Assembly: GCF_900176605.1 (NCBI RefSeq)
Contig: NZ_FXLP01000004.1
Location: 248,001-312,000 of the forward strand
Source of the DNA: Peptoniphilus vaginalis
Lineage (GTDB): Bacteria > Bacillota > Clostridia > Tissierellales > Peptoniphilaceae
DNA length: 64,000 bases
Reading direction: 5' to 3'
Part shown: in pieces, positions 1 to 64,000 of the stretch
Layout of the letters: the number at the start of each line of letters is the position of its first letter
Position numbering within the stretch: position 1 is the first letter of the stretch
Translations under genes and position numbers: made by a program
Notes under the pieces: generated by a model
The model's database searches: none
What the model was told of the DNA's origin: nothing
What the model saw: the letters and a program-made list of their open reading frames with translations, nothing else

Positions 1-1016
1 AATAAATATTTTGCAAAATCTTCGCCACCCATAAGTTTTGGATAGTCTTCAATAAAACCATCTTTAAATACTTCTCTTGCTACTTCTATTCCCATTTCAG
101 TTGATTCTTTTTCATTTACTGTGGCAGGTGTTCCATCGTGATAATCTAATTTTATTTCTGCCCTTGTTGTTAAGCTAACACCCTCTAAAACTCTTTCCAT
201 TTCACTCTTATATTTAGATCTAAGTTCATTATTAAATGACCTTGTAGTCCCTTCGAGATGAGCAATTTCTGGGATTACATTTTTAGAATTTCCAGAGTTG
301 AAAGCTGTAACACTTATGACTTGTGGTTCAAGTGGATCATTTTCTCTTGATACTATTGTTTGAAGTGCGTTTACAACCATAGATCCTGCAACAATAGGGT
401 CAATTGATTTATGAGGACTTGCTCCATGGCCACTTATTCCTTTTATAAAAATATCAAAGGTATCAGCTGATGCCATTATAGGACCTTCATTTAAAGATGC
501 TTTTCCTGATTCAATATCTCCCCAAATATGAAGTCCTATAATTCTATCAAGGTTTTTAATTTCAGGAATTTGAGATAAGTATTTGGCACCAGAATCTTGA
601 ATATATTCTTCAGCTGGTTGAAATATTACAAGTATTTCTCCATTAAGTTCTTCCTTTAGATCATTTAAAATTTTTGCTGCTCCTAATAAAATTGAAATAT
701 GAGCATCATGACCACACGCATGCATTACACCTTCGTTTTTGGACGCAAAATCAAGACCTGTTTCTTCTTTAACTGGTAGAGCATCAATATCTGCTCTTAT
801 TCCAAGTCTCTTTCCTTCTTTTTTACCTTTTATATGGCCTATTACTCCTATATCTTTTACAACTTCGTAATCTATTCCCATTTCATCTAATTCTTTTTGA
901 ATTCTCTTTGAAGTATTTACTTCTTTCCAAGACAATTCTGGATTTTCATGAAAATATCTTCTTAAGTTTATGACATATTCTTTGTTTTCATTTATTCTAT
1001 CTATTAAATTTCTCAT
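1..1016 (-). CDS. M20D-family amidohydrolase (N-acyl-amino-acid/peptide hydrolase), 3' end cut by window edge
   Basis: The reading frame opens at an ATG at 1016 and runs leftwards off the window, giving about 338 residues of an expected ~390. It has the metal-site signature of the M20D amidohydrolase group (hippurate hydrolase/IAA-amino acid hydrolase type): RADIDALPV, HACGHDAH, then QPAEE and a later LHIWGD. Such enzymes cleave N-acyl or peptide amide bonds with two zinc or manganese ions in the cytoplasm. A strong Shine-Dalgarno (GAGGTGA) precedes the start. It begins 10 nt after the transporter stop, so it is third in an operon with cysteine desulfidase and a YfcC-type carrier. I infer that it releases an amino acid, possibly cysteine, from an imported conjugate; the substrate is not shown by sequence. 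Confidence 0.9.
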   Translation of the reverse strand, partial: MRNLIDRINENKEYVINLRRYFHENPELSWKEVNTSKRIQKELDEMGIDYEVVKDIGVIGHIKGKKEGKRLGIRADIDALPVKEETGLDFASKNEGVMHACGHDAHISILLGAAKILNDLKEELNGEILVIFQPAEEYIQDSGAKYLSQIPEIKNLDRIIGLHIWGDIESGKASLNEGPIMASADTFDIFIKGISGHGASPHKSIDPIVAGSMVVNALQTIVSRENDPLEPQVISVTAFNSGNSKNVIPEIAHLEGTTRSFNNELRSKYKSEMERVLEGVSLTTRAEIKLDYHDGTPATVNEKESTEMGIEVAREVFKDGFIEDYPKLMGGEDFAKYL

Positions 1017-1026
1017 AATTCACCTC

Positions 1027-2430
1027 TTAGAATGGCCCATAATTAATCTTTACTGCTACTATTAATGCTATAAATGAAACTACAAATAATATTAACATTA
1101 GCTTCCAAATGAATTTATACCATCTATTTAAAGGTATTTTTGCAATTGTTAAGAACATTAACAAAGTTCCACTTGTGAACCATAAACTATTTGTTAGACC
1201 ATCACCAATTTGAAAAGCCAAAATCATTGTTTGTCTTGTCATTCCTACTAAGTCAGCTAAAGGAATTAATATTGGCATAAGAGCAGTTGCTTTTGCAGAG
1301 CCTGATGTTATTAAACCATTAAATAACGCAATAACAAATGTAACTGCTATTGGTGTAGATATAGTTCCTAATGCTCGAAGAGGTTTTGATACTGCATTAA
1401 TTATTGGATCTATAACAGCACCTGTTGTAAGTACCCATTGAATACCTCTTGCCAAACCAATTACCAATGCAGGTCCTAGGCCATCTTTTGCACCAGAAAT
1501 GAATCCATCAATAACTTCATTGATATTCATCCCATTAATGATACCACCCATTACTCCTGCAAAGAAAAAAGCTGCACCAAGATCATTCATTGTCCATCCT
1601 TTTGATGACACACCAACAATGGCAGCAACAAAAGTTGCCAAAAATACCAATAAAGAAAGCTTTTGTCTTCCATTCATTTTTTCACTTAATGTTTCTGAAA
1701 AATCAATTCTAAATTGGGAGTCATCTATACCTTGCATAATTGAATATGACTTATCTTTTTTTACTTTTTTCGCATATCTTAAGACATAAAACTGCATTAT
1801 TATGTTAAATATTATTAGTAAAGTTAACCTAAATGCAAAACCTGAAAACATTGGAAGTTGAGCAACTTCATGTGAAATTCCAACTGTATAAACACTTGAT
1901 GGAGAAACAGAAAAACTAATCATATCTACCATTGCAGATGCTGCTATTGCAGTCATAACATCATAACCCATTGCAAGGCACAACGAAATTATTATTGGTA
2001 TAAATGGAACAATTTGTTCATTCCATCCTAAAAATCCACCCAAACAACCAAACATTATCATAATTAATGAAAGAATCTTTTCACTTCCAAATTTATCGGC
2101 CTTAGATAAAAGTGCTGAAACTAATTTATTAATTGCATCAGATCTCTTATATATTTCGATACAACCAGCAACCATCATAACTACAAACATCATTGATGCT
2201 GAAGCTGTTAAACCTTCTGGTATAGCCTGAAAAATAGCTTGTGGTTTTAGATAAACCTTAGGCGTACTGTGAAAAGAATCAGGTATAACACTTACAACTC
2301 CATTAATTTCTTCTCTAGTAAATTCTCCAGAAGGAATTATTAAAGTAAGAAAATAGCAAAAAACAATTACTAAAAATATTATTACAAAAGCATCAAATTT
2401 TATTTTTTTCTTTTCTTTTAATTTGTTCAT
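1027..2430 (-). CDS. YfcC/DcuC-type membrane carrier
   Basis: A polytopic membrane protein of about 467 residues, with a basic N-terminus, a first membrane segment near residues 13-35 and roughly a dozen hydrophobic segments. It resembles the YfcC family of the C4-dicarboxylate anaerobic carrier superfamily, with conserved glycine-rich re-entrant stretches such as GCLGGFLGWNEQ and NGLITSGSAKATALMP. The frame also opens at a TTG at 2457, inside the upstream gene, but ATG 2430 has a good AGGAG at 2436-2440, so I place the start there. It lies 16 nt after the cysteine desulfidase and 10 nt before the M20 amidohydrolase. YfcC relatives are often linked to peptide or amino-acid use; here an N-acyl amino acid or small peptide is the likely cargo (inference). 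Confidence 0.82.
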   Translation of the reverse strand: MNKLKEKKKIKFDAFVIIFLVIVFCYFLTLIIPSGEFTREEINGVVSVIPDSFHSTPKVYLKPQAIFQAIPEGLTASASMMFVVMMVAGCIEIYKRSDAINKLVSALLSKADKFGSEKILSLIMIMFGCLGGFLGWNEQIVPFIPIIISLCLAMGYDVMTAIAASAMVDMISFSVSPSSVYTVGISHEVAQLPMFSGFAFRLTLLIIFNIIMQFYVLRYAKKVKKDKSYSIMQGIDDSQFRIDFSETLSEKMNGRQKLSLLVFLATFVAAIVGVSSKGWTMNDLGAAFFFAGVMGGIINGMNINEVIDGFISGAKDGLGPALVIGLARGIQWVLTTGAVIDPIINAVSKPLRALGTISTPIAVTFVIALFNGLITSGSAKATALMPILIPLADLVGMTRQTMILAFQIGDGLTNSLWFTSGTLLMFLTIAKIPLNRWYKFIWKLMLILFVVSFIALIVAVKINYGPF

Positions 2431-2446
2431 TTTTTCTCCTTTAAAA

Positions 2447-3691
2447 TTATTTACCAATCATTTCTCTTAAAATTACTTCGTCCGTTTCTTTCATCCCCTC
2501 CATTGCTATATGTCCCACAGTTTTTATCATCTCATCTATGTCGCCCTTGACGATTCCATCGCCTGCCTTAAAAGAATTGCCTGCCTTGGCTTGCTTGTAT
2601 GCTAAGAATCCCATCTTTAGGCTTGATGCAATTTTAATGGCGCAGGATTCTTTTGCACCATCACAAATTAGACCAGAGTTTGTTGCAAGGGCATTGGTTA
2701 AAGTTTCCTTAATTAAATTCTTGTCTTCATCTTCCATAAAGGCAAGACCGCAAACTGAAGCACAGCCTGCAGACACAACTCCGCAGTAGGCAGACAGCTC
2801 CCCAATCCCCTCTTTTATATAGAGTCCAATTAGGTTGGTAAAAATTAGGGCCCTGTAAAGTTTATTCTTTGGAATATCGTGGTCCTTGGCATAAATTATT
2901 ATTGGGACTGAAACTGTAATCCCCTGGTTTCCTGATCCAGAGTTGATGACAACAGGTTTTTCGCATCCAGACATACGGGCATCTGATCCTGCAGCTGCAT
3001 AAGCCACAAGTTTTTCAGAGTACTTATCTCCTGCTTCTTCTAGGACCATCTTGCCAATATTTGCTCCCCAAAGATTTTCGATTCCCTCCTTGGCAATGGC
3101 GTAGTTGTACTCAATTTCCTTGTCCAAGACATCAATAATGTCATCATAATTTCCATTTTTTGCAAAGTCATAAATCTTGTCAAAAGATAAGTCAATCTTG
3201 CCCTCTACTTCCTCATGGTCTTCCTTCTTTTCAAAAAGAATTTCATTGTTTAGACTTTCAAAAATAATATTTGTATGAAAATCCTTTATCACTACTCGAG
3301 AAGTTTTTTCTCCCTTTTCCATGGATACGTCAATGTAAAGACCCTTCTTCTCATGAAGAAGTTCTATGTCGCATAATCCTTTTTTTATTAAATCGTCTAA
3401 GTATCCAAGCTTAGACTTGTCTACATCAGATAAGACTTCGAGTTTCTTTGTGTAGTCTCCTAAAAAAGCTCCTGCCGCAAGAGAAATTTCAATTCCCTTT
3501 CTCCCGTCGGTTCCTGGTACCTTAACGCTATTTACATTTTTAATAATGTTGCCCGATAACCTAGCTGTGATTCTCTCTGGGTCTTCTCCTAAGATACATC
3601 TTGCACGGCTAGCTGCAAAAGCCAAGGCTATGGGCTCAGTACATCCAAAGGCCGGCACCATTTTTCCCCTTAAATATTTATTGTAGTCCAT
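2447..3691 (-). CDS. L-cysteine desulfidase / serine dehydratase-alpha-like protein (UPF0597, YhaM/CyuA family)
   Basis: The 414-residue protein opens with PAFGCTEPIALAFA, the diagnostic Fe-S cysteine motif of the CyuA/YhaM L-cysteine desulfidase family. Further conserved cysteines follow in AYCGVVSAGCASVCG and in SGLICDGAKESCA, which in the archaeal enzyme bind a 4Fe-4S cluster. The family converts L-cysteine to pyruvate, ammonia and hydrogen sulfide without PLP. Start ATG 3691 has AAGGAG at the right distance, and an extended -10 lies upstream. It leads a three-gene operon with a YfcC-type carrier and an M20 amidohydrolase, suggesting uptake and breakdown of a cysteine-containing compound for energy. 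Oxygen sensitivity of the cluster fits an anaerobe. Serine dehydratase activity is an alternative. Confidence 0.88.
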   Translation of the reverse strand: MDYNKYLRGKMVPAFGCTEPIALAFAASRARCILGEDPERITARLSGNIIKNVNSVKVPGTDGRKGIEISLAAGAFLGDYTKKLEVLSDVDKSKLGYLDDLIKKGLCDIELLHEKKGLYIDVSMEKGEKTSRVVIKDFHTNIIFESLNNEILFEKKEDHEEVEGKIDLSFDKIYDFAKNGNYDDIIDVLDKEIEYNYAIAKEGIENLWGANIGKMVLEEAGDKYSEKLVAYAAAGSDARMSGCEKPVVINSGSGNQGITVSVPIIIYAKDHDIPKNKLYRALIFTNLIGLYIKEGIGELSAYCGVVSAGCASVCGLAFMEDEDKNLIKETLTNALATNSGLICDGAKESCAIKIASSLKMGFLAYKQAKAGNSFKAGDGIVKGDIDEMIKTVGHIAMEGMKETDEVILREMIGK

Positions 3692-3720
3692 AAAAATCTC
3701 CTTATTTATTCTCTGTATTT

Positions 3721-3729
3721 ATTATAACA
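3721..3729 (-). promoter_or_regulatory. extended -10 promoter of the cysteine desulfidase operon
   Basis: On the minus strand TGTTATAAT gives a consensus extended -10, about 30 nt upstream of the desulfidase start and followed by its Shine-Dalgarno. No good -35 is seen at 17 bp, as is usual for TGn promoters. Confidence 0.5.
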
Positions 3730-3866
3730 AAAGGAGATAAGCTTTTCTCATTATTAAATTTATTATTATAAATTTATGTCTCTTTATTAAGAAATAGATT
3801 TTATAATTTTATTTGTATATAATAATATATAAATAGGAAAACATTTTTTGCAAAGGAAATATCGCA

Positions 3867-4274
3867 GTGAAAAAAGATAGAAAGAGCTTACTTGTTTTCA
3901 TAGTAATGGTAAGTATAATATATGGAATTTTACAATTTTTTGGCATAACTTGCCCCATTAAATTTATGACTGGCATATCTTGCCCAAGTTGTGGGATGAC
4001 TAGGGCTTATCTTAGTCTCCTAAGATTGGACTTCAAGTCTGCCTATTATTATCATCCCCTATTTGTTCTCCCAGCTCTTGGACTTATTATTTATATCTTT
4101 AGGGACAAGTTCTCAAAAAAATTTTTAAGGGGCATAGAAGTTTCCTTTGTTCTTGTGTTTTTAATTGTATATGTTTTTAGGATGATGGACCCAAAAGACA
4201 CCATCGTTGTTTGCAGACCCTATGAATCCATCTTCTACAAGATTTTTATATTTTTGAAAGAATTGATGAGGTGA
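3867..4274 (+). CDS. DUF2752 small membrane protein
   Basis: A 135-residue protein starting at GTG 3867 (AAAGGAAA upstream). It has a short basic N-terminus and three hydrophobic segments (about residues 8-25, 62-80 and 90-108). The DUF2752 hallmark is clear: CPIKFMTGISCPSCGMTRA, with a CPSCGxTRA metal-like motif followed by the conserved FxxAYYYHPLF. The function of this family is unknown; the cysteines may bind a metal at the membrane surface. It is the first gene of a tight three-gene unit with a zinc-ribbon protein (4-nt gap) and a DUF4234 protein. A weak TATAAT at 3818-3823 may be its -10. Confidence 0.82.
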   Translation: MKKDRKSLLVFIVMVSIIYGILQFFGITCPIKFMTGISCPSCGMTRAYLSLLRLDFKSAYYYHPLFVLPALGLIIYIFRDKFSKKFLRGIEVSFVLVFLIVYVFRMMDPKDTIVVCRPYESIFYKIFIFLKELMR

Positions 4275-4277
4275 CTT

Positions 4278-4925
4278 ATGTTTTGTATTAAGTGTGGCAA
4301 CAGGCTAGGCGAGCACATGAAGTTTTGCGACCAATGTGGTGCTCCTGTTCCAGTAGATTCTGATGAAGTTGAGGTCAAAAAAGAAAATTTAAAAGATTTT
4401 AAAGCTCCAATAATTGATAAGGATCCCATGGACCTAGTGCCTGAAGAATTTGAAGAAAAACCTTCTGAAAGTGAAAAAGTTAAAGAAGAAATTGCTGAAG
4501 AGATTAAGGAAGACTTAAATCTTTCAAGAGAATCACAAAAAGAAGACTTGTTTAAAGAAGAAAAAGTAGAAAAAGTTGAGGCTCCAAAAATTTTAGATGA
4601 ACCTCTTGATGAAAGAGTAAAAGCTCCAGAGATCCTAGATAGAGAAGAGGACAAGGCAACTCCAAAGCTTGAAGTTCATAAAGAGATAATAAGACCAGAG
4701 AAGGATTTAAAAGAAAACTCTTCACAAGGTCAAAAAGTAAAGGAAGAAAAGACTTACAAGGAAGACTCCTCTTATGATAAAAGAGAAAATTATAGTGGAG
4801 AGGCAGGCTTAAGTCCTGTAAAAATAATCACTCTAGTCTTTATGATTGTAACAGGTATTGCCTCTATAGCAACAATCCTTGCTTTCTTTGGATTTTTCTT
4901 CTCATTTATAGGAGGTTTATTATGA
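4278..4925 (+). CDS. zinc-ribbon protein with acidic linker and C-terminal membrane anchor
   Basis: 215 residues in three parts. Residues 1-25 form a double-CxxC zinc ribbon (CIKCGNRLG...FCDQCGAP). Residues 26-180 are a highly charged Glu/Lys-rich, probably disordered linker. A hydrophobic helix at about 183-213 anchors the C-terminus in the membrane. Proteins of this build are common in Firmicutes and mostly uncharacterised. It lies between a DUF2752 and a DUF4234 protein, overlapping the latter by an ATGA junction, so the three are probably translated together and may form one membrane assembly (inference). Confidence 0.8.
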   Translation: MFCIKCGNRLGEHMKFCDQCGAPVPVDSDEVEVKKENLKDFKAPIIDKDPMDLVPEEFEEKPSESEKVKEEIAEEIKEDLNLSRESQKEDLFKEEKVEKVEAPKILDEPLDERVKAPEILDREEDKATPKLEVHKEIIRPEKDLKENSSQGQKVKEEKTYKEDSSYDKRENYSGEAGLSPVKIITLVFMIVTGIASIATILAFFGFFFSFIGGLL

Positions 4926-5911
4926 TGGGATTTTCAAATTTTTTATATTTCTTAATTAGTCTGCCCTTCCTAGGAGGTATGGCTATATCCTTGGTTTTTA
5001 TGACCTTCTCCCTATTTTCAATTTTTAAAAATTGGAACACTGGCAAGAACAAGGAATTATTTAACGGACTTTTAATATCAGGTATATTTTTATTAATTAC
5101 AAATGTGTTTTTATTCATAATTTCCAAGATTTTTTATTACTATGGTTACTATGGTAATTTTTACCTTCTTATTGTTGCACTTATAGTTATAGGTCTTATT
5201 TATTTTATTGGAAACAGCAAGGAAAAAATTTATCCTGATAATTATTTTTCAAATATTTCTAATACAGAATTTTTAAAGAGAGAAATTAACGAGTCTATTA
5301 ATGTTTTTATTTCTGTATTTAACAAGAGCAAGAGTGACTTCCAAGAAAAATCTGAAGCTAAAAAGGCTCAAAAGTTTGAAAATTATAATAATCAAAATGC
5401 TTATAATAACAATAATTATAGCAACAACCATAACAACTATAATAATGCAGGCTCCTACAATGCCTACAACAATTATGGAAGAAATCTTGGTCCAGCTCCC
5501 TTTAGGGGCTATGTAAAGGATGACTGGTCCTTCCCCCTATATATAATTCTATCTATTATAACTTGCGGATTTTATCACTATTACTTGATATACAAGGCAG
5601 CTGAAAGTGTAAATATTGCCTGTGCTGGAGATGGAGAAGAGACAAGTGGACTTTTAAAATTCTTTTTCTTTGGAATCCTAACTTGTGGCATCTATTGTCT
5701 ATTCTGGGAGTTTAATTTTATGAATAGGACCCAAGCAAATGCCCCAAGATATGGAAGAAATATTCCTGATAATGGCGGAAGCTTTTTGCTATGGATGATA
5801 GTTGGTTCCTGGCTTTGTGGAATTGGTTTCTTCTTCGCTTGGTACTTGTTCTTTAAGAATTTAAATGCAATTTGTAGGGCTTACAATATGGAATACGCAA
5901 ATGCAAATTAA
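4922..5911 (+). CDS. DUF4234 multi-pass membrane protein with Asn/Tyr-rich linker
   Basis: 329 residues. The N-terminal third has three or four membrane segments, residues about 150-190 are a low-complexity Asn/Tyr-rich stretch, and the C-terminal third is a DUF4234 domain with paired aromatic/cysteine hydrophobic segments (ITCGFYHYYLIYK, ILTCGIYCLFWEF, then SWLCGIGFFFAWYLFFKNLN). The start overlaps the stop of the zinc-ribbon gene (ATGA), with GGAGGT 5 nt upstream. DUF4234 has no assigned function; such proteins often sit beside zinc-ribbon proteins. It ends the small operon, followed by a strong bidirectional terminator. Confidence 0.8.
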   Translation: MMGFSNFLYFLISLPFLGGMAISLVFMTFSLFSIFKNWNTGKNKELFNGLLISGIFLLITNVFLFIISKIFYYYGYYGNFYLLIVALIVIGLIYFIGNSKEKIYPDNYFSNISNTEFLKREINESINVFISVFNKSKSDFQEKSEAKKAQKFENYNNQNAYNNNNYSNNHNNYNNAGSYNAYNNYGRNLGPAPFRGYVKDDWSFPLYIILSIITCGFYHYYLIYKAAESVNIACAGDGEETSGLLKFFFFGILTCGIYCLFWEFNFMNRTQANAPRYGRNIPDNGGSFLLWMIVGSWLCGIGFFFAWYLFFKNLNAICRAYNMEYANAN

Positions 5912-5931
5912 TTTATAAGTCAACAAAAAAT

Positions 5932-5957
5932 TAGACCTAGATTAAATTCTAGGTCTA
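5932..5957. terminator. bidirectional Rho-independent terminator
   Basis: A perfect 10-bp stem TAGACCTAGA / TCTAGGTCTA with a 6-nt loop. T-rich tracts on both strands serve the DUF4234 gene from the left and gldA from the right. Confidence 0.85.
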
Positions 5958-5987
5958 TTTTCATCATCTTTTCTTTTTGAAAAATTA

Positions 5988-7079
5988 TTATTCTGCTAAT
6001 AATTTTTTTCCATAATCATCTGCGTAGAAGGCTGCTTCTACAAATTTTTCTTCACTTAGAGCTTTTTCTGATTTTTGCCATTCTGTTGTGTCATAAACTT
6101 TCTTTGCCATTTCTCTTACGTCATCTCTTGTCAAACCAATTTCTTCTAGAGTTACTGGCAAGCCGAGCTTCTTGTTAAATCTTGCAAGTTTTTCAAATTC
6201 TTCATAGTTTTTGTCGTAGGCATGAAGAACTAAAACGCCATAGGATACTAGGACTCCGTGAAGGTATTCTCCATCTCTCTTTACTGATGTTGATACGTTG
6301 TAAAATACATGGGCAAGAGATGAATTGTAATAATACTTATCTCCATTTGTTAGGTTTGATACATAACCAGTGTTAACTAGGATATCTGTAGCAACTTCTT
6401 CTACTGCCTTTGATGCCTTGTTTTCTCTTACGTCCTTAAGTCCTTCTTCTCCATATTTTAGGAATGGTTCTTGACAAGTCTTGGCAATGCTTACTCCCAT
6501 ATTGGCTACGAAGTCTAGGTCCTTTAGTCCCTTTGTTGCAAAGAGAACTTCTGGTTGTTTGCTAAGTCCATCGCCAATGCCTGCCCAGAAATATTTTTCA
6601 GGTGCTTCAGCTATTGTTTCTACTTCAACAAACATATGGACTGGAGCTGGGATTAACTCATATCTTAGGAAGGATCCGTCATCATTATAAACTACTGCAA
6701 TTGCTGTACCACCTGCACAGTTGGAGCAAATTGTTGGGAAGGACATAGCTGGTTTATTTAAGAAACCTGCAAGAACTTTTCCTGTGTCTAGTGCCTTTCC
6801 TCCTCCTACTGCAAAAATAACATCTGCCTTTTGGACTTCTTCCTTTTCCATTAGGGCATTAACGTTGTTTAGGGTACATTCATGTCCATAAACGAATTCG
6901 CCAAGGACTTCTACGCTTGATCCTTTTAGACCATCTCTGATTTTTTGTGAAACTGCTGCAAGGGCTCTCTTACCTCCAACTAGGACAACTTTCTTGAAGC
7001 CATATTCTTCTACTAACTTTCCTAGTCCTTCATATCCTCTTTGTGATACACTGTAATTTGTCATCTTAACTGTTCTCAT
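5988..7079 (-). CDS. gldA: glycerol dehydrogenase-type iron/zinc alcohol dehydrogenase
   Basis: 363 residues of the GldA group of Fe-ADHs. The NAD-binding site is VGGGKALDTGK (91-101) and the metal ligands are Asp170 (GIGDGLSK), His257 (SSLAHVFYN) and His274 (EYLHGVLVSYG), matching the three ligands of Geobacillus GldA. It oxidises glycerol to dihydroxyacetone, but relatives also act on 1-amino-2-propanol or 1,2-diols. The start is 16 nt after the stop of a YkvI-type transporter, so it is probably co-transcribed from that gene's T-box leader, which is unusual for glycerol metabolism and suggests that an amino-acid-derived alcohol may be the real substrate (inference). It ends at the shared terminator at 5932-5957. 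Confidence 0.85.
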   Translation of the reverse strand: MRTVKMTNYSVSQRGYEGLGKLVEEYGFKKVVLVGGKRALAAVSQKIRDGLKGSSVEVLGEFVYGHECTLNNVNALMEKEEVQKADVIFAVGGGKALDTGKVLAGFLNKPAMSFPTICSNCAGGTAIAVVYNDDGSFLRYELIPAPVHMFVEVETIAEAPEKYFWAGIGDGLSKQPEVLFATKGLKDLDFVANMGVSIAKTCQEPFLKYGEEGLKDVRENKASKAVEEVATDILVNTGYVSNLTNGDKYYYNSSLAHVFYNVSTSVKRDGEYLHGVLVSYGVLVLHAYDKNYEEFEKLARFNKKLGLPVTLEEIGLTRDDVREMAKKVYDTTEWQKSEKALSEEKFVEAAFYADDYGKKLLAE

Positions 7080-7095
7080 CTTTTTTCTCCTCTGA

Positions 7096-8247
7096 TTAAT
7101 CTAATACAAATTCTTTTCTAACTTCTGGTTGTAAATATTTTTTATTTTTATAAAGTCCTACTGTTATAAAAGGAAGGACTACAAATAATATTGCTATATA
7201 GCCACAATAACCGTAACCGTATTTTATTATATTTGTAAGACCTGCCATTGATATTGCCATTGATAGGACAAGTATTCCCACTGCTAGTCCAAATCTTCTA
7301 AGTTCTAGGGATTCAACTTTTCTTAGAGCTTTTGAATTTTCAAATCTTGAAACAAAGCCAAAGATTATTGAAACTCCAGAAGACAATAGGCAAAGTACAA
7401 GGGATATCACATAAAATACAGTCATCCACTTATAGCCCATGGCATTTGTAGATGTAAGTGTTGGTATAACTTCGCCTCCTTCTAGGCCTGTGTAGTAACC
7501 TCTCCAAACTAGGAGCATAAGGACTGAAAGTCCAAGTGCCAAGGAGTTTATTAGGCAAGATAGTTTCATTGATTTTGAAACTTCCCTCTCGCTATTTAAA
7601 ACTCTTGAACAGGAAATCATTGAAGGTATCTGCACACATTGAAATCCTGCATAGATAAATCCGTTAAATATCGCCTTGTCTAAGTTTGAAAAACCAGTTT
7701 TTTCGAAGTTACTTGTGATAACTCCTACTAGGTCTCCTTGAAATGATCCAACTAGATAGATTAAAACTGAAGTAACAAGGATCACAATTCCCATTAGTGT
7801 TCCAACATTTCTAACAAGTTTTTCGCCAAAAATTGCTAACATAAGAGTTAATACACTAACTCCAAGGACAGACAAGCCATAGTTGAAATTAAAAAATTCC
7901 TTTAGGGCTGAAGCTGATCCTGATATTGTACTTGCTATTACCATCACTACCATGATGTAGTAAAATCCTTCAAAAACAAGTTCTAACTTGTCAAAGGGAT
8001 GGTAGAGTGTTTCAAAAAGTTCCTTGTAGGACTTTAGACCCCTTGAGTTATACATTACAATTGCTTCTTTGAGGGTCCAAGTTAAAAGGACCATTGCAAT
8101 CACAGCTGACACAAGTCCACTCCAACCAAGCTTTACAAAATATGTATTTGCTTGGTTACCTGTTGCAAAACCACCACCAGCGTGTGATGCAAAAAGTACA
8201 AATGCTATTGACATAGCGGGCGACATTCTTACTAACTTCTTTTTCAT
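7096..8247 (-). CDS. YkvI-family membrane transporter, copy 1 (branched-chain permease-like)
   Basis: About 383 residues with ten or more membrane segments and the N-terminal SHAGGGFATGNQANTYF motif of the YkvI family (amino-acid/sodium symporter fold). The frame opens at 8283 inside an IS end, but ATG 8247, preceded by AAGGAGG, is the true start. A close paralogue lies at 9443-10606; long stretches such as MYNSRGLKSYKELFETLYHPFD are shared. Each copy has its own T-box leader; here an IS200-type element sits between leader and gene, leaving the ribosome site intact. gldA follows after 16 nt. The substrate is probably the amino acid sensed by the T-box; family transport data are sparse. Confidence 0.82.
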   Translation of the reverse strand: MKKKLVRMSPAMSIAFVLFASHAGGGFATGNQANTYFVKLGWSGLVSAVIAMVLLTWTLKEAIVMYNSRGLKSYKELFETLYHPFDKLELVFEGFYYIMVVMVIASTISGSASALKEFFNFNYGLSVLGVSVLTLMLAIFGEKLVRNVGTLMGIVILVTSVLIYLVGSFQGDLVGVITSNFEKTGFSNLDKAIFNGFIYAGFQCVQIPSMISCSRVLNSEREVSKSMKLSCLINSLALGLSVLMLLVWRGYYTGLEGGEVIPTLTSTNAMGYKWMTVFYVISLVLCLLSSGVSIIFGFVSRFENSKALRKVESLELRRFGLAVGILVLSMAISMAGLTNIIKYGYGYCGYIAILFVVLPFITVGLYKNKKYLQPEVRKEFVLD

Positions 8248-8394
8248 TTTTTTCCTCCTTGGGCACCTAATAATCATAACCACCGGCTAAGCCGGTGGTT
8301 TGTTTTGCCCCTATAAGGGGCTGTTACCGGCAGCATTCCATGCTTTGAACTTTCTTTCTCGTGCACCAATTTTCACATCTGGTGCTAAAGCACC

Positions 8395-8868
8395 TTATTT
8401 TTTGCTTTTGTTTACTTGCTCACCCGTAAACGGGTCTACAAATTCTTTAATGCTTATTTGATCTGCCATGTAATCTTCTTTTAATTGATTTTTTATATAT
8501 TATTGTATCTTTTTCGCATTCTTTCCTGCTGTGTCTACATAATATCCTCTACACCAAAAGTGTCTATTCCCATATTTGTATTTTAAATTCGCATGCCTAT
8601 CAAATATTATTAGACTACTTTTACCTTTTAAATATCCCATTGTTTGAGATATGCTGTATTTTGGTGGGATTTCCAACAGCATATGAATGTGGTCTGGACA
8701 ACATTCCGCTTCTATTATATTTATTCCTTTTCTATCACATAAATCCCTTAATATTTTTCCTATATCTTGTTTTAATCTTCCATATATTACTTGCCTTCTG
8801 TATTTTGGAGCAAATACTACATGATACTTACAATTCCAGGATGTATGTGATAAACTATTTTTATCCAT
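8395..8868 (-). pseudogene. tnpA: IS200 TnpA transposase, broken by a nonsense codon just before the catalytic tyrosine
   Basis: A HUH transposase of the IS200 type. The HUH pair is at His60-Ile-His62 (CCPDHIHMLLEIP), and FWCRGYYVDTAGKNAKK follows. Codon 123 (8500-8502) is TAA; the same frame then continues uninterrupted with YIKNQLKEDYMADQ to a stop at 8395-8397, giving the usual ~157 codons. The tyrosine right after the stop aligns with the catalytic Tyr of the family (Tyr127 in IS608), so the truncated 122-residue product should be inactive. ATG 8868 has GGGAGGT upstream, which can be masked by a complementary ACCTCCC in the leader. Confidence 0.85.
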
Positions 8869-8876
8869 TTTAGGAT

Positions 8877-8933
8877 ACCTCCCTTTTCTATTTATGCTAC
8901 TGCCAGTAACATTAATAGTTTATCACGGGAGGT
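8877..8933 (-). promoter_or_regulatory. hairpin masking the tnpA ribosome-binding site
   Basis: In the transcript, ACCTCCC (8927-8933 on the map) is complementary to the tnpA Shine-Dalgarno GGGAGGT (8877-8883). A small inner palindrome, TACTGGCAGTA, lies between them. RBS-occluding leaders are known for IS200 and limit transposase translation. Confidence 0.6.
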
Positions 8934-9004
8934 TTTTTGCTTGAAGCTAAAGCTTATTTTCCTACCACCAGCATAGCTGGTGGTTTATTCATGCTAAAGC
9001 GTAC

Positions 9005-9287
9005 AAAAAAAACCTCGTCTCTAATACAAAGAGACGAGGTTAATAAACTCGCGGTACCACTCTAATTCATCTTAATGATGCACTTATCCAATAATGAATT
9101 TCTCTGTAACGGGAGATCCCGAAAATACTTACTTGTTTCAGCATTTTAGTTCAGTGGGGATTTTTCGGTAAATTCAATTTCTTGCCTCTCAGCTAATGGC
9201 AATTCTCTGTAAAAACATTCTTCACTTACTTTTCCACTTCAAAACTTTTTAAATCACTATGAAAATTTATAGCTTTTTTAAATCGTT
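9005..9287 (-). promoter_or_regulatory. T-box riboswitch 1 (leader of YkvI copy 1 and gldA)
   Basis: The core AGAGTGGTACCGCG lies at 9050-9063 (minus strand), followed by a terminator with an 11-bp GC-rich stem and a U-run at 9005-9041. Upstream are the Stem I landmarks AGTAAG, ACAGAGAATTGCC and GCTGAGAGGC. The lower Stem I helix is AGTGG/CCACT. The specifier-loop strand reads CGAAAAATCC, and the triplet at the position used by T-box 2 is AAT. The UGGU of the T-box would pair with a tRNA whose discriminator base is A. Transcription would start near 9287. An IS200-type element now separates the leader from the gene. Confidence 0.9.
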
Positions 9288-9293
9288 GAACAT

Positions 9294-9322
9294 ATATTAA
9301 TGAAATTTTTTTAATATGTCAA
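9294..9322 (-). promoter_or_regulatory. promoter of T-box 1
   Basis: On the minus strand a consensus -35 TTGACA (9317-9322) and -10 TAATAT (9294-9299) are separated by 17 bp, just upstream of the T-box Stem I. Confidence 0.8.
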
Positions 9323-9442
9323 TAGTTTTTTTTAAATTATTTTTAATAATTTAAAATATTGTTTATTAAAAGCTCAAAACTTTCATATCCAAAAGTGTTT
9401 CTGTCTCTTTATTTTTTTATTTTTTATTTTTTATCTTAATTT

Positions 9443-10606
9443 TTAATTTTTGATCTTAACTAAAAGTAATTTAGGTTGAAAATCTGCTTGTAAATACTTT
9501 TTGTTCTTGTAATAGCCTACTGTAATAAAAGGAAGTACTATGAAACTTATGGCGATATAGCCGCAATAGCCATAGCCGTATTTTATTATATTTGTAAAAC
9601 CTGCCATTGAAATAAACATTGATAGGATGATTACAAAAAGAGCAAGTCCAAATCTCCTAATACCAATGGATTCAATTCTAGAAAGTTTTTTTGAATTTTC
9701 AAATCTTGATACAAATCCAAAAATTATTGAAAGTCCTGTTGATATCAAACAAATTATTAAAGAAGCAACATAAAATTTGCTCATCCATCCAATGCCTATA
9801 GCCCTTGTAGATGTAAGAGTTGGTATGACTGCTCCACCTTCTACTGAATTGTAGTACTTGCTCCAAGATAAAAGCATGACACAGGAAAGTACAAGAGCCA
9901 CTGTGTTAATAATAAATGAAATTTTCATAGACATACTTGCTTCTCTTTCATCCTTTAACACTCCCGAGCAAGATATAACTGATGGGATTTGAACACATTG
10001 GAATCCTGCATAAATAAATCCACTTACAAGAGCCGGTCTTAAATTTTTAAATCCTTCTGTGTAAAAATTTAAGCTAATTTGATGAATAAAATCTCCCTTT
10101 ATACTTCCGACTATAAAAATCAAAATTGAAGTAAAAAGAATAATGATTCCCATAAAGCTTCCCATTCTTCTAACAAGTTTTTCTCCAAAAATACTTATTA
10201 CCAAGATAAAAGAGCTGACAGCTACTACAGATATGCCATAGCTCCATCCAAAAAATTCATACATAGCTGAAGCTGATCCTGAAATTGAAGATGCAATAGC
10301 CATAATAATCATGATGTAGTAGAAAAACTCAAATACAATTTCTAACCTATCAAATGGATGGTAAAGAGTTTCGAATAACTCCTTGTAGGACTTTAGACCT
10401 CTTGAGTTGTACATAACTATAGCTTCCTTAAAGGTCCAATTAAGTAAAATCATGGCAAGGACTGCTCCAATAATTCCTGGCCATCCAAACCTAATAAAGT
10501 AAGTATTAGTTTGATTTCCCGAAGCAAATCCCCCACCTGCATGAGTGGAAAACACTAAAAAAGCAATTGAAAACACGCCCGACATTCTTGCAAATAATTT
10601 TTTCAT
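9443..10606 (-). CDS. YkvI-family membrane transporter, copy 2
   Basis: 387 residues and a close paralogue of the protein at 7096-8247, with the same STHAGGGFASGNQTNTYF start motif and the shared YKELFETLYHPFD stretch. Ten or more membrane segments; the fold is of the amino-acid/sodium symporter type. ATG 10606 is preceded by AAGGAGG only a few bases after the T-box terminator, so expression should depend directly on tRNA charging. Its leader carries an ACT (Thr) triplet at the specifier position, so threonine or a related amino acid is the best guess for the substrate (inference). It stands alone; the duplicate locus is followed by gldA. Confidence 0.83.
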   Translation of the reverse strand: MKKLFARMSGVFSIAFLVFSTHAGGGFASGNQTNTYFIRFGWPGIIGAVLAMILLNWTFKEAIVMYNSRGLKSYKELFETLYHPFDRLEIVFEFFYYIMIIMAIASSISGSASAMYEFFGWSYGISVVAVSSFILVISIFGEKLVRRMGSFMGIIILFTSILIFIVGSIKGDFIHQISLNFYTEGFKNLRPALVSGFIYAGFQCVQIPSVISCSGVLKDEREASMSMKISFIINTVALVLSCVMLLSWSKYYNSVEGGAVIPTLTSTRAIGIGWMSKFYVASLIICLISTGLSIIFGFVSRFENSKKLSRIESIGIRRFGLALFVIILSMFISMAGFTNIIKYGYGYCGYIAISFIVLPFITVGYYKNKKYLQADFQPKLLLVKIKN

Positions 10607-10629
10607 TTTTTTCCTCCTTGGTACCTAAT

Positions 10630-10926
10630 AAAAAAACCCCGTCTCTTTATATACAAAGAGACGAGGTTAATAAACTCGCGGTACCACTCTAATTCATCTT
10701 AATGATGCACTTATCCAATAATGAACTTCTCTGTAACGGGAGATCCCGAAAAAACCTACTTATTCTTGTTCAGCCTTCCTGTTCCGTGGCTAGTGTTCAG
10801 TAAATTCCTTAATTTGCCTCTCAGCTAATGGCAATTCTCTGTAAAAAATTTCTCTACCTACTTTTCCACTTCAAAACATTTGAAATAAAAATTAAATTCT
10901 TCATCCAAAAGAATTTTTTTAATTTA
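10630..10926 (-). promoter_or_regulatory. T-box riboswitch 2 (probable Thr specifier ACT)
   Basis: The core AGAGTGGTACCGCG is at 10677-10690, with a terminator stem and U-run at 10630-10667. Stem I elements match T-box 1 (GAAGTGGAAAAGTA, ACAGAGAATTGCC, GCTGAGAGGC). The specifier strand reads TGAACACTAG between the helices TTTAC and CCAC, so the triplet at the expected place is ACT followed by a purine, which codes for threonine. The UGGU tail pairs with A73. The antiterminator and terminator parts are nearly identical to T-box 1, while the Stem I tops differ. Confidence 0.92.
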
Positions 10927-10932
10927 AGTGGT

Positions 10933-10961
10933 ATTTTAAATAATTTAAATTAAAAAGTCAA
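10933..10961 (-). promoter_or_regulatory. promoter of T-box 2
   Basis: The minus strand has TTGACT (10956-10961) and TAAAAT (10933-10938) with a 17-bp spacer, at the same place relative to the T-box as the promoter of copy 1. Confidence 0.75.
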
Positions 10962-11140
10962 CAGTATTTTCAAAAAAAAATTTTAATATCATAAAAAATT
11001 GTTTAAAATAAATACAAATTTACATCCTAAAAGTTCAAAAAATCAATAAAGTCCTGATTTAAAAAAAAAATAAAAAACGAGATCTACTTTTTAAATAAAT
11101 CTGGCTTATACTTAAATATTAATTTAAAAAAATTACAAAA

Positions 11141-12628
11141 CTATTTTGCCCAATTCATAGAATATTTTACAGCTTCGTGCCATCTTGCCATCTTTTTATT
11201 TCTCTCATACTCATTCATTTCTGGGTCGAAGCACTTATCTATGGCGTTGTTTTCTCTTATTTCGTCAATGTTCTTCCAAAATCCTACAGCAAGTCCTGCC
11301 ATATAACAAGCTCCTAGGGCAGTTAATTCTACAACCTTTGGCCTTTCAATGTGGACATCAACTATGTCAGACAAAAATTTCATCAAGAAGTTGTTCTTGC
11401 TAACTCCACCATCAACTGTTAGGGACCTTATTTTTGTATTTGAGTCCTCCTGCATTGCCTTTATTACATCGCAGGATAAATAGGCTATTGCTTCTAAGGC
11501 TGCTCTTACTATGTGATATTTATTTACAGACCCTGTGAGACCAACTATAGATCCCCTTGCATATTGATCCCAGTAAGGTGCACCTAGACCTGTGAAGGCT
11601 GGTATAAAGTAGCAGTCATTGGTATCCTCCACCTTATTTGCCATGTATTCAGAATCATCTGCTTGATCAATTATCCTCAAGTTGTCACGCATAAAGTCTA
11701 TGCATGAACCTGCTTCAAAGATAGATCCTTCAAGGGCATACTTAATTTGTCCATTCATTGCCCAGGCTACAGTAGTCACAAGACCATTTTGTGACCTAAT
11801 TAGTTCATCTCCTGTATTCATTAGGATGAAGGCACCTGTTCCAAAGGTAGACTTTGCCATTCCCTTTTCAAAGGATGCTGTCCCAAAAAGGGATGATTGT
11901 TGGTCGCCAATTGCACCTGCTATAGGAATTTCACATCCAAGATATTTAGACTTGCACTTGCCATAAACTTCGCTAGAATTTTTTATCTCTGGAAGCATGG
12001 ATTTTGGTATATCAAAAATTTCAAGGAGTTCATCGTCCCACTTCTTCTCTTTTATGTTAAAGAGCATAGTCCTTGAGGCATTAGTGTAGTCAGTTATGTG
12101 GACTTCTCCATCTGTCAATTTATAGATGAGGTAGGTCTCAACTGTACCAAAGAGAAGGTCACCCCTCTCTGCCATCTCTCTTGCTCCCTCAACATTTTCC
12201 AAAATCCACCTGATTTTTGTAGCAGAAAAATAAGGGTCAATAACAAGACCTGTCTTTTCCCTTATAGTTTCTTCCAGGCCTCTTTTCTTTAGTTCTTCAC
12301 AATATTTTGAAGTCCTCTTACACTGCCAGACAATTGCATTGTAAACTGGCTCCATGGTTTTCTTGTTCCAGACAATTGTTGTTTCCCTTTGGTTTGTTAT
12401 GCCAATTGCAGCTATGTCCTTGGGGTCGATTTCCTTCCTAGACATAGCTTCCACCGCTGTACCAATTTGCTTGGACCACAAGTCATCTGGCTCTTCTTCA
12501 ACGTAGCCAGGCTTTGGGAAGTGCTTAATCAAATCCTTTTGAGCAACAGAAACTGGATTTCCCTTTTTATCAAAAATTATAGTTCTAGCAGATGTTGTAC
12601 CTGCATCAAATGCCATTATGTATTTCAT
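11141..12628 (-). CDS. glpK: glycerol kinase
   Basis: About 495 residues, full length for GlpK (FGGY family). N-terminal ATP/phosphate loop DAGTTSARTIIFD, substrate-site ITNQRETTIVWNK and AIVWQCKRT, FGTVETYLIYKLT, the second phosphate motif GTGAFILMNTGDE, and a C-terminal TVDGGVSKNNFLMKFLSD. It phosphorylates glycerol to glycerol-3-phosphate. Two ATGs are in tandem; GGTGAT lies too close to the first (12631), so the second at 12628 is the better start. An extended -10 lies 16 nt upstream. No glpF or glpD is adjacent. An IS30 element has landed about 100 bp upstream of the promoter. No clear terminator follows; 10962-11140 is AT-rich with nothing recognised. Confidence 0.95.
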   Translation of the reverse strand: MKYIMAFDAGTTSARTIIFDKKGNPVSVAQKDLIKHFPKPGYVEEEPDDLWSKQIGTAVEAMSRKEIDPKDIAAIGITNQRETTIVWNKKTMEPVYNAIVWQCKRTSKYCEELKKRGLEETIREKTGLVIDPYFSATKIRWILENVEGAREMAERGDLLFGTVETYLIYKLTDGEVHITDYTNASRTMLFNIKEKKWDDELLEIFDIPKSMLPEIKNSSEVYGKCKSKYLGCEIPIAGAIGDQQSSLFGTASFEKGMAKSTFGTGAFILMNTGDELIRSQNGLVTTVAWAMNGQIKYALEGSIFEAGSCIDFMRDNLRIIDQADDSEYMANKVEDTNDCYFIPAFTGLGAPYWDQYARGSIVGLTGSVNKYHIVRAALEAIAYLSCDVIKAMQEDSNTKIRSLTVDGGVSKNNFLMKFLSDIVDVHIERPKVVELTALGACYMAGLAVGFWKNIDEIRENNAIDKCFDPEMNEYERNKKMARWHEAVKYSMNWAK

Positions 12629-12643
12629 CATATCACCAATTTA

Positions 12644-12652
12644 ATTATAACA
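12644..12652 (-). promoter_or_regulatory. extended -10 promoter of glpK
   Basis: The minus strand reads TGTTATAAT close upstream of the GlpK start. No convincing -35 is seen. Confidence 0.5.
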
Positions 12653-12748
12653 TTTTTAATATTTTTTTCTTTATTTTTACAAATTAAATGAGTCTTATAA
12701 GCTTGCAATTTTTTTATTCTTGCTTACTTGATGAATTGCAAATAATAT

Positions 12749-13788
12749 TGCGACACCTAAATTAAACTAAGTTCATGTAAAAATAATTCAAATGGAGTTT
12801 GATAATTTAGACATTTCCTAGGTCTGCTGTTAAGCTCCATTAAATTTTTAATAAGATCTTCTTCAGATATCTCTGCTAAATCTGTCTTTTTAGGATAATA
12901 TTCTCTCAATAGACCATTTGAATTTTCATTACTTCCTCTTTGCCATGCTGAATATGGGTCAGCAAAGTAAAAGTCTATCCCAAGCTTTTCAACTTCATCA
13001 TAGCAAGCAAATTCTTTTCCTCTATCTGATGTAAAACTTTTTAAGGCTTCTTTTGGAAGTGATTTAACAAGTTTATTGATTGCTTCAAACATTGAATCTT
13101 TGCTTCTATCTTTCATTGGTAATGCTATATAAAACCTTGTTTTTCTTTCAACAAATGTTGCTAAGCACCCTTTGCTTTTTCCTCTAGAAGACACAACTGT
13201 ATCAAGTTCCCAGTCTTGTGCCCCTTGGGTATGTCCGAAGGAAACCCTATACTTTATGTTTTTTGGTCTTTTTCTTATAGATGTACCTATGTTAAATTTT
13301 CCTCTTGTTTCTTTGCTTTTTCTAGACTTACCTTTTCTTCTTAATCTTGAAATATCAAAATCTATTACTCCAGAATAAATCCAGTTATATATTGTTTTAA
13401 AGCTTAATATTCCTTTATAAAGGCAACCTACAATTTGCTCAGGTGACCATTTAGAATTAAGCTTTTCTTTGATATTTTCTAATATTTCATAAGTTACTTT
13501 AGTTTTTCTTCCTTTTAATGATGATTTAGATTCTTTATCTCTTTCTGCTAGGTCAGCAACGTATTCAGTATCACATCTTTTAAGCTCTCTAGCTATTGTG
13601 GAATGATGACATCCTAAAATTTTCGCTATTCTTCTAGAAGAATAGCCCTCTTTGTTTAATACCTCTATCTTATTTCTTTCGTTTAGTGTAAGATGTTTAT
13701 AGCTCATATTAACCTCCGTGTGTGGTTTTGTCGTTATTAACATTTTACACGAAGTTAGTATGAGTTTTTATTTTTTATTTGTGTCGCA
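12749..13788 (-). mobile_element. IS30-family insertion sequence
   Basis: A ~1.04-kb element bounded by TGCGACAC at 12749-12756 and its inverse GTGTCGCA at 13781-13788, with a further related stretch inside each end (ACTAAGTTCATGTAAAA versus ACTAACTTCGTGTAAAA). It contains one intact transposase gene. A target duplication could not be called with confidence. Confidence 0.85.
12757..13707 (-). CDS. IS30-family transposase
   Basis: About 316 residues from ATG 13707, which has GGAGGTTAAT upstream (the frame also opens 36 nt earlier without a ribosome site). An N-terminal HTH of the HTH_38 type (LTLNERNKIEVLNKEGYSSR) is followed by the DDE catalytic core: Asp in WELDTVVSSRG, Asp in FTSDRGKEFA, and Glu in GSNENSNGLLREYYPK. 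The protein is intact and ends inside the left inverted repeat, so the element may be active. It inserts itself by cut-and-paste or circle formation typical of IS30. Confidence 0.93.
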   Translation of the reverse strand: MSYKHLTLNERNKIEVLNKEGYSSRRIAKILGCHHSTIARELKRCDTEYVADLAERDKESKSSLKGRKTKVTYEILENIKEKLNSKWSPEQIVGCLYKGILSFKTIYNWIYSGVIDFDISRLRRKGKSRKSKETRGKFNIGTSIRKRPKNIKYRVSFGHTQGAQDWELDTVVSSRGKSKGCLATFVERKTRFYIALPMKDRSKDSMFEAINKLVKSLPKEALKSFTSDRGKEFACYDEVEKLGIDFYFADPYSAWQRGSNENSNGLLREYYPKKTDLAEISEEDLIKNLMELNSRPRKCLNYQTPFELFLHELSLI

Positions 13789-13880
13789 TTTAATTTTACA
13801 ACTTATTACTTAAAAATCAATAACAAATAAATTATTATTTATTTTTCATTATTAAAATTTTAAAATCTACAATAAAAAAA

Positions 13881-13897
13881 TGTCGGCCTAGCCGACA
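13881..13897 (-). terminator. Rho-independent terminator of the gyrA/sigma operon
   Basis: TGTCGGC, a CTA/TAG loop and GCCGACA form a perfect 7-bp stem, followed on the minus strand by a run of T. It lies right after the stop of the PsiE/CorC-like gene. Confidence 0.85.
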
Positions 13898-13900
13898 CCT

Positions 13901-14563
13901 TTAATCTTTATTTTCTTCTTTTTTAATTTTCTCGTCGATTCTTTCTACAGAAACTGTTTCTATAACGCCACCACTTGCCATCTTGACAATTTGGAAGATG
14001 TATTCGCCATCGTCGACAATAACTCCAACTTCTGCTTCTTCTGCATTCTTAATAAGAAGACCAGCTACGTAACCACCAATTGTCGTAGTCTCTCCTGCCT
14101 CAATATCAAATCCATACCTCTTGTTTAGGACCTTCATAGGGATTGATGCAGAGTATTCGTTGCCTTCGCCATCTGTAACCATATTTACTCCTGTTAATAA
14201 GAATTTTCTAACAGCAAAGAGGACTGCTATGGCTATAGTTGCTACAAGTAAGTCAAGCATATTATCAGAGTAAACTAGCATCTTTCTAGAAATTACAAGT
14301 AAAATCAAGTGAATGATGTTAGTATCTGTATGTGCAATCATAAGTACCACAAACTCTATAGCTATTACTAGCAAGAGGACGTGGGATAGAAAATTTTGGA
14401 ATATTTCATAGGATGACCCAGCATCACTTGTAATTATCTTAAAATAATACTTCATAATATCTGGCACTGAAACTATTACTCCAGCTATTAGCAGAACTGA
14501 GACAACTATTTCAAAAATATTCACTAATTTTAAAAGTGTAACCAGGTATCTATTTCTATTCAT
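13901..14563 (-). CDS. PsiE-like membrane protein with C-terminal CorC/HlyC-type domain
   Basis: 220 residues. Four hydrophobic segments (about residues 12-35, 55-80, 84-98 and 103-122) resemble the PsiE-like transmembrane family. The C-terminal ~80 residues (GFDIEAGETTTIGGYVAGLL...GEYIFQIVKMASGGVIETVSVERI) look like the transporter-associated CorC_HlyC domain, thought to bind small ligands. The gene shares its first base with the sigma-factor stop, so it is translated with it. A role as a stress-regulated membrane protein is plausible but inferred from the neighbouring sigma factor. It is the last gene before a strong terminator. Confidence 0.68.
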   Translation of the reverse strand: MNRNRYLVTLLKLVNIFEIVVSVLLIAGVIVSVPDIMKYYFKIITSDAGSSYEIFQNFLSHVLLLVIAIEFVVLMIAHTDTNIIHLILLVISRKMLVYSDNMLDLLVATIAIAVLFAVRKFLLTGVNMVTDGEGNEYSASIPMKVLNKRYGFDIEAGETTTIGGYVAGLLIKNAEEAEVGVIVDDGEYIFQIVKMASGGVIETVSVERIDEKIKKEENKD

Positions 14564-15348
14564 TATACCTCCATGGTCTTAGCGACTTCTTTTCTCATCT
14601 TTTCCAAGACCTTCTTCTCGATTCTTGACACTGTCATTTGAGAAATGTTTAATTTCTTTGCAATTACAACTTGGGTCTTCTTGTTAAAGTATCTGTCAAT
14701 TAGAATTGTCCTCTCAACTTCGTCTAAGTTCTCCATAGCCTTCTTAAAGAAGTCGTTAGACTCTATCTTGTCAAAGTATTCTTCTTCGACTCCAATTAAG
14801 TCAGATAGATTGACTTCACTTTCATCTCCTGATTCATAAGTGACATCAAGAGATTGTGGTGTATAAACCTTAGATGCCTCCATGGCCTCCATGACTTCTT
14901 CTGGAGTTGAGTCCAAATATTCTGCAATTTCGTCTATAGTTGGAGTCTTTTGATACTTTTGTGAAAGGCTCACAGTTGCATTGGAGATTTTCTTTGAAAG
15001 TTCTTGGATTCTCCTTGGGACCCTAATAGTCCAACCATTATCCCTAAAATATTTTTTTATTTCTCCAATTATTGTTGGAGTGGCAAAGGAAGAAAATTCA
15101 AATCCCTTTTCAGGGTCATATCTCTCAATGGCATAGATTAGACCAATTGATGCCACCTGATAGATGTCGTCATAATCTATTCCCCTGCCTGTGTATTTTT
15201 TAGATAGGATTTCTGCAATGTAAAGATGTTCTTCTATAAGGATATCCCTTATTTCCTGATCTTTTGTCTCATGATATTCCTTAAATAGGTCCTTTCTCTC
15301 TTCCTTTGTTAGCCTTCTATCTAAATTGTTGTATTCTTTTAAATTCAT
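14563..15348 (-). CDS. sigma-70 family factor of the SigB/SigF group
   Basis: 261 residues with region 2 (YDDIYQVASIGLIYAIERYDPEKGFEFSS and ATPTIIGEIKKYFRDN), region 3 (VPRRIQELSKKIS) and region 4 (LDEVERTILIDRYFNKKTQ and the HTH VIAKKLNISQMTVSRIEKKVL). This is the SigB/SigF/SigG subgroup. Upstream lie an antagonist and an atypical anti-sigma factor, the usual partner-switch order. The locus follows gyrA directly, so basal transcription may come from the gyrase operon. No spore genes are seen here, so general stress control is more likely than sporulation, though this cannot be settled from sequence. Confidence 0.9.
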   Translation of the reverse strand: MNLKEYNNLDRRLTKEERKDLFKEYHETKDQEIRDILIEEHLYIAEILSKKYTGRGIDYDDIYQVASIGLIYAIERYDPEKGFEFSSFATPTIIGEIKKYFRDNGWTIRVPRRIQELSKKISNATVSLSQKYQKTPTIDEIAEYLDSTPEEVMEAMEASKVYTPQSLDVTYESGDESEVNLSDLIGVEEEYFDKIESNDFFKKAMENLDEVERTILIDRYFNKKTQVVIAKKLNISQMTVSRIEKKVLEKMRKEVAKTMEV

Positions 15349-15357
15349 AGCAGACCC

Positions 15358-15708
15358 TTATAATTTTTTAGATAAAATAAATTTACTTCCATCAAAATGA
15401 GATTCATCTACAAGACAATCTATAATAGTCTTTGCAAGAGATAGGTCATCAGATGCTTCTAATTTTTCCTCGCTAATTTCACTTACACAAATTTTTATAT
15501 TTTTATCTTCTTCTATTTCAAAGACCAAGTCTATGTGGTCATCTTCAGTTAACTCGTGACAAATATTTAAACTTTCTGTCACAGCCATTTTTATATCTTC
15601 TATTTCTTCAATATCTCTATTTAGGATGTTTAAGATACCTGAAAGCATAAGTCTAACTGTAGAAAAATATTTGGCATCATTGGGTATTTGATATTTTAAA
15701 GTATCCAT
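15358..15708 (-). CDS. RsbW/SpoIIAB-like anti-sigma factor with degenerate ATP site
   Basis: About 116 residues from ATG 15708 (GGGGG upstream); the frame also opens at 15738 within the upstream gene. The N-terminal half follows the GHKL anti-sigma fold (DIKMAVTESLNICHELTE, an N-box-like helix), but Glu and Asn are one residue closer than in the usual ExxxN. The DxGxG and GxGL boxes are not recognisable: the segment where they should be reads ISEEKLEASDDLSLAKTIID. It may bind the sigma factor without kinase activity. It starts 1 nt after the antagonist stop and ends 10 nt before the sigma gene, so assignment rests partly on context. Confidence 0.72.
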   Translation of the reverse strand: MDTLKYQIPNDAKYFSTVRLMLSGILNILNRDIEEIEDIKMAVTESLNICHELTEDDHIDLVFEIEEDKNIKICVSEISEEKLEASDDLSLAKTIIDCLVDESHFDGSKFILSKKL

Positions 15709-15709
15709 A

Positions 15710-16021
15710 CTACCCCCTGATTTCAAACATATCTTCAAGTTTTGTTATCTTAAAGAGTTTCATTATTGAAGGATTTAGGTTTTCAATTACAATTTTATGG
15801 CCTTCCTTTTCCACTTCCTTTAAGATGTAGATAAGAGAGCCAAGACCTGTAGAGTCTAGGTATTCTAGCTCTTTACAGTCAAACAAAATGTCCTTTTTAT
15901 CCTTTTCATAAAACTTCATAGATTTTTCCTTGAAATTTTTTGTATTATAAACGTCAAGTTCTCCCTTTGGATACATTATCAAAAATTCGTCAGTATTTTT
16001 TGCCTCTAATTTAAATTCCAT
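15710..16021 (-). CDS. STAS-domain anti-sigma factor antagonist (RsbV/SpoIIAA type)
   Basis: 103 residues, a single STAS domain. The phosphorylation motif is YLDSTGLGSLI with Ser57 at the position phosphorylated by the cognate anti-sigma kinase. In the partner switch the unphosphorylated antagonist frees the sigma factor. The gene lies 8 nt after gyrA and is followed at once by the anti-sigma factor and the sigma gene. Because the partner here seems to lack an ATP site, the phosphorylation step could be missing or use another kinase (inference). Confidence 0.88.
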   Translation of the reverse strand: MEFKLEAKNTDEFLIMYPKGELDVYNTKNFKEKSMKFYEKDKKDILFDCKELEYLDSTGLGSLIYILKEVEKEGHKIVIENLNPSIMKLFKITKLEDMFEIRG

Positions 16022-16029
16022 AAGGCCTC

Positions 16030-18459
16030 CTAGTCTCCAATATAATTTGCAACAGCTACAACTTTTGCATCTGTCAAATTCATAAGTTTAACACCAGATG
16101 TGTTTCTTCCTTGGACAGAGATGTCTTCAGTTAGGATTCTTATAATAATTCCAGAATTTGCAATTATCATAACATCATCTTCTTTTTCTACTACAGCAGC
16201 TGAAGCTACATATCCTGTTTTATTAGTAATCTTATAAGTTAGAAGTCCCTTACCACCCCTATTTTGTGGTCTGTATTTATTTATTTCAGTTAATTTTCCA
16301 TAACCATTTTCTGATATAACAAGAAGGTACTTGTCATCTACTACAAGATCAGATGAAACTACAATGTCATCTTTATCAAGGTCTATGGACTTAACTCCCA
16401 TGGAGTTTCTAGCAGATTTTCTAACTTGTTCTTCATTAAATCTAATTGATAGACCCTTTTTAGTTACAAGTATTACATCTTCATCATCTTTAGTCAAATG
16501 AACGTCGATTAATTTGTCGCCTTCATTTAATTTTATAGCAATGATACCAGATTTTCTAATATTTTTATAATCCTTAAATGGAGTCCTCTTAATAAGTCCC
16601 TTTTCAGTTACCATTAAGAAGTTAAGATCTGGGTCATATTCCTTAACAGGTATTATAGAAGTAACCCTTTCATCTTCACTTAGGTCAAGTAGGTTAATTA
16701 TGGCAGTACCCCTTGATGTCCTAGAGTCTTCTGGAATTTCATAAGCCTTTAACTTGAAGACATTTCCAAGAGATGTGAAGAATAAAATCATATCATGAGT
16801 AGAAGTTACAAATAATTCTTTTACAAAGTCCTTGTCCCTCATATTGCCAGAAGAAACTCCCCTGCCACCTCTTTTTTGTGGCTTATAAGTTCCCTCGCTC
16901 ATCCTCTTGATATAGCCAAATTGAGTAAGAGTTATAACAACATCCTCTTTCTTTATAATGTCTTCAATTTCTATATCAGTTCTACCATGTGATATTACAG
17001 TTCTTCTTAAATCTCCATATTTTTCTTTTATTTCAAGAAGTTCTTCCTTGATTAGGTTCATAAGAACATCATTATTATCTAAGATTTCCTTAAACCACTT
17101 GATGTCAGCTTGAAGTTTTTCATATTCAGCTTCAAGTCTATCTCTTTCAAGTCCTGTAAGTCTTCTAATCCTCATATCCAAGATAGCTTGGGATTGTTCA
17201 TCTGTTAATTTAAATTCTTCGTAGAACTTTTCCTTTGCTTCCTTGTCATCCTTAGATCCCCTAACAATTTTTATAATCCTGTCAATATTGTCAAGAGCTA
17301 TAAAAAGACCTTCAACTATGTGGGCTCTCTTTTCTGCCTTGTCTAAGTCAAACTTTGTCCTTCTAGTTACAACTTCAACTTGGTGGTCTACATAGTATCT
17401 AATAATTTGCTTTAGGTTTAAGATTTCTGGTCTTCCATTTACTAAGGCAAGATTTATTATCCCAAAAGTTGTTTGCATTTGAGTGTTTTTGTAAAGCTTA
17501 TTTAAAACAACTTCTGCATTAGCATCTCTTTTTAGTTCAACAATTATATTGATGCCCTTTCTATTTGAGGCATCAGTGATATTTGAAATTCCATCAATAA
17601 CCTTGTTCTTTGCAAGGTCTGCAATCTTCATAATAAGTGCAGACTTGTTAACTTGATAAGGAAGTTCTGTTATTACAATTTTTTCACGATTGTTCTTAAA
17701 GGATTTAATTTCAGCAACTGCCCTTACAGTTATCTTTCCTCTTCCAGTTTCGTAGGCTTCTTTAATCCCATCAGTTCCCATAATTTGAGCACCTGTAGGA
17801 AAGTCTGGTCCCTTTATAATTTGATTAAGTTCGGCAATAGAAATTTCATCATTGTCAATGTAGGCTATGATTCCGTCAATGGACTCATTCATATTGTGAG
17901 GAGGCATATTTGTAGCCATACCTACGGCAATACCACTGGATCCATTTACCAATAGATTTGGAAATCTTGCTGGAAGTATTGTAGGTTCCTTTTCGTTTTC
18001 ATCAAAGTTTGGAACAAAATCAACAGTTTCCTTATTAATATCCCTTAGCATTTCTTCTGCAAGCTTGGTCATCCTAACTTCTGTGTAACGCATAGCCGCA
18101 GCCCCGTCACCGTCGATGTTACCAAAGTTACCTTGACCATCAACTAGGGTGTATCTAGTATTAAAGTCTTGTGCAAGTCTAACTGTTGCTTCGTAAATAG
18201 ATGAGTCACCATGAGGGTGATACTTACCCATTACATCCCCAACAAGTCTTGCTGACTTTCTATAAGGTCCATTGGATACAAGATTAAGTCCCTGCATTCC
18301 ATATAAAATTCTTCTGTGGACTGGTTTTAGTCCATCACGTACATCAGGAAGTGCCCTTGCAACAATTACAGACATTGAATAGTCAAGATAAGAAGACCTC
18401 ATCTTTTTATTAATATCTACATTAAGTATTCCTGATTCTATAATATTATTTTCACTCAT
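16030..18459 (-). CDS. gyrA: DNA gyrase subunit A
   Basis: 809 residues, full length. The N-terminal breakage-reunion domain has the active-site tyrosine in [10 protein letters not shown] and the quinolone-region [10 protein letters not shown] (Ser and Glu at the two main resistance positions, i.e. the susceptible type). The GyrA-box PQKRGGRG opens the C-terminal beta-pinwheel that wraps DNA. It forms A2B2 with GyrB and introduces negative supercoils. gyrB ends 9 nt upstream and the STAS gene follows after 8 nt, extending the gyrase transcript into a sigma partner-switch module. Confidence 0.98.
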
Positions 18460-18468
18460 GGTTTACTC

Positions 18469-20382
18469 CTATGCATCTATATAATCAGCGTAAACTGCAT
18501 TTTCTGTTATAAAGTCTCTTCTTGGTTCAACTTCTGTTCCCATTAAAATTGAGAAAGTATCATCAGCTTCTGTTAAGTCGTCGATATTTACCTTTAAAAG
18601 AAGTCTGTTGTCTGGGTTCATTGTAGTTTCCCAAAGTTGTTCTGGGTCCATTTCACCAAGACCCTTGTACCTCTTTATATTTACCTTAGAGTCCTTGTAT
18701 TCCTTTAGGGCAAGTCTAAGTTCCTTTTCATTGTGGCAATATCTTAAAATCTTAGTTCCCTTTTCAATTCCATAAAGTGGAGCTTGGGCAACATAAACGT
18801 GACCTTCTTCAATAAGTGGCTTCATATATCTAAAGAAAAATGTGAGTAAAAGAGTCATAATGTGGGCACCATCAACATCGGCATCGGTCATAATTATAAT
18901 CTTGTCGTATCTTAATTTTTCTAAATCGAATTCTTCTCCAATTCCTGTTCCAAAGGCTGTTATCATAGCACGAATTTCTGAAGAGTTAAGCATCTTATCA
19001 AGTCTTGCCTTTTCAACGTTCATAATCTTACCTCTTAGAGGAAGGATTGCTTGGTAGGCTGAGTCCCTGCCATCTTTTGCAGAACCACCAGCGGAATTAC
19101 CTTCGACTAGGAAGATTTCATTTCTCTTCGGATCATCATTTTGACAGTCTGCAAGTTTACCAGGAAGGGTCATGGACTCAAGATTATTTTTCTTTCTCGT
19201 AAGGTCTCTTGCCTTTCTAGCTGCTTCTCTTGCACGTCTTGCTGATAGGGCCTTGTCTAGGATTTGCTTTCCAACTTTTGGATTTTCTTCCAAGAAAACT
19301 GCTAAGTCTTCAGATAAAACTGAATCTACAACTCCCCTAGTTTCTGAATTTCCTAGTTTCGCCTTAGTTTGTCCTTCAAATTGTGGATCAGGTAGCTTTA
19401 CACTTATAACTGCAGAAATACCTTCTCTTACATCTTCACCAGATAGGTTTTCTTCCTTTTCCTTTATAATATTATTTTTTCTACCATAATCATTTAGGGT
19501 CCTTGTTAGGGCTGACCTGAAACCAGAAAGGTGAGTTCCACCCTCTTCAGTGTTAATATTATTCGCAAAAGAAAGCACAACTTCTGAATAGGAGTCTGTG
19601 TATTGGATAGCAATTTCAATTGCTGTTTCTTCCCTAATTTCATCTATGTAGATGATCTCATCATGGACTGGTTTTTTCTTTGCATTTATAAATTCAACAA
19701 AGGACTTAATTCCACCTTCATAATGGAATACTTCCTTTAGGTCTTTTCTATCATCTATAAATTCAATTTTTATTCCCTTATTTAGGAAGGCCATTTCTCT
19801 AAATCTCTTAGCTAAAACTTCATCAGAAAATTCTACTGTTTCAAATATTGTATCGTCTGGTTCGAAGTAAATTGTTGTACCAGTATCCTCTTTCTTAGTT
19901 TCTCCAATAACTTCAAGTTCACTTTTTCTAATACCCTTAGAGAATTCTTGTCTGTAGATTTTTCCATTTCTTTTTACAGTTGCAACTAATTTATTGGAAA
20001 GGGCGTTAACTACAGATACACCAACCCCATGAAGTCCACCAGAAACCTTGTAGGCAGAGTTGTCAAACTTACCACCTGCGTGAAGTATAGTAAGAACAGT
20101 TTCTACTGTAGACTTACCTGTTTGTGGATGGATATCAACTGGTATACCTGAACCATTATCAGTTATTTCAACGCTTCCATTTTTATTTATTTTAATAATA
20201 ATATGATCACATATACCGGCAAGAGCCTCGTCAATAGAGTTATCTACGATCTCATAAACTAAGTGGTGTAGACCTCTTGGGCCAGTAGATCCAATATACA
20301 TACCCGGTCTTTTTCTAACGGGTTCTAATCCTTCTAAGACCTGTATATCCGACGCGTCATAGTGTCTTTTATCATTTGCCAT
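18469..20382 (-). CDS. gyrB: DNA gyrase subunit B
   Basis: 637 residues. GHKL ATPase site: [20 protein letters not shown] and [14 protein letters not shown]; transducer lysine in [21 protein letters not shown] motifs EGNSAGGSA and [12 protein letters not shown]-terminal PLYGIEKG and [14 protein letters not shown]. It supplies the ATPase for gyrase. It lies 16 nt after recF and 9 nt before gyrA, with GGAG before the ATG. Operon order recF-gyrB-gyrA is the usual origin arrangement. Confidence 0.98.
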
Positions 20383-20398
20383 TTTTTCTCCTATTCTT

Positions 20399-21472
20399 TT
20401 ACAAAATTCTACCTTGGCTCACCCTATAAAAATTAGCATCAACAGATTTTAAAAATTCGTCTGCCTCGGTTGTGGTGATGAAGGTCTGTAAATCTTTTAG
20501 TGAATGTAATAAGTATCTACTTCTCTTGAAGTCGATTTCTGAAAAGACATCGTCAAGTAAAAGTAGAGGTTTTGTTTTATATAAATCTCTTATGAGATCT
20601 GCTTCAGCTAATTTTAAACTCAAGACTATAGATCTTTGTTCCCCTTGAGACCCATAAGATTTAGATGAAAATTTATTTATCTTGAAGTCCAAGTCATCTC
20701 TGTGGGGTCCAATTGTTGTATATCTCTTCTCAAGGTCCTTTGGGAGAGCTTCTTTTAATATCCTAAAATAATTTTCCATGAGTTCTCCCTCGTCAACAAA
20801 GACAGGAACTGTGGATAGATAAGTTATATTTAGGTCGTCTCCCGATAAATTTTTATAATGTTTTTTGGCAATTTCATTTAACTTCTTAATAGTCTTTAGC
20901 CTCATTATAATTATCTTTGTTCCATTTCTTACGATTTCTCTGTCATAGACATCTAATAGATTTCTGTCCATATTCATCTTGAGGAGCTTGTTTCTCTCAA
21001 ACAAGAGCCTCCTGTACTTGTACATATAAAAATCGTAATTCAGGTCAATATTTGAAAGCAAATCGTCTAAGAATTTTCTTCTTTCCTTAGGTAAATATTT
21101 TATTATATTTAGGTCTTCAGGATTAAAAAGTACAACAAATCTTGATTTTCTGTATTCTTTAGTATTTACCTTGTCATCATTTATAAAAAGTTTTTTGTTT
21201 TCAAATTTTGAAATTTCAATCCTGTAGTCGTCCTTGTAGTCTTCAGTCATATATCTTGTAATGATACTTGATGAATTTTCACCTATATTAATAAGGTCAT
21301 AATCTTTTAAGCTTCTAAAGGAAGTCGCCCTTATAGACATGTAGATAGATTCTAACAAGTTGGTCTTTCCCGAAGCATTTAGACCATAGAGGACATTTAT
21401 ATTTTCACCTGGAACAAAATCTAAACCCTTGTAATTTCTAAAATTAAAAAGTCTTAGATACTTGAGTTTCAT
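20399..21472 (-). CDS. recF: DNA replication/repair protein RecF
   Basis: 357 residues of the SMC-like RecF family. Walker [15 protein letters not shown] (about 29-42), ABC-type signature [20 protein letters not shown], and Walker [12 protein letters not shown]. It loads RecA at gaps with RecO/RecR. Its start overlaps the yaaA stop by 4 nt (ATGA type), implying translational coupling, and gyrB follows closely. Confidence 0.96.
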
Positions 21473-21681
21473 TTTTCACCAATTATAAAATCATTTCCTT
21501 GGAAAGAAATTTTATCTCCCTTATATAATTTTTTTCCTCTCCTAGTTTCAACTTCTCCATTAACCATAACTTCTCCTTCTTGAATTAGGGTCTTGGCAAG
21601 ACCACCTGATTCACAAAGGTTTGTTAGCTTAAGGAAAGAGTCTAGTTTTATAAACTCAGTGTTTATTTTTATAGTTTCCAT
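21469..21681 (-). CDS. yaaA: S4-domain RNA-binding protein YaaA
   Basis: 70 residues, a lone S4 domain: FIKLDSFLKLTNLCESGGLAK, then LIQEGEVMVNGEVETRRGKKLYKGD. In Firmicutes this small gene almost always sits between dnaN and recF, as here. It starts 2 nt after dnaN ends and overlaps recF by 4 nt. It is thought to bind RNA or ribosomal subunits; its exact role is little known. Confidence 0.93.
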   Translation of the reverse strand: METIKINTEFIKLDSFLKLTNLCESGGLAKTLIQEGEVMVNGEVETRRGKKLYKGDKISFQGNDFIIGEK

Positions 21682-21683
21682 AA

Positions 21684-22778
21684 TTACCCCGCAAGTCTTA
21701 CTGGTAAGACAAGATATATATAGGAGTCATCTTCTTTTTCTGTAATTATTAGAGGGTTTACTGAGTCAGTAAAATTAAGGACAATTTCTTCTGATTCTAG
21801 AATCTTAACCCCATCTAAAATATATCTTGAATTAAAAGCAATATCTAAACTTTCTTCATGTTCTGATGTCTTAACTTTTTCGAAAACATCTCCAATTTCA
21901 GAATTACTCTTTATGTCGATATAATTTTCCTTAACATTTAACTTTATTAGGTTGGCCCTGTCTTCTCTTGCAAGAAGAGATGCCCTTTCCACTGCAAGTT
22001 GAAATTCTCTTTTTGATACAGATGTAGAAATCTTGTGTTCATCTCTTAAAAGAGCACTGTAGCTAAAGAAATCTCCACTTAGTAAAGTTGAATAAAATAC
22101 AGTGTTATTAAAGTTAAAGACAATATTATTTCTTGAAATGTTTAACTTAAGATCTTCTTCATCATCAATAATCTTTACAAGTTCATTTAAAGACCTTGAA
22201 GGGATAATAATAGAATTTTCTATTCCAGTTTCCTTTTCAAGTCTTTGGATTGCCATCCTAAAACCATCTAGGGCAACAAAATTAATGTAGTTTTTCTTTA
22301 TATCCATTAGGACACCTGTAAAGACAATTCTAGATTCGTCGTTGGAAACTGCAAAAGTAGTTTTCTTTACAATGTTTTTTAAGTCCTTGGCAGATATATC
22401 TATAGAAATATTTTCTTCTACCTTTGGTAGGTCAGGATATTCATCAGCCTTTTGTGTTGATAAATTAAATATTGAATCCCCGCATTTAAGGTTCATCATG
22501 TAATTTTCTACATTTATATTTATTATGTCATTTTCAAGTTTTCTTATAATCTCACCAAATAGTCTTGAATTTATTACTATTTCGCCTTCTCTTTCAACAA
22601 TGGCATTAAGTTCAGTTTTTATACTTATTTCTGTGTCAGTTGCAGTAAGAGTTAGGGTATTATTCTTAGCTGATATTTTTATACCTTCAAGTATTTGCAT
22701 AGTTGTTCTTTGAGAAATTGCTTTTTGAACTATGGAAATGTGTTTTGTCAGTTCTTTTCTGTTAACCTTTATTAGCAT
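21684..22778 (-). CDS. dnaN: DNA polymerase III beta subunit (sliding clamp)
   Basis: 364 residues with three clamp repeats. Recognisable stretches are AISQRTTMQILEGIKI, IVFTGVLMDI, a middle FFSYSALL, and the C-terminal end LVLPVRLAG. GGAGG precedes ATG 22778. It forms the ring dimer holding polymerase III on DNA. It follows dnaA after a 148-bp gap that contains DnaA boxes and the probable unwinding element. Confidence 0.96.
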   Translation of the reverse strand: MLIKVNRKELTKHISIVQKAISQRTTMQILEGIKISAKNNTLTLTATDTEISIKTELNAIVEREGEIVINSRLFGEIIRKLENDIININVENYMMNLKCGDSIFNLSTQKADEYPDLPKVEENISIDISAKDLKNIVKKTTFAVSNDESRIVFTGVLMDIKKNYINFVALDGFRMAIQRLEKETGIENSIIIPSRSLNELVKIIDDEEDLKLNISRNNIVFNFNNTVFYSTLLSGDFFSYSALLRDEHKISTSVSKREFQLAVERASLLAREDRANLIKLNVKENYIDIKSNSEIGDVFEKVKTSEHEESLDIAFNSRYILDGVKILESEEIVLNFTDSVNPLIITEKEDDSYIYLVLPVRLAG

Positions 22779-22926
22779 TTTTTCCTCCTAGAAAATAGTA
22801 TATTAATTAGTAATAGTAGTAGGGCTTGTGGATTTGTTAATAAGTTCCCTAACCTTATAACTTTCAATAAAATTTATTCTTGATAAGTTGTGGATAAGAT
22901 TGCCACTAAAAAAAACTTATCAACAA
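22779..22926 (-). other. oriC, dnaA-dnaN side: DnaA boxes and DnaA-trio unwinding element
   Basis: This gap holds DnaA boxes TTATCAACA (22917-22925), TGTGGATAA (22889-22897) and a weaker TGTGGATTT (22827-22835). Next to the last box is a GGG cluster and then a run of 3-nt repeats, TAG TAA TAG TAG TAG (22808-22822), leading into AT-rich DNA (22795-22807). Read on the minus strand the order is box, GC cluster, CTA/TTA trios, AT tract, which is the basal unwinding arrangement described for Bacillus subtilis incC. Confidence 0.82.
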
Positions 22927-24276
22927 CTAAGATTTAATCTCTTTTATTAAATTAGTAATCTCAATTTTAAATATGGGATCATCTTCTAAATCCTTACTTA
23001 TTTTATCGTAGGCATGAATAACAGTAGAGTGGTCACGGCCACCAAAGACATCTCCTATCTTGGGAAGACTAAGATCTGTTAATTCTCTTGTTATATACAT
23101 GGCTATTTGTCTTGGATAGGCTATAGCCTTGGTCCTTTTTCTAGAATTAAAATCATCAAGATTTAGTCCGTATTTTTTTGCAACTTCTGCCTTAATGTAT
23201 TCTACAGTAATTTGTTTTTTTGCCTTAGTTTCGTAGATATCCCTAAGGACTATAGCAGCAGATTCAACGGAAATATCTGAATCTGTAAGCTTAGAATAGG
23301 CCATAACTCGTGATAATGCCCCTTCTAGCTCCCTAATATTACTTCTTACATTTTCAGCAATAAAGGTCATTACCTCTTGAGATACTTCAAATCCTTCAGA
23401 ATCTGCCTTTTTTCTCAAAATTGCAATCCTAGTTTCAAGGTCTGGTGGTCCAATATCTACTACAAGACCCCAGGCAAACCTGGAAATAAGCCTTTCTTCA
23501 AGACTCTTAATTTCCTTAGGTGGTTTATCAGATGTTAGGACAATTTGCTTGTTTTGCTCGTGGAGCTCATTAAAGGTATGGAAAAATTCTTCCTGAGTCC
23601 TGTCCTTATCAGCTATAAACTGGATATCGTCAATTAGTAGAAGGTCAACCTTCCTGTATTTGTTTCTAAATTCTTCATTTTTATTAGTTTGGATTGAATT
23701 TATGAGCTCGTTGGTAAATTGCTCACTTGTCACGTATAAAATCTTCTTAATAGGATCTTGTTCTAGTACAAAATGTCCAATTGCATGCATTAAATGGGTT
23801 TTTCCAAGTCCAACGCCTCCATAGATGAAGAGGGGATTTGAAAAGGCATTTTGCGGATTTTCATAGTTTTCAGAGACTGCCAGAGCTGCTGCATGGGCAA
23901 ATTCGTTGCTCTTGCCAACTACAAAGGTTTCAAAGGTATACTTTGGATTTAGCCTTGATACGCTTAAAAAATTCTTATTTACAAGGCCTGCTGGGTTCTG
24001 ATCAGTTGCTTCGTCTTCTGAAATTATGCTGATATCAAAATCAATTCCCGTAATTTCTTTTAGAGCTTCACCTACTAGGTCGAAGTGCCTCTTGTTATTT
24101 ACGAGATAGTCCCTAATAAAGGGTGAAGGAACTGTTATGATGATTTTCTTTTCATCATAATCAATTGATTTTGGAAGCATTCTGGAAAACCAAGTGGAGT
24201 ATGTAACTTGAGACATAGATTTCTTTTCAAGTTCTTTTAAGAAAGACTCCCACATAGTGGAAAGTTCCTTGTCCAT
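22927..24276 (-). CDS. dnaA: chromosomal replication initiator DnaA
   Basis: 449 residues with all four domains. Domain I (1-85, YSTWFSRMLP), a linker, the AAA+ domain with Walker A YGGVGLGKTHLMHA, Walker B LLLIDDIQFIADK and sensor ISRFAWGLV, and the C-terminal DNA-binding helix-turn-helix with the signature GDVFGGRDHSTVIHAYDKI. It binds the DnaA boxes on both sides of its own gene and opens the origin. GGAGG precedes ATG 24276. It is transcribed away from rpmH, as is typical. Confidence 0.98.
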   Translation of the reverse strand: MDKELSTMWESFLKELEKKSMSQVTYSTWFSRMLPKSIDYDEKKIIITVPSPFIRDYLVNNKRHFDLVGEALKEITGIDFDISIISEDEATDQNPAGLVNKNFLSVSRLNPKYTFETFVVGKSNEFAHAAALAVSENYENPQNAFSNPLFIYGGVGLGKTHLMHAIGHFVLEQDPIKKILYVTSEQFTNELINSIQTNKNEEFRNKYRKVDLLLIDDIQFIADKDRTQEEFFHTFNELHEQNKQIVLTSDKPPKEIKSLEERLISRFAWGLVVDIGPPDLETRIAILRKKADSEGFEVSQEVMTFIAENVRSNIRELEGALSRVMAYSKLTDSDISVESAAIVLRDIYETKAKKQITVEYIKAEVAKKYGLNLDDFNSRKRTKAIAYPRQIAMYITRELTDLSLPKIGDVFGGRDHSTVIHAYDKISKDLEDDPIFKIEITNLIKEIKS

Positions 24277-24654
24277 ATTTCCTCCTTATTAACAATTTTT
24301 TTATTGTTGATAAATAACAGTTCATAATTATATTTACAATTGTGATTAAGTTTGTGGATAAGTAGATATAAACACTATAAATTTAGTGATAATGTTGATA
24401 GTTAAGCTTTAAAAAAGCGTAAATGACAAATTTTTTAGAAAATAAAAATAAAACTATCAACATCTTATCAACAGATTGTTAATAACTTTATTTATAAACA
24501 GCCTTATTATTATCTACATATAAGCCACAATTATCCACATACATTTTAACAAATACCAGGGGACTTATCAACAAGAAGGCTTTGGAGGACTTTTTGCTAA
24601 ATTTTTCTTTTTTAGATTTTGTAGCTTAAAATTTCATTTAATTGTCTATATTAC
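24277..24654. other. oriC, dnaA-rpmH side: DnaA-box cluster
   Basis: There are eight 9-mers matching or near TTATCCACA on both strands: 24305-24313 (TGTTGATAA), 24353-24361 (TGTGGATAA), 24393-24401, 24454-24462, 24465-24473 (TTATCAACA), 24510-24518 (TTATCTACA), 24531-24539 (TTATCCACA) and 24565-24573. An AT-rich stretch lies at about 24411-24455. Together with the boxes between dnaA and dnaN this makes a bipartite origin. The dnaA promoter should also lie here but I could not single it out. Confidence 0.9.
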
Positions 24655-24683
24655 TTGACAAGACCTGCATTTGTAAATAAAAT
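24655..24683 (+). promoter_or_regulatory. promoter of rpmH operon
   Basis: TTGACA (24655-24660), a 17-bp spacer and TAAAAT (24678-24683), about 25 nt upstream of the L34 start. Confidence 0.85.
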
Positions 24684-24709
24684 GATAAGGATAGAAAGAG
24701 GTGAGAATT

Positions 24710-24844
24710 TTGAAAAGAACTTATCAACCAAAAAACAAACAAAGAAAAAGGGAACACGGTTTTCGTGCAAGAATGAGAACTAGAGCAGGTAGAGCCGTAA
24801 TTAAAGCAAGAAGAAGAAAGGGCAGAAAGAAACTTTCAGCTTAG
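24710..24844 (+). CDS. rpmH: 50S ribosomal protein L34
   Basis: 44 codons starting at a TTG at 24710 with GAGGTG upstream. The product begins [18 protein letters not shown] and ends in the Arg/Lys-rich [11 protein letters not shown], the standard L34 sequence. It is a core protein of the large ribosomal subunit. The TTG start is odd for such a highly expressed protein and may temper expression. rnpA follows after 8 nt. Confidence 0.96.
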
Positions 24845-24852
24845 GTTTTATA

Positions 24853-25188
24853 ATGAAGGATTGTTATTTAAAAAAGAATAGTGAATTTCAAAGGGTTTAT
24901 TCTAATAAGAAGATTTCTGGATCTAGATACATTACTCTTTTTACTGCCAATAACAACAGGAACTATCCCAGGTTTGGTATAACTGCCACAAAGAAAATTG
25001 GCAATGCAGTAAATAGAAATTTTGTTAGAAGAAGATTAAAACACATTTTAAGAGAGAATTCTCATAATATAGAGCCTGGATATGATTATGTATTTGTTGC
25101 AAAAAAGGATGCATGTGATTCAGACTTTAAAGACTTTAAGAATTCTTTTTTTTCTGTTTTAAAAAGACAAAAGAAGATGGTTAAATGA
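24853..25188 (+). CDS. rnpA: ribonuclease P protein component
   Basis: 111 residues. The RNR motif that contacts the catalytic RNA is [19 protein letters not shown] (about residues 54-72), preceded by the beta-sheet stretch [12 protein letters not shown]. It assists rnpB RNA in 5' maturation of tRNAs. The ribosome site is weak, so it may be translated by coupling to rpmH. Its stop overlaps the start of yidD (ATGA). Confidence 0.95.
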
Positions 25189-25400
25189 GTAAAATTTGTA
25201 TGCTTTTAATAAGATTTTATCAAAGGTTTATCTCAACCTATCTTCTTCCAGGAAGACACTGTAGGTTCGAACCCACTTGTTCACAATATAGCTATGAAGC
25301 CTATAAGAAGTATGGATTTTTTAAGGGAACTTATTTAACTATAAGAAGAATCTTAAAGTGTAATCCCTTCCATAAGGGCGGATACGATCCTCTCATTTAA
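25185..25400 (+). CDS. yidD: membrane protein insertion efficiency factor YidD
   Basis: 71 residues with the family signature [25 protein letters not shown] and [11 protein letters not shown]. YidD is a small, membrane-associated helper of YidC-dependent insertion. It is coupled by an ATGA overlap to rnpA and followed by yidC, which is the usual order. Confidence 0.95.
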
Positions 25401-25418
25401 ATTTGGAGGAAATTATTA

Positions 25419-26153
25419 ATGCGATTAATTAGTACTATACTAGGTACTTTTGTTAAGTTCATCTATGATGGACTAGCAGCGATTATGCCACAAGAACCTA
25501 CTGCAATTTCATTTTTTGCACTTTCAATTATAATTGCAACTATTATTATTAAGCTTTTAATTTTGCCACTAAATGTTTCTCAAATGAAAAATCAAAAGAA
25601 GATGGCAAAACTTCAACCAGAGCTTAAAAAAATTCAAACGAAGTATAAAAATGACCCACAAACTTTGGCTGCAAAGCAACAAAAACTTTATAAGGATAAC
25701 AACTATAATATGGCTGGAGGATGTCTTCCAATGGTCATCACTATGGTTGTGTTAATTGCTTTTTACAGGGTCTTTTTGAACCCACAAACCTTCGCTTTTA
25801 CAGATCCAGGTTTTTACGAAGCCATGAACAAGAATTTCTTTTATATAAAAAATATTGATCATGCTGACAAAACTTTAATTTTACCTATTATAGCAGCGGC
25901 TACGACTTTCTTAGTATCTTTTATTACTACTAAGAACCCTGCAACTCAAGGAGCAGGAGCTGATCAAGCTAAGTCAATGATGTCTACTATGATGGTTGTA
26001 ATGCCAATTTTAATTTTTTCAATGGCAAGAAAATATGCAGCAGGACTTGTAATTTATTGGACTGTTTCCAATATTTTTTCAATAGGTCAACAGCTCATAA
26101 CTAATAAGATTGTAGAAGATGAAATTGAAGAAGTTGAGGTTAAGGACAAGTAA
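25419..26153 (+). CDS. yidC: YidC/Oxa1-family membrane insertase
   Basis: 244 residues, the short Gram-positive type without the large periplasmic domain. The first membrane segment lies around 28-50; the cytoplasmic hairpin follows with KNQKKMAKLQPELKKIQTKYKNDPQ, then GGCLPMVITMVVLIAFYRVF and two more segments near 150-170 and 190-225. No lipobox cysteine is seen at the N-terminus, which differs from the SpoIIIJ form. It inserts membrane proteins with or without SecYEG. GGAGG precedes the start and its stop overlaps khpB by one base. Confidence 0.94.
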   Translation: MRLISTILGTFVKFIYDGLAAIMPQEPTAISFFALSIIIATIIIKLLILPLNVSQMKNQKKMAKLQPELKKIQTKYKNDPQTLAAKQQKLYKDNNYNMAGGCLPMVITMVVLIAFYRVFLNPQTFAFTDPGFYEAMNKNFFYIKNIDHADKTLILPIIAAATTFLVSFITTKNPATQGAGADQAKSMMSTMMVVMPILIFSMARKYAAGLVIYWTVSNIFSIGQQLITNKIVEDEIEEVEVKDK

Positions 26154-26956
26154 TGAATTATGTAATTAAAACGGGTAAAACCGTAGATGAAGCAGTAAGA
26201 GAGGCTCTAAGTGAATTAAATATTACAATAGAAAATGCTGAGATTGAAGTCCTTGATGAAGGTCAAAAGGGTTTCTTGGGACTTATTGGTTCTAAGGATG
26301 CCACTGTTAAAGTTTGGCCTAAGGTAGATGAAACAAAAAGTATCTTAAATGAAATATTTAATGAAGAAATTGAACCAGAGACGAGCCAAGAAGTAGTTCA
26401 CAATACTGATGATGAACTTGAATTCGAAAAAGAAGAAGTTTCCACAGATGAATTTAATATGGAAGAAGTCATAAAGACACTTGATGAAGAAAATGAAGAA
26501 ATCATAAGTGCTGCAAGAGAATTCTTAGAAAAAATTCTTGAAACTCTTGAACTTGATAATATTGTGGAAATGGAATTAGAAGATAATACTCTAAACGTAA
26601 ATATCAATGGAGATGAAAATAGACTTGGAATTTTAATTGGAAAAAGGGGTGTAACTCTTGATTCCATCCAATATATTTTAAACTTAATTGTTAATAAAAA
26701 ATCTTCAAGATACATTAGGGTTAATCTTGACTCTAGTGGCTACAGGGATAAGAGGAAGAAGACTCTAGAAAGTCTTGCTGGCAAAATGGCCAACAAGGTA
26801 TTAAAGACTGGTAGGTCAATTAAGCTTGAACCTATGAATTCTTATGAAAGAAAGATTATCCACACAGCTTTACAAGATTTTGAAGGAGTACTTACTCATT
26901 CAGAAGGAAAGGATCCTTTTAGAAAAGTAGTAATTCAAAAAGAGAGAAAATATTAA
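26153..26956 (+). CDS. khpB: RNA-binding protein KhpB (Jag/SpoIIIJ-associated)
   Basis: 267 residues. Jag-N domain at 1-55 (VIKTGKTVDEAVREALSEL and GQKGFLGLIG), an acidic linker at about 60-120, a KH domain (about 140-190, GILIGKRGVTLDSIQYILN) and a C-terminal R3H domain (LEPMNSYERKIIHTALQD). KhpB works with KhpA in RNA binding and cell-envelope control. It overlaps yidC by one base and is followed by a terminator at 26958-26990. Confidence 0.94.
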   Translation: MNYVIKTGKTVDEAVREALSELNITIENAEIEVLDEGQKGFLGLIGSKDATVKVWPKVDETKSILNEIFNEEIEPETSQEVVHNTDDELEFEKEEVSTDEFNMEEVIKTLDEENEEIISAAREFLEKILETLELDNIVEMELEDNTLNVNINGDENRLGILIGKRGVTLDSIQYILNLIVNKKSSRYIRVNLDSSGYRDKRKKTLESLAGKMANKVLKTGRSIKLEPMNSYERKIIHTALQDFEGVLTHSEGKDPFRKVVIQKERKY

Positions 26957-26957
26957 T

Positions 26958-26990
26958 GAAGAGGGCTTTATTTAAAAGCCTTCTTTTTTA
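26958..26990 (+). terminator. terminator after khpB
   Basis: A GGCTTT/AAAGCC stem, extended by GAA/TTC across a bulge, followed by seven T. Confidence 0.75.
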
Positions 26991-27032
26991 TTTGAAATAA
27001 TTGTAGTAATATAATCTAAAAGGAATGATAAA

Positions 27033-28412
27033 ATGGCAAATTTAAATGATACTATAGCCGCTATTTCTACTGCAATCGGTGAGGCCGGCATTGCAATAGT
27101 AAGAATGAGTGGCGATGATTCAGTTAATATAATAGATAAAATTTTTGTTTCTGCCAGTGGAAAAAAGATGGAAGAGGCAGAGAATAGGAAATTTTTATAT
27201 GGTCACATAGTAGATGGCGACAAGTTAATCGATGAGGTTTTAGTTGTTAAGATGAAGGGACCTCACTCCTATACTGCAGAGGACATCATTGAAGTACACT
27301 GCCATGGTGGTGTGGTATCTGTTAAAAGGATTTTAAGTCTAATCTTATCCAAGGGAGCAAGACTTGCAGAAAAGGGTGAGTTTACTAAGAGAGGCTTCTT
27401 AAATGGAAGGATTGACTTAACTCAAGCTGAAGCTGTAATTGATATGATTAAGGCAAAGACTGATATATCCTTCGATATGGGTCTAAATCAATTGAGTGGT
27501 GCCTTAAGTGAAGTTTTAAATAAGCTAAAGGACGAGCTTGTGTCTATGCAGGCCCTTATAGTTGCTAACATCGATTTTCCTGATGAGGACATAGAGGATG
27601 CTGCCTACCATGACCTAATGGAAAGGTCAGGCAAAATCTTAGAAAAGATGGATAATCTCTTGGATAATTCAAAGAACTCAAGGCTCCTAAGAGATGGAAT
27701 CAACACAGTAATTCTTGGAAAGCCAAATGTTGGCAAGTCTTCCTTATTAAATGGGCTCTTAAAATATGACAGGGCCATAGTTACAGATATAGCTGGAACA
27801 ACTAGGGACATTATTGAAGACTATATTAACCTTGATGGGGTCCTATTAAAGATTACTGATACAGCAGGAATTAGAGAAACTGATGACGAAGTTGAAAAGA
27901 TAGGTGTTAATATTGCAAGAGAAAAGCTAAAGGAAGCTGACCTTGTTATTGCTATCTTTGATATTTCTCGTGACTTTGATAAGGACGATGAAGAAATCTT
28001 AAAACTTATAAAGGGAAAGAAGCACATTACTATTTTAAATAAGGATGACCTTGAACAAAAAATTTCTGATGAAGAAATTGAAAAATATTTCAAAGATGAT
28101 TATTTAAGACTTTCAGTGATGGAAAATGAGTCAGTTAAAAAGATAGAAAACTTAATTATAGACCTCTTCTTTGATGGAGAACTTCAAATCTCTTCAGATT
28201 CAATACTTTCTAACATAAGACATATAAATGCCTTAAAGGAAGCAAAAAAAGCTCTTCTAGAGGTAAATGAGAGCTTAAAGGAAAGGGTCTTTTTAGATTT
28301 AATTGAAGTTGACCTAGAAAATGTCATAGGACACATTTCTGAAATAACAGGAACAATTACAACAGAAGATATTTTAGACAGGGTATTTTCTGATTTTTGT
28401 ATAGGAAAGTAG
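27033..28412 (+). CDS. mnmE: tRNA modification GTPase MnmE
   Basis: 459 residues. The N-terminal folate-binding domain is followed by a helical domain and the inserted G domain: G1 GKPNVGKSS, G2/G3 DIAGTTRDI and DTAGIRETDDE, G4 NKDD. It ends with the conserved FCIGK, whose cysteine is characteristic of MnmE. With MnmG it makes the cmnm5 modification at U34 of certain tRNAs. It lies 6 nt before mnmG. Confidence 0.97.
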   Translation: MANLNDTIAAISTAIGEAGIAIVRMSGDDSVNIIDKIFVSASGKKMEEAENRKFLYGHIVDGDKLIDEVLVVKMKGPHSYTAEDIIEVHCHGGVVSVKRILSLILSKGARLAEKGEFTKRGFLNGRIDLTQAEAVIDMIKAKTDISFDMGLNQLSGALSEVLNKLKDELVSMQALIVANIDFPDEDIEDAAYHDLMERSGKILEKMDNLLDNSKNSRLLRDGINTVILGKPNVGKSSLLNGLLKYDRAIVTDIAGTTRDIIEDYINLDGVLLKITDTAGIRETDDEVEKIGVNIAREKLKEADLVIAIFDISRDFDKDDEEILKLIKGKKHITILNKDDLEQKISDEEIEKYFKDDYLRLSVMENESVKKIENLIIDLFFDGELQISSDSILSNIRHINALKEAKKALLEVNESLKERVFLDLIEVDLENVIGHISEITGTITTEDILDRVFSDFCIGK

Positions 28413-28418
28413 GTAAAG

Positions 28419-30323
28419 ATGTCAGAAGTTAGATATTATGAAGCAGGAGACTTTGACACAGTAGTCATTGGAGCAGGCCATGCTGGCAGTGAAGCTGCAC
28501 TTGCCTCTGCAAGACTTGGTGCAAAGACCCTCCTATTATGTATAAATTTAGATTCAGTTGCACAACTTAGCTGCAACCCAAATATTGGGGGCACTGGAAA
28601 GGGTCACCTGGTTCGTGAGATTGATGCCCTTGGCGGAGAAATGGCAAAAAATATTGACAAGGCCTTTATCCAATCCAAGATGCTCAACACTTCCAAGGGA
28701 CCTGCAGTCCATTCACTTAGGGTTCAGGCTGATAAGAGAAAATATCACGATGAGATGAAGAGGGTTCTTGAAAATGAAGAAAACCTCTATCTTGTGGAAG
28801 ATGAGGCTATAAAAATCTTAAAAGATGGTAATAAGGTAACAGGAGTTCTCACAAGAAATGGCTCAAAATACAAGGCTAAGGCTGTTGTAATTTGTAGTGG
28901 GACCTACCTTAGGGCAAGGATTTTTATGGGAGAAGTTAATTTTTCATCAGGTCCTTCTGGTTTTGGACCTGCCAACCACCTATCTTCAAGTTTGGAAGAA
29001 GACTTTGGTATGAAACTTCAAAGGCTTAAAACTGGTACACCAGCAAGGGTCCTAAGAAAGTCTATAGACTTTTCAGTAATGACTGAGCAAACGGGAGATG
29101 AAGAAATCATCCCATTTTCTTTCTTAAATATTGACAAGAAATATGATGTACACCAAGAACTCTGCTATTTGACCTACACAACTAAGAAGTGTCACGAAAT
29201 TATAAGAAATAACATAAAAAGATCTGCCCTAGCCCTTGGAGATATTGAAGGGAAAGGTCCAAGATATTGCCCATCAATTGAAGACAAGGTTATGAGGTTT
29301 GCAGACAGGGATTCTCACCAAGTTTTCATTGAGCCAGAGGGTCTTACTACTGATGAAATGTATATTCAAGGTGTTTCATCCTCCCTACCTGTTGAAGTTC
29401 AACACGAGTTTTATAAGGAAATTATTGGGATGGAAAATTGCAAGATTCTAAGACCAGCCTATGCAATAGAATATGATGCAATTGATGCAACTCTTTTAAA
29501 GAGAAGTCTTGAGCATATGGACTATGAAGGTCTCTTCTTTGCAGGTCAAATCAATGGATCTAGTGGATATGAAGAAGCTGGAGCCCAAGGTATTGTTGCA
29601 GGCATTAATGCTGCCTTAAAGGTTCAAGGAAAGGATCCTTTTATCCTAGATAGGTCAGAGGCTTATATTGGAGTTCTTATTGACGACTTAGTAACTAAGG
29701 GAACTCGTGAACCCTATAGGATGATGACTTCAAGGGCTGAATACAGGCTAACTCTAAGGCAAGATAATGCCGATCTTAGGTTGACAGAAAGAGGAAGACA
29801 AATTGGACTTGTTGACGATGAAAGATACCAAGGATATCTTTATAGGAAGAAGGCTATTGAGGATGAAATGAAGAGAATCAAGAAAATACAAATCAACCCA
29901 ACAGTTGAAAACAACAAAATCTTAGAATCTCTTGGATCCACTGAAACTCAAAATTCCTTTAGCCTTTATGAAATGATAAAGAGACCAGAACTTGATTATA
30001 AAAAATTAGCAGTATTTGACCCAGATAGGCCACCTGTTCGTGATGATGTAATAAGAAATATTGAAATTGAAATAAAATACGAAGGATACATTAAGAAGCA
30101 AGAACTTCAAATTAAACAGTTTAAGAAGCTTGAAAATAAAAAGCTTGATAAAGATCTAGACTACAAGTCTATAGAGGGTTTAAGAATAGAGGCAAAAGAA
30201 AAGCTATCTGATATTAGACCAGAATCAATTGGTCAAGCATCAAGAATAACTGGAGTTTCACCAGCTGATATAAATGTCTTACTTATCCATCTAGAACAAA
30301 TGAGGAGAAAAAATGTTAGTTGA
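28419..30323 (+). CDS. mnmG: tRNA uridine-5-carboxymethylaminomethyl modification enzyme MnmG
   Basis: 634 residues, full length. The FAD-binding Rossmann motif is [19 protein letters not shown] near residue 16; [22 protein letters not shown] follows, and the catalytic-loop stretch is GTPARV...[17 protein letters not shown]. The C-terminal helical domain interacts with MnmE and tRNA. It is downstream of mnmE and overlaps rsmG by 11 nt. Confidence 0.97.
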
Positions 30324-31005
30324 TTATTTCAAAGAATACGGTCTTGATACAAAAAATATTGACAAGTACGAGAGATACAAAAAACTAATCCTAGACTATA
30401 ACCAACACACAAATCTAACTAGGATAACTGAAGATGATGAATTCAATGTAAAGCACTTCTTGGATTGTCTAAGCCTACTAAAGACTGCGAAGTTTAGTGG
30501 CAGTGAAAAGATAATAGACATTGGAACAGGTGCAGGATTTCCTGGACTTCCCTTAAAACTCTACAATGAAGAACTTGATGTTACCCTACTAGATTCATTA
30601 AGAAAAAGGATTGACTTTTTAGATGGAGTTATTGAGAACTTGGGACTTGAAGGCATAAGGGCAATCCATGCAAGAGCAGAAGAAATTGCGAGGACAGATG
30701 AATACAGAGAACAATTCGATGTAGCGGTATCAAGGGCTGTCGCTAACCTATCCACTCTTGCGGAATATGCAATGGGTTTTGTAAAAGTTGGTGGATACTT
30801 TATATCTCAAAAGGGTCCAGAGTATAAGGAAGAAATAAAAAATGCCAAGAGGGCAATTGAGGTAATGGGTGGAGAAGTTGAAAATATAATTCACACACCC
30901 CTCCCCAATGACATCGACCACTATATAATAATGATAAAAAAGGTCAAAGCTACTGACGAGAAGTACCCAAGAGGTGGAGGCAAACCAAGGAAGTCTCCTC
31001 TATAA
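30313..31005 (+). CDS. rsmG: 16S rRNA (guanine-527-N7) methyltransferase
   Basis: 230 residues. SAM-binding motif [19 protein letters not shown], then [19 protein letters not shown], and [26 protein letters not shown]. It methylates G527 of 16S rRNA; loss of it gives low-level streptomycin resistance in other bacteria. Its start lies inside the end of mnmG. The transcript is probably ended by the GGCTCC palindrome plus T-run at 31055-31076. Confidence 0.95.
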
Positions 31006-31054
31006 GTTTGTAAAATACACAATTTAATAGATATACAGTTTTTCAAAACTATGA

Positions 31055-31076
31055 GGCTCCACGTGGAGCCTTTTTT
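31055..31076 (+). terminator. terminator of mnmE-mnmG-rsmG that is also a parS-like palindrome
   Basis: GGCTCCACGTGGAGCC (31055-31070) is a perfect 16-bp palindrome followed by six T. It can fold as a terminator, and its centre and flanks also match the two parS-like sites downstream. Confidence 0.7.
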
Positions 31077-31106
31077 GTGAGTTTTTTACTTGAAATAAAT
31101 TACAAA

Positions 31107-31122
31107 TGCTCTACGTAGAGCA
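31107..31122. other. parS-like centromere site
   Basis: TGCTCTACGTAGAGCA is a perfect 16-bp palindrome 155 bp upstream of parA. The canonical Firmicute parS is TGTTCCACGTGGAACA; this one differs by symmetric changes at positions 3/14 and 6/11. Confidence 0.72.
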
Positions 31123-31142
31123 CAAAAATTTCCATAATAAGA

Positions 31143-31158
31143 TGCTCCACGTAGAGCA
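31143..31158. other. parS-like centromere site
   Basis: TGCTCCACGTAGAGCA, a 16-bp near-palindrome with the same T-to-C and A-to-G changes at positions 3/14 as its neighbours. It is 36 bp from the site at 31107 and about 120 bp before parA. Confidence 0.72.
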
Positions 31159-31276
31159 TGGTATATAAAAAGTTTTGATAAAAAAATTATATAAAAAAAT
31201 TATCTCTTATAAGACTTCATCTTTAAATTAAAACTTAAACGTGATACTATTGATAGTATAGAAATGAGGTAAGAAT

Positions 31277-32032
31277 ATGTCTCTTGTAATTACAGTTTTT
31301 AATCAAAAAGGTGGCGTGGGAAAGAGCACCACAGTTATAAATTTAAGTTCAGCATTGGCACTAAGAGGCAAAAAAACTCTTATAGTGGATATGGATCCAC
31401 AAGGAAATGCCACATCGGGCCTTGGACTATATGAATTTGACAACATGATATATGACTTTCTAATAAATGAAGAAGAAGATTCAATATATCCAACAGGTTT
31501 TTCAAAACTCGATATAATCCCATCAAATTCAGAATTTGCAGGAGTTGAAATAGAGTTAGCAATCCACAAAGACTGGCAGTTTAAACTAAAAAAGATGATA
31601 GATAAGGTAAAGGATAACTATGATTTTGTAATTATTGATTCACCACCTTCTCTTGGAATTTTATCCCTGATGTCACTTGTAGCAAGTGACAAAATTTTGG
31701 TTCCAGTCCAATGTGAATACTATGCACTTGAAGGTGTAACTCAACTTATGGATACAATGACCCTTGTTAGGGAAAACTTTAATCCAGACCTAAGCTTATT
31801 AGGAGTTGTCATGTGTATGTTCGATGGAAGGACTAATCTTTCAAACCAAGTGGTAGAAGAAATTCAAAAGCATTTTGATAACAAGGTATTTAAGAGTTTT
31901 ATACCAAGGAATGTAAGGTTGGCAGAAGCTCCAAGCTATGGTATGAATATATACGACTATGACAGCAGTTCTAAGGGGGCCAAGGCTTACTCAGACCTTG
32001 CCAAGGAAGTAATAGGTGAGATAAATGACTAA
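31277..32032 (+). CDS. parA: chromosome partitioning ATPase ParA (Soj)
   Basis: 251 residues. Deviant Walker A motif FNQKGGVGKSTTVINL near residue 8, Walker A' DMDPQGNATSGLG and Walker B FVIIDSPPSLGILS. It is the ATPase partner of ParB in segregation and, in Bacillus, controls DnaA. GAGGT precedes the ATG. The 271-bp gap upstream carries three parS-like palindromes. The stop overlaps the parB start by 8 nt. Confidence 0.95.
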   Translation: MSLVITVFNQKGGVGKSTTVINLSSALALRGKKTLIVDMDPQGNATSGLGLYEFDNMIYDFLINEEEDSIYPTGFSKLDIIPSNSEFAGVEIELAIHKDWQFKLKKMIDKVKDNYDFVIIDSPPSLGILSLMSLVASDKILVPVQCEYYALEGVTQLMDTMTLVRENFNPDLSLLGVVMCMFDGRTNLSNQVVEEIQKHFDNKVFKSFIPRNVRLAEAPSYGMNIYDYDSSSKGAKAYSDLAKEVIGEIND

Positions 32033-32876
32033 GAAAAAAGGGCTTGGAAGGGGCATTGGAAACTTTCTAAGTTCTAGTGAAAAGATAAGAGAAGTTATAG
32101 AAGAAGAACGCTCCAAGCTAATGGAAATAAATATTGAAGATATATTTGCAAATGAAGGTCAACCAAGAAAAAACTTTGATCAAGAAGAATTAAAGGATTT
32201 GGCATCTTCTATAAAGAAATATGGTATTATTCAGCCCCTTCTATTGAAGAAAAAAGATGAAAAGTACGAGATTGTAGCTGGTGAAAGAAGATTTAGAGCT
32301 GCAAAACTTGCTGGTCTTGAAAGAGTTCCTGCTATAGTAAAGGATATTTCTGATGACGAATCCTCAAGGATAGCGATTATAGAAAACATTCAAAGAAAGG
32401 ACCTAAATCCGGTTGAAGAAGCCATGAGTTATAAACACCTATTGGATTCACAAGAACTAACTCAAAAAGAACTTGCTGATGAAATAGGAAAATCTAGACA
32501 ATATGTGGGCAACACCATTAGGCTTTTAAATCTTGACCCAAGAGTTTTAAAACTTCTTGAAGAAGAGAAAATAAGCACATCACATGGGAAAAAACTTCTT
32601 TCTATAAAAGATGGTGACAAACAATATAAGGAAGCAATGAGGATTATCAAGGATTCCTTGCCTGTTAATGACAACAACAAGGCAGTGAAAAAACCTAGGG
32701 TCCAAGAAAAAGAAGATATTTACTTAGTAGATATGAGAAACAAGGTGGAAAGAACCCTTGGAACTAAGGTAAATTTCAAAAAAAGAGGCAAGGTAGGTAA
32801 AATCGAAATAGAATACTATGGAGAAGAAGACCTATCTAGGATTCTTGATTTAATATTAGCTGGAGATTTGAATTAA
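32025..32876 (+). CDS. parB: chromosome partitioning protein ParB (Spo0J)
   Basis: 283 residues. The CTPase N-domain has NEGQPRKNFDQEELKDLASSIKKYGIIQPLL and the GERRFRAAKLAG box; ENIQRKDLNPVEEA follows. The HTH reads LTQKELADEIGKSRQYVGNTIRLLNL, then ISTSHGKKLLSI, where the Gly of the common SxGHA/GHG is replaced by Ser. That helix helps choose between parS and related sites in ParB/Noc proteins, so the change may fit the unusual sites upstream of parA (inference). The C-terminal dimerisation part is normal in length. Confidence 0.95.
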   Translation: MTKKKGLGRGIGNFLSSSEKIREVIEEERSKLMEINIEDIFANEGQPRKNFDQEELKDLASSIKKYGIIQPLLLKKKDEKYEIVAGERRFRAAKLAGLERVPAIVKDISDDESSRIAIIENIQRKDLNPVEEAMSYKHLLDSQELTQKELADEIGKSRQYVGNTIRLLNLDPRVLKLLEEEKISTSHGKKLLSIKDGDKQYKEAMRIIKDSLPVNDNNKAVKKPRVQEKEDIYLVDMRNKVERTLGTKVNFKKRGKVGKIEIEYYGEEDLSRILDLILAGDLN

Positions 32877-32877
32877 T

Positions 32878-33768
32878 ATGAAGAGATTTTATACAACCTA
32901 TCTAGTATCTGCCTTTTCAGACAGGGCCTTTATGGGGAATTCTACAGGAGTAATCATCGATGATGGAAAGCTTACAGACCTTGAAATGAAAAACATTGCA
33001 AGGGATATAAACCAATCCGTTATAGTTTTTGTAAGAGGGCTTGATAGGGATAGGTACTTAACAAGATTTTTCACACCTGAAGGGGAAATAAATCTTTGTG
33101 GTCATGCAACTATTGCAACTTTTTATGCCCTTGCTGAAAATGAATACATTATGTCCAAGGAAGAAGGAATAAAAAAGATTATTCAGCATACAAAAATTGG
33201 TAGAATTCCAGTAGACCTTGAATACAAGGGTTTTAAAATTCAAAATGTTCATATGAATTTAAATGTTGAATTGAGAGAAAAATATGATGCTCCAGAAGGC
33301 ATTTTAAGAGCTTTAAATTTAAGACCTGATGATATAGGTCTAGATATAAAAGAAAACTTAAATATGGAAAGAATATCAATGGGAACTTGTGACATCCTTG
33401 TTCCAGTGAAAAATGAGAGAGTCTTATCATCCATAAATTTAAATAGGGATGAGGCATTAAGGATTTCAAGAGAAGAAAAGATAATTTCAATTCATGCCTT
33501 TACTACAGAAGATGGAAAAGAAGTCAAACAAAGGACCTTCTCTCCAATTATTGGTGTTGATGAAGAATTTGGAAGTGGAACATCAACAGCAGCCACTATG
33601 CACTACTTAAAGGCAAATAACATTGCAAGTAGTGACTCAATTTATGCCACTCAAGGAGATTATATTGGAAGAGTCTCAAAGGTTTTAACTAGCCTTGGTG
33701 AAAGTGAAAATAAGGTTAGGGTCGGAGGCAGAGCCTATGTATTTATGAATGGAGTTATATATTTATAA
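32878..33768 (+). CDS. PhzF-family isomerase-like protein
   Basis: 296 residues of the PhzF/YddE family. N-terminal VSAFSDRAFMGNSTGVII corresponds to the family VDAFT...GNPAAV start, LCGHATIATFYAL to the GHAT motif, and GSGTSTAATMHYL to the C-terminal GSA/GTG motif. Known members isomerise phenazine precursors, but most are enzymes of unknown substrate. It starts 1 nt after parB and overlaps the next gene by one base, so it sits in the par operon by position only. Confidence 0.85.
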   Translation: MKRFYTTYLVSAFSDRAFMGNSTGVIIDDGKLTDLEMKNIARDINQSVIVFVRGLDRDRYLTRFFTPEGEINLCGHATIATFYALAENEYIMSKEEGIKKIIQHTKIGRIPVDLEYKGFKIQNVHMNLNVELREKYDAPEGILRALNLRPDDIGLDIKENLNMERISMGTCDILVPVKNERVLSSINLNRDEALRISREEKIISIHAFTTEDGKEVKQRTFSPIIGVDEEFGSGTSTAATMHYLKANNIASSDSIYATQGDYIGRVSKVLTSLGESENKVRVGGRAYVFMNGVIYL

Positions 33769-34184
33769 TGGGAAGAAGACAGAAAAAATCAAAGAGATCA
33801 AAGCTAGTTCTGATAATATTTTTTGCAGTTCTTGTCTTTTTTGGAGGTAGTCTAGTATCTTCTAGAAACAAGATTGTAGATATTAATCCTAGAGACATTG
33901 ACTATATTGAAATAATAGGATTTAAGACTGATAACATGAAGACTATTAAGGACAGAAAAATAGTTACAAAGATTTCAAAGGACTTAAACAGTCTAAGAGG
34001 TAAACAAGCAAACAAGGATACAAATGGAGAAATTGCCAACTACATCAATGTTTACTTCACAAGTGGCAACAAGATTTCCTTTGTTAAGACAGGACTAACA
34101 ATTAGGGTCAATAATATTTATTACAATATTAATTCTAGAAATTCAAGAATGATTGATGAACTAATAAAAAAATATGGAAGATAA
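33768..34184 (+). CDS. small membrane-anchored protein of unknown function
   Basis: 138 residues. A strongly basic N-terminus (MGRRQKKSKRSK) and one hydrophobic helix (13-28) suggest a signal anchor with the remaining 110 residues outside. The outer part (DINPRDIDYIEIIGF, then IANYINVYFTSGNKISFV) has a beta-rich look. I recognise no family with confidence. It overlaps the PhzF stop by one base and is closed by a strong terminator, so it is the last gene of the parA operon. Confidence 0.7.
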   Translation: MGRRQKKSKRSKLVLIIFFAVLVFFGGSLVSSRNKIVDINPRDIDYIEIIGFKTDNMKTIKDRKIVTKISKDLNSLRGKQANKDTNGEIANYINVYFTSGNKISFVKTGLTIRVNNIYYNINSRNSRMIDELIKKYGR

Positions 34185-34217
34185 ACCTGGTGAGCTGAGG
34201 CTCACTGGGTTTTTTAT
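34184..34217 (+). terminator. terminator of the parAB operon
   Basis: A 12-bp stem AACCTGGTGAGC / GCTCACTGGGTT (with two G-U pairs) and a T-run. Confidence 0.85.
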
Positions 34218-34250
34218 TGTATTGTTTCCTTGATAAAAATTAATAGACCT

Positions 34251-34436
34251 TGTTGATAAGTATAAATTAAAAAGGAAAATTTATATGTTTATAAAAAATT
34301 CAAAACTATTAAGAAAAAGGAGTGAAAAATTAGATAATATCAACAATTGTAGATAAGATAGAAGAATTGTGGATAAAAAACTTAGAAAAAATAAAAAAAG
34401 ACATAAAAAAAGAAGGAAAAACTCAACTTATCCACA
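34251..34436. other. DnaA-box cluster A outside oriC
   Basis: Boxes at 34251-34259 (TGTTGATAA), 34349-34357 (TGTAGATAA), 34368-34376 (TGTGGATAA) and 34428-34436 (TTATCCACA) in a gene-free stretch about 10 kb from oriC. The pair TGTAGATAA and TGTGGATAA, 19 bp apart, recurs almost unchanged at 41256-41284. In other bacteria such clusters titrate DnaA or regulate initiation. Confidence 0.7.
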
Positions 34437-34461
34437 AAAAAGACCCGACCTAAGTCGAGTC
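34434..34461 (-). terminator. terminator of the holin-like gene
   Basis: The minus strand has GACTCGAC, a short loop and GTCGGGTC, followed by TTTTTT. The run overlaps the last DnaA box of the neighbouring cluster. Confidence 0.75.
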
Positions 34462-34470
34462 CAATTTATA

Positions 34471-34803
34471 TTACATAGTCTTTTTGTCAGCTAGTAGGAA
34501 TGAATCCACAATACCAAGAATAAAGGCGCCCACAAAAGCACCAATAATAGATACATCAAATCCATTAACATATTTACCAGTAATGAATAAAATTATTGCT
34601 GCAGCAATAAATCCAACTGCACCTCTACCGAAAGGTGAAGCATCAATGCCTGTGAACTTGTTAACTGCCCAGTCCAAAATTCCTATTACAATTGCTGCCA
34701 TAATAGCAGCAGAATAACCGTCTGTTTTAATTCCTATTGAAAATGCAGAAGTTATTAAAATAGCTAATCCACTAACCAAGACTTTTATAATTAATTTAAT
34801 CAT
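34471..34803 (-). CDS. phage-holin-4 superfamily (YvlD-like) membrane protein
   Basis: 110 residues with four hydrophobic segments (about 5-22, 30-46, 58-76 and 82-103) and the family motifs GILDWAVNKF and FVGAFILGIVDSFL. This matches the YvlD/phage holin family IV (four-membrane-segment) group. In Bacillus, YvlD responds to envelope stress; a holin role is not implied. A single gene with its own terminator. Confidence 0.8.
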   Translation of the reverse strand: MIKLIIKVLVSGLAILITSAFSIGIKTDGYSAAIMAAIVIGILDWAVNKFTGIDASPFGRGAVGFIAAAIILFITGKYVNGFDVSIIGAFVGAFILGIVDSFLLADKKTM

Positions 34804-34904
34804 ACCTTATTCCTCCTTAATTTATCTATAACCAAAATTGCAAAAAATTAAACAATTTTACCCCTATGTAAAAATATGTGGTATAAATAAGGGAGGAGGT
34901 AGGT

Positions 34905-35225
34905 ATGAAACACGTAAAAATAGAGATATTTATCCCAAGAGAGGACAGTAGAAAGTTAATAGACAAGATAAATGAAGGTGGATTTTTAAAAGAAGAAAAT
35001 TATGACTACTGCTATGCAGAAACATATGTGCTAGGGCATTTTAGACCCATTGAAGGAGCCAATCCCTATATTGGAAGCCTAAACAAGATAGAAGAGGTCC
35101 AAGAATCAAAGTTAGAATTTAGGATAAGAAAAGAAAATCTGGGAGAAGTCATGAAAATAATTAAGGAAAATCACCCATATGAGGTTCCTGTTATTAATAT
35201 TATTGAGCTTATAGATTTAGATTAA
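34905..35225 (+). CDS. YqfO/CutA-like small PII-type protein
   Basis: 106 residues with the ferredoxin-like pattern of the COG3323/NIF3-insert group: VKIEIFIPREDSRKLIDKI, GHFRPIEGANPYIG and a C-terminal ENHPYEVPVINIIEL. In NIF3 proteins this domain is inserted between two halves; stand-alone forms are of unknown function, possibly metal or nucleotide binding. GGGAGGAGG lies upstream. A single gene; no partner is apparent. Confidence 0.8.
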   Translation: MKHVKIEIFIPREDSRKLIDKINEGGFLKEENYDYCYAETYVLGHFRPIEGANPYIGSLNKIEEVQESKLEFRIRKENLGEVMKIIKENHPYEVPVINIIELIDLD

Positions 35226-35350
35226 AAATAATTAAGCTATCAAAGATTTTTGATTTAAAATATTTTGTGACTAAATTGTCCTATAATAGGAGCTAAAATT
35301 GGAAGGAATATAAAGATATAAATTAAGAAATTTTCTATAATAAACAAATA

Positions 35351-35383
35351 ACTCCAAATTCTCTAATTTAGAGATTTTGGAGT
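35351..35383. terminator. bidirectional terminator next to tRNA-Arg
   Basis: ACTCCAAA and TCTCTAA pair with TTAGAGA and TTTTGGAGT, giving a long stem with T-rich flanks. It ends the tRNA transcript on the minus strand. Confidence 0.7.
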
Positions 35384-35393
35384 TTAAATAATT

Positions 35394-35470
35394 TGGCGTC
35401 TACGAGAGGAGTCGAACCTCCGGCCCCACGCTTAGGAGGCGTGTGCTCTATCCTACTGAGCTACGTAGAC
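35394..35470 (-). tRNA. tRNA-Arg (anticodon CCT)
   Basis: Read on the minus strand from 35470: acceptor GTCTACG pairs with CGTAGAC, the D-arm AGCTCAGTAGGATAGAGC, anticodon arm CACGC, loop CTCCTAA with CCT at 34-36, and GCGTG, then T-arm GGTTCGACTCC. The discriminator is G and CCA is encoded. It reads AGG, a common arginine codon in this window. Confidence 0.95.
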
Positions 35471-35547
35471 TCATAAAATAATTGTATATAAATAAGGAAG
35501 AAGTGTCAATATTTAATGACACTTCTTTTATTTTTAACCCTATAGTC

Positions 35548-36918
35548 TTAGGCAGCTTTTTCAATATTTACAAAAATTTCTTCAAAGACTCTTTTGAATT
35601 TATTGATTATGCCCTTTTCATAGACCTTGTCTTTTACAATTAAGTCACTTTCAAAAACTAGCTTGTCACCCTTGTAAAAGGAAATCTTTCCAACAGATGA
35701 ACCAGCCTCGATTGGAGCCTTTAGGTCATCATCTATTTCCACAATCTCCTTGTATTTATCATTTGACTTGGAAAGTATGTAGCCAATTTCCTTTTGATAA
35801 ACAGGTATATTTTCATCTTGAGAGTGTAGGACTTCTATGGTCCTTACTTCCTTTTCAGTGTCTCCTATTGCATTGTAGCCGTAGTCTTCAAAGCCGCTAG
35901 TAATAAGTCTTTTGCAGGCAACAAACCTCTCAAAATCAGAGTTGGAACCTGTTGTTATCCCAATAAGCCTCATGTCCTTTGACTTTTCATCTACTCCCTT
36001 TTCAAGACCAGTTAAGATTACACACCTGCCAGCTGCATTGGTATAACCTGTCTTTAGTCCGTCAACTTCTGGGACAATGCCAAGGACAGGGTTGGTGCTG
36101 TATTCTATAAAGTTTCTTCCAGGGTCTTCCAACTTAGGGATGGAAGTGTATTTTAAAATTTCTGGATGAAACTTAATAAGTTCTGATGCTAACTTGAACA
36201 TTTCTCTAGTAGTCATCTTGTTGTAGTCCAAAATTTCATAATTAGTAAGTCCTGTTGGGTTTACCATTAGGGCATTTTTAAGTCCTAGGTCCTTGCACTT
36301 GTCGTTCATCATCTTTACGAAGGCATCAGTAGACCCTGCCACGTGCTTGCCAAGAGCCGTGATTGCATCGTTGCCGGATACAACCATAGAAGCTTCGATT
36401 AGCTTTTCCACTGTGACCTTGTCACCTTCCTTTAATTTAAAGGAAGATCCAGTTAGGGCTGCAGCCTCCTTGTCGATTTCAACTTCGTCATTAAGAGAGA
36501 TTTTACCCTCTTGAATTTTATCTAAGACAACAAAAATAGAAACCAATTTTGAAGTTGATGCCATAGCACGAACCTCGTCAAGGTTGTAGCCTTCTAGGAT
36601 TTTACCAGACTTGTAGTCTCCCAATAAGTAGGACTTAGTGAGTCCTTCTAGGGGAACTTCTTCTAACTTTTTAATTTTTTCAGCCTCATAAAGGTTGGCC
36701 TTTTGGACACCATCCTTTGTTGGGACTAGAAAATCTTGATTTCTAATTGTTTTTGGATCTATTTCTTTTTCTTCAGCCTTTGTAGCTGTGGCATCTAGGA
36801 CATTTGAACTAGCTGCCTTAATATTATCACTTTGAGCTTTAGACTCTGCTGCCAAGACACTTCCTGGGGCAGAAAAAATTATAAGTCCAAGAGATAAATA
36901 TAGAAGTAATTTCTTCAT
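35548..36918 (-). CDS. dacF: D-alanyl-D-alanine carboxypeptidase (peptidase S11)
   Basis: About 456 residues from ATG 36918, which has a GAGGTG site (the frame opens 27 nt earlier without one). A signal peptide (KLLLYLSLGLIIFSAPGSVLAA) is followed by a spacer to about residue 105, then the S11 catalytic motifs: SxxK in ASTSKLVS, SxN in VVSGNDAI and KTG in DGLKTGYTNAAG. The C-terminal PBP5-type domain follows and the protein ends without an obvious amphipathic anchor beyond the last 20 residues. It trims pentapeptides of peptidoglycan outside the cell. Whether it is dacA or dacF is not certain. Confidence 0.92.
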   Translation of the reverse strand: MKKLLLYLSLGLIIFSAPGSVLAAESKAQSDNIKAASSNVLDATATKAEEKEIDPKTIRNQDFLVPTKDGVQKANLYEAEKIKKLEEVPLEGLTKSYLLGDYKSGKILEGYNLDEVRAMASTSKLVSIFVVLDKIQEGKISLNDEVEIDKEAAALTGSSFKLKEGDKVTVEKLIEASMVVSGNDAITALGKHVAGSTDAFVKMMNDKCKDLGLKNALMVNPTGLTNYEILDYNKMTTREMFKLASELIKFHPEILKYTSIPKLEDPGRNFIEYSTNPVLGIVPEVDGLKTGYTNAAGRCVILTGLEKGVDEKSKDMRLIGITTGSNSDFERFVACKRLITSGFEDYGYNAIGDTEKEVRTIEVLHSQDENIPVYQKEIGYILSKSNDKYKEIVEIDDDLKAPIEAGSSVGKISFYKGDKLVFESDLIVKDKVYEKGIINKFKRVFEEIFVNIEKAA

Positions 36919-37013
36919 CTTGCACCTCGGAAAGTATTGTATCAAATTATAAATAAATTGTAAATTAAGTGGGAATTATTAGGACTTATAAAGTTCTAAA
37001 TTACGGGAAATTG

Positions 37014-37042
37014 TTACCATTCTAGGGGTAATATGTTATAAT
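37014..37042 (+). promoter_or_regulatory. promoter of the folate operon
   Basis: TTACCA (37014-37019), a 17-bp spacer and extended -10 TGTTATAAT ending at 37042, just before folE. Confidence 0.65.
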
Positions 37043-37083
37043 GAAGCTTGTAAATTAAAAATTAAACCTACGAGGAGACTATA

Positions 37084-37638
37084 ATGGATAAACAAAAAAT
37101 AGAAAAAGCTGTTGAGATGATTATCGAGGCGATTGGAGAAGACAAAAACAGAGAAGGTCTATTAGAAACTCCAGCAAGAGTTGCAAGAATGTATGAAGAA
37201 ATTTTTGCAGGACTTGGAAAAACAGCCGAAGAACATCTTTCAAAGACTTTTGAAATAACAGAGGACAATATAGTTGTTGTAAAGGACATTGATTTTTATT
37301 CTATGTGCGAACACCACTTCCTACCATTTTATGGAAAGGCTCACATCGCCTATATACCAAATGAAAAGGTGGCAGGTCTTTCAAAACTTGCGAGAACAGT
37401 GGAAACTTATGCAAAAAAACCACAACTTCAAGAGAGATTAAGCATTGAAATTGCAGATGCCATGATGAAGTACCTTGAACCAAAGGGAGTTCTTGTAGTT
37501 ATAGAAGCAGAGCATATGTGCATGAATATGAGAGGGGTTAAAAAACCTGGCTCAAAGACTGTAACATCAGTAGCTAGAGGTGTTTTAGAAACTGACGAAA
37601 AGCAAAAACAAGAAGCCTTTAGACTTATTGAATTTTAA
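37084..37638 (+). CDS. folE: GTP cyclohydrolase I
   Basis: 184 residues. Zinc and active-site motifs are [26 protein letters not shown] (Cys and two His) and [19 protein letters not shown]; the N-terminal [13 protein letters not shown] is also typical. It makes dihydroneopterin triphosphate from GTP, the first step of folate synthesis. It leads an operon with an HD-domain protein and a folB-folK fusion; its stop overlaps the next start by one base. Confidence 0.96.
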
Positions 37639-38117
37639 TGAAAAATACAGACATAATTCTTAAGAGTAAAATCTACAATGACTATTTAAATGAACTTGAA
37701 TACCTAGAGAGGGACAGGTTTTTTTGCAGGCACAACTATGAACACTTTGTGTCTGTTGCAAGGATTTGTTACATCTTGAAACTAGAAGAAGATGTAGATG
37801 TTGACAAGGATATGATTTATTCAACAGCCCTCCTACACGACATAGGGAGGCTCATTGAGATAAAAGAGGGAATAAATCACGCCATTGCCTCAGTTGACCT
37901 TGCAAGAAAAATTTTAAAGCTTACTGATTTTTCAGAAGAAGAAAAGAAAAGAATCCTAGATTGCATTGGAGCTCACAGAAGCAAGGACCAGCAAGAGGAC
38001 GAGTTTTTTAATATATTTTACAGGGCAGACAAGTTGTCAAGGTCTTGCTTTAGGTGTCCTTCCTACGAGGGATGCAATTGGGACTTCAACAAGAAAAATC
38101 ACACAATAATTTATTGA
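37638..38117 (+). CDS. HD-domain phosphohydrolase-like protein
   Basis: 159 residues. HD motif: HNYEHFVSVARICY, then STALLHDIGRLIE and INHAIASVDLARKIL, with His and His-Asp at the usual metal positions. A cysteine cluster near the end (SRSCFRCPSYEGCNW) is unusual. HD proteins hydrolyse phosphate esters; in this position between folE and folB-folK it could be the missing dihydroneopterin triphosphate phosphatase (inference). It overlaps folE by one base and leaves 10 nt to folB-folK. Confidence 0.85.
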   Translation: MKNTDIILKSKIYNDYLNELEYLERDRFFCRHNYEHFVSVARICYILKLEEDVDVDKDMIYSTALLHDIGRLIEIKEGINHAIASVDLARKILKLTDFSEEEKKRILDCIGAHRSKDQQEDEFFNIFYRADKLSRSCFRCPSYEGCNWDFNKKNHTIIY

Positions 38118-38127
38118 TGGGAGTATT

Positions 38128-38946
38128 ATGGATTTTATCAAGATAAAAGACCTAGAAGTCTATGCCAACCATGGGCTTTTTGAAGAAGAGAATAAACTTG
38201 GACAAAAATTTTTAATTAGTGCAGAAATTGGGATGAGTTTTAGGGACTGTGCCATAGAAAAAAACTTGGACAGGTCCATAGACTATGGAAAGTTGTCCCA
38301 TGACCTCTACAATCTTTTTAAAAATGAAACAGAGGACTTAATTGAGACCCTTGCCTACAAGATGACAAAATTCATCTTTGACAATTATGAAATAGCAGAA
38401 ACTGTTGATCTTATAATAAAAAAACCTTGGGCACCAATTAATCTTCCCCTAGACACAGCATCAGTTCGCTGCAAAAAAAAGAGAAGGAACTATTATATTG
38501 GGATTGGGACAAATCTTGGAGACAGGGAAGCCTATATTAAATCAGCTTTAGAAAAGATGGAAGAAGCTGGGCTTAGAGTCTTAGAAAAGGCACCTATAAT
38601 TGAAACCAAGGCCTGGGGTAAGACTGACCAAGGAGACTTTTTAAATACAGTTGTAAGGGTGTCCTCCTTTGAAGATCCCCATGACCTCCTCCACATCTTA
38701 CAAAAAATTGAGATTGACCTAGACAGGGTTAGGCATGAAAAATGGGGAGCAAGGACAATTGACTTAGATATTCTCTTTATAGATAGGGAAATCCACTACA
38801 CAGATGAGTTAATAGTGCCTCATCCATATATTGCAGAGAGGGAGTTCGTATTAGAATCCCTAAATGAGCTTATGCCGAATTATTTTCATCCAATCCTAAA
38901 TAAAAAAATAAGCAGGCTTTATAAAGAAGTGAAAGATGAATATTAA
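38128..38946 (+). CDS. folBK: dihydroneopterin aldolase / HPPK fusion
   Basis: 272 residues in two domains. Residues 1-118 are dihydroneopterin aldolase (IKDLEVYANHGLFEEEN, SIDYGKLSHDLYN, IETLAYKMTKFI). Residues 122-272 are 6-hydroxymethyl-dihydropterin pyrophosphokinase (YIGIGTNLGDREAYIKSALE, VETKAWGKTDQGDFLNTVV-type motif, EKWGARTIDLDILFI, VPHPYIAEREFVL). The fusion gives two consecutive steps of folate synthesis. folP is not adjacent. It overlaps the next gene by 11 nt. Confidence 0.94.
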   Translation: MDFIKIKDLEVYANHGLFEEENKLGQKFLISAEIGMSFRDCAIEKNLDRSIDYGKLSHDLYNLFKNETEDLIETLAYKMTKFIFDNYEIAETVDLIIKKPWAPINLPLDTASVRCKKKRRNYYIGIGTNLGDREAYIKSALEKMEEAGLRVLEKAPIIETKAWGKTDQGDFLNTVVRVSSFEDPHDLLHILQKIEIDLDRVRHEKWGARTIDLDILFIDREIHYTDELIVPHPYIAEREFVLESLNELMPNYFHPILNKKISRLYKEVKDEY

Positions 38947-39508
38947 GAAGCTGGGCTGTGGCTGTCTTGGTATTATTATGGCTTTCCTTGGGATTGTCTT
39001 TTTTATGGGACTTTTAATAAATTCTGTAGCAGAAAGAAGGGCCCAGGAAGAGCAAAATTACAGACAGGCTTATATTGCAGAGACGGAAAAATTAGCAGTT
39101 AAGGTGGCAAAAAAATATGACCTGCTACCATCAGTTATGATTGCCCAGTCAATCCTTGAGAGCAATTGGGGAAGGTCTGAGCTTTCACAAGAATACAATA
39201 ATTATTTTGGAATCAAGGCAGTGAAAAAGAATGAAGGCATAGTTTTCGAGACCGAAGAATATGTTGATGGTCAAAGTGGAAGCTATATGGAGAATTTCAA
39301 AAAATACTCTTCCAAGAAGGAATCCTTTGACCACTATGGCAAGCTCCTTTCCACAGCCAAGAGATACAAAAAGGTAAAGACTACCAAAAATTATAGGGAA
39401 GCTGCCCAGTTTATAAAAGAAGCTGGCTACGCAACAGACCCTGCCTATGCAGACAAAATAATATCAGTCATAGAAAAATATGGCTTAAATAAATACGACG
39501 AGGTGTAA
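38936..39508 (+). CDS. glucosaminidase/muramidase-like peptidoglycan hydrolase
   Basis: 190 residues. One N-terminal membrane segment (about 8-27) and then the GH73-type domain: VAKKYDLLPSVMIAQSILESNWGRSELSQEYNNYFGIKA, with the catalytic-type Glu in LESNWG. GH73 enzymes cleave the glycan strand of peptidoglycan. The gene starts inside the end of folB-folK and is followed by two unknown membrane proteins, so it shares a transcript with folate genes. Confidence 0.87.
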   Translation: MNIKKLGCGCLGIIMAFLGIVFFMGLLINSVAERRAQEEQNYRQAYIAETEKLAVKVAKKYDLLPSVMIAQSILESNWGRSELSQEYNNYFGIKAVKKNEGIVFETEEYVDGQSGSYMENFKKYSSKKESFDHYGKLLSTAKRYKKVKTTKNYREAAQFIKEAGYATDPAYADKIISVIEKYGLNKYDEV

Positions 39509-39510
39509 AA

Positions 39511-40008
39511 TTGACAAAAGATAAGAAAGAGTGGCTAAAAACCAGCCTAATAATCATAATTCTTTCAATAGCTTTCCTTGTATTTAAGTACAACAAGCTA
39601 GATACAAATAACTTTGCCCAGGTTTTTAATTACAAGACTTTGGCAATCCTATTGGGGATAATATCCCTATCAACCCTGGCAGTTTTCTTCTTTGTAGATG
39701 AAAAAAGATACAAAGACACAAAATCGGTTTTTATTTATATGATAATCTTAGTAATTTTATTCTCAGGCATATCCTATTATAGGTACAAAAATTTAACAGG
39801 ACTTAGCCAAAATGACTTATCAGTCATAGAAACTGATCTTAAAAAAATGTTTATAAATTTTGGAATCTATATGTTTGCCTTCTTTGGAACCATGTTAATG
39901 CTAACTAAAAACGGCAAGGTTGCCGAAGAACTAGAACAAGAAAAAGAAGAAGCAAATAAGAATTTGAAAAACATAAAGAGTAAAAAAAAGAAAAAGAAGA
40001 AAAAATAA
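39511..40008 (+). CDS. unknown membrane protein with lysine-rich tail
   Basis: 165 residues from a TTG at 39511, with AGGTG 5 nt upstream. Four hydrophobic segments lie at about 12-26, 40-56, 70-86 and 112-128; the last 35 residues are charged and end in a run of lysines. I recognise no family. It lies 2 nt after the muramidase-like gene and 13 nt before another unknown membrane gene. Confidence 0.6.
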   Translation: MTKDKKEWLKTSLIIIILSIAFLVFKYNKLDTNNFAQVFNYKTLAILLGIISLSTLAVFFFVDEKRYKDTKSVFIYMIILVILFSGISYYRYKNLTGLSQNDLSVIETDLKKMFINFGIYMFAFFGTMLMLTKNGKVAEELEQEKEEANKNLKNIKSKKKKKKKK

Positions 40009-40021
40009 GAAAGAGGAAACA

Positions 40022-40729
40022 ATGAACAAGAAAACATCTAACATAGTCCTTATAATATCAGCAATAATTCCCTTTGGACTTCAGTTATCTGGCATAAAAA
40101 CAGTCCTTGGCAATGGGTCAATTATGTACTCAATCATGTGGGCTTTAGTAAACTACCTATTTTTGATGACAGCAGTGGAATTCATATCAAAGTACAAGAA
40201 AATTCTAAAACTTGAGGACCTAAATATAAAAAAGAGGACCTACAACTTAAACGTCTTTATTTATATAGGCTTTTTGCTTTTTGTAAATATTTACTTTTTC
40301 CAACAAATGTATATGAGAGATAACAAGATCATCAATATATTTGCAAATCCATTATTTTTAATAGGGCTATTACTCCTATTTTTATTTAACCTACAAAATG
40401 GAAAATTCCCTAGCAGAGAAGACAAGGATACAATAATTTATGACATACCACAAAAGTCATCCTTTAGAGATGGCAGGGACAAACTTGGAACTCTTGTGGG
40501 ATCCTATGGCAAGGGACTTGTACTTGGAAATGATTACTTTCCCTACGAATATATGAAATCTATTTCCAAGTCAAAGAACGATGAAATTGTTATAAAAGGT
40601 AAGGAAGGATTTAGGAACTATATAGTAAATATTGGGTCCAAAAACTCAGCAAATCAAGCAACTATTGAAATTAACAAGGCCCTTAATGATGGAAAAATCG
40701 ACGAGAAAAAAATAAATTTAAAAAAATAA
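40022..40729 (+). CDS. unknown membrane protein with cytoplasmic C-terminal domain
   Basis: 235 residues. Four hydrophobic segments (about 8-22, 32-50, 75-92, 105-121) are followed by a soluble ~110-residue part (SREDKDTIIYDIPQKSS, GNDYFPYEYMKSISKSKNDEIVIKGKEGFRNYIVNIGS), which looks like a PH-like domain of the DUF5673 kind; this is tentative. AGAGGAAAC precedes the ATG. It is the last gene of the folE transcript. Confidence 0.6.
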   Translation: MNKKTSNIVLIISAIIPFGLQLSGIKTVLGNGSIMYSIMWALVNYLFLMTAVEFISKYKKILKLEDLNIKKRTYNLNVFIYIGFLLFVNIYFFQQMYMRDNKIINIFANPLFLIGLLLLFLFNLQNGKFPSREDKDTIIYDIPQKSSFRDGRDKLGTLVGSYGKGLVLGNDYFPYEYMKSISKSKNDEIVIKGKEGFRNYIVNIGSKNSANQATIEINKALNDGKIDEKKINLKK

Positions 40730-40748
40730 AAAAACTTTTAGGAAAACA

Positions 40749-40777
40749 TTGACAAAATAACTTTAGTGCTCTATACT
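40749..40777 (+). promoter_or_regulatory. strong sigma-A promoter of the orphan RNA
   Basis: TTGACA (40749-40754), 17 bp, TATACT (40772-40777). It is one of the best promoters in the window. Confidence 0.85.
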
Positions 40778-40783
40778 ATAGAT

Positions 40784-40995
40784 AAGCTAGCTAGAGAAAA
40801 CAAATTGGTAACTAAGAAAAGGTGATTCCAATGACAAGTTTTAATTTATCCCGCAAGGGAAAGGTAGCAAAGTACCTCATTTGAAAGTAGCTTATTGCTA
40901 AAGGTTGAATGCTTAATTTACGAGGTATAGAGCTATAGTTACATAACAATTGAAAATTTTTAAATCAAGAGATCCAGATGGGTCTCTTTTTGTTT
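40784..40995 (+). ncRNA. orphan structured RNA candidate, about 212 nt
   Basis: A consensus promoter at 40749-40777 and a 9-bp Rho-independent terminator at 40967-40991 delimit this transcript. The ends can close by a 12-bp helix: AATTG+GTAACTA (40803-40814) with TAGTTAC and CAATT (40936-40942, 40947-40951). Inside are a hairpin with a GCAA tetraloop (TCCC/GGGA, 40849-40860) and AGGTA/TACCT (40862-40877). It is not tied to a neighbouring gene: the next ORF is more than 700 bp away. It contains a 17-codon ORF. I could not assign it to a known RNA class. Confidence 0.6.
40831..40884 (+). CDS. 17-residue small ORF within the orphan RNA
   Basis: ATG 40831 follows AGGTGA at a normal distance and encodes MTSFNLSRKGKVAKYLI, stopping at TGA 40882-40884. 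The ORF overlaps both inner hairpins, so translation would alter the fold, as in leader-peptide attenuators. It may instead be a small protein or chance. Confidence 0.4.
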   Translation: MTSFNLSRKGKVAKYLI

Positions 40996-40997
40996 TA
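40967..40997 (+). terminator. terminator of the orphan RNA
   Basis: AAGAGATCC, AGAT loop, GGGTCTCTT, then a T-rich tract. Confidence 0.85.
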
Positions 40998-41068
40998 CAG
41001 GGTTAGAGGAAATTTCATTTTTGTTTTTGATAAAAATATTAAAAAGGATTTTTTTAGATAAGCCACGA

Positions 41069-41101
41069 CGCAACCAAAAGTTGCGGTATATTTTCTTGTT
41101 A
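41069..41101. repeat. dispersed inverted repeat, copy 1
   Basis: CGCAACCAAAAGTTGCG (6-bp arms) is followed 10 bp later by CTTGTTA. The same 17-mer and the same spaced CTTGTTA occur at 63019-63051. This copy lies in a gene-free stretch. It looks like an operator for a dimeric regulator; the protein is unknown. Confidence 0.6.
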
Positions 41102-41255
41102 TGAAGTTTTTCTTTTGTTATATTGATTTTGGAATTTCAAATTTACTTAATAACTTTGCAGGCTAAAACCCTATAAAGATAAGATTTTATTAGACATTAA
41201 ATTATTATATGAAATAAAATTTATTTCTCTTGATAAAAATCCAAGAGTCCACAAA

Positions 41256-41284
41256 TGTAGATAAGGAAGAAAAATTGTGGATAA
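41256..41284. other. DnaA-box pair B outside oriC
   Basis: TGTAGATAA (41256-41264) and TGTGGATAA (41276-41284) on the same strand, 20 bp apart, with the intervening bases nearly the same as at 34349-34376. Confidence 0.65.
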
Positions 41285-41360
41285 AAAATAAAAATTGAAT
41301 TAAGAGAGTTAAAAATTTTTCACAGCTTATTAAGATAAAGCAAAAAATTTATAAAATTTC

Positions 41361-41389
41361 TTGACAAAAGGAATTGCCAAGCTTATAGT
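41361..41389 (+). promoter_or_regulatory. promoter of the lipoprotein gene
   Basis: TTGACA (41361-41366), 17 bp, TATAGT (41384-41389). The leader to ATG 41729 would be about 330 nt, long enough for a regulatory RNA, but no known class is recognised in it. Confidence 0.7.
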
Positions 41390-41728
41390 GTAGATATAAA
41401 GTATATACAGTTTAAAATTTTTATTACATAAATTTTATCTTGCAAATTAAAAAGACAGCAGATATAATGATTATTGTATTAAGGAGTTGATACAAAAGTA
41501 CAAGTATTTTATGTGTAAGCTAAAAAAAGTCCTGGATAGATGATGCAGGGTTGGTCTAAGCAAAAGTAATCCAAAACAAAATCAAATCCAAGCAAGGCGA
41601 ATAAAATATTATGAAAATTTATAAGAATTTCTTATTAATAAGTTAATTTAATTTATTTTATGTAATATTGTTTTAATTTGAAAGGCTTCTCTGGGTTTGA
41701 TAAAATCAAAGCAAATAGGAGGTATACT

Positions 41729-43489
41729 ATGAAAAAGAAAATTTTAACTATTTTTCTTGTACTTATTGCAGCCATAACTCTTGGCGCTTGTAGTGCAAAC
41801 ACAACAGCATATCTAGATGCATCTCAAAAGGTTGCAAACTGGAAGGGCTCAAAGGTTTCTGGACAACTTGAATACAATGTTGAAGTAAAAAATCCTGAAA
41901 CTAAAGAAGTCGTAAAAATGAAATTCCCTGTAAGCCTTACTGGTGAACAAGTTGGAAAAGATAAGGCTCATGTTTTAATGAATATGGACTTCACAAACTT
42001 AAAAAAAGAAATTGCAAAAGTTTCTAATAGCCAAAAAGAAATCGCTGGCCTTAATAAAGATGTGCCAGACAAGATCAAGATGGACCTTTATGTAAAGGGC
42101 AATGAAGTTATCATGTCAAAAGATATCTTTACAATTGGAAATGAATCCTTCAAGAACATCAAGGAAGGCTACATCTCAATTGCAGATGAAAGAAATGGTC
42201 TTTCACCAAAAGCTGCACAATACTTTAACTCCGAAGAATTTAAGACAGACCTAATCAAGTTAATGGACCTTGCATCAAAGGGTATTAAACAAGAAATTGA
42301 CTTCAAAGTTGAAGGCAACACATACACATTAAATGCAAGTAGTGACGCTATAATTGACCAGTTCATCAAGTCAGCTGACGGCGTTATGAAAAATTGGGAC
42401 GCAGTTTCAACATCTGCCTTAGCAATTGTTGACAAGGCTGGACTTCCAATGAATGATGAAGAAAGAAAAAGCTTCAAAGAACTTAACAAAGAATACAAGG
42501 CAGAAGACCTAAAAGAAGCTGCTAAGGGCATAAAAGAAATGATTAAGGGATCAAATATTTCTCAAAAGACAACTTTTGAAGAAAACAAAGTTATCCAAGA
42601 TCTAGCAATGCAATTTAACTTTGCAGACTTTATAAAAGTTTCTGTTAAGGGAAAAGTTAACACAGTAAAAGATGAAAATGTAAAAATCAACTTCCCAACT
42701 TCAGTTAAAAAATTAACTACAGAAGAATACATGAAGTTAATCATGCCAAATGTAACTCTTGTAACAGTAAGAGTAAATGGAGAAGATATCACTTTTGAAG
42801 ACCCAGAAGCTCTTCCAAAGATTATGAATGACAGAACTATGTTAGCAGCTCGTGCTTTCTATGAAAAAATCGGCGCAAAAGTTGATTGGAATGGAAAAGA
42901 CAGAAGTGTAACAGTTACAAAGGACAAGAACAAAATCGTCTTAAAGATTGATTCTAACAAGGCTCTTGTAAATGGAAAAGAAGTTGCACTTGACTCTCCA
43001 GCAGTTATTGTAAAAGACAAAACTTACATCCCTGTAAGATTCGTATCTGAAGCCTTTGGTTATAAGGTTAAATACGACAAGAACGATGGAATGCCAATAG
43101 TTGATATTTACAACATGACAGAAAAAGAATTAGAAGCTAAGCTTGCAGAAATTGAAAAAGAAGAAAACTACAAGATAATCGCTTCAATGAAAACTGACCT
43201 TAAAGACGAAGAAGTTGTTAAAAATTTAAAAGAACTTTATGAAGGCGAAGAATTAAATAAATTACTTGCAGCAAAAGCTGACCTTGACAAGAACCCTGAA
43301 CTTCTAAAGAAATACCAAGAAGAAAATAAAAAAGAAATGGAAGAATTCTTAAAAGAAGATAAGGAAGAAGTTAAGAAAGAAAAAGCTGACAAGAAAGAAA
43401 CTAAAGAAGTTAAAGAAGAAAAAGTTGCTGAAAAGACAGAAAAATCTGCCGAAAAAGTAGCAAAGGTTCTTTTCTCAGTAGTAAAATAA
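41729..43489 (+). CDS. surface lipoprotein with copper-amine-oxidase-like (stalk) domain
   Basis: About 586 residues from ATG 41729, with AGGAGGT upstream. Lipoprotein signal KILTIFLVLIAAITLGACS with the lipobox cysteine at about 20. A long N-terminal region (to ~345) resembles the DUF6612-like/LolA-type repeats, then comes a copper amine oxidase N-terminal-like domain (VNGEDITFEDPEALP, TMLAARAFYEKIGAKVDWN, KTYIPVRFVSEAFGYKVKYD). The last ~80 residues are Lys/Glu-rich and probably coiled. No amine oxidase activity is implied; the domain is a wall-associated module in anaerobes. An IS3 element follows at once. Confidence 0.87.
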   Translation: MKKKILTIFLVLIAAITLGACSANTTAYLDASQKVANWKGSKVSGQLEYNVEVKNPETKEVVKMKFPVSLTGEQVGKDKAHVLMNMDFTNLKKEIAKVSNSQKEIAGLNKDVPDKIKMDLYVKGNEVIMSKDIFTIGNESFKNIKEGYISIADERNGLSPKAAQYFNSEEFKTDLIKLMDLASKGIKQEIDFKVEGNTYTLNASSDAIIDQFIKSADGVMKNWDAVSTSALAIVDKAGLPMNDEERKSFKELNKEYKAEDLKEAAKGIKEMIKGSNISQKTTFEENKVIQDLAMQFNFADFIKVSVKGKVNTVKDENVKINFPTSVKKLTTEEYMKLIMPNVTLVTVRVNGEDITFEDPEALPKIMNDRTMLAARAFYEKIGAKVDWNGKDRSVTVTKDKNKIVLKIDSNKALVNGKEVALDSPAVIVKDKTYIPVRFVSEAFGYKVKYDKNDGMPIVDIYNMTEKELEAKLAEIEKEENYKIIASMKTDLKDEEVVKNLKELYEGEELNKLLAAKADLDKNPELLKKYQEENKKEMEEFLKEDKEEVKKEKADKKETKEVKEEKVAEKTEKSAEKVAKVLFSVVK

Positions 43490-43499
43490 GATAAAAATT

Positions 43500-43509
43500 A
43501 TCCCAGGAG
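43500..43509 (+). terminator. 5' half of a terminator split by the IS3 insertion
   Basis: ATCCCAGGAG right after the lipoprotein stop is complementary (one G-U) to CTCTTGGGAT, which now lies beyond the IS at 45088-45097, before a T-run. The two halves once formed the gene's terminator. Confidence 0.75.
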
Positions 43510-43568
43510 CAATGAACTGACCCCCAAAAGTTGGACTTAAAAACCAACTTAAGGAGGTCAGTTTTTAA

Positions 43569-44126
43569 ATGGCAAAATACAAAACAGAATTTAAGGTTAA
43601 AGTAGTAAAAGAATATCTTGAAGGAAATGTAAGTTACAAAGACTTAGCAAAAAAATACTCCATACCAGATAAACATATCGTTAGAACTTGGGTTAATGCT
43701 TATGAATCTCAAGGCTATGAAGGACTAAAAGTATCAAGAAAAAATAATAACTACTCTTTAGACTTAAAACTAAATGTAGTAGACTTGTATTTAACAGGAG
43801 AAATGTCCTATCAAAGCCTAGCAAATGAACTTAAAATCAGCAATCCATCCATGATAGCTAGATGGGTAAAAGAATTTAGAGACGAAGGCATAGAAGGACT
43901 GAAACCAAAAAAGAGAGGAAGACCTTTAAATATGCCAAATACAGATAAAAATAAAGATTTAAAAAACAAACATAATAAAACAAAAAAAGAATTGAGTGAA
44001 TTAGAAAAACTAAGAAAAGAAAACTACTATCTTCAAATGGAAGTAGAAATTCTAAAAAAAAAGATTCAATTCTCTCAAATGACAGAAACAGAAATAGACG
44101 AATATCTAAGGTCATTAGATCATTAA
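43569..44126 (+). CDS. IS3-family transposase OrfA
   Basis: 185 residues. Two successive helix-turn-helix units (VVKEYLEGNVSYKDLAKKYSI and VVDLYLTGEMSYQSLANELKI) are followed by a leucine-zipper-like coiled coil (LEKLRKENYYLQMEVEILKKK). It binds the IS ends. AAGGAGG precedes the ATG. Near its end the heptamer A AAA AAG (44057-44063) allows a -1 shift into orfB. Confidence 0.92.
   Translation: MAKYKTEFKVKVVKEYLEGNVSYKDLAKKYSIPDKHIVRTWVNAYESQGYEGLKVSRKNNNYSLDLKLNVVDLYLTGEMSYQSLANELKISNPSMIARWVKEFRDEGIEGLKPKKRGRPLNMPNTDKNKDLKNKHNKTKKELSELEKLRKENYYLQMEVEILKKKIQFSQMTETEIDEYLRSLDH
44057..44063 (+). other. programmed -1 ribosomal frameshift site
   Basis: A AAA AAG in the orfA zero frame, inside a longer A-run. 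The -1 frame is open from here through the end of orfB, so OrfAB can be made, as in other IS3 elements. Confidence 0.8.
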
Positions 44127-44983
44127 GAGATAAATTCAAACTAAATGATCTTTTAGAATACTTTAACTTTCCAAAATCAAGCTACATGTATTGGCAACAA
44201 CGCTTAGACATACCAAACAAAGATGAGCAAGTAGAGAAGAAAATACTAGAGATTAGAAAAGATAATCCAAACTATGGATACAGAAGAATAACAGCAATGT
44301 TAAAGAAAACAGGGCTTTTGATAAATAAAAAGAAAGTTCAAAGACTAGTACAAAAGCTAAAACTTCAAGTAACAAACTTCTCAAGAAAAACAAGAAAATA
44401 CTCATCATACAAAGGAACAATAGGTAGAGTAGCAGACAATAAAATAAATAGAAACTTTAAAGTAGAAAAAGCCTACACATATATAACAACAGATACAACA
44501 GAATTTAAGTATCTAGAAAAAGATACAAAAGACAACTATCAAGTAAAAAAACTTTATCTAAATCCATATTTAGATATGTATAATGGTGAAATAATATCCT
44601 ATGAGATATCAAAACAACCAACACTAGAACCAATACTAAAAGCCTTAGACAAAGCAATAGAAATAACAAGCACTAACAAGAATAAGAGGATCTTTCATTC
44701 AGACCAAGGATGGGCTTATCAAATAAAACAATATACATCAAGACTTGAAAAAGAAGGGATAACCCAATCGATGTCAAGAAAGGGAAATTGCCTAGATAAC
44801 TCCCCAATGGAAAACTTCTTCGGGATACTTAAACAAGAAATCTACTATGGCAAGAAATTCTATTCATATGAAGAATTAAAAGAAACAATAGAAGAGTATA
44901 TAGAATATTACAATAAAGACAGAATAAAAGAAAAATTAGGATATTTAAGTCCAGTGGAATATAGAAAGTTAAACGCAGCATAA
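44063..44983 (+). CDS. IS3-family transposase OrfB (catalytic part of OrfAB)
   Basis: This frame is entered by the -1 shift; a stand-alone ATG exists at 44186. It contains an HTH_21 segment (DNPNYGYRRITAMLKKTG) and the rve DDE core: Asp in YITTDTTEFKYL, Asp in FHSDQGWAYQ and Glu in PMENFFGILKQEIYY. It is complete, so the IS may still be active. The region between the OrfA stop and the ATG has no stop in this frame. Confidence 0.9.
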   Translation, partial: DSILSNDRNRNRRISKVIRSLRDKFKLNDLLEYFNFPKSSYMYWQQRLDIPNKDEQVEKKILEIRKDNPNYGYRRITAMLKKTGLLINKKKVQRLVQKLKLQVTNFSRKTRKYSSYKGTIGRVADNKINRNFKVEKAYTYITTDTTEFKYLEKDTKDNYQVKKLYLNPYLDMYNGEIISYEISKQPTLEPILKALDKAIEITSTNKNKRIFHSDQGWAYQIKQYTSRLEKEGITQSMSRKGNCLDNSPMENFFGILKQEIYYGKKFYSYEELKETIEEYIEYYNKDRIKEKLGYLSPVEYRKLNAA

Positions 44984-45087
44984 AAAATTTTCCACCCCTA
45001 GGGGTGGAAAGCAATAAAATAATACCAGAACTAGTAAACTACCAGTCCTGGTATTAGGTCCAACTTTATGGGGTCACCACACAAAGT

Positions 45088-45104
45088 CTCTTGGGATTTT
45101 TTTG
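45088..45104 (+). terminator. 3' half of the split terminator
   Basis: CTCTTGGGAT followed by a run of seven T, the partner of ATCCCAGGAG at 43500-43509 on the other side of the IS3 element. Confidence 0.75.
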
Positions 45105-45132
45105 GTTTTAAATAACATAAATATTTTATTAG

Positions 45133-45158
45133 GAAGCCAAGTCATGCTTCTTTTTTTT
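45133..45158 (+). terminator. small terminator
   Basis: GAAGC / GCTTC stem with an 8-nt loop and eight T. Confidence 0.6.
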
Positions 45159-45226
45159 GAGTCTAGCTTGATGTGAATTTTTTATTCAAGAATTGCAATC
45201 TTCCTATTTAATAGTAAAGATAATTC

Positions 45227-45313
45227 TTATCTCTTATATCCACTCATCCTGTATTGATCGAATTCAAACTGTTTAGCGCCCATTATTTGATAACCACCTA
45301 GTGCACTCGAATA
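45227..45313 (-). pseudogene. possible gene remnant of about 28 codons
   Basis: One minus-strand frame between two stops reads like protein: ALGGYQIMGAKQFEFDQYR and a few more residues. It has no start or ribosome site of its own. It may be the leftover of a deleted gene or chance; no family recognised. The rest of 45159-45410 shows nothing else. Confidence 0.25.
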
Positions 45314-45416
45314 TTAATATTATTAAAATAAAAAAGTTATAGCCTTATAAGTAAGGAACAAATTACTAAGATTATTTTTTATCTACTTTAAAGCTATTTA
45401 TTAAATTTTGTTTATG

Positions 45417-45470
45417 GTACTATATAGTAGTATTTGAAAACTTTTAAATAAAAATTCTACTATATGGGGG
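45417..45470 (+). promoter_or_regulatory. NrdR-like box pair upstream of nrdA
   Basis: ACTATATAGT (45419-45428) and ACTATATGGG (45459-45468) have centres 40 bp apart, close to four helical turns. They resemble the core of NrdR boxes (CTATATATTG) and lie directly before ribonucleotide reductase genes. The second overlaps the ribosome site. Confidence 0.5.
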
Positions 45471-45474
45471 ATTT

Positions 45475-48003
45475 ATGAAAATATTAAAAAGAGATAAGAG
45501 AGAGGTGGACTTCAATCATTTAAAGATAAAGAATGCCATCGAAAAAGCCTTTGACTCTGTTGGAAAAGCCTATGTTGATTCTGTCATCAACGCCTATGCC
45601 CTTGACATCAAGGAAAGCTTATTAAAAAACTATGACCCAAAGAAGCCACCTACTGTGGAAGAAATTCAGGATTTGGTTGAGCTAAAGCTAATTGATGAGA
45701 AGGAAATCGAAGTTGTAAAGGCCTACATCCTTTACAGGAATAGACATTCTGAAGAAAGACAAATCTTAGACAAGTTCGCCAACTACATCACTGACGGCAA
45801 GGTCCTAAAGATTTTGAAGTTTGTGAGAAAGACTTATGACCCAAAGAAGTACGAGCTTGAGAACTTGTACAAGAAGTTTGAATCCTTTGTGAAGAAGGAC
45901 CAAAGTCAAGATGCCTATCTTTCTGAAATTATCAAGGCAGCAAGTGAACTTACAGACAAGGATGCCCCTAGGTGGGAGTTTATCGCAGCCCTTTTCTTAA
46001 ACTACGATCTTGAAAAGAAAATCAAGACAAACCTAGAAGACTTTAAGATCAACAATTTCTATGAAAAGATTGTCTTCTTAACTGAGAAGGGTCTTTACGG
46101 CAAATACATCCTAGAAAATTATTCTAAGGAAGATATTCTTGAGCTAGAGGAATATATCGACAATTCAAGGAACAGGCTCTTAAATTATTCTGGTCTTGAC
46201 CTCTTAATCAAGAGGTATGTAATCAGGAGCCACGATGGTAGGTTTGTGGAATCTATCCAAGAGATGTTTATGGGAATTGCCATGCACCTTGCTATCCCTG
46301 AAGAAAATAGGATTTACTGGGCTAAGAAGTTCTACGACATTTACTCTAGCCTAAAGGTTACTGTTGCAACACCAACTATGTCTAATGCTAGAAAGCCTTA
46401 CAACCAACTTTCATCCTGCTTTATTGACACAGTGCCAGATACTTTAAAGGGAATTTATCGTTCCATTGATAACTTTGCCCAAATTTCTAAGCATGGTGGA
46501 GGAATGGGACTTTACTTCGGAAAGGTTCGTGCAACGGGATCTGACATCAGGGGCTTCAAGGGAGTTGCTGGTGGCGTTATAAGATGGATAAAGCTTGCCA
46601 ACGACACTGCTGTTGCCGTTGACCAACTGGGAGTTCGTCAAGGTTCTGTTGCCTGCTATCTTGATGTATGGCACAAGGACATTCCAGAATTTTTACAACT
46701 TCGTACAAATAATGGTGACGACAGGATGAAGGCCCACGACATCTTCCCTGCTATTTCCTATCCAAATCTATTCTTTGAACTAGCAGAGAAGGATATAAAC
46801 GCAACTTGGTATATGTTTGATCCCCACGAAGTTCTTGAAAAGAAGGGCTATTCTCTTGAGGACTTTTACGGCAAGGAATGGGAAAAAAAGTACAGAGAAT
46901 GTATTGAAGATGAATCTATATCCCGTCGTGAAATGTCTGTCAAAGACCTTGTTAGACTTATTATCAAGTCCCTTACAGAAACTGGAACACCTTTTGCCTT
47001 CTACAGGGACAATGTAAATGAGATGAATCCAAACAAGCATATGGGCATGATTTATTCTTCAAACCTATGTACAGAAATTATGCAAAATATGTCTGCCATT
47101 GAAACCCTAGATACTACAATAGAAACTGAAGATGGGGACGAAGTAATTGTGACAAAGACTAAGCCTGGTGACTTTGTAGTTTGTAACCTTGCTTCCCTTG
47201 TCCTTGGAAATATAAATCTTGAAGATGACAAGGAGTTAAAGGACATTGTTGCAACAACTGTAAGGGCCCTTGACAATGTTATTGACCTTAACTACTACCC
47301 AATCCCTTATGCCAAGGTGACAAATAGGAAGTATAGGTCCATAGGCCTTGGAACTTCTGGATACCACCATGCCCTTGTAAAGGCTGGAATGGCATTTTCT
47401 GATATAGAAGACCACTTGAAGTGGGCAGACGACCTTTATGAAAGGATAAATTTCCACGCAGTTACTGCTTCTATGGAGATTGCCAAGGAAAAGGGATCTT
47501 ATGACTTCTTCCAAGGCTCTGATTGGGAAAATGGAAACTACTTCGACCTTCGTGGCTACAAGGATGCCAAGTGGAATAAATTAAGAGAAGATGTGAAGAC
47601 AAACGGACTTAGAAATGGTTACATTATGGCAATTGCTCCAACAGGTTCAACCTCAATTATCGCTGCAACAAGTGCAGGTGTTGACCCAATTATGAATAGG
47701 TACTTCTTGGAAGAAAAGAAGGGTTCAATCCTTCCAAGGGTGGCACCAGATCTTACTCCACAAAGCTTCTGGCTCTATGAAAATGCTCACGAGCTTGACC
47801 AAAACTTTGTAATCGAGGCTGCAGCTATTAGGCAAAGGCACATTGACCAGGCTCAGTCCATTAACTTCTATATAACAACTGACTTCACAATGAGAAAGAT
47901 CCTCAACCTTTATATCAAGGCAGCCAAGGAAAAGTTAAAGTCTGTTTATTATGTGAGAAGTAAGTCTTTAGAGGTTGAAGACTGCGACTACTGTGCATCA
48001 TAA
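45475..48003 (+). CDS. nrdA: class I ribonucleoside-diphosphate reductase, alpha subunit
   Basis: 842 residues. An N-terminal ATP-cone (MKILKRDKREVDFNHLKIKN, to ~95) marks the NrdA type with overall allosteric control. Active-site cysteines: LSSCFIDTVPDT, NLCTEIMQN and VVCNLASLVLGN; the radical-relay tyrosines are in VYYVRSKSLEVE, and the C-terminal redox pair is CDYC. It reduces ribonucleoside diphosphates. NrdR-like boxes lie upstream; nrdB follows after a 131-bp gap with tandem repeats. Oxygen-dependent or manganese cofactor use cannot be told from the alpha subunit. Confidence 0.94.
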   Translation: MKILKRDKREVDFNHLKIKNAIEKAFDSVGKAYVDSVINAYALDIKESLLKNYDPKKPPTVEEIQDLVELKLIDEKEIEVVKAYILYRNRHSEERQILDKFANYITDGKVLKILKFVRKTYDPKKYELENLYKKFESFVKKDQSQDAYLSEIIKAASELTDKDAPRWEFIAALFLNYDLEKKIKTNLEDFKINNFYEKIVFLTEKGLYGKYILENYSKEDILELEEYIDNSRNRLLNYSGLDLLIKRYVIRSHDGRFVESIQEMFMGIAMHLAIPEENRIYWAKKFYDIYSSLKVTVATPTMSNARKPYNQLSSCFIDTVPDTLKGIYRSIDNFAQISKHGGGMGLYFGKVRATGSDIRGFKGVAGGVIRWIKLANDTAVAVDQLGVRQGSVACYLDVWHKDIPEFLQLRTNNGDDRMKAHDIFPAISYPNLFFELAEKDINATWYMFDPHEVLEKKGYSLEDFYGKEWEKKYRECIEDESISRREMSVKDLVRLIIKSLTETGTPFAFYRDNVNEMNPNKHMGMIYSSNLCTEIMQNMSAIETLDTTIETEDGDEVIVTKTKPGDFVVCNLASLVLGNINLEDDKELKDIVATTVRALDNVIDLNYYPIPYAKVTNRKYRSIGLGTSGYHHALVKAGMAFSDIEDHLKWADDLYERINFHAVTASMEIAKEKGSYDFFQGSDWENGNYFDLRGYKDAKWNKLREDVKTNGLRNGYIMAIAPTGSTSIIAATSAGVDPIMNRYFLEEKKGSILPRVAPDLTPQSFWLYENAHELDQNFVIEAAAIRQRHIDQAQSINFYITTDFTMRKILNLYIKAAKEKLKSVYYVRSKSLEVEDCDYCAS

Positions 48004-48008
48004 ATTAT

Positions 48009-48116
48009 TGTGAAGCTACAATTTTTTATAAAGTCGTAATTTTTTATGAAGTCGTAAATTTTTATGAAGTCGTAATTTTTTATAAAGTCATAAAAATTTA
48101 TAAAATCGTTACAAAT
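48009..48116. repeat. 18-bp tandem repeat, six units, between nrdA and nrdB
   Basis: Six consecutive 18-bp units with no slippage, such as TATGAAGTCGTAAATTTT, TATGAAGTCGTAATTTTT and TATAAAGTCATAAAAATT; the first and last units are more degenerate. The same repeat type occurs at 58311-58419. It fills the gap between nrdA and the ribosome site of nrdB. Confidence 0.85.
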
Positions 48117-48134
48117 TATTATTAAGGAGGAAAT

Positions 48135-49175
48135 ATGCAACTTTCAAAAAGAGGTCTCTTTAATGAAAAGGGAGACATTGAAACTTCCAAGAGAAGGGTC
48201 ATCAATGGCAACACAACAAACCTAAATGACTTCAACAACTTGAAGTATAGCTGGACAAGTGATTGGTACCGCCAAGCTATGAACAACTTTTGGATACCAG
48301 AGGAAATTAATCTTTCCCAAGATGTGAAGGACTACAGGGAACTTGACAAGGCTGAAAAAACTGCTTATGACAAGATTTTATCTTTTTTGATTTATCTTGA
48401 CTCACTGCAAACTGCTCAGATACCAAAGTTACAATCCTATGTAACAGCAAATGAAATCAATCTTTGCCTTTCAATCCAAGGTTATCAAGAGTCCATCCAC
48501 TCTCAATCTTATTCCTACATCTTGGACACAATTTGTTCTCCAGAAGAGAGGGAAGAAATCCTCTACCAATACAAGGATGACGAAGTCCTATTAAAGAGAA
48601 ACAAATTTATTGGGGACCAATACCAAGACTTCTACGAAGATGAAAACTTGGACAACTTTATGAAGGCCCTAATAGCCAACTACATCTTAGAAGGAATTTA
48701 CTTCTACTCAGGTTTCTCCTTCTTCTACAATCTTGGAAGAATGGGCAAGATGCCTGGCACAGTTTCTGAAATTAGATACATCAATAGGGACGAGAACACT
48801 CACCTTTGGTTATTCAGAAGCATCATCCTTGAAATGAAAAAGGAAGAGCCAGAAATATTTACAGATAAAAATATTGAGGCATACAAAGAAATGCTTAGAA
48901 AGGGTGTTGAGGAAGAGATTGCTTGGGGTAAGTATGTCATAGGCGATGAAATTAAGGGTCTCAATGAAAAGATGATTGAAGATTACATCACGTACCTTGG
49001 CAACTTGCGTTCCAGAAATCTTGGTTTTGGCAACCTCTTCGATGAAAATATCGAGGAACCAGAATCAATGAAGTGGGTTAGCGAATACTCTGATCCTAAC
49101 CAAATCAAGACAGACTTCTTTGAAGCAAGACCATCTGCATATTCAAAATCTTCTGTAATTGAAGATGACCTTTAA
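48135..49175 (+). CDS. nrdB: class I ribonucleoside-diphosphate reductase, beta subunit
   Basis: 346 residues. Metal ligands: Asp in IYLDSLQTAQIP, Glu and His in YQESIHSQSY, Glu in EGIYFYSGF and Glu-His in RDENTHLW. The Tyr in ESIHSQSYSYI is at the place of the radical tyrosine. It generates the radical for NrdA. AAGGAGG precedes the start. The upstream gap with 18-bp repeats may affect the ratio of the subunits (inference). A terminator follows at 49191. Confidence 0.94.
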   Translation: MQLSKRGLFNEKGDIETSKRRVINGNTTNLNDFNNLKYSWTSDWYRQAMNNFWIPEEINLSQDVKDYRELDKAEKTAYDKILSFLIYLDSLQTAQIPKLQSYVTANEINLCLSIQGYQESIHSQSYSYILDTICSPEEREEILYQYKDDEVLLKRNKFIGDQYQDFYEDENLDNFMKALIANYILEGIYFYSGFSFFYNLGRMGKMPGTVSEIRYINRDENTHLWLFRSIILEMKKEEPEIFTDKNIEAYKEMLRKGVEEEIAWGKYVIGDEIKGLNEKMIEDYITYLGNLRSRNLGFGNLFDENIEEPESMKWVSEYSDPNQIKTDFFEARPSAYSKSSVIEDDL

Positions 49176-49190
49176 TAAGAAAGATATTTA

Positions 49191-49215
49191 AGCCGGATTT
49201 TTATCCGGTTTTTAT
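49191..49215 (+). terminator. terminator after nrdB
   Basis: CCGGAT, TTTT loop, ATCCGG, then T-rich tract. Confidence 0.75.
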
Positions 49216-49250
49216 TTTTAAAAAATTTCATCCCTAAGGAGGTTTATAAT

Positions 49251-51083
49251 ATGGAAGATAAGGACAACAACAAGAGACCCAAGTACAATTTACTTAGATA
49301 TTATTTGATTTCCATCTTGGCAGTCTTTGCCTTAAACTGGTTAATTTTGCCAATGGTGACACAAAACAGCATAGAAGGTTCTTCTTATTCAGACTTTAGG
49401 AGGAACTTGAGTCAAGATAAAATTGCAGAGGTAAACTTTAAACCAGACCAAATCCTCTACAAGCTTAAGGGAGACAAAAAAATCTACAAGACTGGAAGGA
49501 TGGAAGACCCAGACATAGTTAGGGACCTTGAAGAGAAAAATGTTGATTACTCTTCTGAAATTCCAGAAAAGCCAAGTTTATTTATGAACTTTGTCATGAC
49601 TTGGGGATTTCCAATCCTATTATTCTTCTTTCTACAAAGGGCAATGACTAAGAGGATGGAAAGTTTTGGCGGCGGCATCTTTGGTGGCGGAAAGAAAATC
49701 CAAAAGTACGAACCAAGCGGCGAAACTGTAAACTTCGATGACGTTGCAGGTCAAGAGGAAGCTGAGGAGTCCCTGGTGGAAATCGTGGACTACTTAAAAA
49801 ATCCAAAAAAATATACAGACATTGGTGCCAAGTGTCCTAAGGGCGCCCTACTTGTTGGTCCTCCAGGAACTGGTAAGACCCTACTTGCCAGGGCAGTAGC
49901 CGGGGAAAGTCACGTTCCCTTCTTTTCTATTGCAGGTTCTGAATTCGTGGAAATGTTTGTGGGCCGTGGTGCAGCTAAGGTAAGGGAACTCTTTGAAGAG
50001 GCGAAGAAGAATGCCCCATGTATAATTTTTATTGACGAAATTGATACTATAGGTAAGAAGAGAGATTCAGCAGGAATTTCTGGCAACGATGAAAGAGAAC
50101 AAACCCTCAACCAACTTTTGACTGAGATGGATGGTTTTGATGGCAATATTGGTATTGTTATGCTTGCTGCAACTAACAGGCCAGAGATTCTTGACCCAGC
50201 CCTTTTAAGACCAGGAAGGTTTGACAGGCAAATCAGGGTTGAGCTTCCAACTCTAAAGGACAGGATTGAAATCTTAAAGGTTCACGCAAGGTCCTACAAG
50301 ATGGAAGATGACCTTGATTATTCACTTATTGCAAGGTCAACTGCTGGTGCATCAGGTGCCCAACTTGCAAATATCTTAAACGAGGCTGCCCTTCGTGCAG
50401 TTAGGATGGGTCACGACAAGGTCCGTCAAGAGGACATCCAAGAGTCTATTGAAGTTGTAATTGCAGGTGCCCAAAGAAAGCAAGACATACTTTCTCCAGA
50501 AGAAAAGAAGAGGGTTGCTTACCACGAAATCGGTCATGCCCTTGTTGCGGCTCTTCAAACTGGGTCTGAACCTGTGGAAAAAATTACAATTATCCCAAGG
50601 ACTTCAGGAGCTCTAGGTTACACTATGCAGGTGCCTAAGGACGAAAAAAATCTCTACACAAGAGAAGATTTAATCAACCACATCACAACTCTTTGCGGAG
50701 GACGTGCAGCGGAAGAAGTTATCTTTAATGAAGTTTCCACTGGTGCTGCCAACGACATTGAGAAGGCAACAGAAACTGCCAGGTCTATGATCACCCAATA
50801 TGGTATGGCTGACGAGTTTGGCATGGTTAAGTTCCAAGACTCTGGGTCAAGATATATGGGCGACAATGGAAATATGAATTGTTCTGAAGAAACTAGGAAA
50901 GAAATAGATGACCTCATGGTTAAGATTGTTAAATCAGCACAAGATAATGCAAGAAAATTAATTGCAGATAACAGGGATGCTATGAAGGAGCTTTCTGAAT
51001 TCTTGTTAGAAGAAGAAACTATAACTGGCAAACAATTTATGGAAATTTTATCAAAGTATAAGAACTTTGATGAAGAAGAATAA
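49251..51083 (+). CDS. ftsH: ATP-dependent zinc metalloprotease FtsH
   Basis: 610 residues. Two membrane segments (about 17-37 and 103-120) flank the extracytoplasmic domain. AAA core: Walker [18 protein letters not shown], Walker [35 protein letters not shown]. The zinc site HEIGH (in [13 protein letters not shown]) with the distal Asp in the [10 protein letters not shown] stretch completes the protease. It degrades misassembled membrane proteins. AAGGAGG precedes ATG 49251. The C-terminal end (KNFDEEE) is short. Confidence 0.96.
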
Positions 51084-51097
51084 GAATATGAATTATG

Positions 51098-51128
51098 AAG
51101 AAGGTGGCTTGAGCCACCTTCTTTGTTT
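51098..51128 (+). terminator. terminator after ftsH
   Basis: AAGGTGGCT / AGCCACCTT stem with a 2-nt centre, followed by CTTTGTTT; 9 bp long and strong. Confidence 0.8.
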
Positions 51129-51155
51129 CCACATTTTTAAATTTTATTAAGCAAG

Positions 51156-53159
51156 TTACTTATCAAGCTTTGAAATTATTTGTGCTACTTCTGCCCTTGT
51201 TAAGTTTGCCTTAGGTGAGAACTTGTTGTTAGATGTTCCGCTTAGGATCCCCTTGTTAACTAGGAATTCAATTTCGCCAAGAGCCCAGTCAGAGATTTCC
51301 TTTTGGTCATCAAAGACTACCATCTTAAGAGTTGAAGAGTCGTCGCCCATTAATTTTAGATAAGCTGCCAAAGTGTATGCCATTTCTTCACGAGTTATGT
51401 CTTCATTAGCCATTGCTTTTGAAGTCTTTGGAAGAAGTTTCTTTTCCACAGCCCAGTTCATATATTCAGTGTAGAACTTGCCAACTTCAATGCTCTTGTC
51501 CTTAACTTCAGCGTATTTCTTTGTGTCAACCTTGCCAAGTCTTCCAAGTATAGTGATAAACTCTCCACGAGTGATTTTTTCATTTGGAGAGAAGGTAAGG
51601 TCACTTGTGCCCACCATTAATTTCTTGTTGATGGCATCAATAATAGGTTTTCTTGCCCAGTGATCAATTAAGTCAGCCTTAGAAACTTGTGAAAGTTCTT
51701 TTTGTAGTCCCTTTTCTAGGTCAAATACTTCTTTTTCCCATTCCATTGTCTTAGTAGTTGAGAATTCAGCTGCCTTTGCCTTGTCTTTAGAATAAAGTTC
51801 AATCCATTCCTTTTCAACTTGAGGAAGGTCCTTCATGATTTTAGCTTCAAAGTCTGTTACAGTTTTTCTAGTTGATTCGCCAAGTGCTTCTCTGTTGCCA
51901 GAAACTAAATCATTAACAGATGAGCCAACCCAGTAGTAAGAGTTTGCATCATAAACTGGTGAATCATTTTTTGCTTCAGCTGTGGAGTCATTGATGTCAG
52001 GGAAAATTGGAATCCAAGGAATGTTAAGTGGACTTCCTAGAGTCATCCACATAAGACCTGGAGCTTCTTTAGGATAACCTTCCTTGATTTGGAAGATGTG
52101 GGCTTGCATTGTGTTAATAGATCCAATTGGTCTCTTGTGAGTCTTAGGGTTTGCCTTTCTTTCAGCCTTGTTGTCTGATGGAATAAATTCAGTTCCATCA
52201 AGTCTGTTTCTAAATACATTTAGGGCATGAGTGATGTCTATTTTTTCGCTGCCTTCTGATAGGTCATTTAATAAGTCAAATCTCTTTGCATCGTAAGGAA
52301 CTTTTGAGTTAGGGTCAAGGTCGTGGATACCAGACCAAACTCTTGAACGAGATGTATCTCTAATTTCCTTAGGACCATAGGATCCAGCCATATCCATTAG
52401 ACCATCAGCATTTTCCTTATAAGTCTTAGCCTTCTTTGCAACTTCAACTATGTCTTTTGATGCAATTACATTTTCTTTGTCTTTAAGGTCAACGCCACCT
52501 AGCCAAAAATCGTTAGGGAAGATACTGAATTTGTCGGCAGGATACTTAATAGCAACATATTGGTGGCCAGTGTAAATTTCCATGTACCAAACTTCATCTT
52601 GGTCGCCAAAGGCAACAATGTCACCCATTGAAGCACCTTGCTCATCAATAGTTTTTGCCAAAAGTTCAATTGCGCCCCTAGCTGATTTTGCGTGTGCAAG
52701 TAAGAAAGTTGTCATACTAGCTTCGTTAACACCATCTTTTACAAAAGGATCAGCCTTTAAGACTTCGTCTGATGGGCTAGCTGAAACTGTACAGAAGATA
52801 CCTACACCTGCTTCGTTGTAGCCAGCTGCATCGTAGACACCTTGCTCCATGTCTTTTGGCTTCTTAGAAGAGTCTGGAGTTGAGAAAAACTTCAAAGAGT
52901 CTTCCTTGTGTATGTATGTAAATCCGTTGTTGACATCAACCAACTTATCGCCCTTTTTAATTTCTCCACGTGGGTGAGTTACAAGTCTCATAGTCCTATT
53001 TCTTTGGTAGTCTTCAGTTCTTCCAAAGATAAAAGAACCATCAGTAGTTAGGTCTTTACCAACGATAATACCTGTGCAGGCAAAAGTTGGAACTGCCATG
53101 GATAAGACCATGCTAGATGCAAGACCTGCAATCAATAATCTCTTCTTTCTATTTTTCAT
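51156..53159 (-). CDS. C69-family dipeptidase with three SLH domains (surface-anchored)
   Basis: 667 residues. A signal peptide ends at AVPTFA, and the next residue Cys28 (CTGIIVGKDLTTDGS) is the N-terminal nucleophile of the peptidase C69 (PepD/dipeptidase A) family, so signal cleavage would activate the enzyme. The family core runs to about 480. Three S-layer homology repeats (from ~495: KPIIDAINKKLMVGTSDLTF, FYTEYMNWAVEKKLLPK, WALGEIEFLVNKGILSGTS) attach it to secondary wall polymers. It probably releases amino acids from peptides at the cell surface. A promoter is visible upstream. Confidence 0.92.
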   Translation of the reverse strand: MKNRKKRLLIAGLASSMVLSMAVPTFACTGIIVGKDLTTDGSFIFGRTEDYQRNRTMRLVTHPRGEIKKGDKLVDVNNGFTYIHKEDSLKFFSTPDSSKKPKDMEQGVYDAAGYNEAGVGIFCTVSASPSDEVLKADPFVKDGVNEASMTTFLLAHAKSARGAIELLAKTIDEQGASMGDIVAFGDQDEVWYMEIYTGHQYVAIKYPADKFSIFPNDFWLGGVDLKDKENVIASKDIVEVAKKAKTYKENADGLMDMAGSYGPKEIRDTSRSRVWSGIHDLDPNSKVPYDAKRFDLLNDLSEGSEKIDITHALNVFRNRLDGTEFIPSDNKAERKANPKTHKRPIGSINTMQAHIFQIKEGYPKEAPGLMWMTLGSPLNIPWIPIFPDINDSTAEAKNDSPVYDANSYYWVGSSVNDLVSGNREALGESTRKTVTDFEAKIMKDLPQVEKEWIELYSKDKAKAAEFSTTKTMEWEKEVFDLEKGLQKELSQVSKADLIDHWARKPIIDAINKKLMVGTSDLTFSPNEKITRGEFITILGRLGKVDTKKYAEVKDKSIEVGKFYTEYMNWAVEKKLLPKTSKAMANEDITREEMAYTLAAYLKLMGDDSSTLKMVVFDDQKEISDWALGEIEFLVNKGILSGTSNNKFSPKANLTRAEVAQIISKLDK

Positions 53160-53237
53160 AATTACCTCCTTGGCTCCCTTTTATAAAAATGTTTTCTTTA
53201 TCTAAATAAAGATGATGGAAGCGTTTTTATAAATATA

Positions 53238-53266
53238 AATTAACACCTCAGAATATAATAAGTCAA
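53238..53266 (-). promoter_or_regulatory. promoter of the C69 peptidase gene
   Basis: The minus strand has TTGACT (53261-53266) and TTAATT (53238-53243), spacer 17 bp. The leader is about 70 nt. Confidence 0.55.
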
Positions 53267-53313
53267 TGTTTTAATTTTGTACTAAATTTTGTCGATGTAG
53301 CACTTAAAACCAC

Positions 53314-53343
53314 AAAAGAAAAATCTGCAAGATAACTTGCAGA
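53314..53343 (-). terminator. terminator of the zinc operon
   Basis: TCTGCAAG / CTTGCAGA stem with TTAT loop on the minus strand, then TTTTTCTTTT. It lies right after znuB. Confidence 0.8.
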
Positions 53344-53349
53344 CTTCAC

Positions 53350-54153
53350 TTAATTCTTGTTTTTTAATTTTGAAATCAAGAGGCATACTAGCATTCCTAG
53401 GGAGGCAATAACAACTATTGCTCCACCTGGTTTTAGGTCGAAGTAGTAGGACAGGATAACACCACTTAGGGTGTAAATAAGTCCAAGGACCAAGGTGTTA
53501 AGGAAGGTTGCCTTGTAGGATTTACTTATTAATAGTGATGATGCCACGGGCAAAACTATAAGTGATGTCACCATGAGGGCACCAATTATTTTGGCTGAAA
53601 GGGCAATTGTAAGGGCAGATAAAAGTGTGAAGATTGAATTAATTCTCGCCACATTAACCCCGCTCATCTTGGCAAGTTGAGGATCAATTGCGATGGAGAG
53701 GAGACCAAAATAATAAATTAAAGAAATTGCAACAACAAGTATAAAGGTAATTAGGACGATTACCACGTCAAGCTTTGATACTGATGCAATACTTCCAAAG
53801 AGATAGGCATCAAAGCTGCTTCCTCCTGGTGAAAAGTCTGACAAGAGGGCGGCAAGTCCCAGTCCCATAGAGGTTATTATGGCAGTTGCCATATCACCAA
53901 ATTGGGGGAACTTCTTCCTGATTTTTTCAATGGAGAAGGCTCCAATGACGCAAGCAAAGATGGCACCAATTAGGGGATTGATGGAAAGGATTAGTCCTAA
54001 GGCAACCCCAGCTAGTGAAACGTGAGATAGGGCATCCCCCATCATAGAAGTCCCACGATTAACAATAACAATCCCAATGAGGGGAATTATTATGGAAATC
54101 ATAAAGGAAACTAAGAGGGTCCTAATCATAAAGCTATACTGTAACAAGTTCAA
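53350..54153 (-). CDS. znuB: zinc ABC transporter permease
   Basis: 267 residues with eight or nine membrane segments, of the ABC-3 family. Typical stretches: RGTSMMGDALSHVSLAGVALG near residue 30, FGDMATAIITSMGLGLAALL and MVTSLIVLPVASSLLIS. It forms the channel of a zinc (or manganese) importer. Its start lies 20 nt inside the end of the ATPase gene, so translation is coupled. It is the last gene of the operon. Confidence 0.92.
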   Translation of the reverse strand: MNLLQYSFMIRTLLVSFMISIIIPLIGIVIVNRGTSMMGDALSHVSLAGVALGLILSINPLIGAIFACVIGAFSIEKIRKKFPQFGDMATAIITSMGLGLAALLSDFSPGGSSFDAYLFGSIASVSKLDVVIVLITFILVVAISLIYYFGLLSIAIDPQLAKMSGVNVARINSIFTLLSALTIALSAKIIGALMVTSLIVLPVASSLLISKSYKATFLNTLVLGLIYTLSGVILSYYFDLKPGGAIVVIASLGMLVCLLISKLKNKN

Positions 54154-54808
54154 GACCTCCCTTCTTTAGTTCGTAAAACTTATCCATTTGCAAATTGTTT
54201 TTCACCCAGTCTAGCTCGTGGGTTATTAAAATTATGGATACGTCAAAATTTTTGTTTAAGTCTTCAAGGGTTTTGGCAAATTGCCTCTTTGAATTTTCAT
54301 CAACACCTGATGTTGGCTCGTCAAAAATTAAAATTTCTGGATTGTTCATAAGGGCCCTTGTGATAACAACCCTTTGTCTCAAACCACCAGACAAGTCCCT
54401 TAGGGGATAGTCTGCGTACTTCTCTAGGTTCATCTTCTTTAAAAGTTCCATAGTTTTGTCGTAGTGGACCTTTCTTGGAATTTTTATCATCCCCATACTT
54501 TCGTAGAGCTGTAGGGTTACAAGCTCCTTGACAGAAATTGGGAAGGTATATAAATTTTCCTTTTGTGATTGAGGAACGTAACCAATCTTTTTAAGTGAAT
54601 CAAGGGTTGGGTCTTCTTCAAGGATTTTTATTTCCCCAGACCTTAGCTTGAGCTCCCCAATAATTATTTTTATTAAAGTTGTCTTACCAACTCCGTTGCC
54701 ACCGATGATAGTGATTTTCTCCTTGTTCATCAGGGTCAGGTTTAAGTCCTTAAGGACTGTATCCCTATCGTAGGCAAAGTTGGCATTTTTTATTTCAATA
54801 GCCTTCAT
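54134..54808 (-). CDS. znuC: zinc ABC transporter ATPase
   Basis: 224 residues. Walker A IGGNGVGKTTLIKII, Q-loop GYVPQSQKEN, signature LSGGLRQRVVITRAL, Walker B ILIFDEPTSGVDE and H-loop ILITHELDWV. It energises the ZnuB channel. GAGGTGA precedes the ATG; the binding-protein gene ends 3 nt upstream. The sequence fits the metal (ZnuC/MntB-like) subgroup; zinc is favoured by the ZinT and ZnuA partners. Confidence 0.93.
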   Translation of the reverse strand: MKAIEIKNANFAYDRDTVLKDLNLTLMNKEKITIIGGNGVGKTTLIKIIIGELKLRSGEIKILEEDPTLDSLKKIGYVPQSQKENLYTFPISVKELVTLQLYESMGMIKIPRKVHYDKTMELLKKMNLEKYADYPLRDLSGGLRQRVVITRALMNNPEILIFDEPTSGVDENSKRQFAKTLEDLNKNFDVSIILITHELDWVKNNLQMDKFYELKKGGLELVTV

Positions 54809-54811
54809 ATA

Positions 54812-56107
54812 TCACCTCAATGATTCATATATATTTTTCAAATTGTATTCCATCATATCTATAAAGTCATCTCCAACGTTCCTTTCAATATCCCTGTTAA
54901 TATACTCCATGGATATTAGGCCTTTTAGGTCAGCACCAATTTCCTCTGCGATTATGTCTGCCCCATTTTCTGGCATCCCATATTCGTAAAAGATTGTATT
55001 TATATTTCTGCTTCTTGCATCATCTATGGCCTTGGTGATCTTCTTTATACTTGGAGAATCTGTACTTGTGAGACCTTGGAGAGGATATTGGATGAGGTCA
55101 AAGTCCTTGGCAAGGTAGGCAAAGGCAAAGTGACTCACAATAAATTCCTTCCTCTTAGTTTTCTTAAAGAGGTCCCTGTACTTGTAGTCCAAGGCTGTAA
55201 GCTCTCTCAAAGTCTTGGAAGCATTCTTCCTGTAGATATTTTTGTTTTCAGGATAGAGCTTGGACATCTTGTATTCAATATCATTTACATATCTCTTGGC
55301 ATTTCTAATACTCATCCAAGAGTGAGGATCGTAGGTTATCTTGTCCTCGTTAGTAGTTGAAGTATCACGAAGGACATCTAGTTTCATATCATCTCCATGG
55401 GCATCAAGCATCTTATAAGAAAGTAGGTCTGTGGAAATTCTGTCGCTAAACATAATCCACCTGCCCTTCTTAGGAAGCTTGTAATAAATTTCTCCATGCT
55501 CATGGCCCATCTCAAGCTTATAAGTCTTCCTGTCCTCAACCTTTATTAGGGACTTTTGTGGAACATCTTCGCCAGGGTCCTCCATTATCTTTCGACCCAT
55601 CTTAATAAGGTCCTTTTCAGAGTAGTCCTTGTCACAATAGAGGAAGGCAATCCTCATATTATCTTCGTGTGTGTGACCAAATTCAAAGGAGTAGGTTTCC
55701 TTATCAAAGTCGCCAGCAACCATGTATTGGAAGTCTCCAATAGCAGCAGCCCCCTTGTAGGAAATTAAATTAACCCCACTGGCAAGATTTAGGATATCCA
55801 AATTTGGAAGAGTATTGGCAATTGTATCTGCCCAGTGTTCCATATTGGCCCCATTTATAATTAACAAGTCAGAATTTGACAGGTCCTTTATCTTTCTTGG
55901 AGTTGGCTCCCAGAGGTGGGGGTCCTGGTTTTTTGGCATCAGGATCCTTAGGTCCACAGTGTCACCAACTACGCTTTTAGTTAAGCTGTAAACTGGATAA
56001 AAGGAAGTGTAGACGACAGGTTTTGCGTCTTTACTTTTTTCTGCCTTGCAAGCAACTAGAGAAAAAGCCAAGAGAAATACAGTCATAATTTTTATTATTT
56101 TTGACAT
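54812..56107 (-). CDS. znuA: zinc-binding lipoprotein of ABC transporter, with a large insertion
   Basis: 431 residues, longer than the usual ~310. Lipobox LVAC at Cys20. First ligand His64 in PHLWEPTPRKI, second His262 in YDPHSWMSIRNAK, third in FIVSHFAFAYLA, then the acidic end FYEYGMPENGADIIAEEIG. Between the first two ligands, where zinc-binding proteins carry a His-rich loop, there are about 140 extra residues (118-257) with FGHTHEDN and MGHEHGEIYYKLP, so this insert may bind or pass on zinc. It follows zinT after a hairpin. Confidence 0.9.
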   Translation of the reverse strand: MSKIIKIMTVFLLAFSLVACKAEKSKDAKPVVYTSFYPVYSLTKSVVGDTVDLRILMPKNQDPHLWEPTPRKIKDLSNSDLLIINGANMEHWADTIANTLPNLDILNLASGVNLISYKGAAAIGDFQYMVAGDFDKETYSFEFGHTHEDNMRIAFLYCDKDYSEKDLIKMGRKIMEDPGEDVPQKSLIKVEDRKTYKLEMGHEHGEIYYKLPKKGRWIMFSDRISTDLLSYKMLDAHGDDMKLDVLRDTSTTNEDKITYDPHSWMSIRNAKRYVNDIEYKMSKLYPENKNIYRKNASKTLRELTALDYKYRDLFKKTKRKEFIVSHFAFAYLAKDFDLIQYPLQGLTSTDSPSIKKITKAIDDARSRNINTIFYEYGMPENGADIIAEEIGADLKGLISMEYINRDIERNVGDDFIDMMEYNLKNIYESLR

Positions 56108-56123
56108 AAAGTCTCCTTTCTCT

Positions 56124-56155
56124 TAAAAAAATATCCTCGATGAAGCATCGAGGAT
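56124..56155 (-). terminator. intercistronic terminator between zinT and znuA
   Basis: The minus strand has ATCCTCGATG, CTT loop, CATCGAGGAT (10-bp perfect stem), then ATTTTTTT. It probably lets only part of the transcripts continue into znuA-C-B. Confidence 0.82.
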
Positions 56156-56171
56156 GGGATAAATAGAAATA

Positions 56172-56807
56172 TTATTCAGCAACTTCTTCGTAAACTTGAT
56201 CGATAGTTACTGTTGGACTAACAAATGTTGGGTACCAGTCATCTTTAGCTAACATTTCTTGAGCACTTCCTCCAACTCTTAAGTGGAAGTGTGGCATGTG
56301 GTCTTCGCCGTGAACTGGCATCAATAAAATTGTTGGATATTTTCCATTAGAAGTAAACTCGTACCAATAAAGAGTTTTTCCACCGTGTTCGATTGGGTGC
56401 TTGTCTACTAGTTTGTAGTCAGCCTTGTCAATTTCTTCCCCTTCAGGTCCTTTTAAGAAAGTTATGCTATTTCCATCAACCTTTATAGCTCCGAAATCAA
56501 CTGCAACGTGATCAGCAAAGTTCTTTTTAGCTTGATCTTCAGTGATATTATCTCTCTTAGCAACTTCTTCGTAAGCACCCTTTAGGCCAGGATCATCAAG
56601 ATAGTTGGAAATGTTATTCCATTCGCCGTCCCAGTCAGAAAGAGTAACTTCATCAGCAGACTTATCATCAGCCTTAGTTGCTACATTTTGTTCGACCTTA
56701 GCCTTGTTCTCCTTAGGCTCATTCTTAGACTCTTCCTTGTTACAAGCAACAAGAAGAGTTGCAGATAAAGCCAAGACACCTAGCGATAGTCTAAATTTTT
56801 TATTCAT
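56172..56807 (-). CDS. zinT: ZinT/YodA-family zinc-binding lipoprotein
   Basis: 211 residues. Lipobox LLVAC at Cys22, a charged spacer to about 55, and the ZinT domain: LSDWDGEWNNISNYLDDP, DFGAIKVDGNSITFL, YWYEFTSNGKYPTILLMPVHGEDHMPHFHLRVG with a His cluster that binds zinc. It acts as an extracellular zinc chaperone for ZnuA. First gene of the operon; a Zur/Fur-type operator lies about 105 bp upstream. No internal His-rich tail is present. Confidence 0.93.
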   Translation of the reverse strand: MNKKFRLSLGVLALSATLLVACNKEESKNEPKENKAKVEQNVATKADDKSADEVTLSDWDGEWNNISNYLDDPGLKGAYEEVAKRDNITEDQAKKNFADHVAVDFGAIKVDGNSITFLKGPEGEEIDKADYKLVDKHPIEHGGKTLYWYEFTSNGKYPTILLMPVHGEDHMPHFHLRVGGSAQEMLAKDDWYPTFVSPTVTIDQVYEEVAE

Positions 56808-56910
56808 AATTCCTCCTTATTATAAGTTAGCTAATATTTTGTGAAGAATTTAAAGAAATTAGCAGAAAAATTTCTTATATTAGAGAATAGACAAAATATT
56901 AGCAACTTGT

Positions 56911-56931
56911 AAATGATACGCATTATCATTT
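56911..56931. promoter_or_regulatory. Zur/Fur-type operator upstream of zinT
   Basis: AAATGATA, 5 bp, TATCATTT: an 8-bp perfect inverted repeat, 21 bp in total. On the minus strand a TTTACA (-35-like) overlaps its edge. Given the zinc genes it is probably a Zur box, although the sequence also resembles Fur boxes. The rest of 56808-57190 is AT-rich with nothing else seen. Confidence 0.72.
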
Positions 56932-57202
56932 TTATAAACCTAGTATAACAAGTTCAAAAATTTTATTTTAAAGAACTTACTCAAATTTACTTAATTAGTA
57001 TAAAAGATTATTACTTAGAAAATTATTTTGCTTTTAAGATCTAATTGATTTGATTCTTCGCCTTTATAAAAAAATAAAAAGTTATTTAAGCGAGAGTTGA
57101 AGCTTAGAAAAAATAATTAATTATGAAGTTGTCCCCTATTAGGAGTTCAGCAATCCCTATATTTATTTGCAAGTTTTGGGTAAAGGTAACCTAGGTGATA
57201 AT

Positions 57203-58144
57203 ATGAAAAACATAAAAATTATTTATCTTGCAGGTGGATGCTTTTGGGGAACTGAAGGCTACTTCAAAAGAATAAAGGGAATAAAGAAGACCCTAGTTGG
57301 TTACGCTAATGGCATTAGCGACGAAACAAATTATGAATCTGTGGCAAGGACAGACCACGCAGAAACAGTAAAAATATATTACGATTTCTCACGCATCTCC
57401 CTAACAGAGATCCTCCTCCACTACTTTAGGATCATTGATCCCAAGTCTATTAACAGGCAGTGAAATGACATAGGGCGACAATACAGGACAGGAATATATT
57501 GGGAAGAAGGAGACACAAGGTCAGAAGAAATTGTTAAGGACTTCATAGCCTATGAAGAAGAAAAACTTGGCAAGCTTGCAGTGGAAATCTCTCCCATCAA
57601 AAATTTTGTAAAGGCAGAGGACTACCACCAAGCTTATCTTGACAAGAATCCCATGGGCTACTGCCACATCAACTTGAGCTTGGCAGATGAACCAATAATT
57701 GATGACGAAAGAGAATTTTTAAATAAGTCTAAGCGAGAAGCCCTTGATGATCTTTCCTACGAAGTTATGGCAAACTCTGGAACAGAAAGGCCCTTCACAA
57801 GTGACTTAAATGCTGAACATAGGAAGGGAATTTATGTAGACAAGCTTTCGAGAAAACCCCTCTTTGTTTCATCAGACAAGTTTGACGCAGGTTGTGGCTG
57901 GCCATCCTTCTCAAGACCAATCCTTTCAACCTATCTCGATGAAGAAGTGGACACTTCTTATGGAATGGTAAGGACAGAAGTGAGGTCTAAGTCATCAAAC
58001 TCCCACCTTGGTCACGTCTTTCCTGATGGACCAATAGACATGGGCGGACTTAGGTACTGCATCAACGGAGCAGCTCTTGACTTCATCCCCTATGAAGATA
58101 TGGATAAAGAAGGCTATGCAGACTATAAGATTTTTGTAAAATAA
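57203..58144 (+). pseudogene. msrAB: msrAB (methionine sulfoxide reductase A-B fusion) with in-frame TGA
   Basis: From ATG 57203 (TAGGTGAT upstream) an MsrA domain starts with AGGCFWGTEGYF, intact active-site cysteine. At 57461-57463 TGA replaces the Gly of the conserved NRQGND; the same frame continues with NDIGRQYRTGIYWEEG and on through an MsrB domain (CGWPSFSRP, SSNSHLGHVFPDG, LRYCINGAALDFI) to the TAA at 58142. A single G-to-T change (GGA to TGA) explains it. Both halves are otherwise well preserved, so the mutation is recent, or TGA is read through. MsrB could be restarted from an internal site. Confidence 0.82.
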
Positions 58145-58152
58145 AAAAAGAA

Positions 58153-58204
58153 AAGAACCTAGGACTTTATGGATTAACCATATTCCCAAGTTCTTCTTTT
58201 TGTG
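58153..58204 (+). terminator. terminator after msrAB
   Basis: AAGAAC / GTTCTT outer stem with an inner ATGG/CCAT stem, followed by CTTTTTG. Weak to moderate. Confidence 0.5.
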
Positions 58205-58310
58205 TACAAACCTAGTTATTATTTTGACTTAAGCATAAAAATTAGGATAACTTTATTTTATTAGATAATTTAAGCTTTGGTTTTTAAAACACATTTGAAT
58301 ATTAAGAAAG

Positions 58311-58419
58311 TATGAGTTAGTAAAATTTTATGAGATAGTAAAAAAATATAAGTCAGTAAAAGTTTATAGACTCATAAGAAAATTATGGACTCATAAAATT
58401 TTATGAATTTACAAAAATC
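58311..58419. repeat. 18-bp tandem repeat, six units, second locus
   Basis: Units such as TATGAGTTAGTAAAATTT, TATGAGATAGTAAAAAAA, TATAAGTCAGTAAAAGTT and TATGGACTCATAAAATTT, with one extra base in the fourth unit. Consensus and period match the tract at 48009-48116. It fills the gap between msrAB and the flavin reductase gene (both end toward it). Confidence 0.8.
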
Positions 58420-58513
58420 TAATAAGACTATAAATAAGGGAGCGTGAGGCACGTAAATTATATTAAGCTGTTGTTATTTAATATTTTTGTTAATTTTTAT
58501 TCCCTAGTAACCC

Positions 58514-59185
58514 TTATTTGCCAGCTATACCCTCAAGTCCCTTGTCAACAAGAGCTTGTTTTTCTGGGTCAATCTTTGGAGTGTCCATTGTGAAGGAGTT
58601 ATTAACAACTGTGAAGTCGAAGTATCCAAGTCTTGCAACTGGTTTAATGCTGCAGATATCAATCTTGTCTTCGTCAGTTATGAACTTGTCGTCAATGTGG
58701 ATTCCAATAACTTCACCGATAATGATATCGATTGTGTTAAGTGTGTCAACACCTGGAAGTCTAATTGTTTGAACGTATTTTATCTCGTATTGGATAGGTG
58801 AACCCTTAACTCTTGCAACATCTACAAGCTTGGATTCTTCTTTTTCAAGACCGCAGTGTTCGAATTTGTCCATAAAGTCTTCACTTGCAATTGAAGATTC
58901 GTTCATTGCTTGTGCAAGATCTTCAGTTACCATGTTGTAAACAAATTCTCCAGTTCTTTCGATATTTTTAACAGTGTTTTTTCTGTCACCAAATACGTTT
59001 TGGTTAGCTGAGAATAAAACTAGTGGTGGGTCAAATGTTAGGTTTGTGAATTGTGAGTATGGTGCAATGTCGTCTGTTCCATCTGGGTTCTTAGTTGAAA
59101 TCCAGCCAATTACTCTTGGTACTGAACATGATTTAAATGGGTTCTTTTTTAGTCCGTGGTTATTTTTCTTTGGTTCGTAAAACAT
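58514..59185 (-). CDS. flavin reductase-like FMN-binding protein
   Basis: 223 residues of the FMN-binding split-barrel (flavoredoxin/DIM6) family: PRVIGWISTKNPDGTDDIAPYSQF, FDPPLVLFSANQ, KNTVKNIERTGEFVYNMV and ARLGYFDF. Such proteins reduce flavin or transfer electrons to partner oxidoreductases. AAGGAGATAATT precedes the ATG. It lies 50 nt after the YjiH gene and is probably co-transcribed with it. The physiological partner is unknown. Confidence 0.87.
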   Translation of the reverse strand: MFYEPKKNNHGLKKNPFKSCSVPRVIGWISTKNPDGTDDIAPYSQFTNLTFDPPLVLFSANQNVFGDRKNTVKNIERTGEFVYNMVTEDLAQAMNESSIASEDFMDKFEHCGLEKEESKLVDVARVKGSPIQYEIKYVQTIRLPGVDTLNTIDIIIGEVIGIHIDDKFITDEDKIDICSIKPVARLGYFDFTVVNNSFTMDTPKIDPEKQALVDKGLEGIAGK

Positions 59186-59235
59186 AATTATCTCCTTTTT
59201 TTCTGTAAAAATTTTAAAACAATAAACTTTCTAAA

Positions 59236-60567
59236 TTATTTAATTAACAAAAATGCTATAGGCGTAGTGATTAAGAAACAGAATATAGTTCTTTCAAACC
59301 ATATTATTACTAGGTCCTTAATGGAAACATCAATCTCAGATGCTACAATTGTAGGGATTGTAGTTGAGAACATAATTACTTGAGCAACACTCATTACAGA
59401 GATTATAAATCTTGTAACTAGAGGAGCCTTTGTTACCACCATTACTGGTAGGAACATTTCAGCAAGTCCTAACATGGCAGCCTTTGCTGCTAGTAGTGGC
59501 TCAGGTATTCTAAGTAAAAGTGTAAGTGGATATAAAATATATCCGAAGTAGTCGAATACTTGTGTGTAGTTTGCAATTATAAGTGCAACTAGACCGATTG
59601 ACATAAAGTTTGGCAGAACTTCAAATACTAGGTTAAAGGAATCTAAGACATTCTTAGTGGTTCTTGGAACAACAGGGCCTGCTTCCTTGCAAAGTGTAAG
59701 TCCTTCATTAAGTGATGCCATAAATAGATTGCCTTCAAGTTTTTCTTCTGGGTAACCTTCCATGTCCTTGTAGTATCTATCTGATGTTGTTGAAATTGGT
59801 GGAATTCTAACTGTTATGGCACTAAGTGCAAAGGTAACAAATAGTGAAACGAAAACATATTCGCCCCAATATTCCATTAGATCAGTTGTGTTCGCAATTA
59901 CTATTAAAAAGGATATTGCAACTGTAGTAAAGCCTGTTACTACTGCCACAGCTTCTCTTTGTGTATACTTTCTCTCCCTGTATAGGTCGTCAGTCATCAT
60001 TACCCCAACTGCAGTTGATCCCATAAAGGCTGCTACTGCAATTACTGCTGTCCTACCAGGAGTCTTCCAGATTGCTCTCATTATTGGTCTCAAAAAGTTT
60101 CCTATAAAATCAATAAATCCGTAGTCCATTAAGAAAGTTATAAAAATTGCTGAAATTGGAATTAATGTACCTACTTGTATTGCCAGTGAGTTAAACAAGA
60201 ATGGACCGTGGTCATCTCTTGCAACTGCTTCTGGTGCGTAACCAGAGAATAAATAGAGTGTGAAGAATGCCCCAATTAATTTTGTGAAAGAGAATATTAT
60301 AGTGACTTTATCAGTCTTCCAAGTTCCCTTCACAAAAGGTCTAAAGGCACCTATCATAATGATGATAAAGGCATAAGCTGTTGCAACTTTTGGTAAGCTG
60401 TTAATAAAAAGTGAAATTACATATTCTAATGGGATTGTCGATTTGTCATCCACCTTGATAGGCACGAAAAAGGCAAATATTCCAATTGCACTGAGAATTA
60501 TAAACTTAGCAAGTAATTTCGGGTCTTTGTAAAGCTTCTCTTCCCTATGTATTATTTTTTCTTTCAT
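59236..60567 (-). CDS. YjiH-family membrane protein (nucleoside-recognition/GATE domain)
   Basis: 443 residues with ten or so membrane segments. Two GATE-like modules: PIMRAIWKTPGRTAVIAVAAFMGSTAVGV and, nearer the end, LLRIPEPLLAAKAAMLGLAEMFLPVMVV. The YjiH family is a putative solute carrier, substrate unknown. AAGGAGG precedes ATG 60567. It is divergent to an AraC regulator (196-bp gap) and followed by a flavin reductase, so the regulator probably controls this pair. Confidence 0.85.
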   Translation of the reverse strand: MKEKIIHREEKLYKDPKLLAKFIILSAIGIFAFFVPIKVDDKSTIPLEYVISLFINSLPKVATAYAFIIIMIGAFRPFVKGTWKTDKVTIIFSFTKLIGAFFTLYLFSGYAPEAVARDDHGPFLFNSLAIQVGTLIPISAIFITFLMDYGFIDFIGNFLRPIMRAIWKTPGRTAVIAVAAFMGSTAVGVMMTDDLYRERKYTQREAVAVVTGFTTVAISFLIVIANTTDLMEYWGEYVFVSLFVTFALSAITVRIPPISTTSDRYYKDMEGYPEEKLEGNLFMASLNEGLTLCKEAGPVVPRTTKNVLDSFNLVFEVLPNFMSIGLVALIIANYTQVFDYFGYILYPLTLLLRIPEPLLAAKAAMLGLAEMFLPVMVVTKAPLVTRFIISVMSVAQVIMFSTTIPTIVASEIDVSIKDLVIIWFERTIFCFLITTPIAFLLIK

Positions 60568-60763
60568 TTATTTCCTCCTTTTGATATGATAATAACCTTT
60601 TCCTAAACACAAAAATATGGAATATATTGCTTTAGATTTTAAAGTTTTTGCTTTATAATATAATCACGATAAAGTATTTAGACTTTTGAGGTAATAGAAT
60701 TTTAGAATTTATTTGATTTAAGGATAGAATAAAAAAGAATTTAAGAAAAGAGAGAGGAAAAAA

Positions 60764-61963
60764 TTGGGAGACAAGTTACTTTTATACGACATAATAACAA
60801 AGGACTACATACACAACCTAATATATGGAGACTTATCAAGGGCAAGACTCTTTCAGTCCACCTTTAGCCAATACCAACTTGACCTTGACACCAACTACAT
60901 AATCACTATTATGTATGACGACTTTTGGAAAGTCTGCAAAAATCGTGACAACCACTACAGGTATATTTTAAAGAGAAAACTGCTTGAATACACTAGAGAA
61001 ATAATTAAGGACTATAAGACCATCTCCACTACCCTAACGGGGACTGACAAGATAATAATTTTTTTGGATTGCCAAGGAAGGACTGAGGAAGAGGCCTTTG
61101 ACCTAAGCCAGGAGTTAGCAGAAAAAATTATTGATGATCTAAAGAATGAGATGACTCACACAGTGAGCATTGGGATAAGCTCTTACTGCAAATCTAACAA
61201 GGACCTAGCTAAGGGATATGAAGAATCCTTTAACTGTCTGGAAAATATTTTTAACAAGGGACGAGGAAAAATTTTAAGACCCAGCCTTATTGATGTAAAA
61301 ATTGACCAAGACTACAAGTCTAAGATTGATAAAAAAATCTATGAACTCCTAATAAAAATTGGCTTTCAAGATAGGGAAGGCTCCTACGACATAGTTGATG
61401 AAATTGTTCAGGATATGGTGGAGAGAAACGTAAGCGAAGAATACATTAAGTCCAACCTCATTAGGCTACTTGTGGAAGTTATAAATTATTTTTCCAGGGG
61501 AAGTCTAAAGTCCGACCTGTCACTTATAACTGTAAAGAGCATTGAAACCATTGTTGGCTCTAACAATATTGACGATACCAGGGCAGCAATAAATAGGACC
61601 CTTGACCTAATAAGTTCTGGACTTGAAATAGAAGACCAACATGACCTTGCCATGAATAACGCCAGGGCCTATATTGAAAAATATTATACGAGGGACATTA
61701 GCCTTGATGAAATATCTATGGTGGCAGGTTACAGTAAGAGTCACTTCTCCAGGACCTTTAAGGAAAGAATGGGGATAAACTTTTCAAAATACCTAATAAG
61801 GGTGAGGATAGAAAATGCTGAAAAGTTAATAAGGTCATCTGATCAATCAATTTTCGACATCTCCCTTGAAGTTGGCTTTAACGACTACTCCTATTTTTCC
61901 AAGGCCTTTAAGGATGTTTATGGACTTAGTCCCAGGGATTATAGAAATAAAAATAAAAATTAA
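60764..61963 (+). CDS. AraC-family transcriptional regulator
   Basis: 399 residues from TTG 60764 with GAGAGGAA upstream. The N-terminal ~290 residues are not a cupin; a stretch MTHTVSIGISSYCKSNKDLAKGYEESFNCLE resembles the degenerate GGDEF-like region seen in YesN-type regulators. The C-terminal double HTH is clear: ISLDEISMVAGYSKSHFSRTFKERMG and IFDISLEVGFNDYSYFSKAFKDVYGLSPRDYR. It probably senses a compound linked to the divergent YjiH and flavin reductase genes. No receiver domain, so it is not a standard two-component regulator. Confidence 0.9.
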   Translation: MGDKLLLYDIITKDYIHNLIYGDLSRARLFQSTFSQYQLDLDTNYIITIMYDDFWKVCKNRDNHYRYILKRKLLEYTREIIKDYKTISTTLTGTDKIIIFLDCQGRTEEEAFDLSQELAEKIIDDLKNEMTHTVSIGISSYCKSNKDLAKGYEESFNCLENIFNKGRGKILRPSLIDVKIDQDYKSKIDKKIYELLIKIGFQDREGSYDIVDEIVQDMVERNVSEEYIKSNLIRLLVEVINYFSRGSLKSDLSLITVKSIETIVGSNNIDDTRAAINRTLDLISSGLEIEDQHDLAMNNARAYIEKYYTRDISLDEISMVAGYSKSHFSRTFKERMGINFSKYLIRVRIENAEKLIRSSDQSIFDISLEVGFNDYSYFSKAFKDVYGLSPRDYRNKNKN

Positions 61964-61975
61964 ATTATATAGAAA

Positions 61976-62009
61976 ATGCCAGAGGGGGTTATGTCTCTGG
62001 CATCTTTTA
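61976..62009. terminator. bidirectional terminator between araC and esterase genes
   Basis: ATGCCAGAG / CTCTGGCAT 9-bp stem with T-rich sequence on the right and, for the minus-strand gene, on the left. Confidence 0.8.
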
Positions 62010-62903
62010 TTTCAAAATTTTTATAATTTCTTCTTGGGCCTCTTTGCCTTCTGGGAAGATTGACAAGAGTGGATAGCAGTGGCAAAGTCCTTTTCCCACT
62101 ATTATTTTGTAATTAACCTTGTATTTTTTTAGGGCTTCCTCAAAAAGTGGTGCAAAGGCATAGATCACTTCATAAGACCCATAGTAGAGGTAGGTCATTG
62201 GAAAGTTACTAAAGTCTCCCCTGTAGGGATAAAGCATATATTCAGGGACACTTTCTCCCTTAGTCATAATTTCTTTTGCAGTGTCAAAATATTTGTAGTC
62301 AACCATTATGTCCTTATTGTTTAATTCCTTCAGCCTATCCATATCGAGATCATTAGATAGACATCCACCAGCAGAAGATGCGATGATTTCTCTTGGCATC
62401 TTTAAAGGTAATTTATTTTCATTTATGTAGAGACCAAGTCCAAGGGCAAGTGAGGCTCCAGATGAAAAGCCAAGAAGAGAAAGGGGCTCTTCCCCATAGG
62501 TTTTTGTCATCTCTTCATAGACTCCTATAGTGGCATCGTAAGCTTCCACTATGGTCTTGTCAATGCAAAGGGGATAAAAGTAGAACCAGACATCTTTACC
62601 AGTGGTGCGACAAATCTTCTTGGCAAAGCTTAAGTCCCTCTTGTCGGGATTTGTTATGTAGCCACCGCCAAAGAGGTATAAGATTGCACCGGGATTTTTA
62701 TTTTTTGAATGTATTACAATCAATCTTTGGGACAAAAAAGTCCTATCATCATAATAAATGTCGGCTTCATCTTTAAGCTTGAAGCTTGGCTTTTGATTTT
62801 GCCTCCTGGCATAATTTAAAATCTTATCCTTTGGCAAGAGAAAAATTTTTTTAATTCTAATTGCCCTTACTAGACCTGCTAAAATCTTATAAGAAATGCT
62901 CAT
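62007..62903 (-). CDS. alpha/beta-hydrolase (HSL-type esterase/lipase)
   Basis: 298 residues. Oxyanion-hole motif LYLFGGGY (the HGG box of hormone-sensitive-lipase types, with His replaced by Phe), nucleophile Ser in LLGFSSGASLAL, and catalytic His near the end in LCHCYPLLSIFP; the acid is probably the Asp/Glu in YGSYEVIYAF. It likely hydrolyses small esters in the cytoplasm. AGGAGG precedes the ATG. A single gene; the substrate is unknown. Confidence 0.85.
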   Translation of the reverse strand: MSISYKILAGLVRAIRIKKIFLLPKDKILNYARRQNQKPSFKLKDEADIYYDDRTFLSQRLIVIHSKNKNPGAILYLFGGGYITNPDKRDLSFAKKICRTTGKDVWFYFYPLCIDKTIVEAYDATIGVYEEMTKTYGEEPLSLLGFSSGASLALGLGLYINENKLPLKMPREIIASSAGGCLSNDLDMDRLKELNNKDIMVDYKYFDTAKEIMTKGESVPEYMLYPYRGDFSNFPMTYLYYGSYEVIYAFAPLFEEALKKYKVNYKIIVGKGLCHCYPLLSIFPEGKEAQEEIIKILK

Positions 62904-63018
62904 AACAAACCTCCTATATCTAATAGCATATTATCACTTTAACAAGAAAAAGATTAAAAATTTTAAGAAAAAGACCCTTTAAAATAAAATTTTTTATAAA
63001 AATTAAGGAAAACTCCTC

Positions 63019-63051
63019 CGCAACCAAAAGTTGCGCCCCATTTGCTTGTTA
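63019..63051. repeat. dispersed inverted repeat, copy 2, upstream of an XRE regulator
   Basis: CGCAACCAAAAGTTGCG again followed 10 bp on by CTTGTTA, as at 41069-41101. It is about 80 bp before the XRE gene and could be its operator or that of another regulator. Confidence 0.6.
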
Positions 63052-63122
63052 GACCAGGATATTTTTGTTATCATTTCTTACATAAAATGAAATTATGAGA
63101 TAATAAAAGGCGAGTGAAAATT

Positions 63123-63695
63123 ATGTACGGAGAAAAAATAAAAGCAAAGAGAAGAGAACTAAATCTCTCCCAAGAAGACCTTGCCGACAAACTTTTTGTA
63201 ACAAGGCAGGCAATTTCAAAATGGGAAAATGATAAGGCCACACCAACAATGACCAACTTGAGAGAACTCTCTGAAATATTTGGAGTTGATATGGCATACT
63301 TTATTGGTAAAGCTGAGGAAGAAAAGAAAGAAGTAACAAAAGAGGGCGTTGAAGAAAGAAGTGAAGATAAAAGAAGTAACAAAAAAATTCTTGGAGATGG
63401 ACTCTGGGACATCTTCATCTACGCCTGCCTTTGTGGGCTAGGGATTTTCTTTTTCGCAGTTTACTACTTCTTCTTTGTGGAAAGTTATCTGGGCAAGGAC
63501 CCGAAAGACATGCCCTACCTCATCCTTACAATCTATATGATTGTAGCCCTAATAGCCTTCCCTCAAGCCTACAAAGATATAGGTGACAAACTAGAGGACC
63601 TTGAATACAACTTGTTCTCCAAAGTAGTCCTACCCCTTGTCTACCTTCTCTCTCCCTTAATAGTCTTCTATCACATAATAAAAAATAAAAATTAA
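63123..63695 (+). CDS. XRE-family regulator with membrane-spanning C-terminus
   Basis: About 190 residues. The N-terminal HTH_3 is typical: IKAKRRELNLSQEDLADKLFVTRQAISKWENDKATPTM. A charged linker (about 65-92) follows, then membrane segments near 98-118, 132-150 and 168-185. The start may be ATG 63123 or GTG 63114; the ribosome site AAAGGCGAG fits either. Such membrane-bound XRE proteins often regulate neighbouring stress or transport genes. A terminator follows. Confidence 0.85.
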   Translation: MYGEKIKAKRRELNLSQEDLADKLFVTRQAISKWENDKATPTMTNLRELSEIFGVDMAYFIGKAEEEKKEVTKEGVEERSEDKRSNKKILGDGLWDIFIYACLCGLGIFFFAVYYFFFVESYLGKDPKDMPYLILTIYMIVALIAFPQAYKDIGDKLEDLEYNLFSKVVLPLVYLLSPLIVFYHIIKNKN

Positions 63696-63707
63696 AAAAC
63701 AAAAACT

Positions 63708-63736
63708 AAGCCCACCCTAGCCGGTGGCTTTTTCTT
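63708..63736 (+). terminator. terminator after the XRE gene
   Basis: AAGCC-ACC / GGTGGCTT stem with one bulged C and a T-run. Confidence 0.7.
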
Positions 63737-63800
63737 TGGGAAATAAAGATAGTCTAAAAAGTCAATATATGTTAAAATCATTTTATATGGAGGTGTTTAC

Positions 63801-63872
63801 ATGGATACCAGTGGACCCTGGAAAAAATGTATGTGCCTACGCGATAAAGGAAGTCTTGTGATTTATAAGTAG
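63801..63872 (+). CDS. 23-residue small ORF with strong ribosome site
   Basis: ATG 63801 follows GGAGGTG and encodes a 23-residue peptide beginning MDTSGPWKKCMCLRDKG, ending at TAG 63870-63872. An extended -10 (TGTTAAAAT, ending 63778) lies just upstream. It is 83 nt before the next gene, so it may be a leader peptide or a small cysteine-containing protein. I do not recognise it. Confidence 0.5.
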   Translation: MDTSGPWKKCMCLRDKGSLVIYK

Positions 63873-63955
63873 AGTCTTAAGTTCATGTATCTTTACCGCT
63901 AGGCAGCGAATTTTTATGCAAAAATTTATGATATTTGCAAAAATTAGGAGGTTAC

Positions 63956-64000
63956 ATGAACAAATTAGATAGAGGAAGATTAAAAGTCTTGCAAGATGAG
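63956..64000 (+). CDS. start of an unidentified gene, cut by the window edge
   Basis: ATG 63956 with an ideal AGGAGG (63946-63951) starts MNKLDRGRLKVLQDE and runs off the window. Fifteen residues are too few to name it. Confidence 0.6.
   Translation, partial: MNKLDRGRLKVLQDE

Follow-up and report, generated by a model that had tools for sequence, protein, structure and literature searches.

The element described here lies on the forward strand of the window, by which we mean the whole 64,000-nt stretch of Peptoniphilus vaginalis DNA that was analysed. It forms a free-standing unit at 40749-40992 that comprises a promoter, an inferred RNA of about 208 nt, a 17-codon ORF and a terminator (Table 1). 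The sequence-only reading of this locus had described a consensus promoter, a good terminator, a small ORF with a good ribosome site and a GCAA hairpin, and all four features are present. Shine-Dalgarno (SD) complementarity was scored against what we take to be the sequence of the 16S tail. The motif AGGTGATNCCNNTG occurs exactly once in the window, at the SD, and four times with one mismatch, against 0.52 expected. As 16 of the 55 ORFs in the window match over at least 7 nt, on a lenient measure that scores each ORF by its best start among up to eight, the ribosome site of the element is good rather than exceptional.

The next downstream same-strand ORF of at least 60 aa encodes a lipoprotein, whose frame is listed from 41678, whose ATG lies about 730 nt on and which is probably outside the RNA unit. 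A second consensus sigma-A promoter is found about 330 nt 5' of the lipoprotein start and would give a long leader (41361-41728). Elsewhere in the window there are two T-box leaders (RF00230) on the minus strand (9027-9251 and 10654-10883), an IS3-like transposase gene pair (43569-44983) and an IS30-like transposase (12757-13743; by eye).

Table 1. Features of the RNA unit, its neighbours and the sigma-factor gene cluster in the window.
Feature	Position	Strand	Remarks
Predicted membrane protein	40022-40729	+	No Pfam/NCBIfam match; adjoins the RNA in 11/11 loci examined for gene order
Sigma-A-type promoter TTGACA-N17-TATACT	40749-40777	+	11/12 consensus positions; transcription start inferred at ~40784
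Inferred ~208-nt transcript	40784-40992	+	From promoter and terminator; start inferred from the -10 box
Shine-Dalgarno AGGTGAT	40820-40826	+	7-nt match to the 16S tail
17-codon ORF MTSFNLSRKGKVAKYLI	40831-40884	+	Stop TGA two nt 5' of HP1 GTAGC
HP0 hairpin UCCC-GCAA-GGGA	40849-40860	+	Within ORF; begins 18 nt past the A of AUG
P0 5' strand GUAGC	40864-40868	+	Partner 40932-40936
P1 5' strand GUACCUC	40872-40878	+	Partner 40922-40928
HP1 UAGC-loop-GCUA	40888-40900	+	All cells paired (100%) in 21-sequence alignment
HP2 UGAAU-GCUUA-AUUUA	40906-40920	+	Three pairs with double changes in 21-sequence alignment
P1 3' strand GAGGUAU	40922-40928	+	
P0 3' strand GCUAU	40932-40936	+	
Conserved, apparently unpaired tail ACAAUUGAA	40946-40954	+	5' of terminator; from alignments
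Intrinsic terminator	40967-40992	+	9-bp stem 40967-40988, then T tail
Lipoprotein, Cu_amine_oxidN1 domain	41729-43489	+	Own promoter-like site TTGACA-N17-TATAGT, 41361-41389
SigB/F/G-family sigma factor	14563-15348	-	Adjoins RsbW-like and STAS genes
RsbW-like gene	15358-15738	-	Below NCBIfam cut-offs
STAS gene	15710-16021	-	

The element is single-copy in its own genome and in each genome in which our models found it. Eleven of 13 same-genus relatives carry all or most of it at 78-97% identity, the closest being G003, which is 97% identical to the window copy over element positions 1-243. G001 and G007 gave matches of 24 and 19 nt only, and at their syntenic loci (L088 and L089) the RNA is absent and the membrane and lipoprotein genes stand next to each other, in that order. 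Other than those in G057 and G077, matches of 19-45 nt were dropped, most of them judged by length alone. A first model (R1) matched 20 of 130 genomes of the family at E ≤ 0.1, with one match each. We kept 19 of these loci (12 in the window's genus, g1, four in a sister genus, g9, and three in a second, g14) and dropped G034 (E 0.083), which was coding-like and by eye lacked the HP1 motif. A second model (R2) added G181 (g9) and G026 (g14), giving 21 loci in 21 genomes of one family (f1), namely 12 of the 14 g1 genomes, five of g9 and four of g14. Among 249 genomes of the order (13 matches) and 391 of the class (4 matches), R2 had no match outside f1, though it recovers only four of the 12 g1 loci, so that distant relatives may be missed. 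A degenerate pattern run over named genomes gave 14 matches, 13 of them in Peptoniphilus; the remaining match, in Acinetobacter (L079), was rejected by eye. A pattern scan of viral contigs gave no match, and blastn found no phage or plasmid relatives. A terminator-like hairpin was found by script in 20 of the 21 loci, the one picked in G010 being an overlapping alternative hairpin, and in the last (G076) it is visible in the sequence.

The RNA had initially been read as closed by a long-range helix, GUAACUA/UAGUUAC together with AAUUG/CAAUU. This helix can form in the window copy, but across 12 sequences none of its 12 pairs shows double changes, six contain unpaired cells, and its pairing (93.8% of cells) is no better than in shuffles (94.1%). 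Nor does folding energy settle the matter, as the fold of the window copy has a z-score of -1.58 and is equalled by 15 of 200 shuffles, which is on its own weak evidence of structure. The core obtained with RNAalifold is a different one, in which P1 closes a junction of two hairpins, HP1 (UAGC/GCUA) and HP2 (UGAAU/AUUUA). The junction of the sister genera is closed by P0, a stem of 6-10 pairs (such as UAUCAUAG/CUAUGAUA, GAUUAUAG/CUAUAAUC and AUCACAAUA/UAUUGUGAU). Compensatory changes between genera are seen in P0, HP1 and HP2, and in HP1 they take the form of UA to CG and CG to UA replacements.

We evaluated this fold on three sets of sequences. In a sequence-only alignment of seven sister-genus sequences, from which the scored structure was itself drawn, four of 16 pairs had double changes (one of 500 shuffles as high) and 94.6% of cells paired (23 of 500 as high). 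Sliding the partner strand reduced pairing to 27-42%, and the number of further pair types was not above that of shuffles (227 of 500). With all 21 sequences (19 distinct), 11 of 16 pairs had double changes as against 3.5 in shuffles, none of 500 being as high, in an alignment that was fitted to the model, and is hence biased towards the structure, and in which the g1 assignment of P0 was forced. When g1 is taken alone, the share of paired cells is 97.3%, and neither this nor the covariation score is equalled in any shuffle; a single core pair, in P1, has double changes (three sequences), and 425 of 500 shuffles do as well. Kissing between the HP1 and HP2 loops was also considered; the loops are complementary by eye in some members (such as G009 and G181), not in the window, and we did not retain it. 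Together these comparative data give good support to a three-way junction of P0/P1, HP1 and HP2, in place of the long-range closing helix, as the core fold. With same-genus conservation and covariation between genera, the element is, by these sequence comparisons, conserved beyond chance, and its standing as a family of homologous RNAs is well supported.

In all 21 loci, each of which has an SD, the frame that starts at the conserved AUG runs for 17-23 codons before its stop; TTG takes the place of ATG as start codon in G076, as it does in two of the upstream mini-ORFs. In g1 the stop codons fall at one place, 1-2 nt 5' of the GUAGC of HP1, as TGA in ten loci, TAA in G011 and TAG in G005, and across loci the 5' strand of P0 falls within the end of the ORF. 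The embedded ORF is probably translated, and its place as part of the element is well supported. The encoded peptide differs between genera in length (17-23) and in its residues. Within g1 its C-terminal half varies little outside G005, a locus with a rewritten middle, and in G011 two codons change from Lys to Arg through double base changes.

A simple account of these data would be that the transcript merely serves as messenger for a small basic peptide, with conserved folds that act as elements of mRNA stability or translation. The constancy of ORF and SD in 21 of 21 loci fits this, as do the preserved C-terminal half (G005 aside) and the Lys to Arg changes in g1, and the sigma-B-dependent RNAs SbrA and SbrB of Staphylococcus aureus encode putative basic peptides (PMC3861533). 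The peptide-only reading is weakened, however, because conservation of the peptide between genera is missing; the rewritten middle of G005 also counts against it, and the best conserved part of the element is the RNA 3' of the stop codon. We regard a peptide mRNA as an unlikely explanation, albeit one that carries some weight.

A further feature of the ORF is the hairpin HP0. A script that covered offsets of 18-22 nt from the A of AUG placed its start at 18-20 nt in 20 of the 21 loci and gave no hairpin in G005; the stem assigned by hand in G181 starts at 22. Its letters are replaced between genera and its position stays about constant. In seven of the nine sister-genus loci the stem has 5-10 pairs, a length that no more than 10 of 500 mononucleotide shuffles attain; in G077, in G088 and in the g1 loci taken singly it is not significant against shuffles. 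HP0 sits at about the position of the leading edge of an initiating ribosome. All five g9 loci (L044, L046, L047, L048 and L068) carry, in addition, one to three extra mini-ORFs upstream, each of 7-11 codons. These form a tandem array of two to four near-identical ribosome sites of the GGUGAU type, one of them GCGUGAU (G076), at a spacing of 52-57 nt. Loci of g1 and of the second sister genus have one ribosome site each.

Such arrays could indicate an RNA that engages ribosomes, its tandem initiation sites titrating or parking 30S/70S ribosomes in stress. The regular spacing and short upstream ORFs of the five g9 loci, the position of HP0 near the front edge of an initiating ribosome and the sigma-B-like promoters of the sister genera (below) would all be in keeping with this. 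In its most explicit form the RNA would be a stress-induced trap, with one to four SD/AUG sites about 52 nt apart, the last held by HP0, and a junction that folds once the last ribosome leaves, so that it would act as a sigma-B-controlled gauge or sink for translation capacity. We give that version little credence. The general reading is likewise improbable, given the single site in g1 and in the second sister genus and an SD match of 7 nt that is not exceptional among the window's ORFs, and it leaves the conserved three-way junction without explanation.

The surroundings of the RNA bear on whether it acts in cis. The membrane-protein gene is also its neighbour, by coordinates, in G026 and G181. 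Homology of this protein was tested in G057, G077, G026, G181, G001 and G007 (34-46% identity) and judged by eye in the others, and among the 11 loci the gene is co-directional with the RNA in the four of g1 and divergent in the other seven. Downstream, a lipoprotein of the Cu_amine_oxidN1 type follows in g1 and g9 loci (by eye). In G003 two genes are inserted before it, and where the stretch ends it shows up solely as an antisense frame. In G026, G077 and G088 the terminator is immediately followed by a gene for another secreted protein, and in G058 the downstream gene is trmB-like. Consensus promoters before the lipoprotein gene are also seen by eye in G057 and G181.

The absence of any gene within 700 bp had been taken to mean that the element is no ordinary attenuator. 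This holds for the window, but the directly adjoining gene in G026, G077 and G088 means that it cannot be said of all members. The element resembles leader-peptide attenuators in having a short ORF that ends at the base of a structure, followed by a terminator and, in these three relatives, directly by a gene; it differs from them in having no conserved antiterminator and, in the window, no gene close by. As a cis-acting leader, translation of the ORF would control readthrough of the terminator into an envelope-protein gene. The gene directly after the terminator in the three g14 genomes, with little room for a promoter, fits a leader RNA, and for most of the 11 loci examined for gene order the next same-strand gene is envelope- or secreted-protein-like. 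In G026 (L067; p 0.0125) and G021 (L047; p 0.0025) the ORF strand is similar to the terminator's 3' arm, can pair with the terminator arm and could serve as an antiterminator. In the other 18 of the 20 loci scored, by contrast, this antiterminator pairing is not significant, with p ≥ 0.2 in all 12 g1 loci. The next gene in the window is also remote and has its own promoter-like site, with similar promoters in G057 and G181, and the insertion in G003 and the trmB-like gene in G058 also count against this reading. A conserved attenuator is thus not supported by the sequences compared, and we consider a cis-acting leader quite unlikely.

We then evaluated the promoters. All 12 g1 loci have TTGACA-N17-TATACT or TATAAT, and a sigma-B-like site within two mismatches is absent from all 12, the window included. 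All nine g9 and g14 loci have a sigma-B-like GTTT[AGT][AG]-N13-GGGTA[AT] (of the GTTTAA-N13-GGGTAT type), a pattern written after the sequences had been seen and matched by loci that are related by descent. Such a site at a spacing of 12-14 arises in 0-3 of 2000 shuffles per sister-genus locus. In several of these loci a TATAAT-like stretch lies just 3' of GGGTAW (by eye), leaving room for another start. A stricter pattern, GTTTWA-N12-14-GGGTAW, occurs two to seven times per genome (39 sites in nine sister-genus genomes), and is the promoter of the RNA in six of the nine loci. Genome-wide it is no commoner than a reversed control, and some sites lie inside genes. Among the 30 of these 39 sites that were inspected are some that lie 7-25 nt upstream of a gene for an anti-sigma-like HATPase, in G076, G181, G058, G077 and G088, the HATPase_c_2 domain having been checked in three of these five genes. 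In g1 there are 71 such sites, of which 30 were inspected; an anti-sigma-like HATPase gene follows in G000, G003, G012 and G007, and sigma-B-type boxes stand 29-70 nt before genes recognised by eye as ferritin-, superoxide dismutase- and MsrA-like (L157, L166, L173, L175, L163 and L164). These g1 sites are a probable general-stress regulon of Peptoniphilus.

A SigB/F/G sigma factor scores over the cut-off in all 23 genomes. In the window its gene, with the RsbW-like and STAS genes, lies directly downstream of a gyrA-like gene (16030-18459, minus strand; by eye). This sigma factor is the likely controller of the RNA in the sister genera, and for their copies the link to stress is reasonably supported by the promoter sequences. 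The window copy, with its own sigma-A-type promoter, would inherit that link by homology only. The two kinds of promoter suggest that the same RNA has moved between stress and housekeeping promoters.

Comparison with known RNAs gave no close relative. No family of Rfam 15 scored over gathering for the window copy or for the loci of six of the 20 relatives, and at E ≤ 10 the element region had two matches (E 2.2 and 5.1), both far below gathering. A resemblance to 6S RNA had been suggested. 6S RNA has the shape of a long rod with a central bubble. The element is similar in being free-standing, about 200 nt long and from a Gram-positive bacterium, and no 6S RNA was found in the genome; unlike 6S it folds as a three-way junction and contains an ORF, and a whole-genome scan with RF00013 gave nothing at E ≤ 1, while in a control six of 14 genomes match, four of them over the cut-off. 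A divergent 6S RNA is accordingly a most improbable identity for the element. The raiA motif RNA is a structured RNA of about 210 nt that is distributed in Gram-positive bacteria. The element is alike in size and in being structured, but RF03072 likewise gave nothing across the genome at E ≤ 1, the control here being weak (four of 14 genomes match, none over the cut-off).

By behaviour rather than by sequence comparison, SbrA and SbrB of S. aureus may be the nearest known kind. In the available portion of PMC3861533 they are sigma-B-dependent small RNAs encoding putative basic peptides, and for SbrB a dual function is proposed. What the element appears to share with them is a sigma-B-like promoter (in the sister genera), a short free-standing unit with a terminator, an embedded small ORF and a basic peptide (in the window's genus). 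The element differs in belonging to another lineage and in the sigma-A promoter of the window copy, and that portion of PMC3861533 mentions neither a three-way junction nor tandem mini-ORFs for SbrA and SbrB. The retrieved portions of the literature on small RNA, noncoding RNA and riboswitches in Peptoniphilus, and of structured-RNA surveys, contain no such RNA. We read the element as a new RNA family, without Rfam match and not yet described in these bacteria, and the earlier suggestion of a new RNA class or a dual-function RNA is plausible for an orphan, structured RNA of this kind.

By comparison, then, Peptoniphilus and its sister genera share a conserved gene for a structured RNA. We propose, tentatively and at slightly less than an even chance, that this RNA acts in trans, probably with a dual function, in the general stress response. 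The varied downstream neighbour (lipoprotein, other secreted protein, trmB-like, inserted genes) counts for this proposal; the two g1 genomes that lack it (G001 and G007) count against. Because the copies of the sister lineages sit behind a general-stress-like promoter, the RNA is probably a stress-response regulator. The conserved unit, its fold, its open frame and its promoter types can be read directly from the genomes compared, and from these we infer a mode of action. A ribosome translating the ORF would hold the P0/P1 strand open. After translation termination the junction would close and present the HP1/HP2 core and a single-stranded ACAAUU tail, which may then meet a partner, either a target RNA or a protein, the RNA acting in trans. 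Control of output would lie in transcription, which probably depends on sigma-B in two genera and on a sigma-A promoter in g1. Translation might protect or gate the RNA, and in g1 the basic peptide may also act in its own right.

The finding adds a structured RNA family without Rfam match to Peptoniphilus, which are common human-associated anaerobes, and ties it to their probable sigma-B stress system. It also offers a case in which an RNA fold and a tiny ORF evolve together, the position of a hairpin being kept within coding sequence as its letters are replaced, and the tandem arrays of mini-ORFs open a ribosome-sensing function to direct testing.
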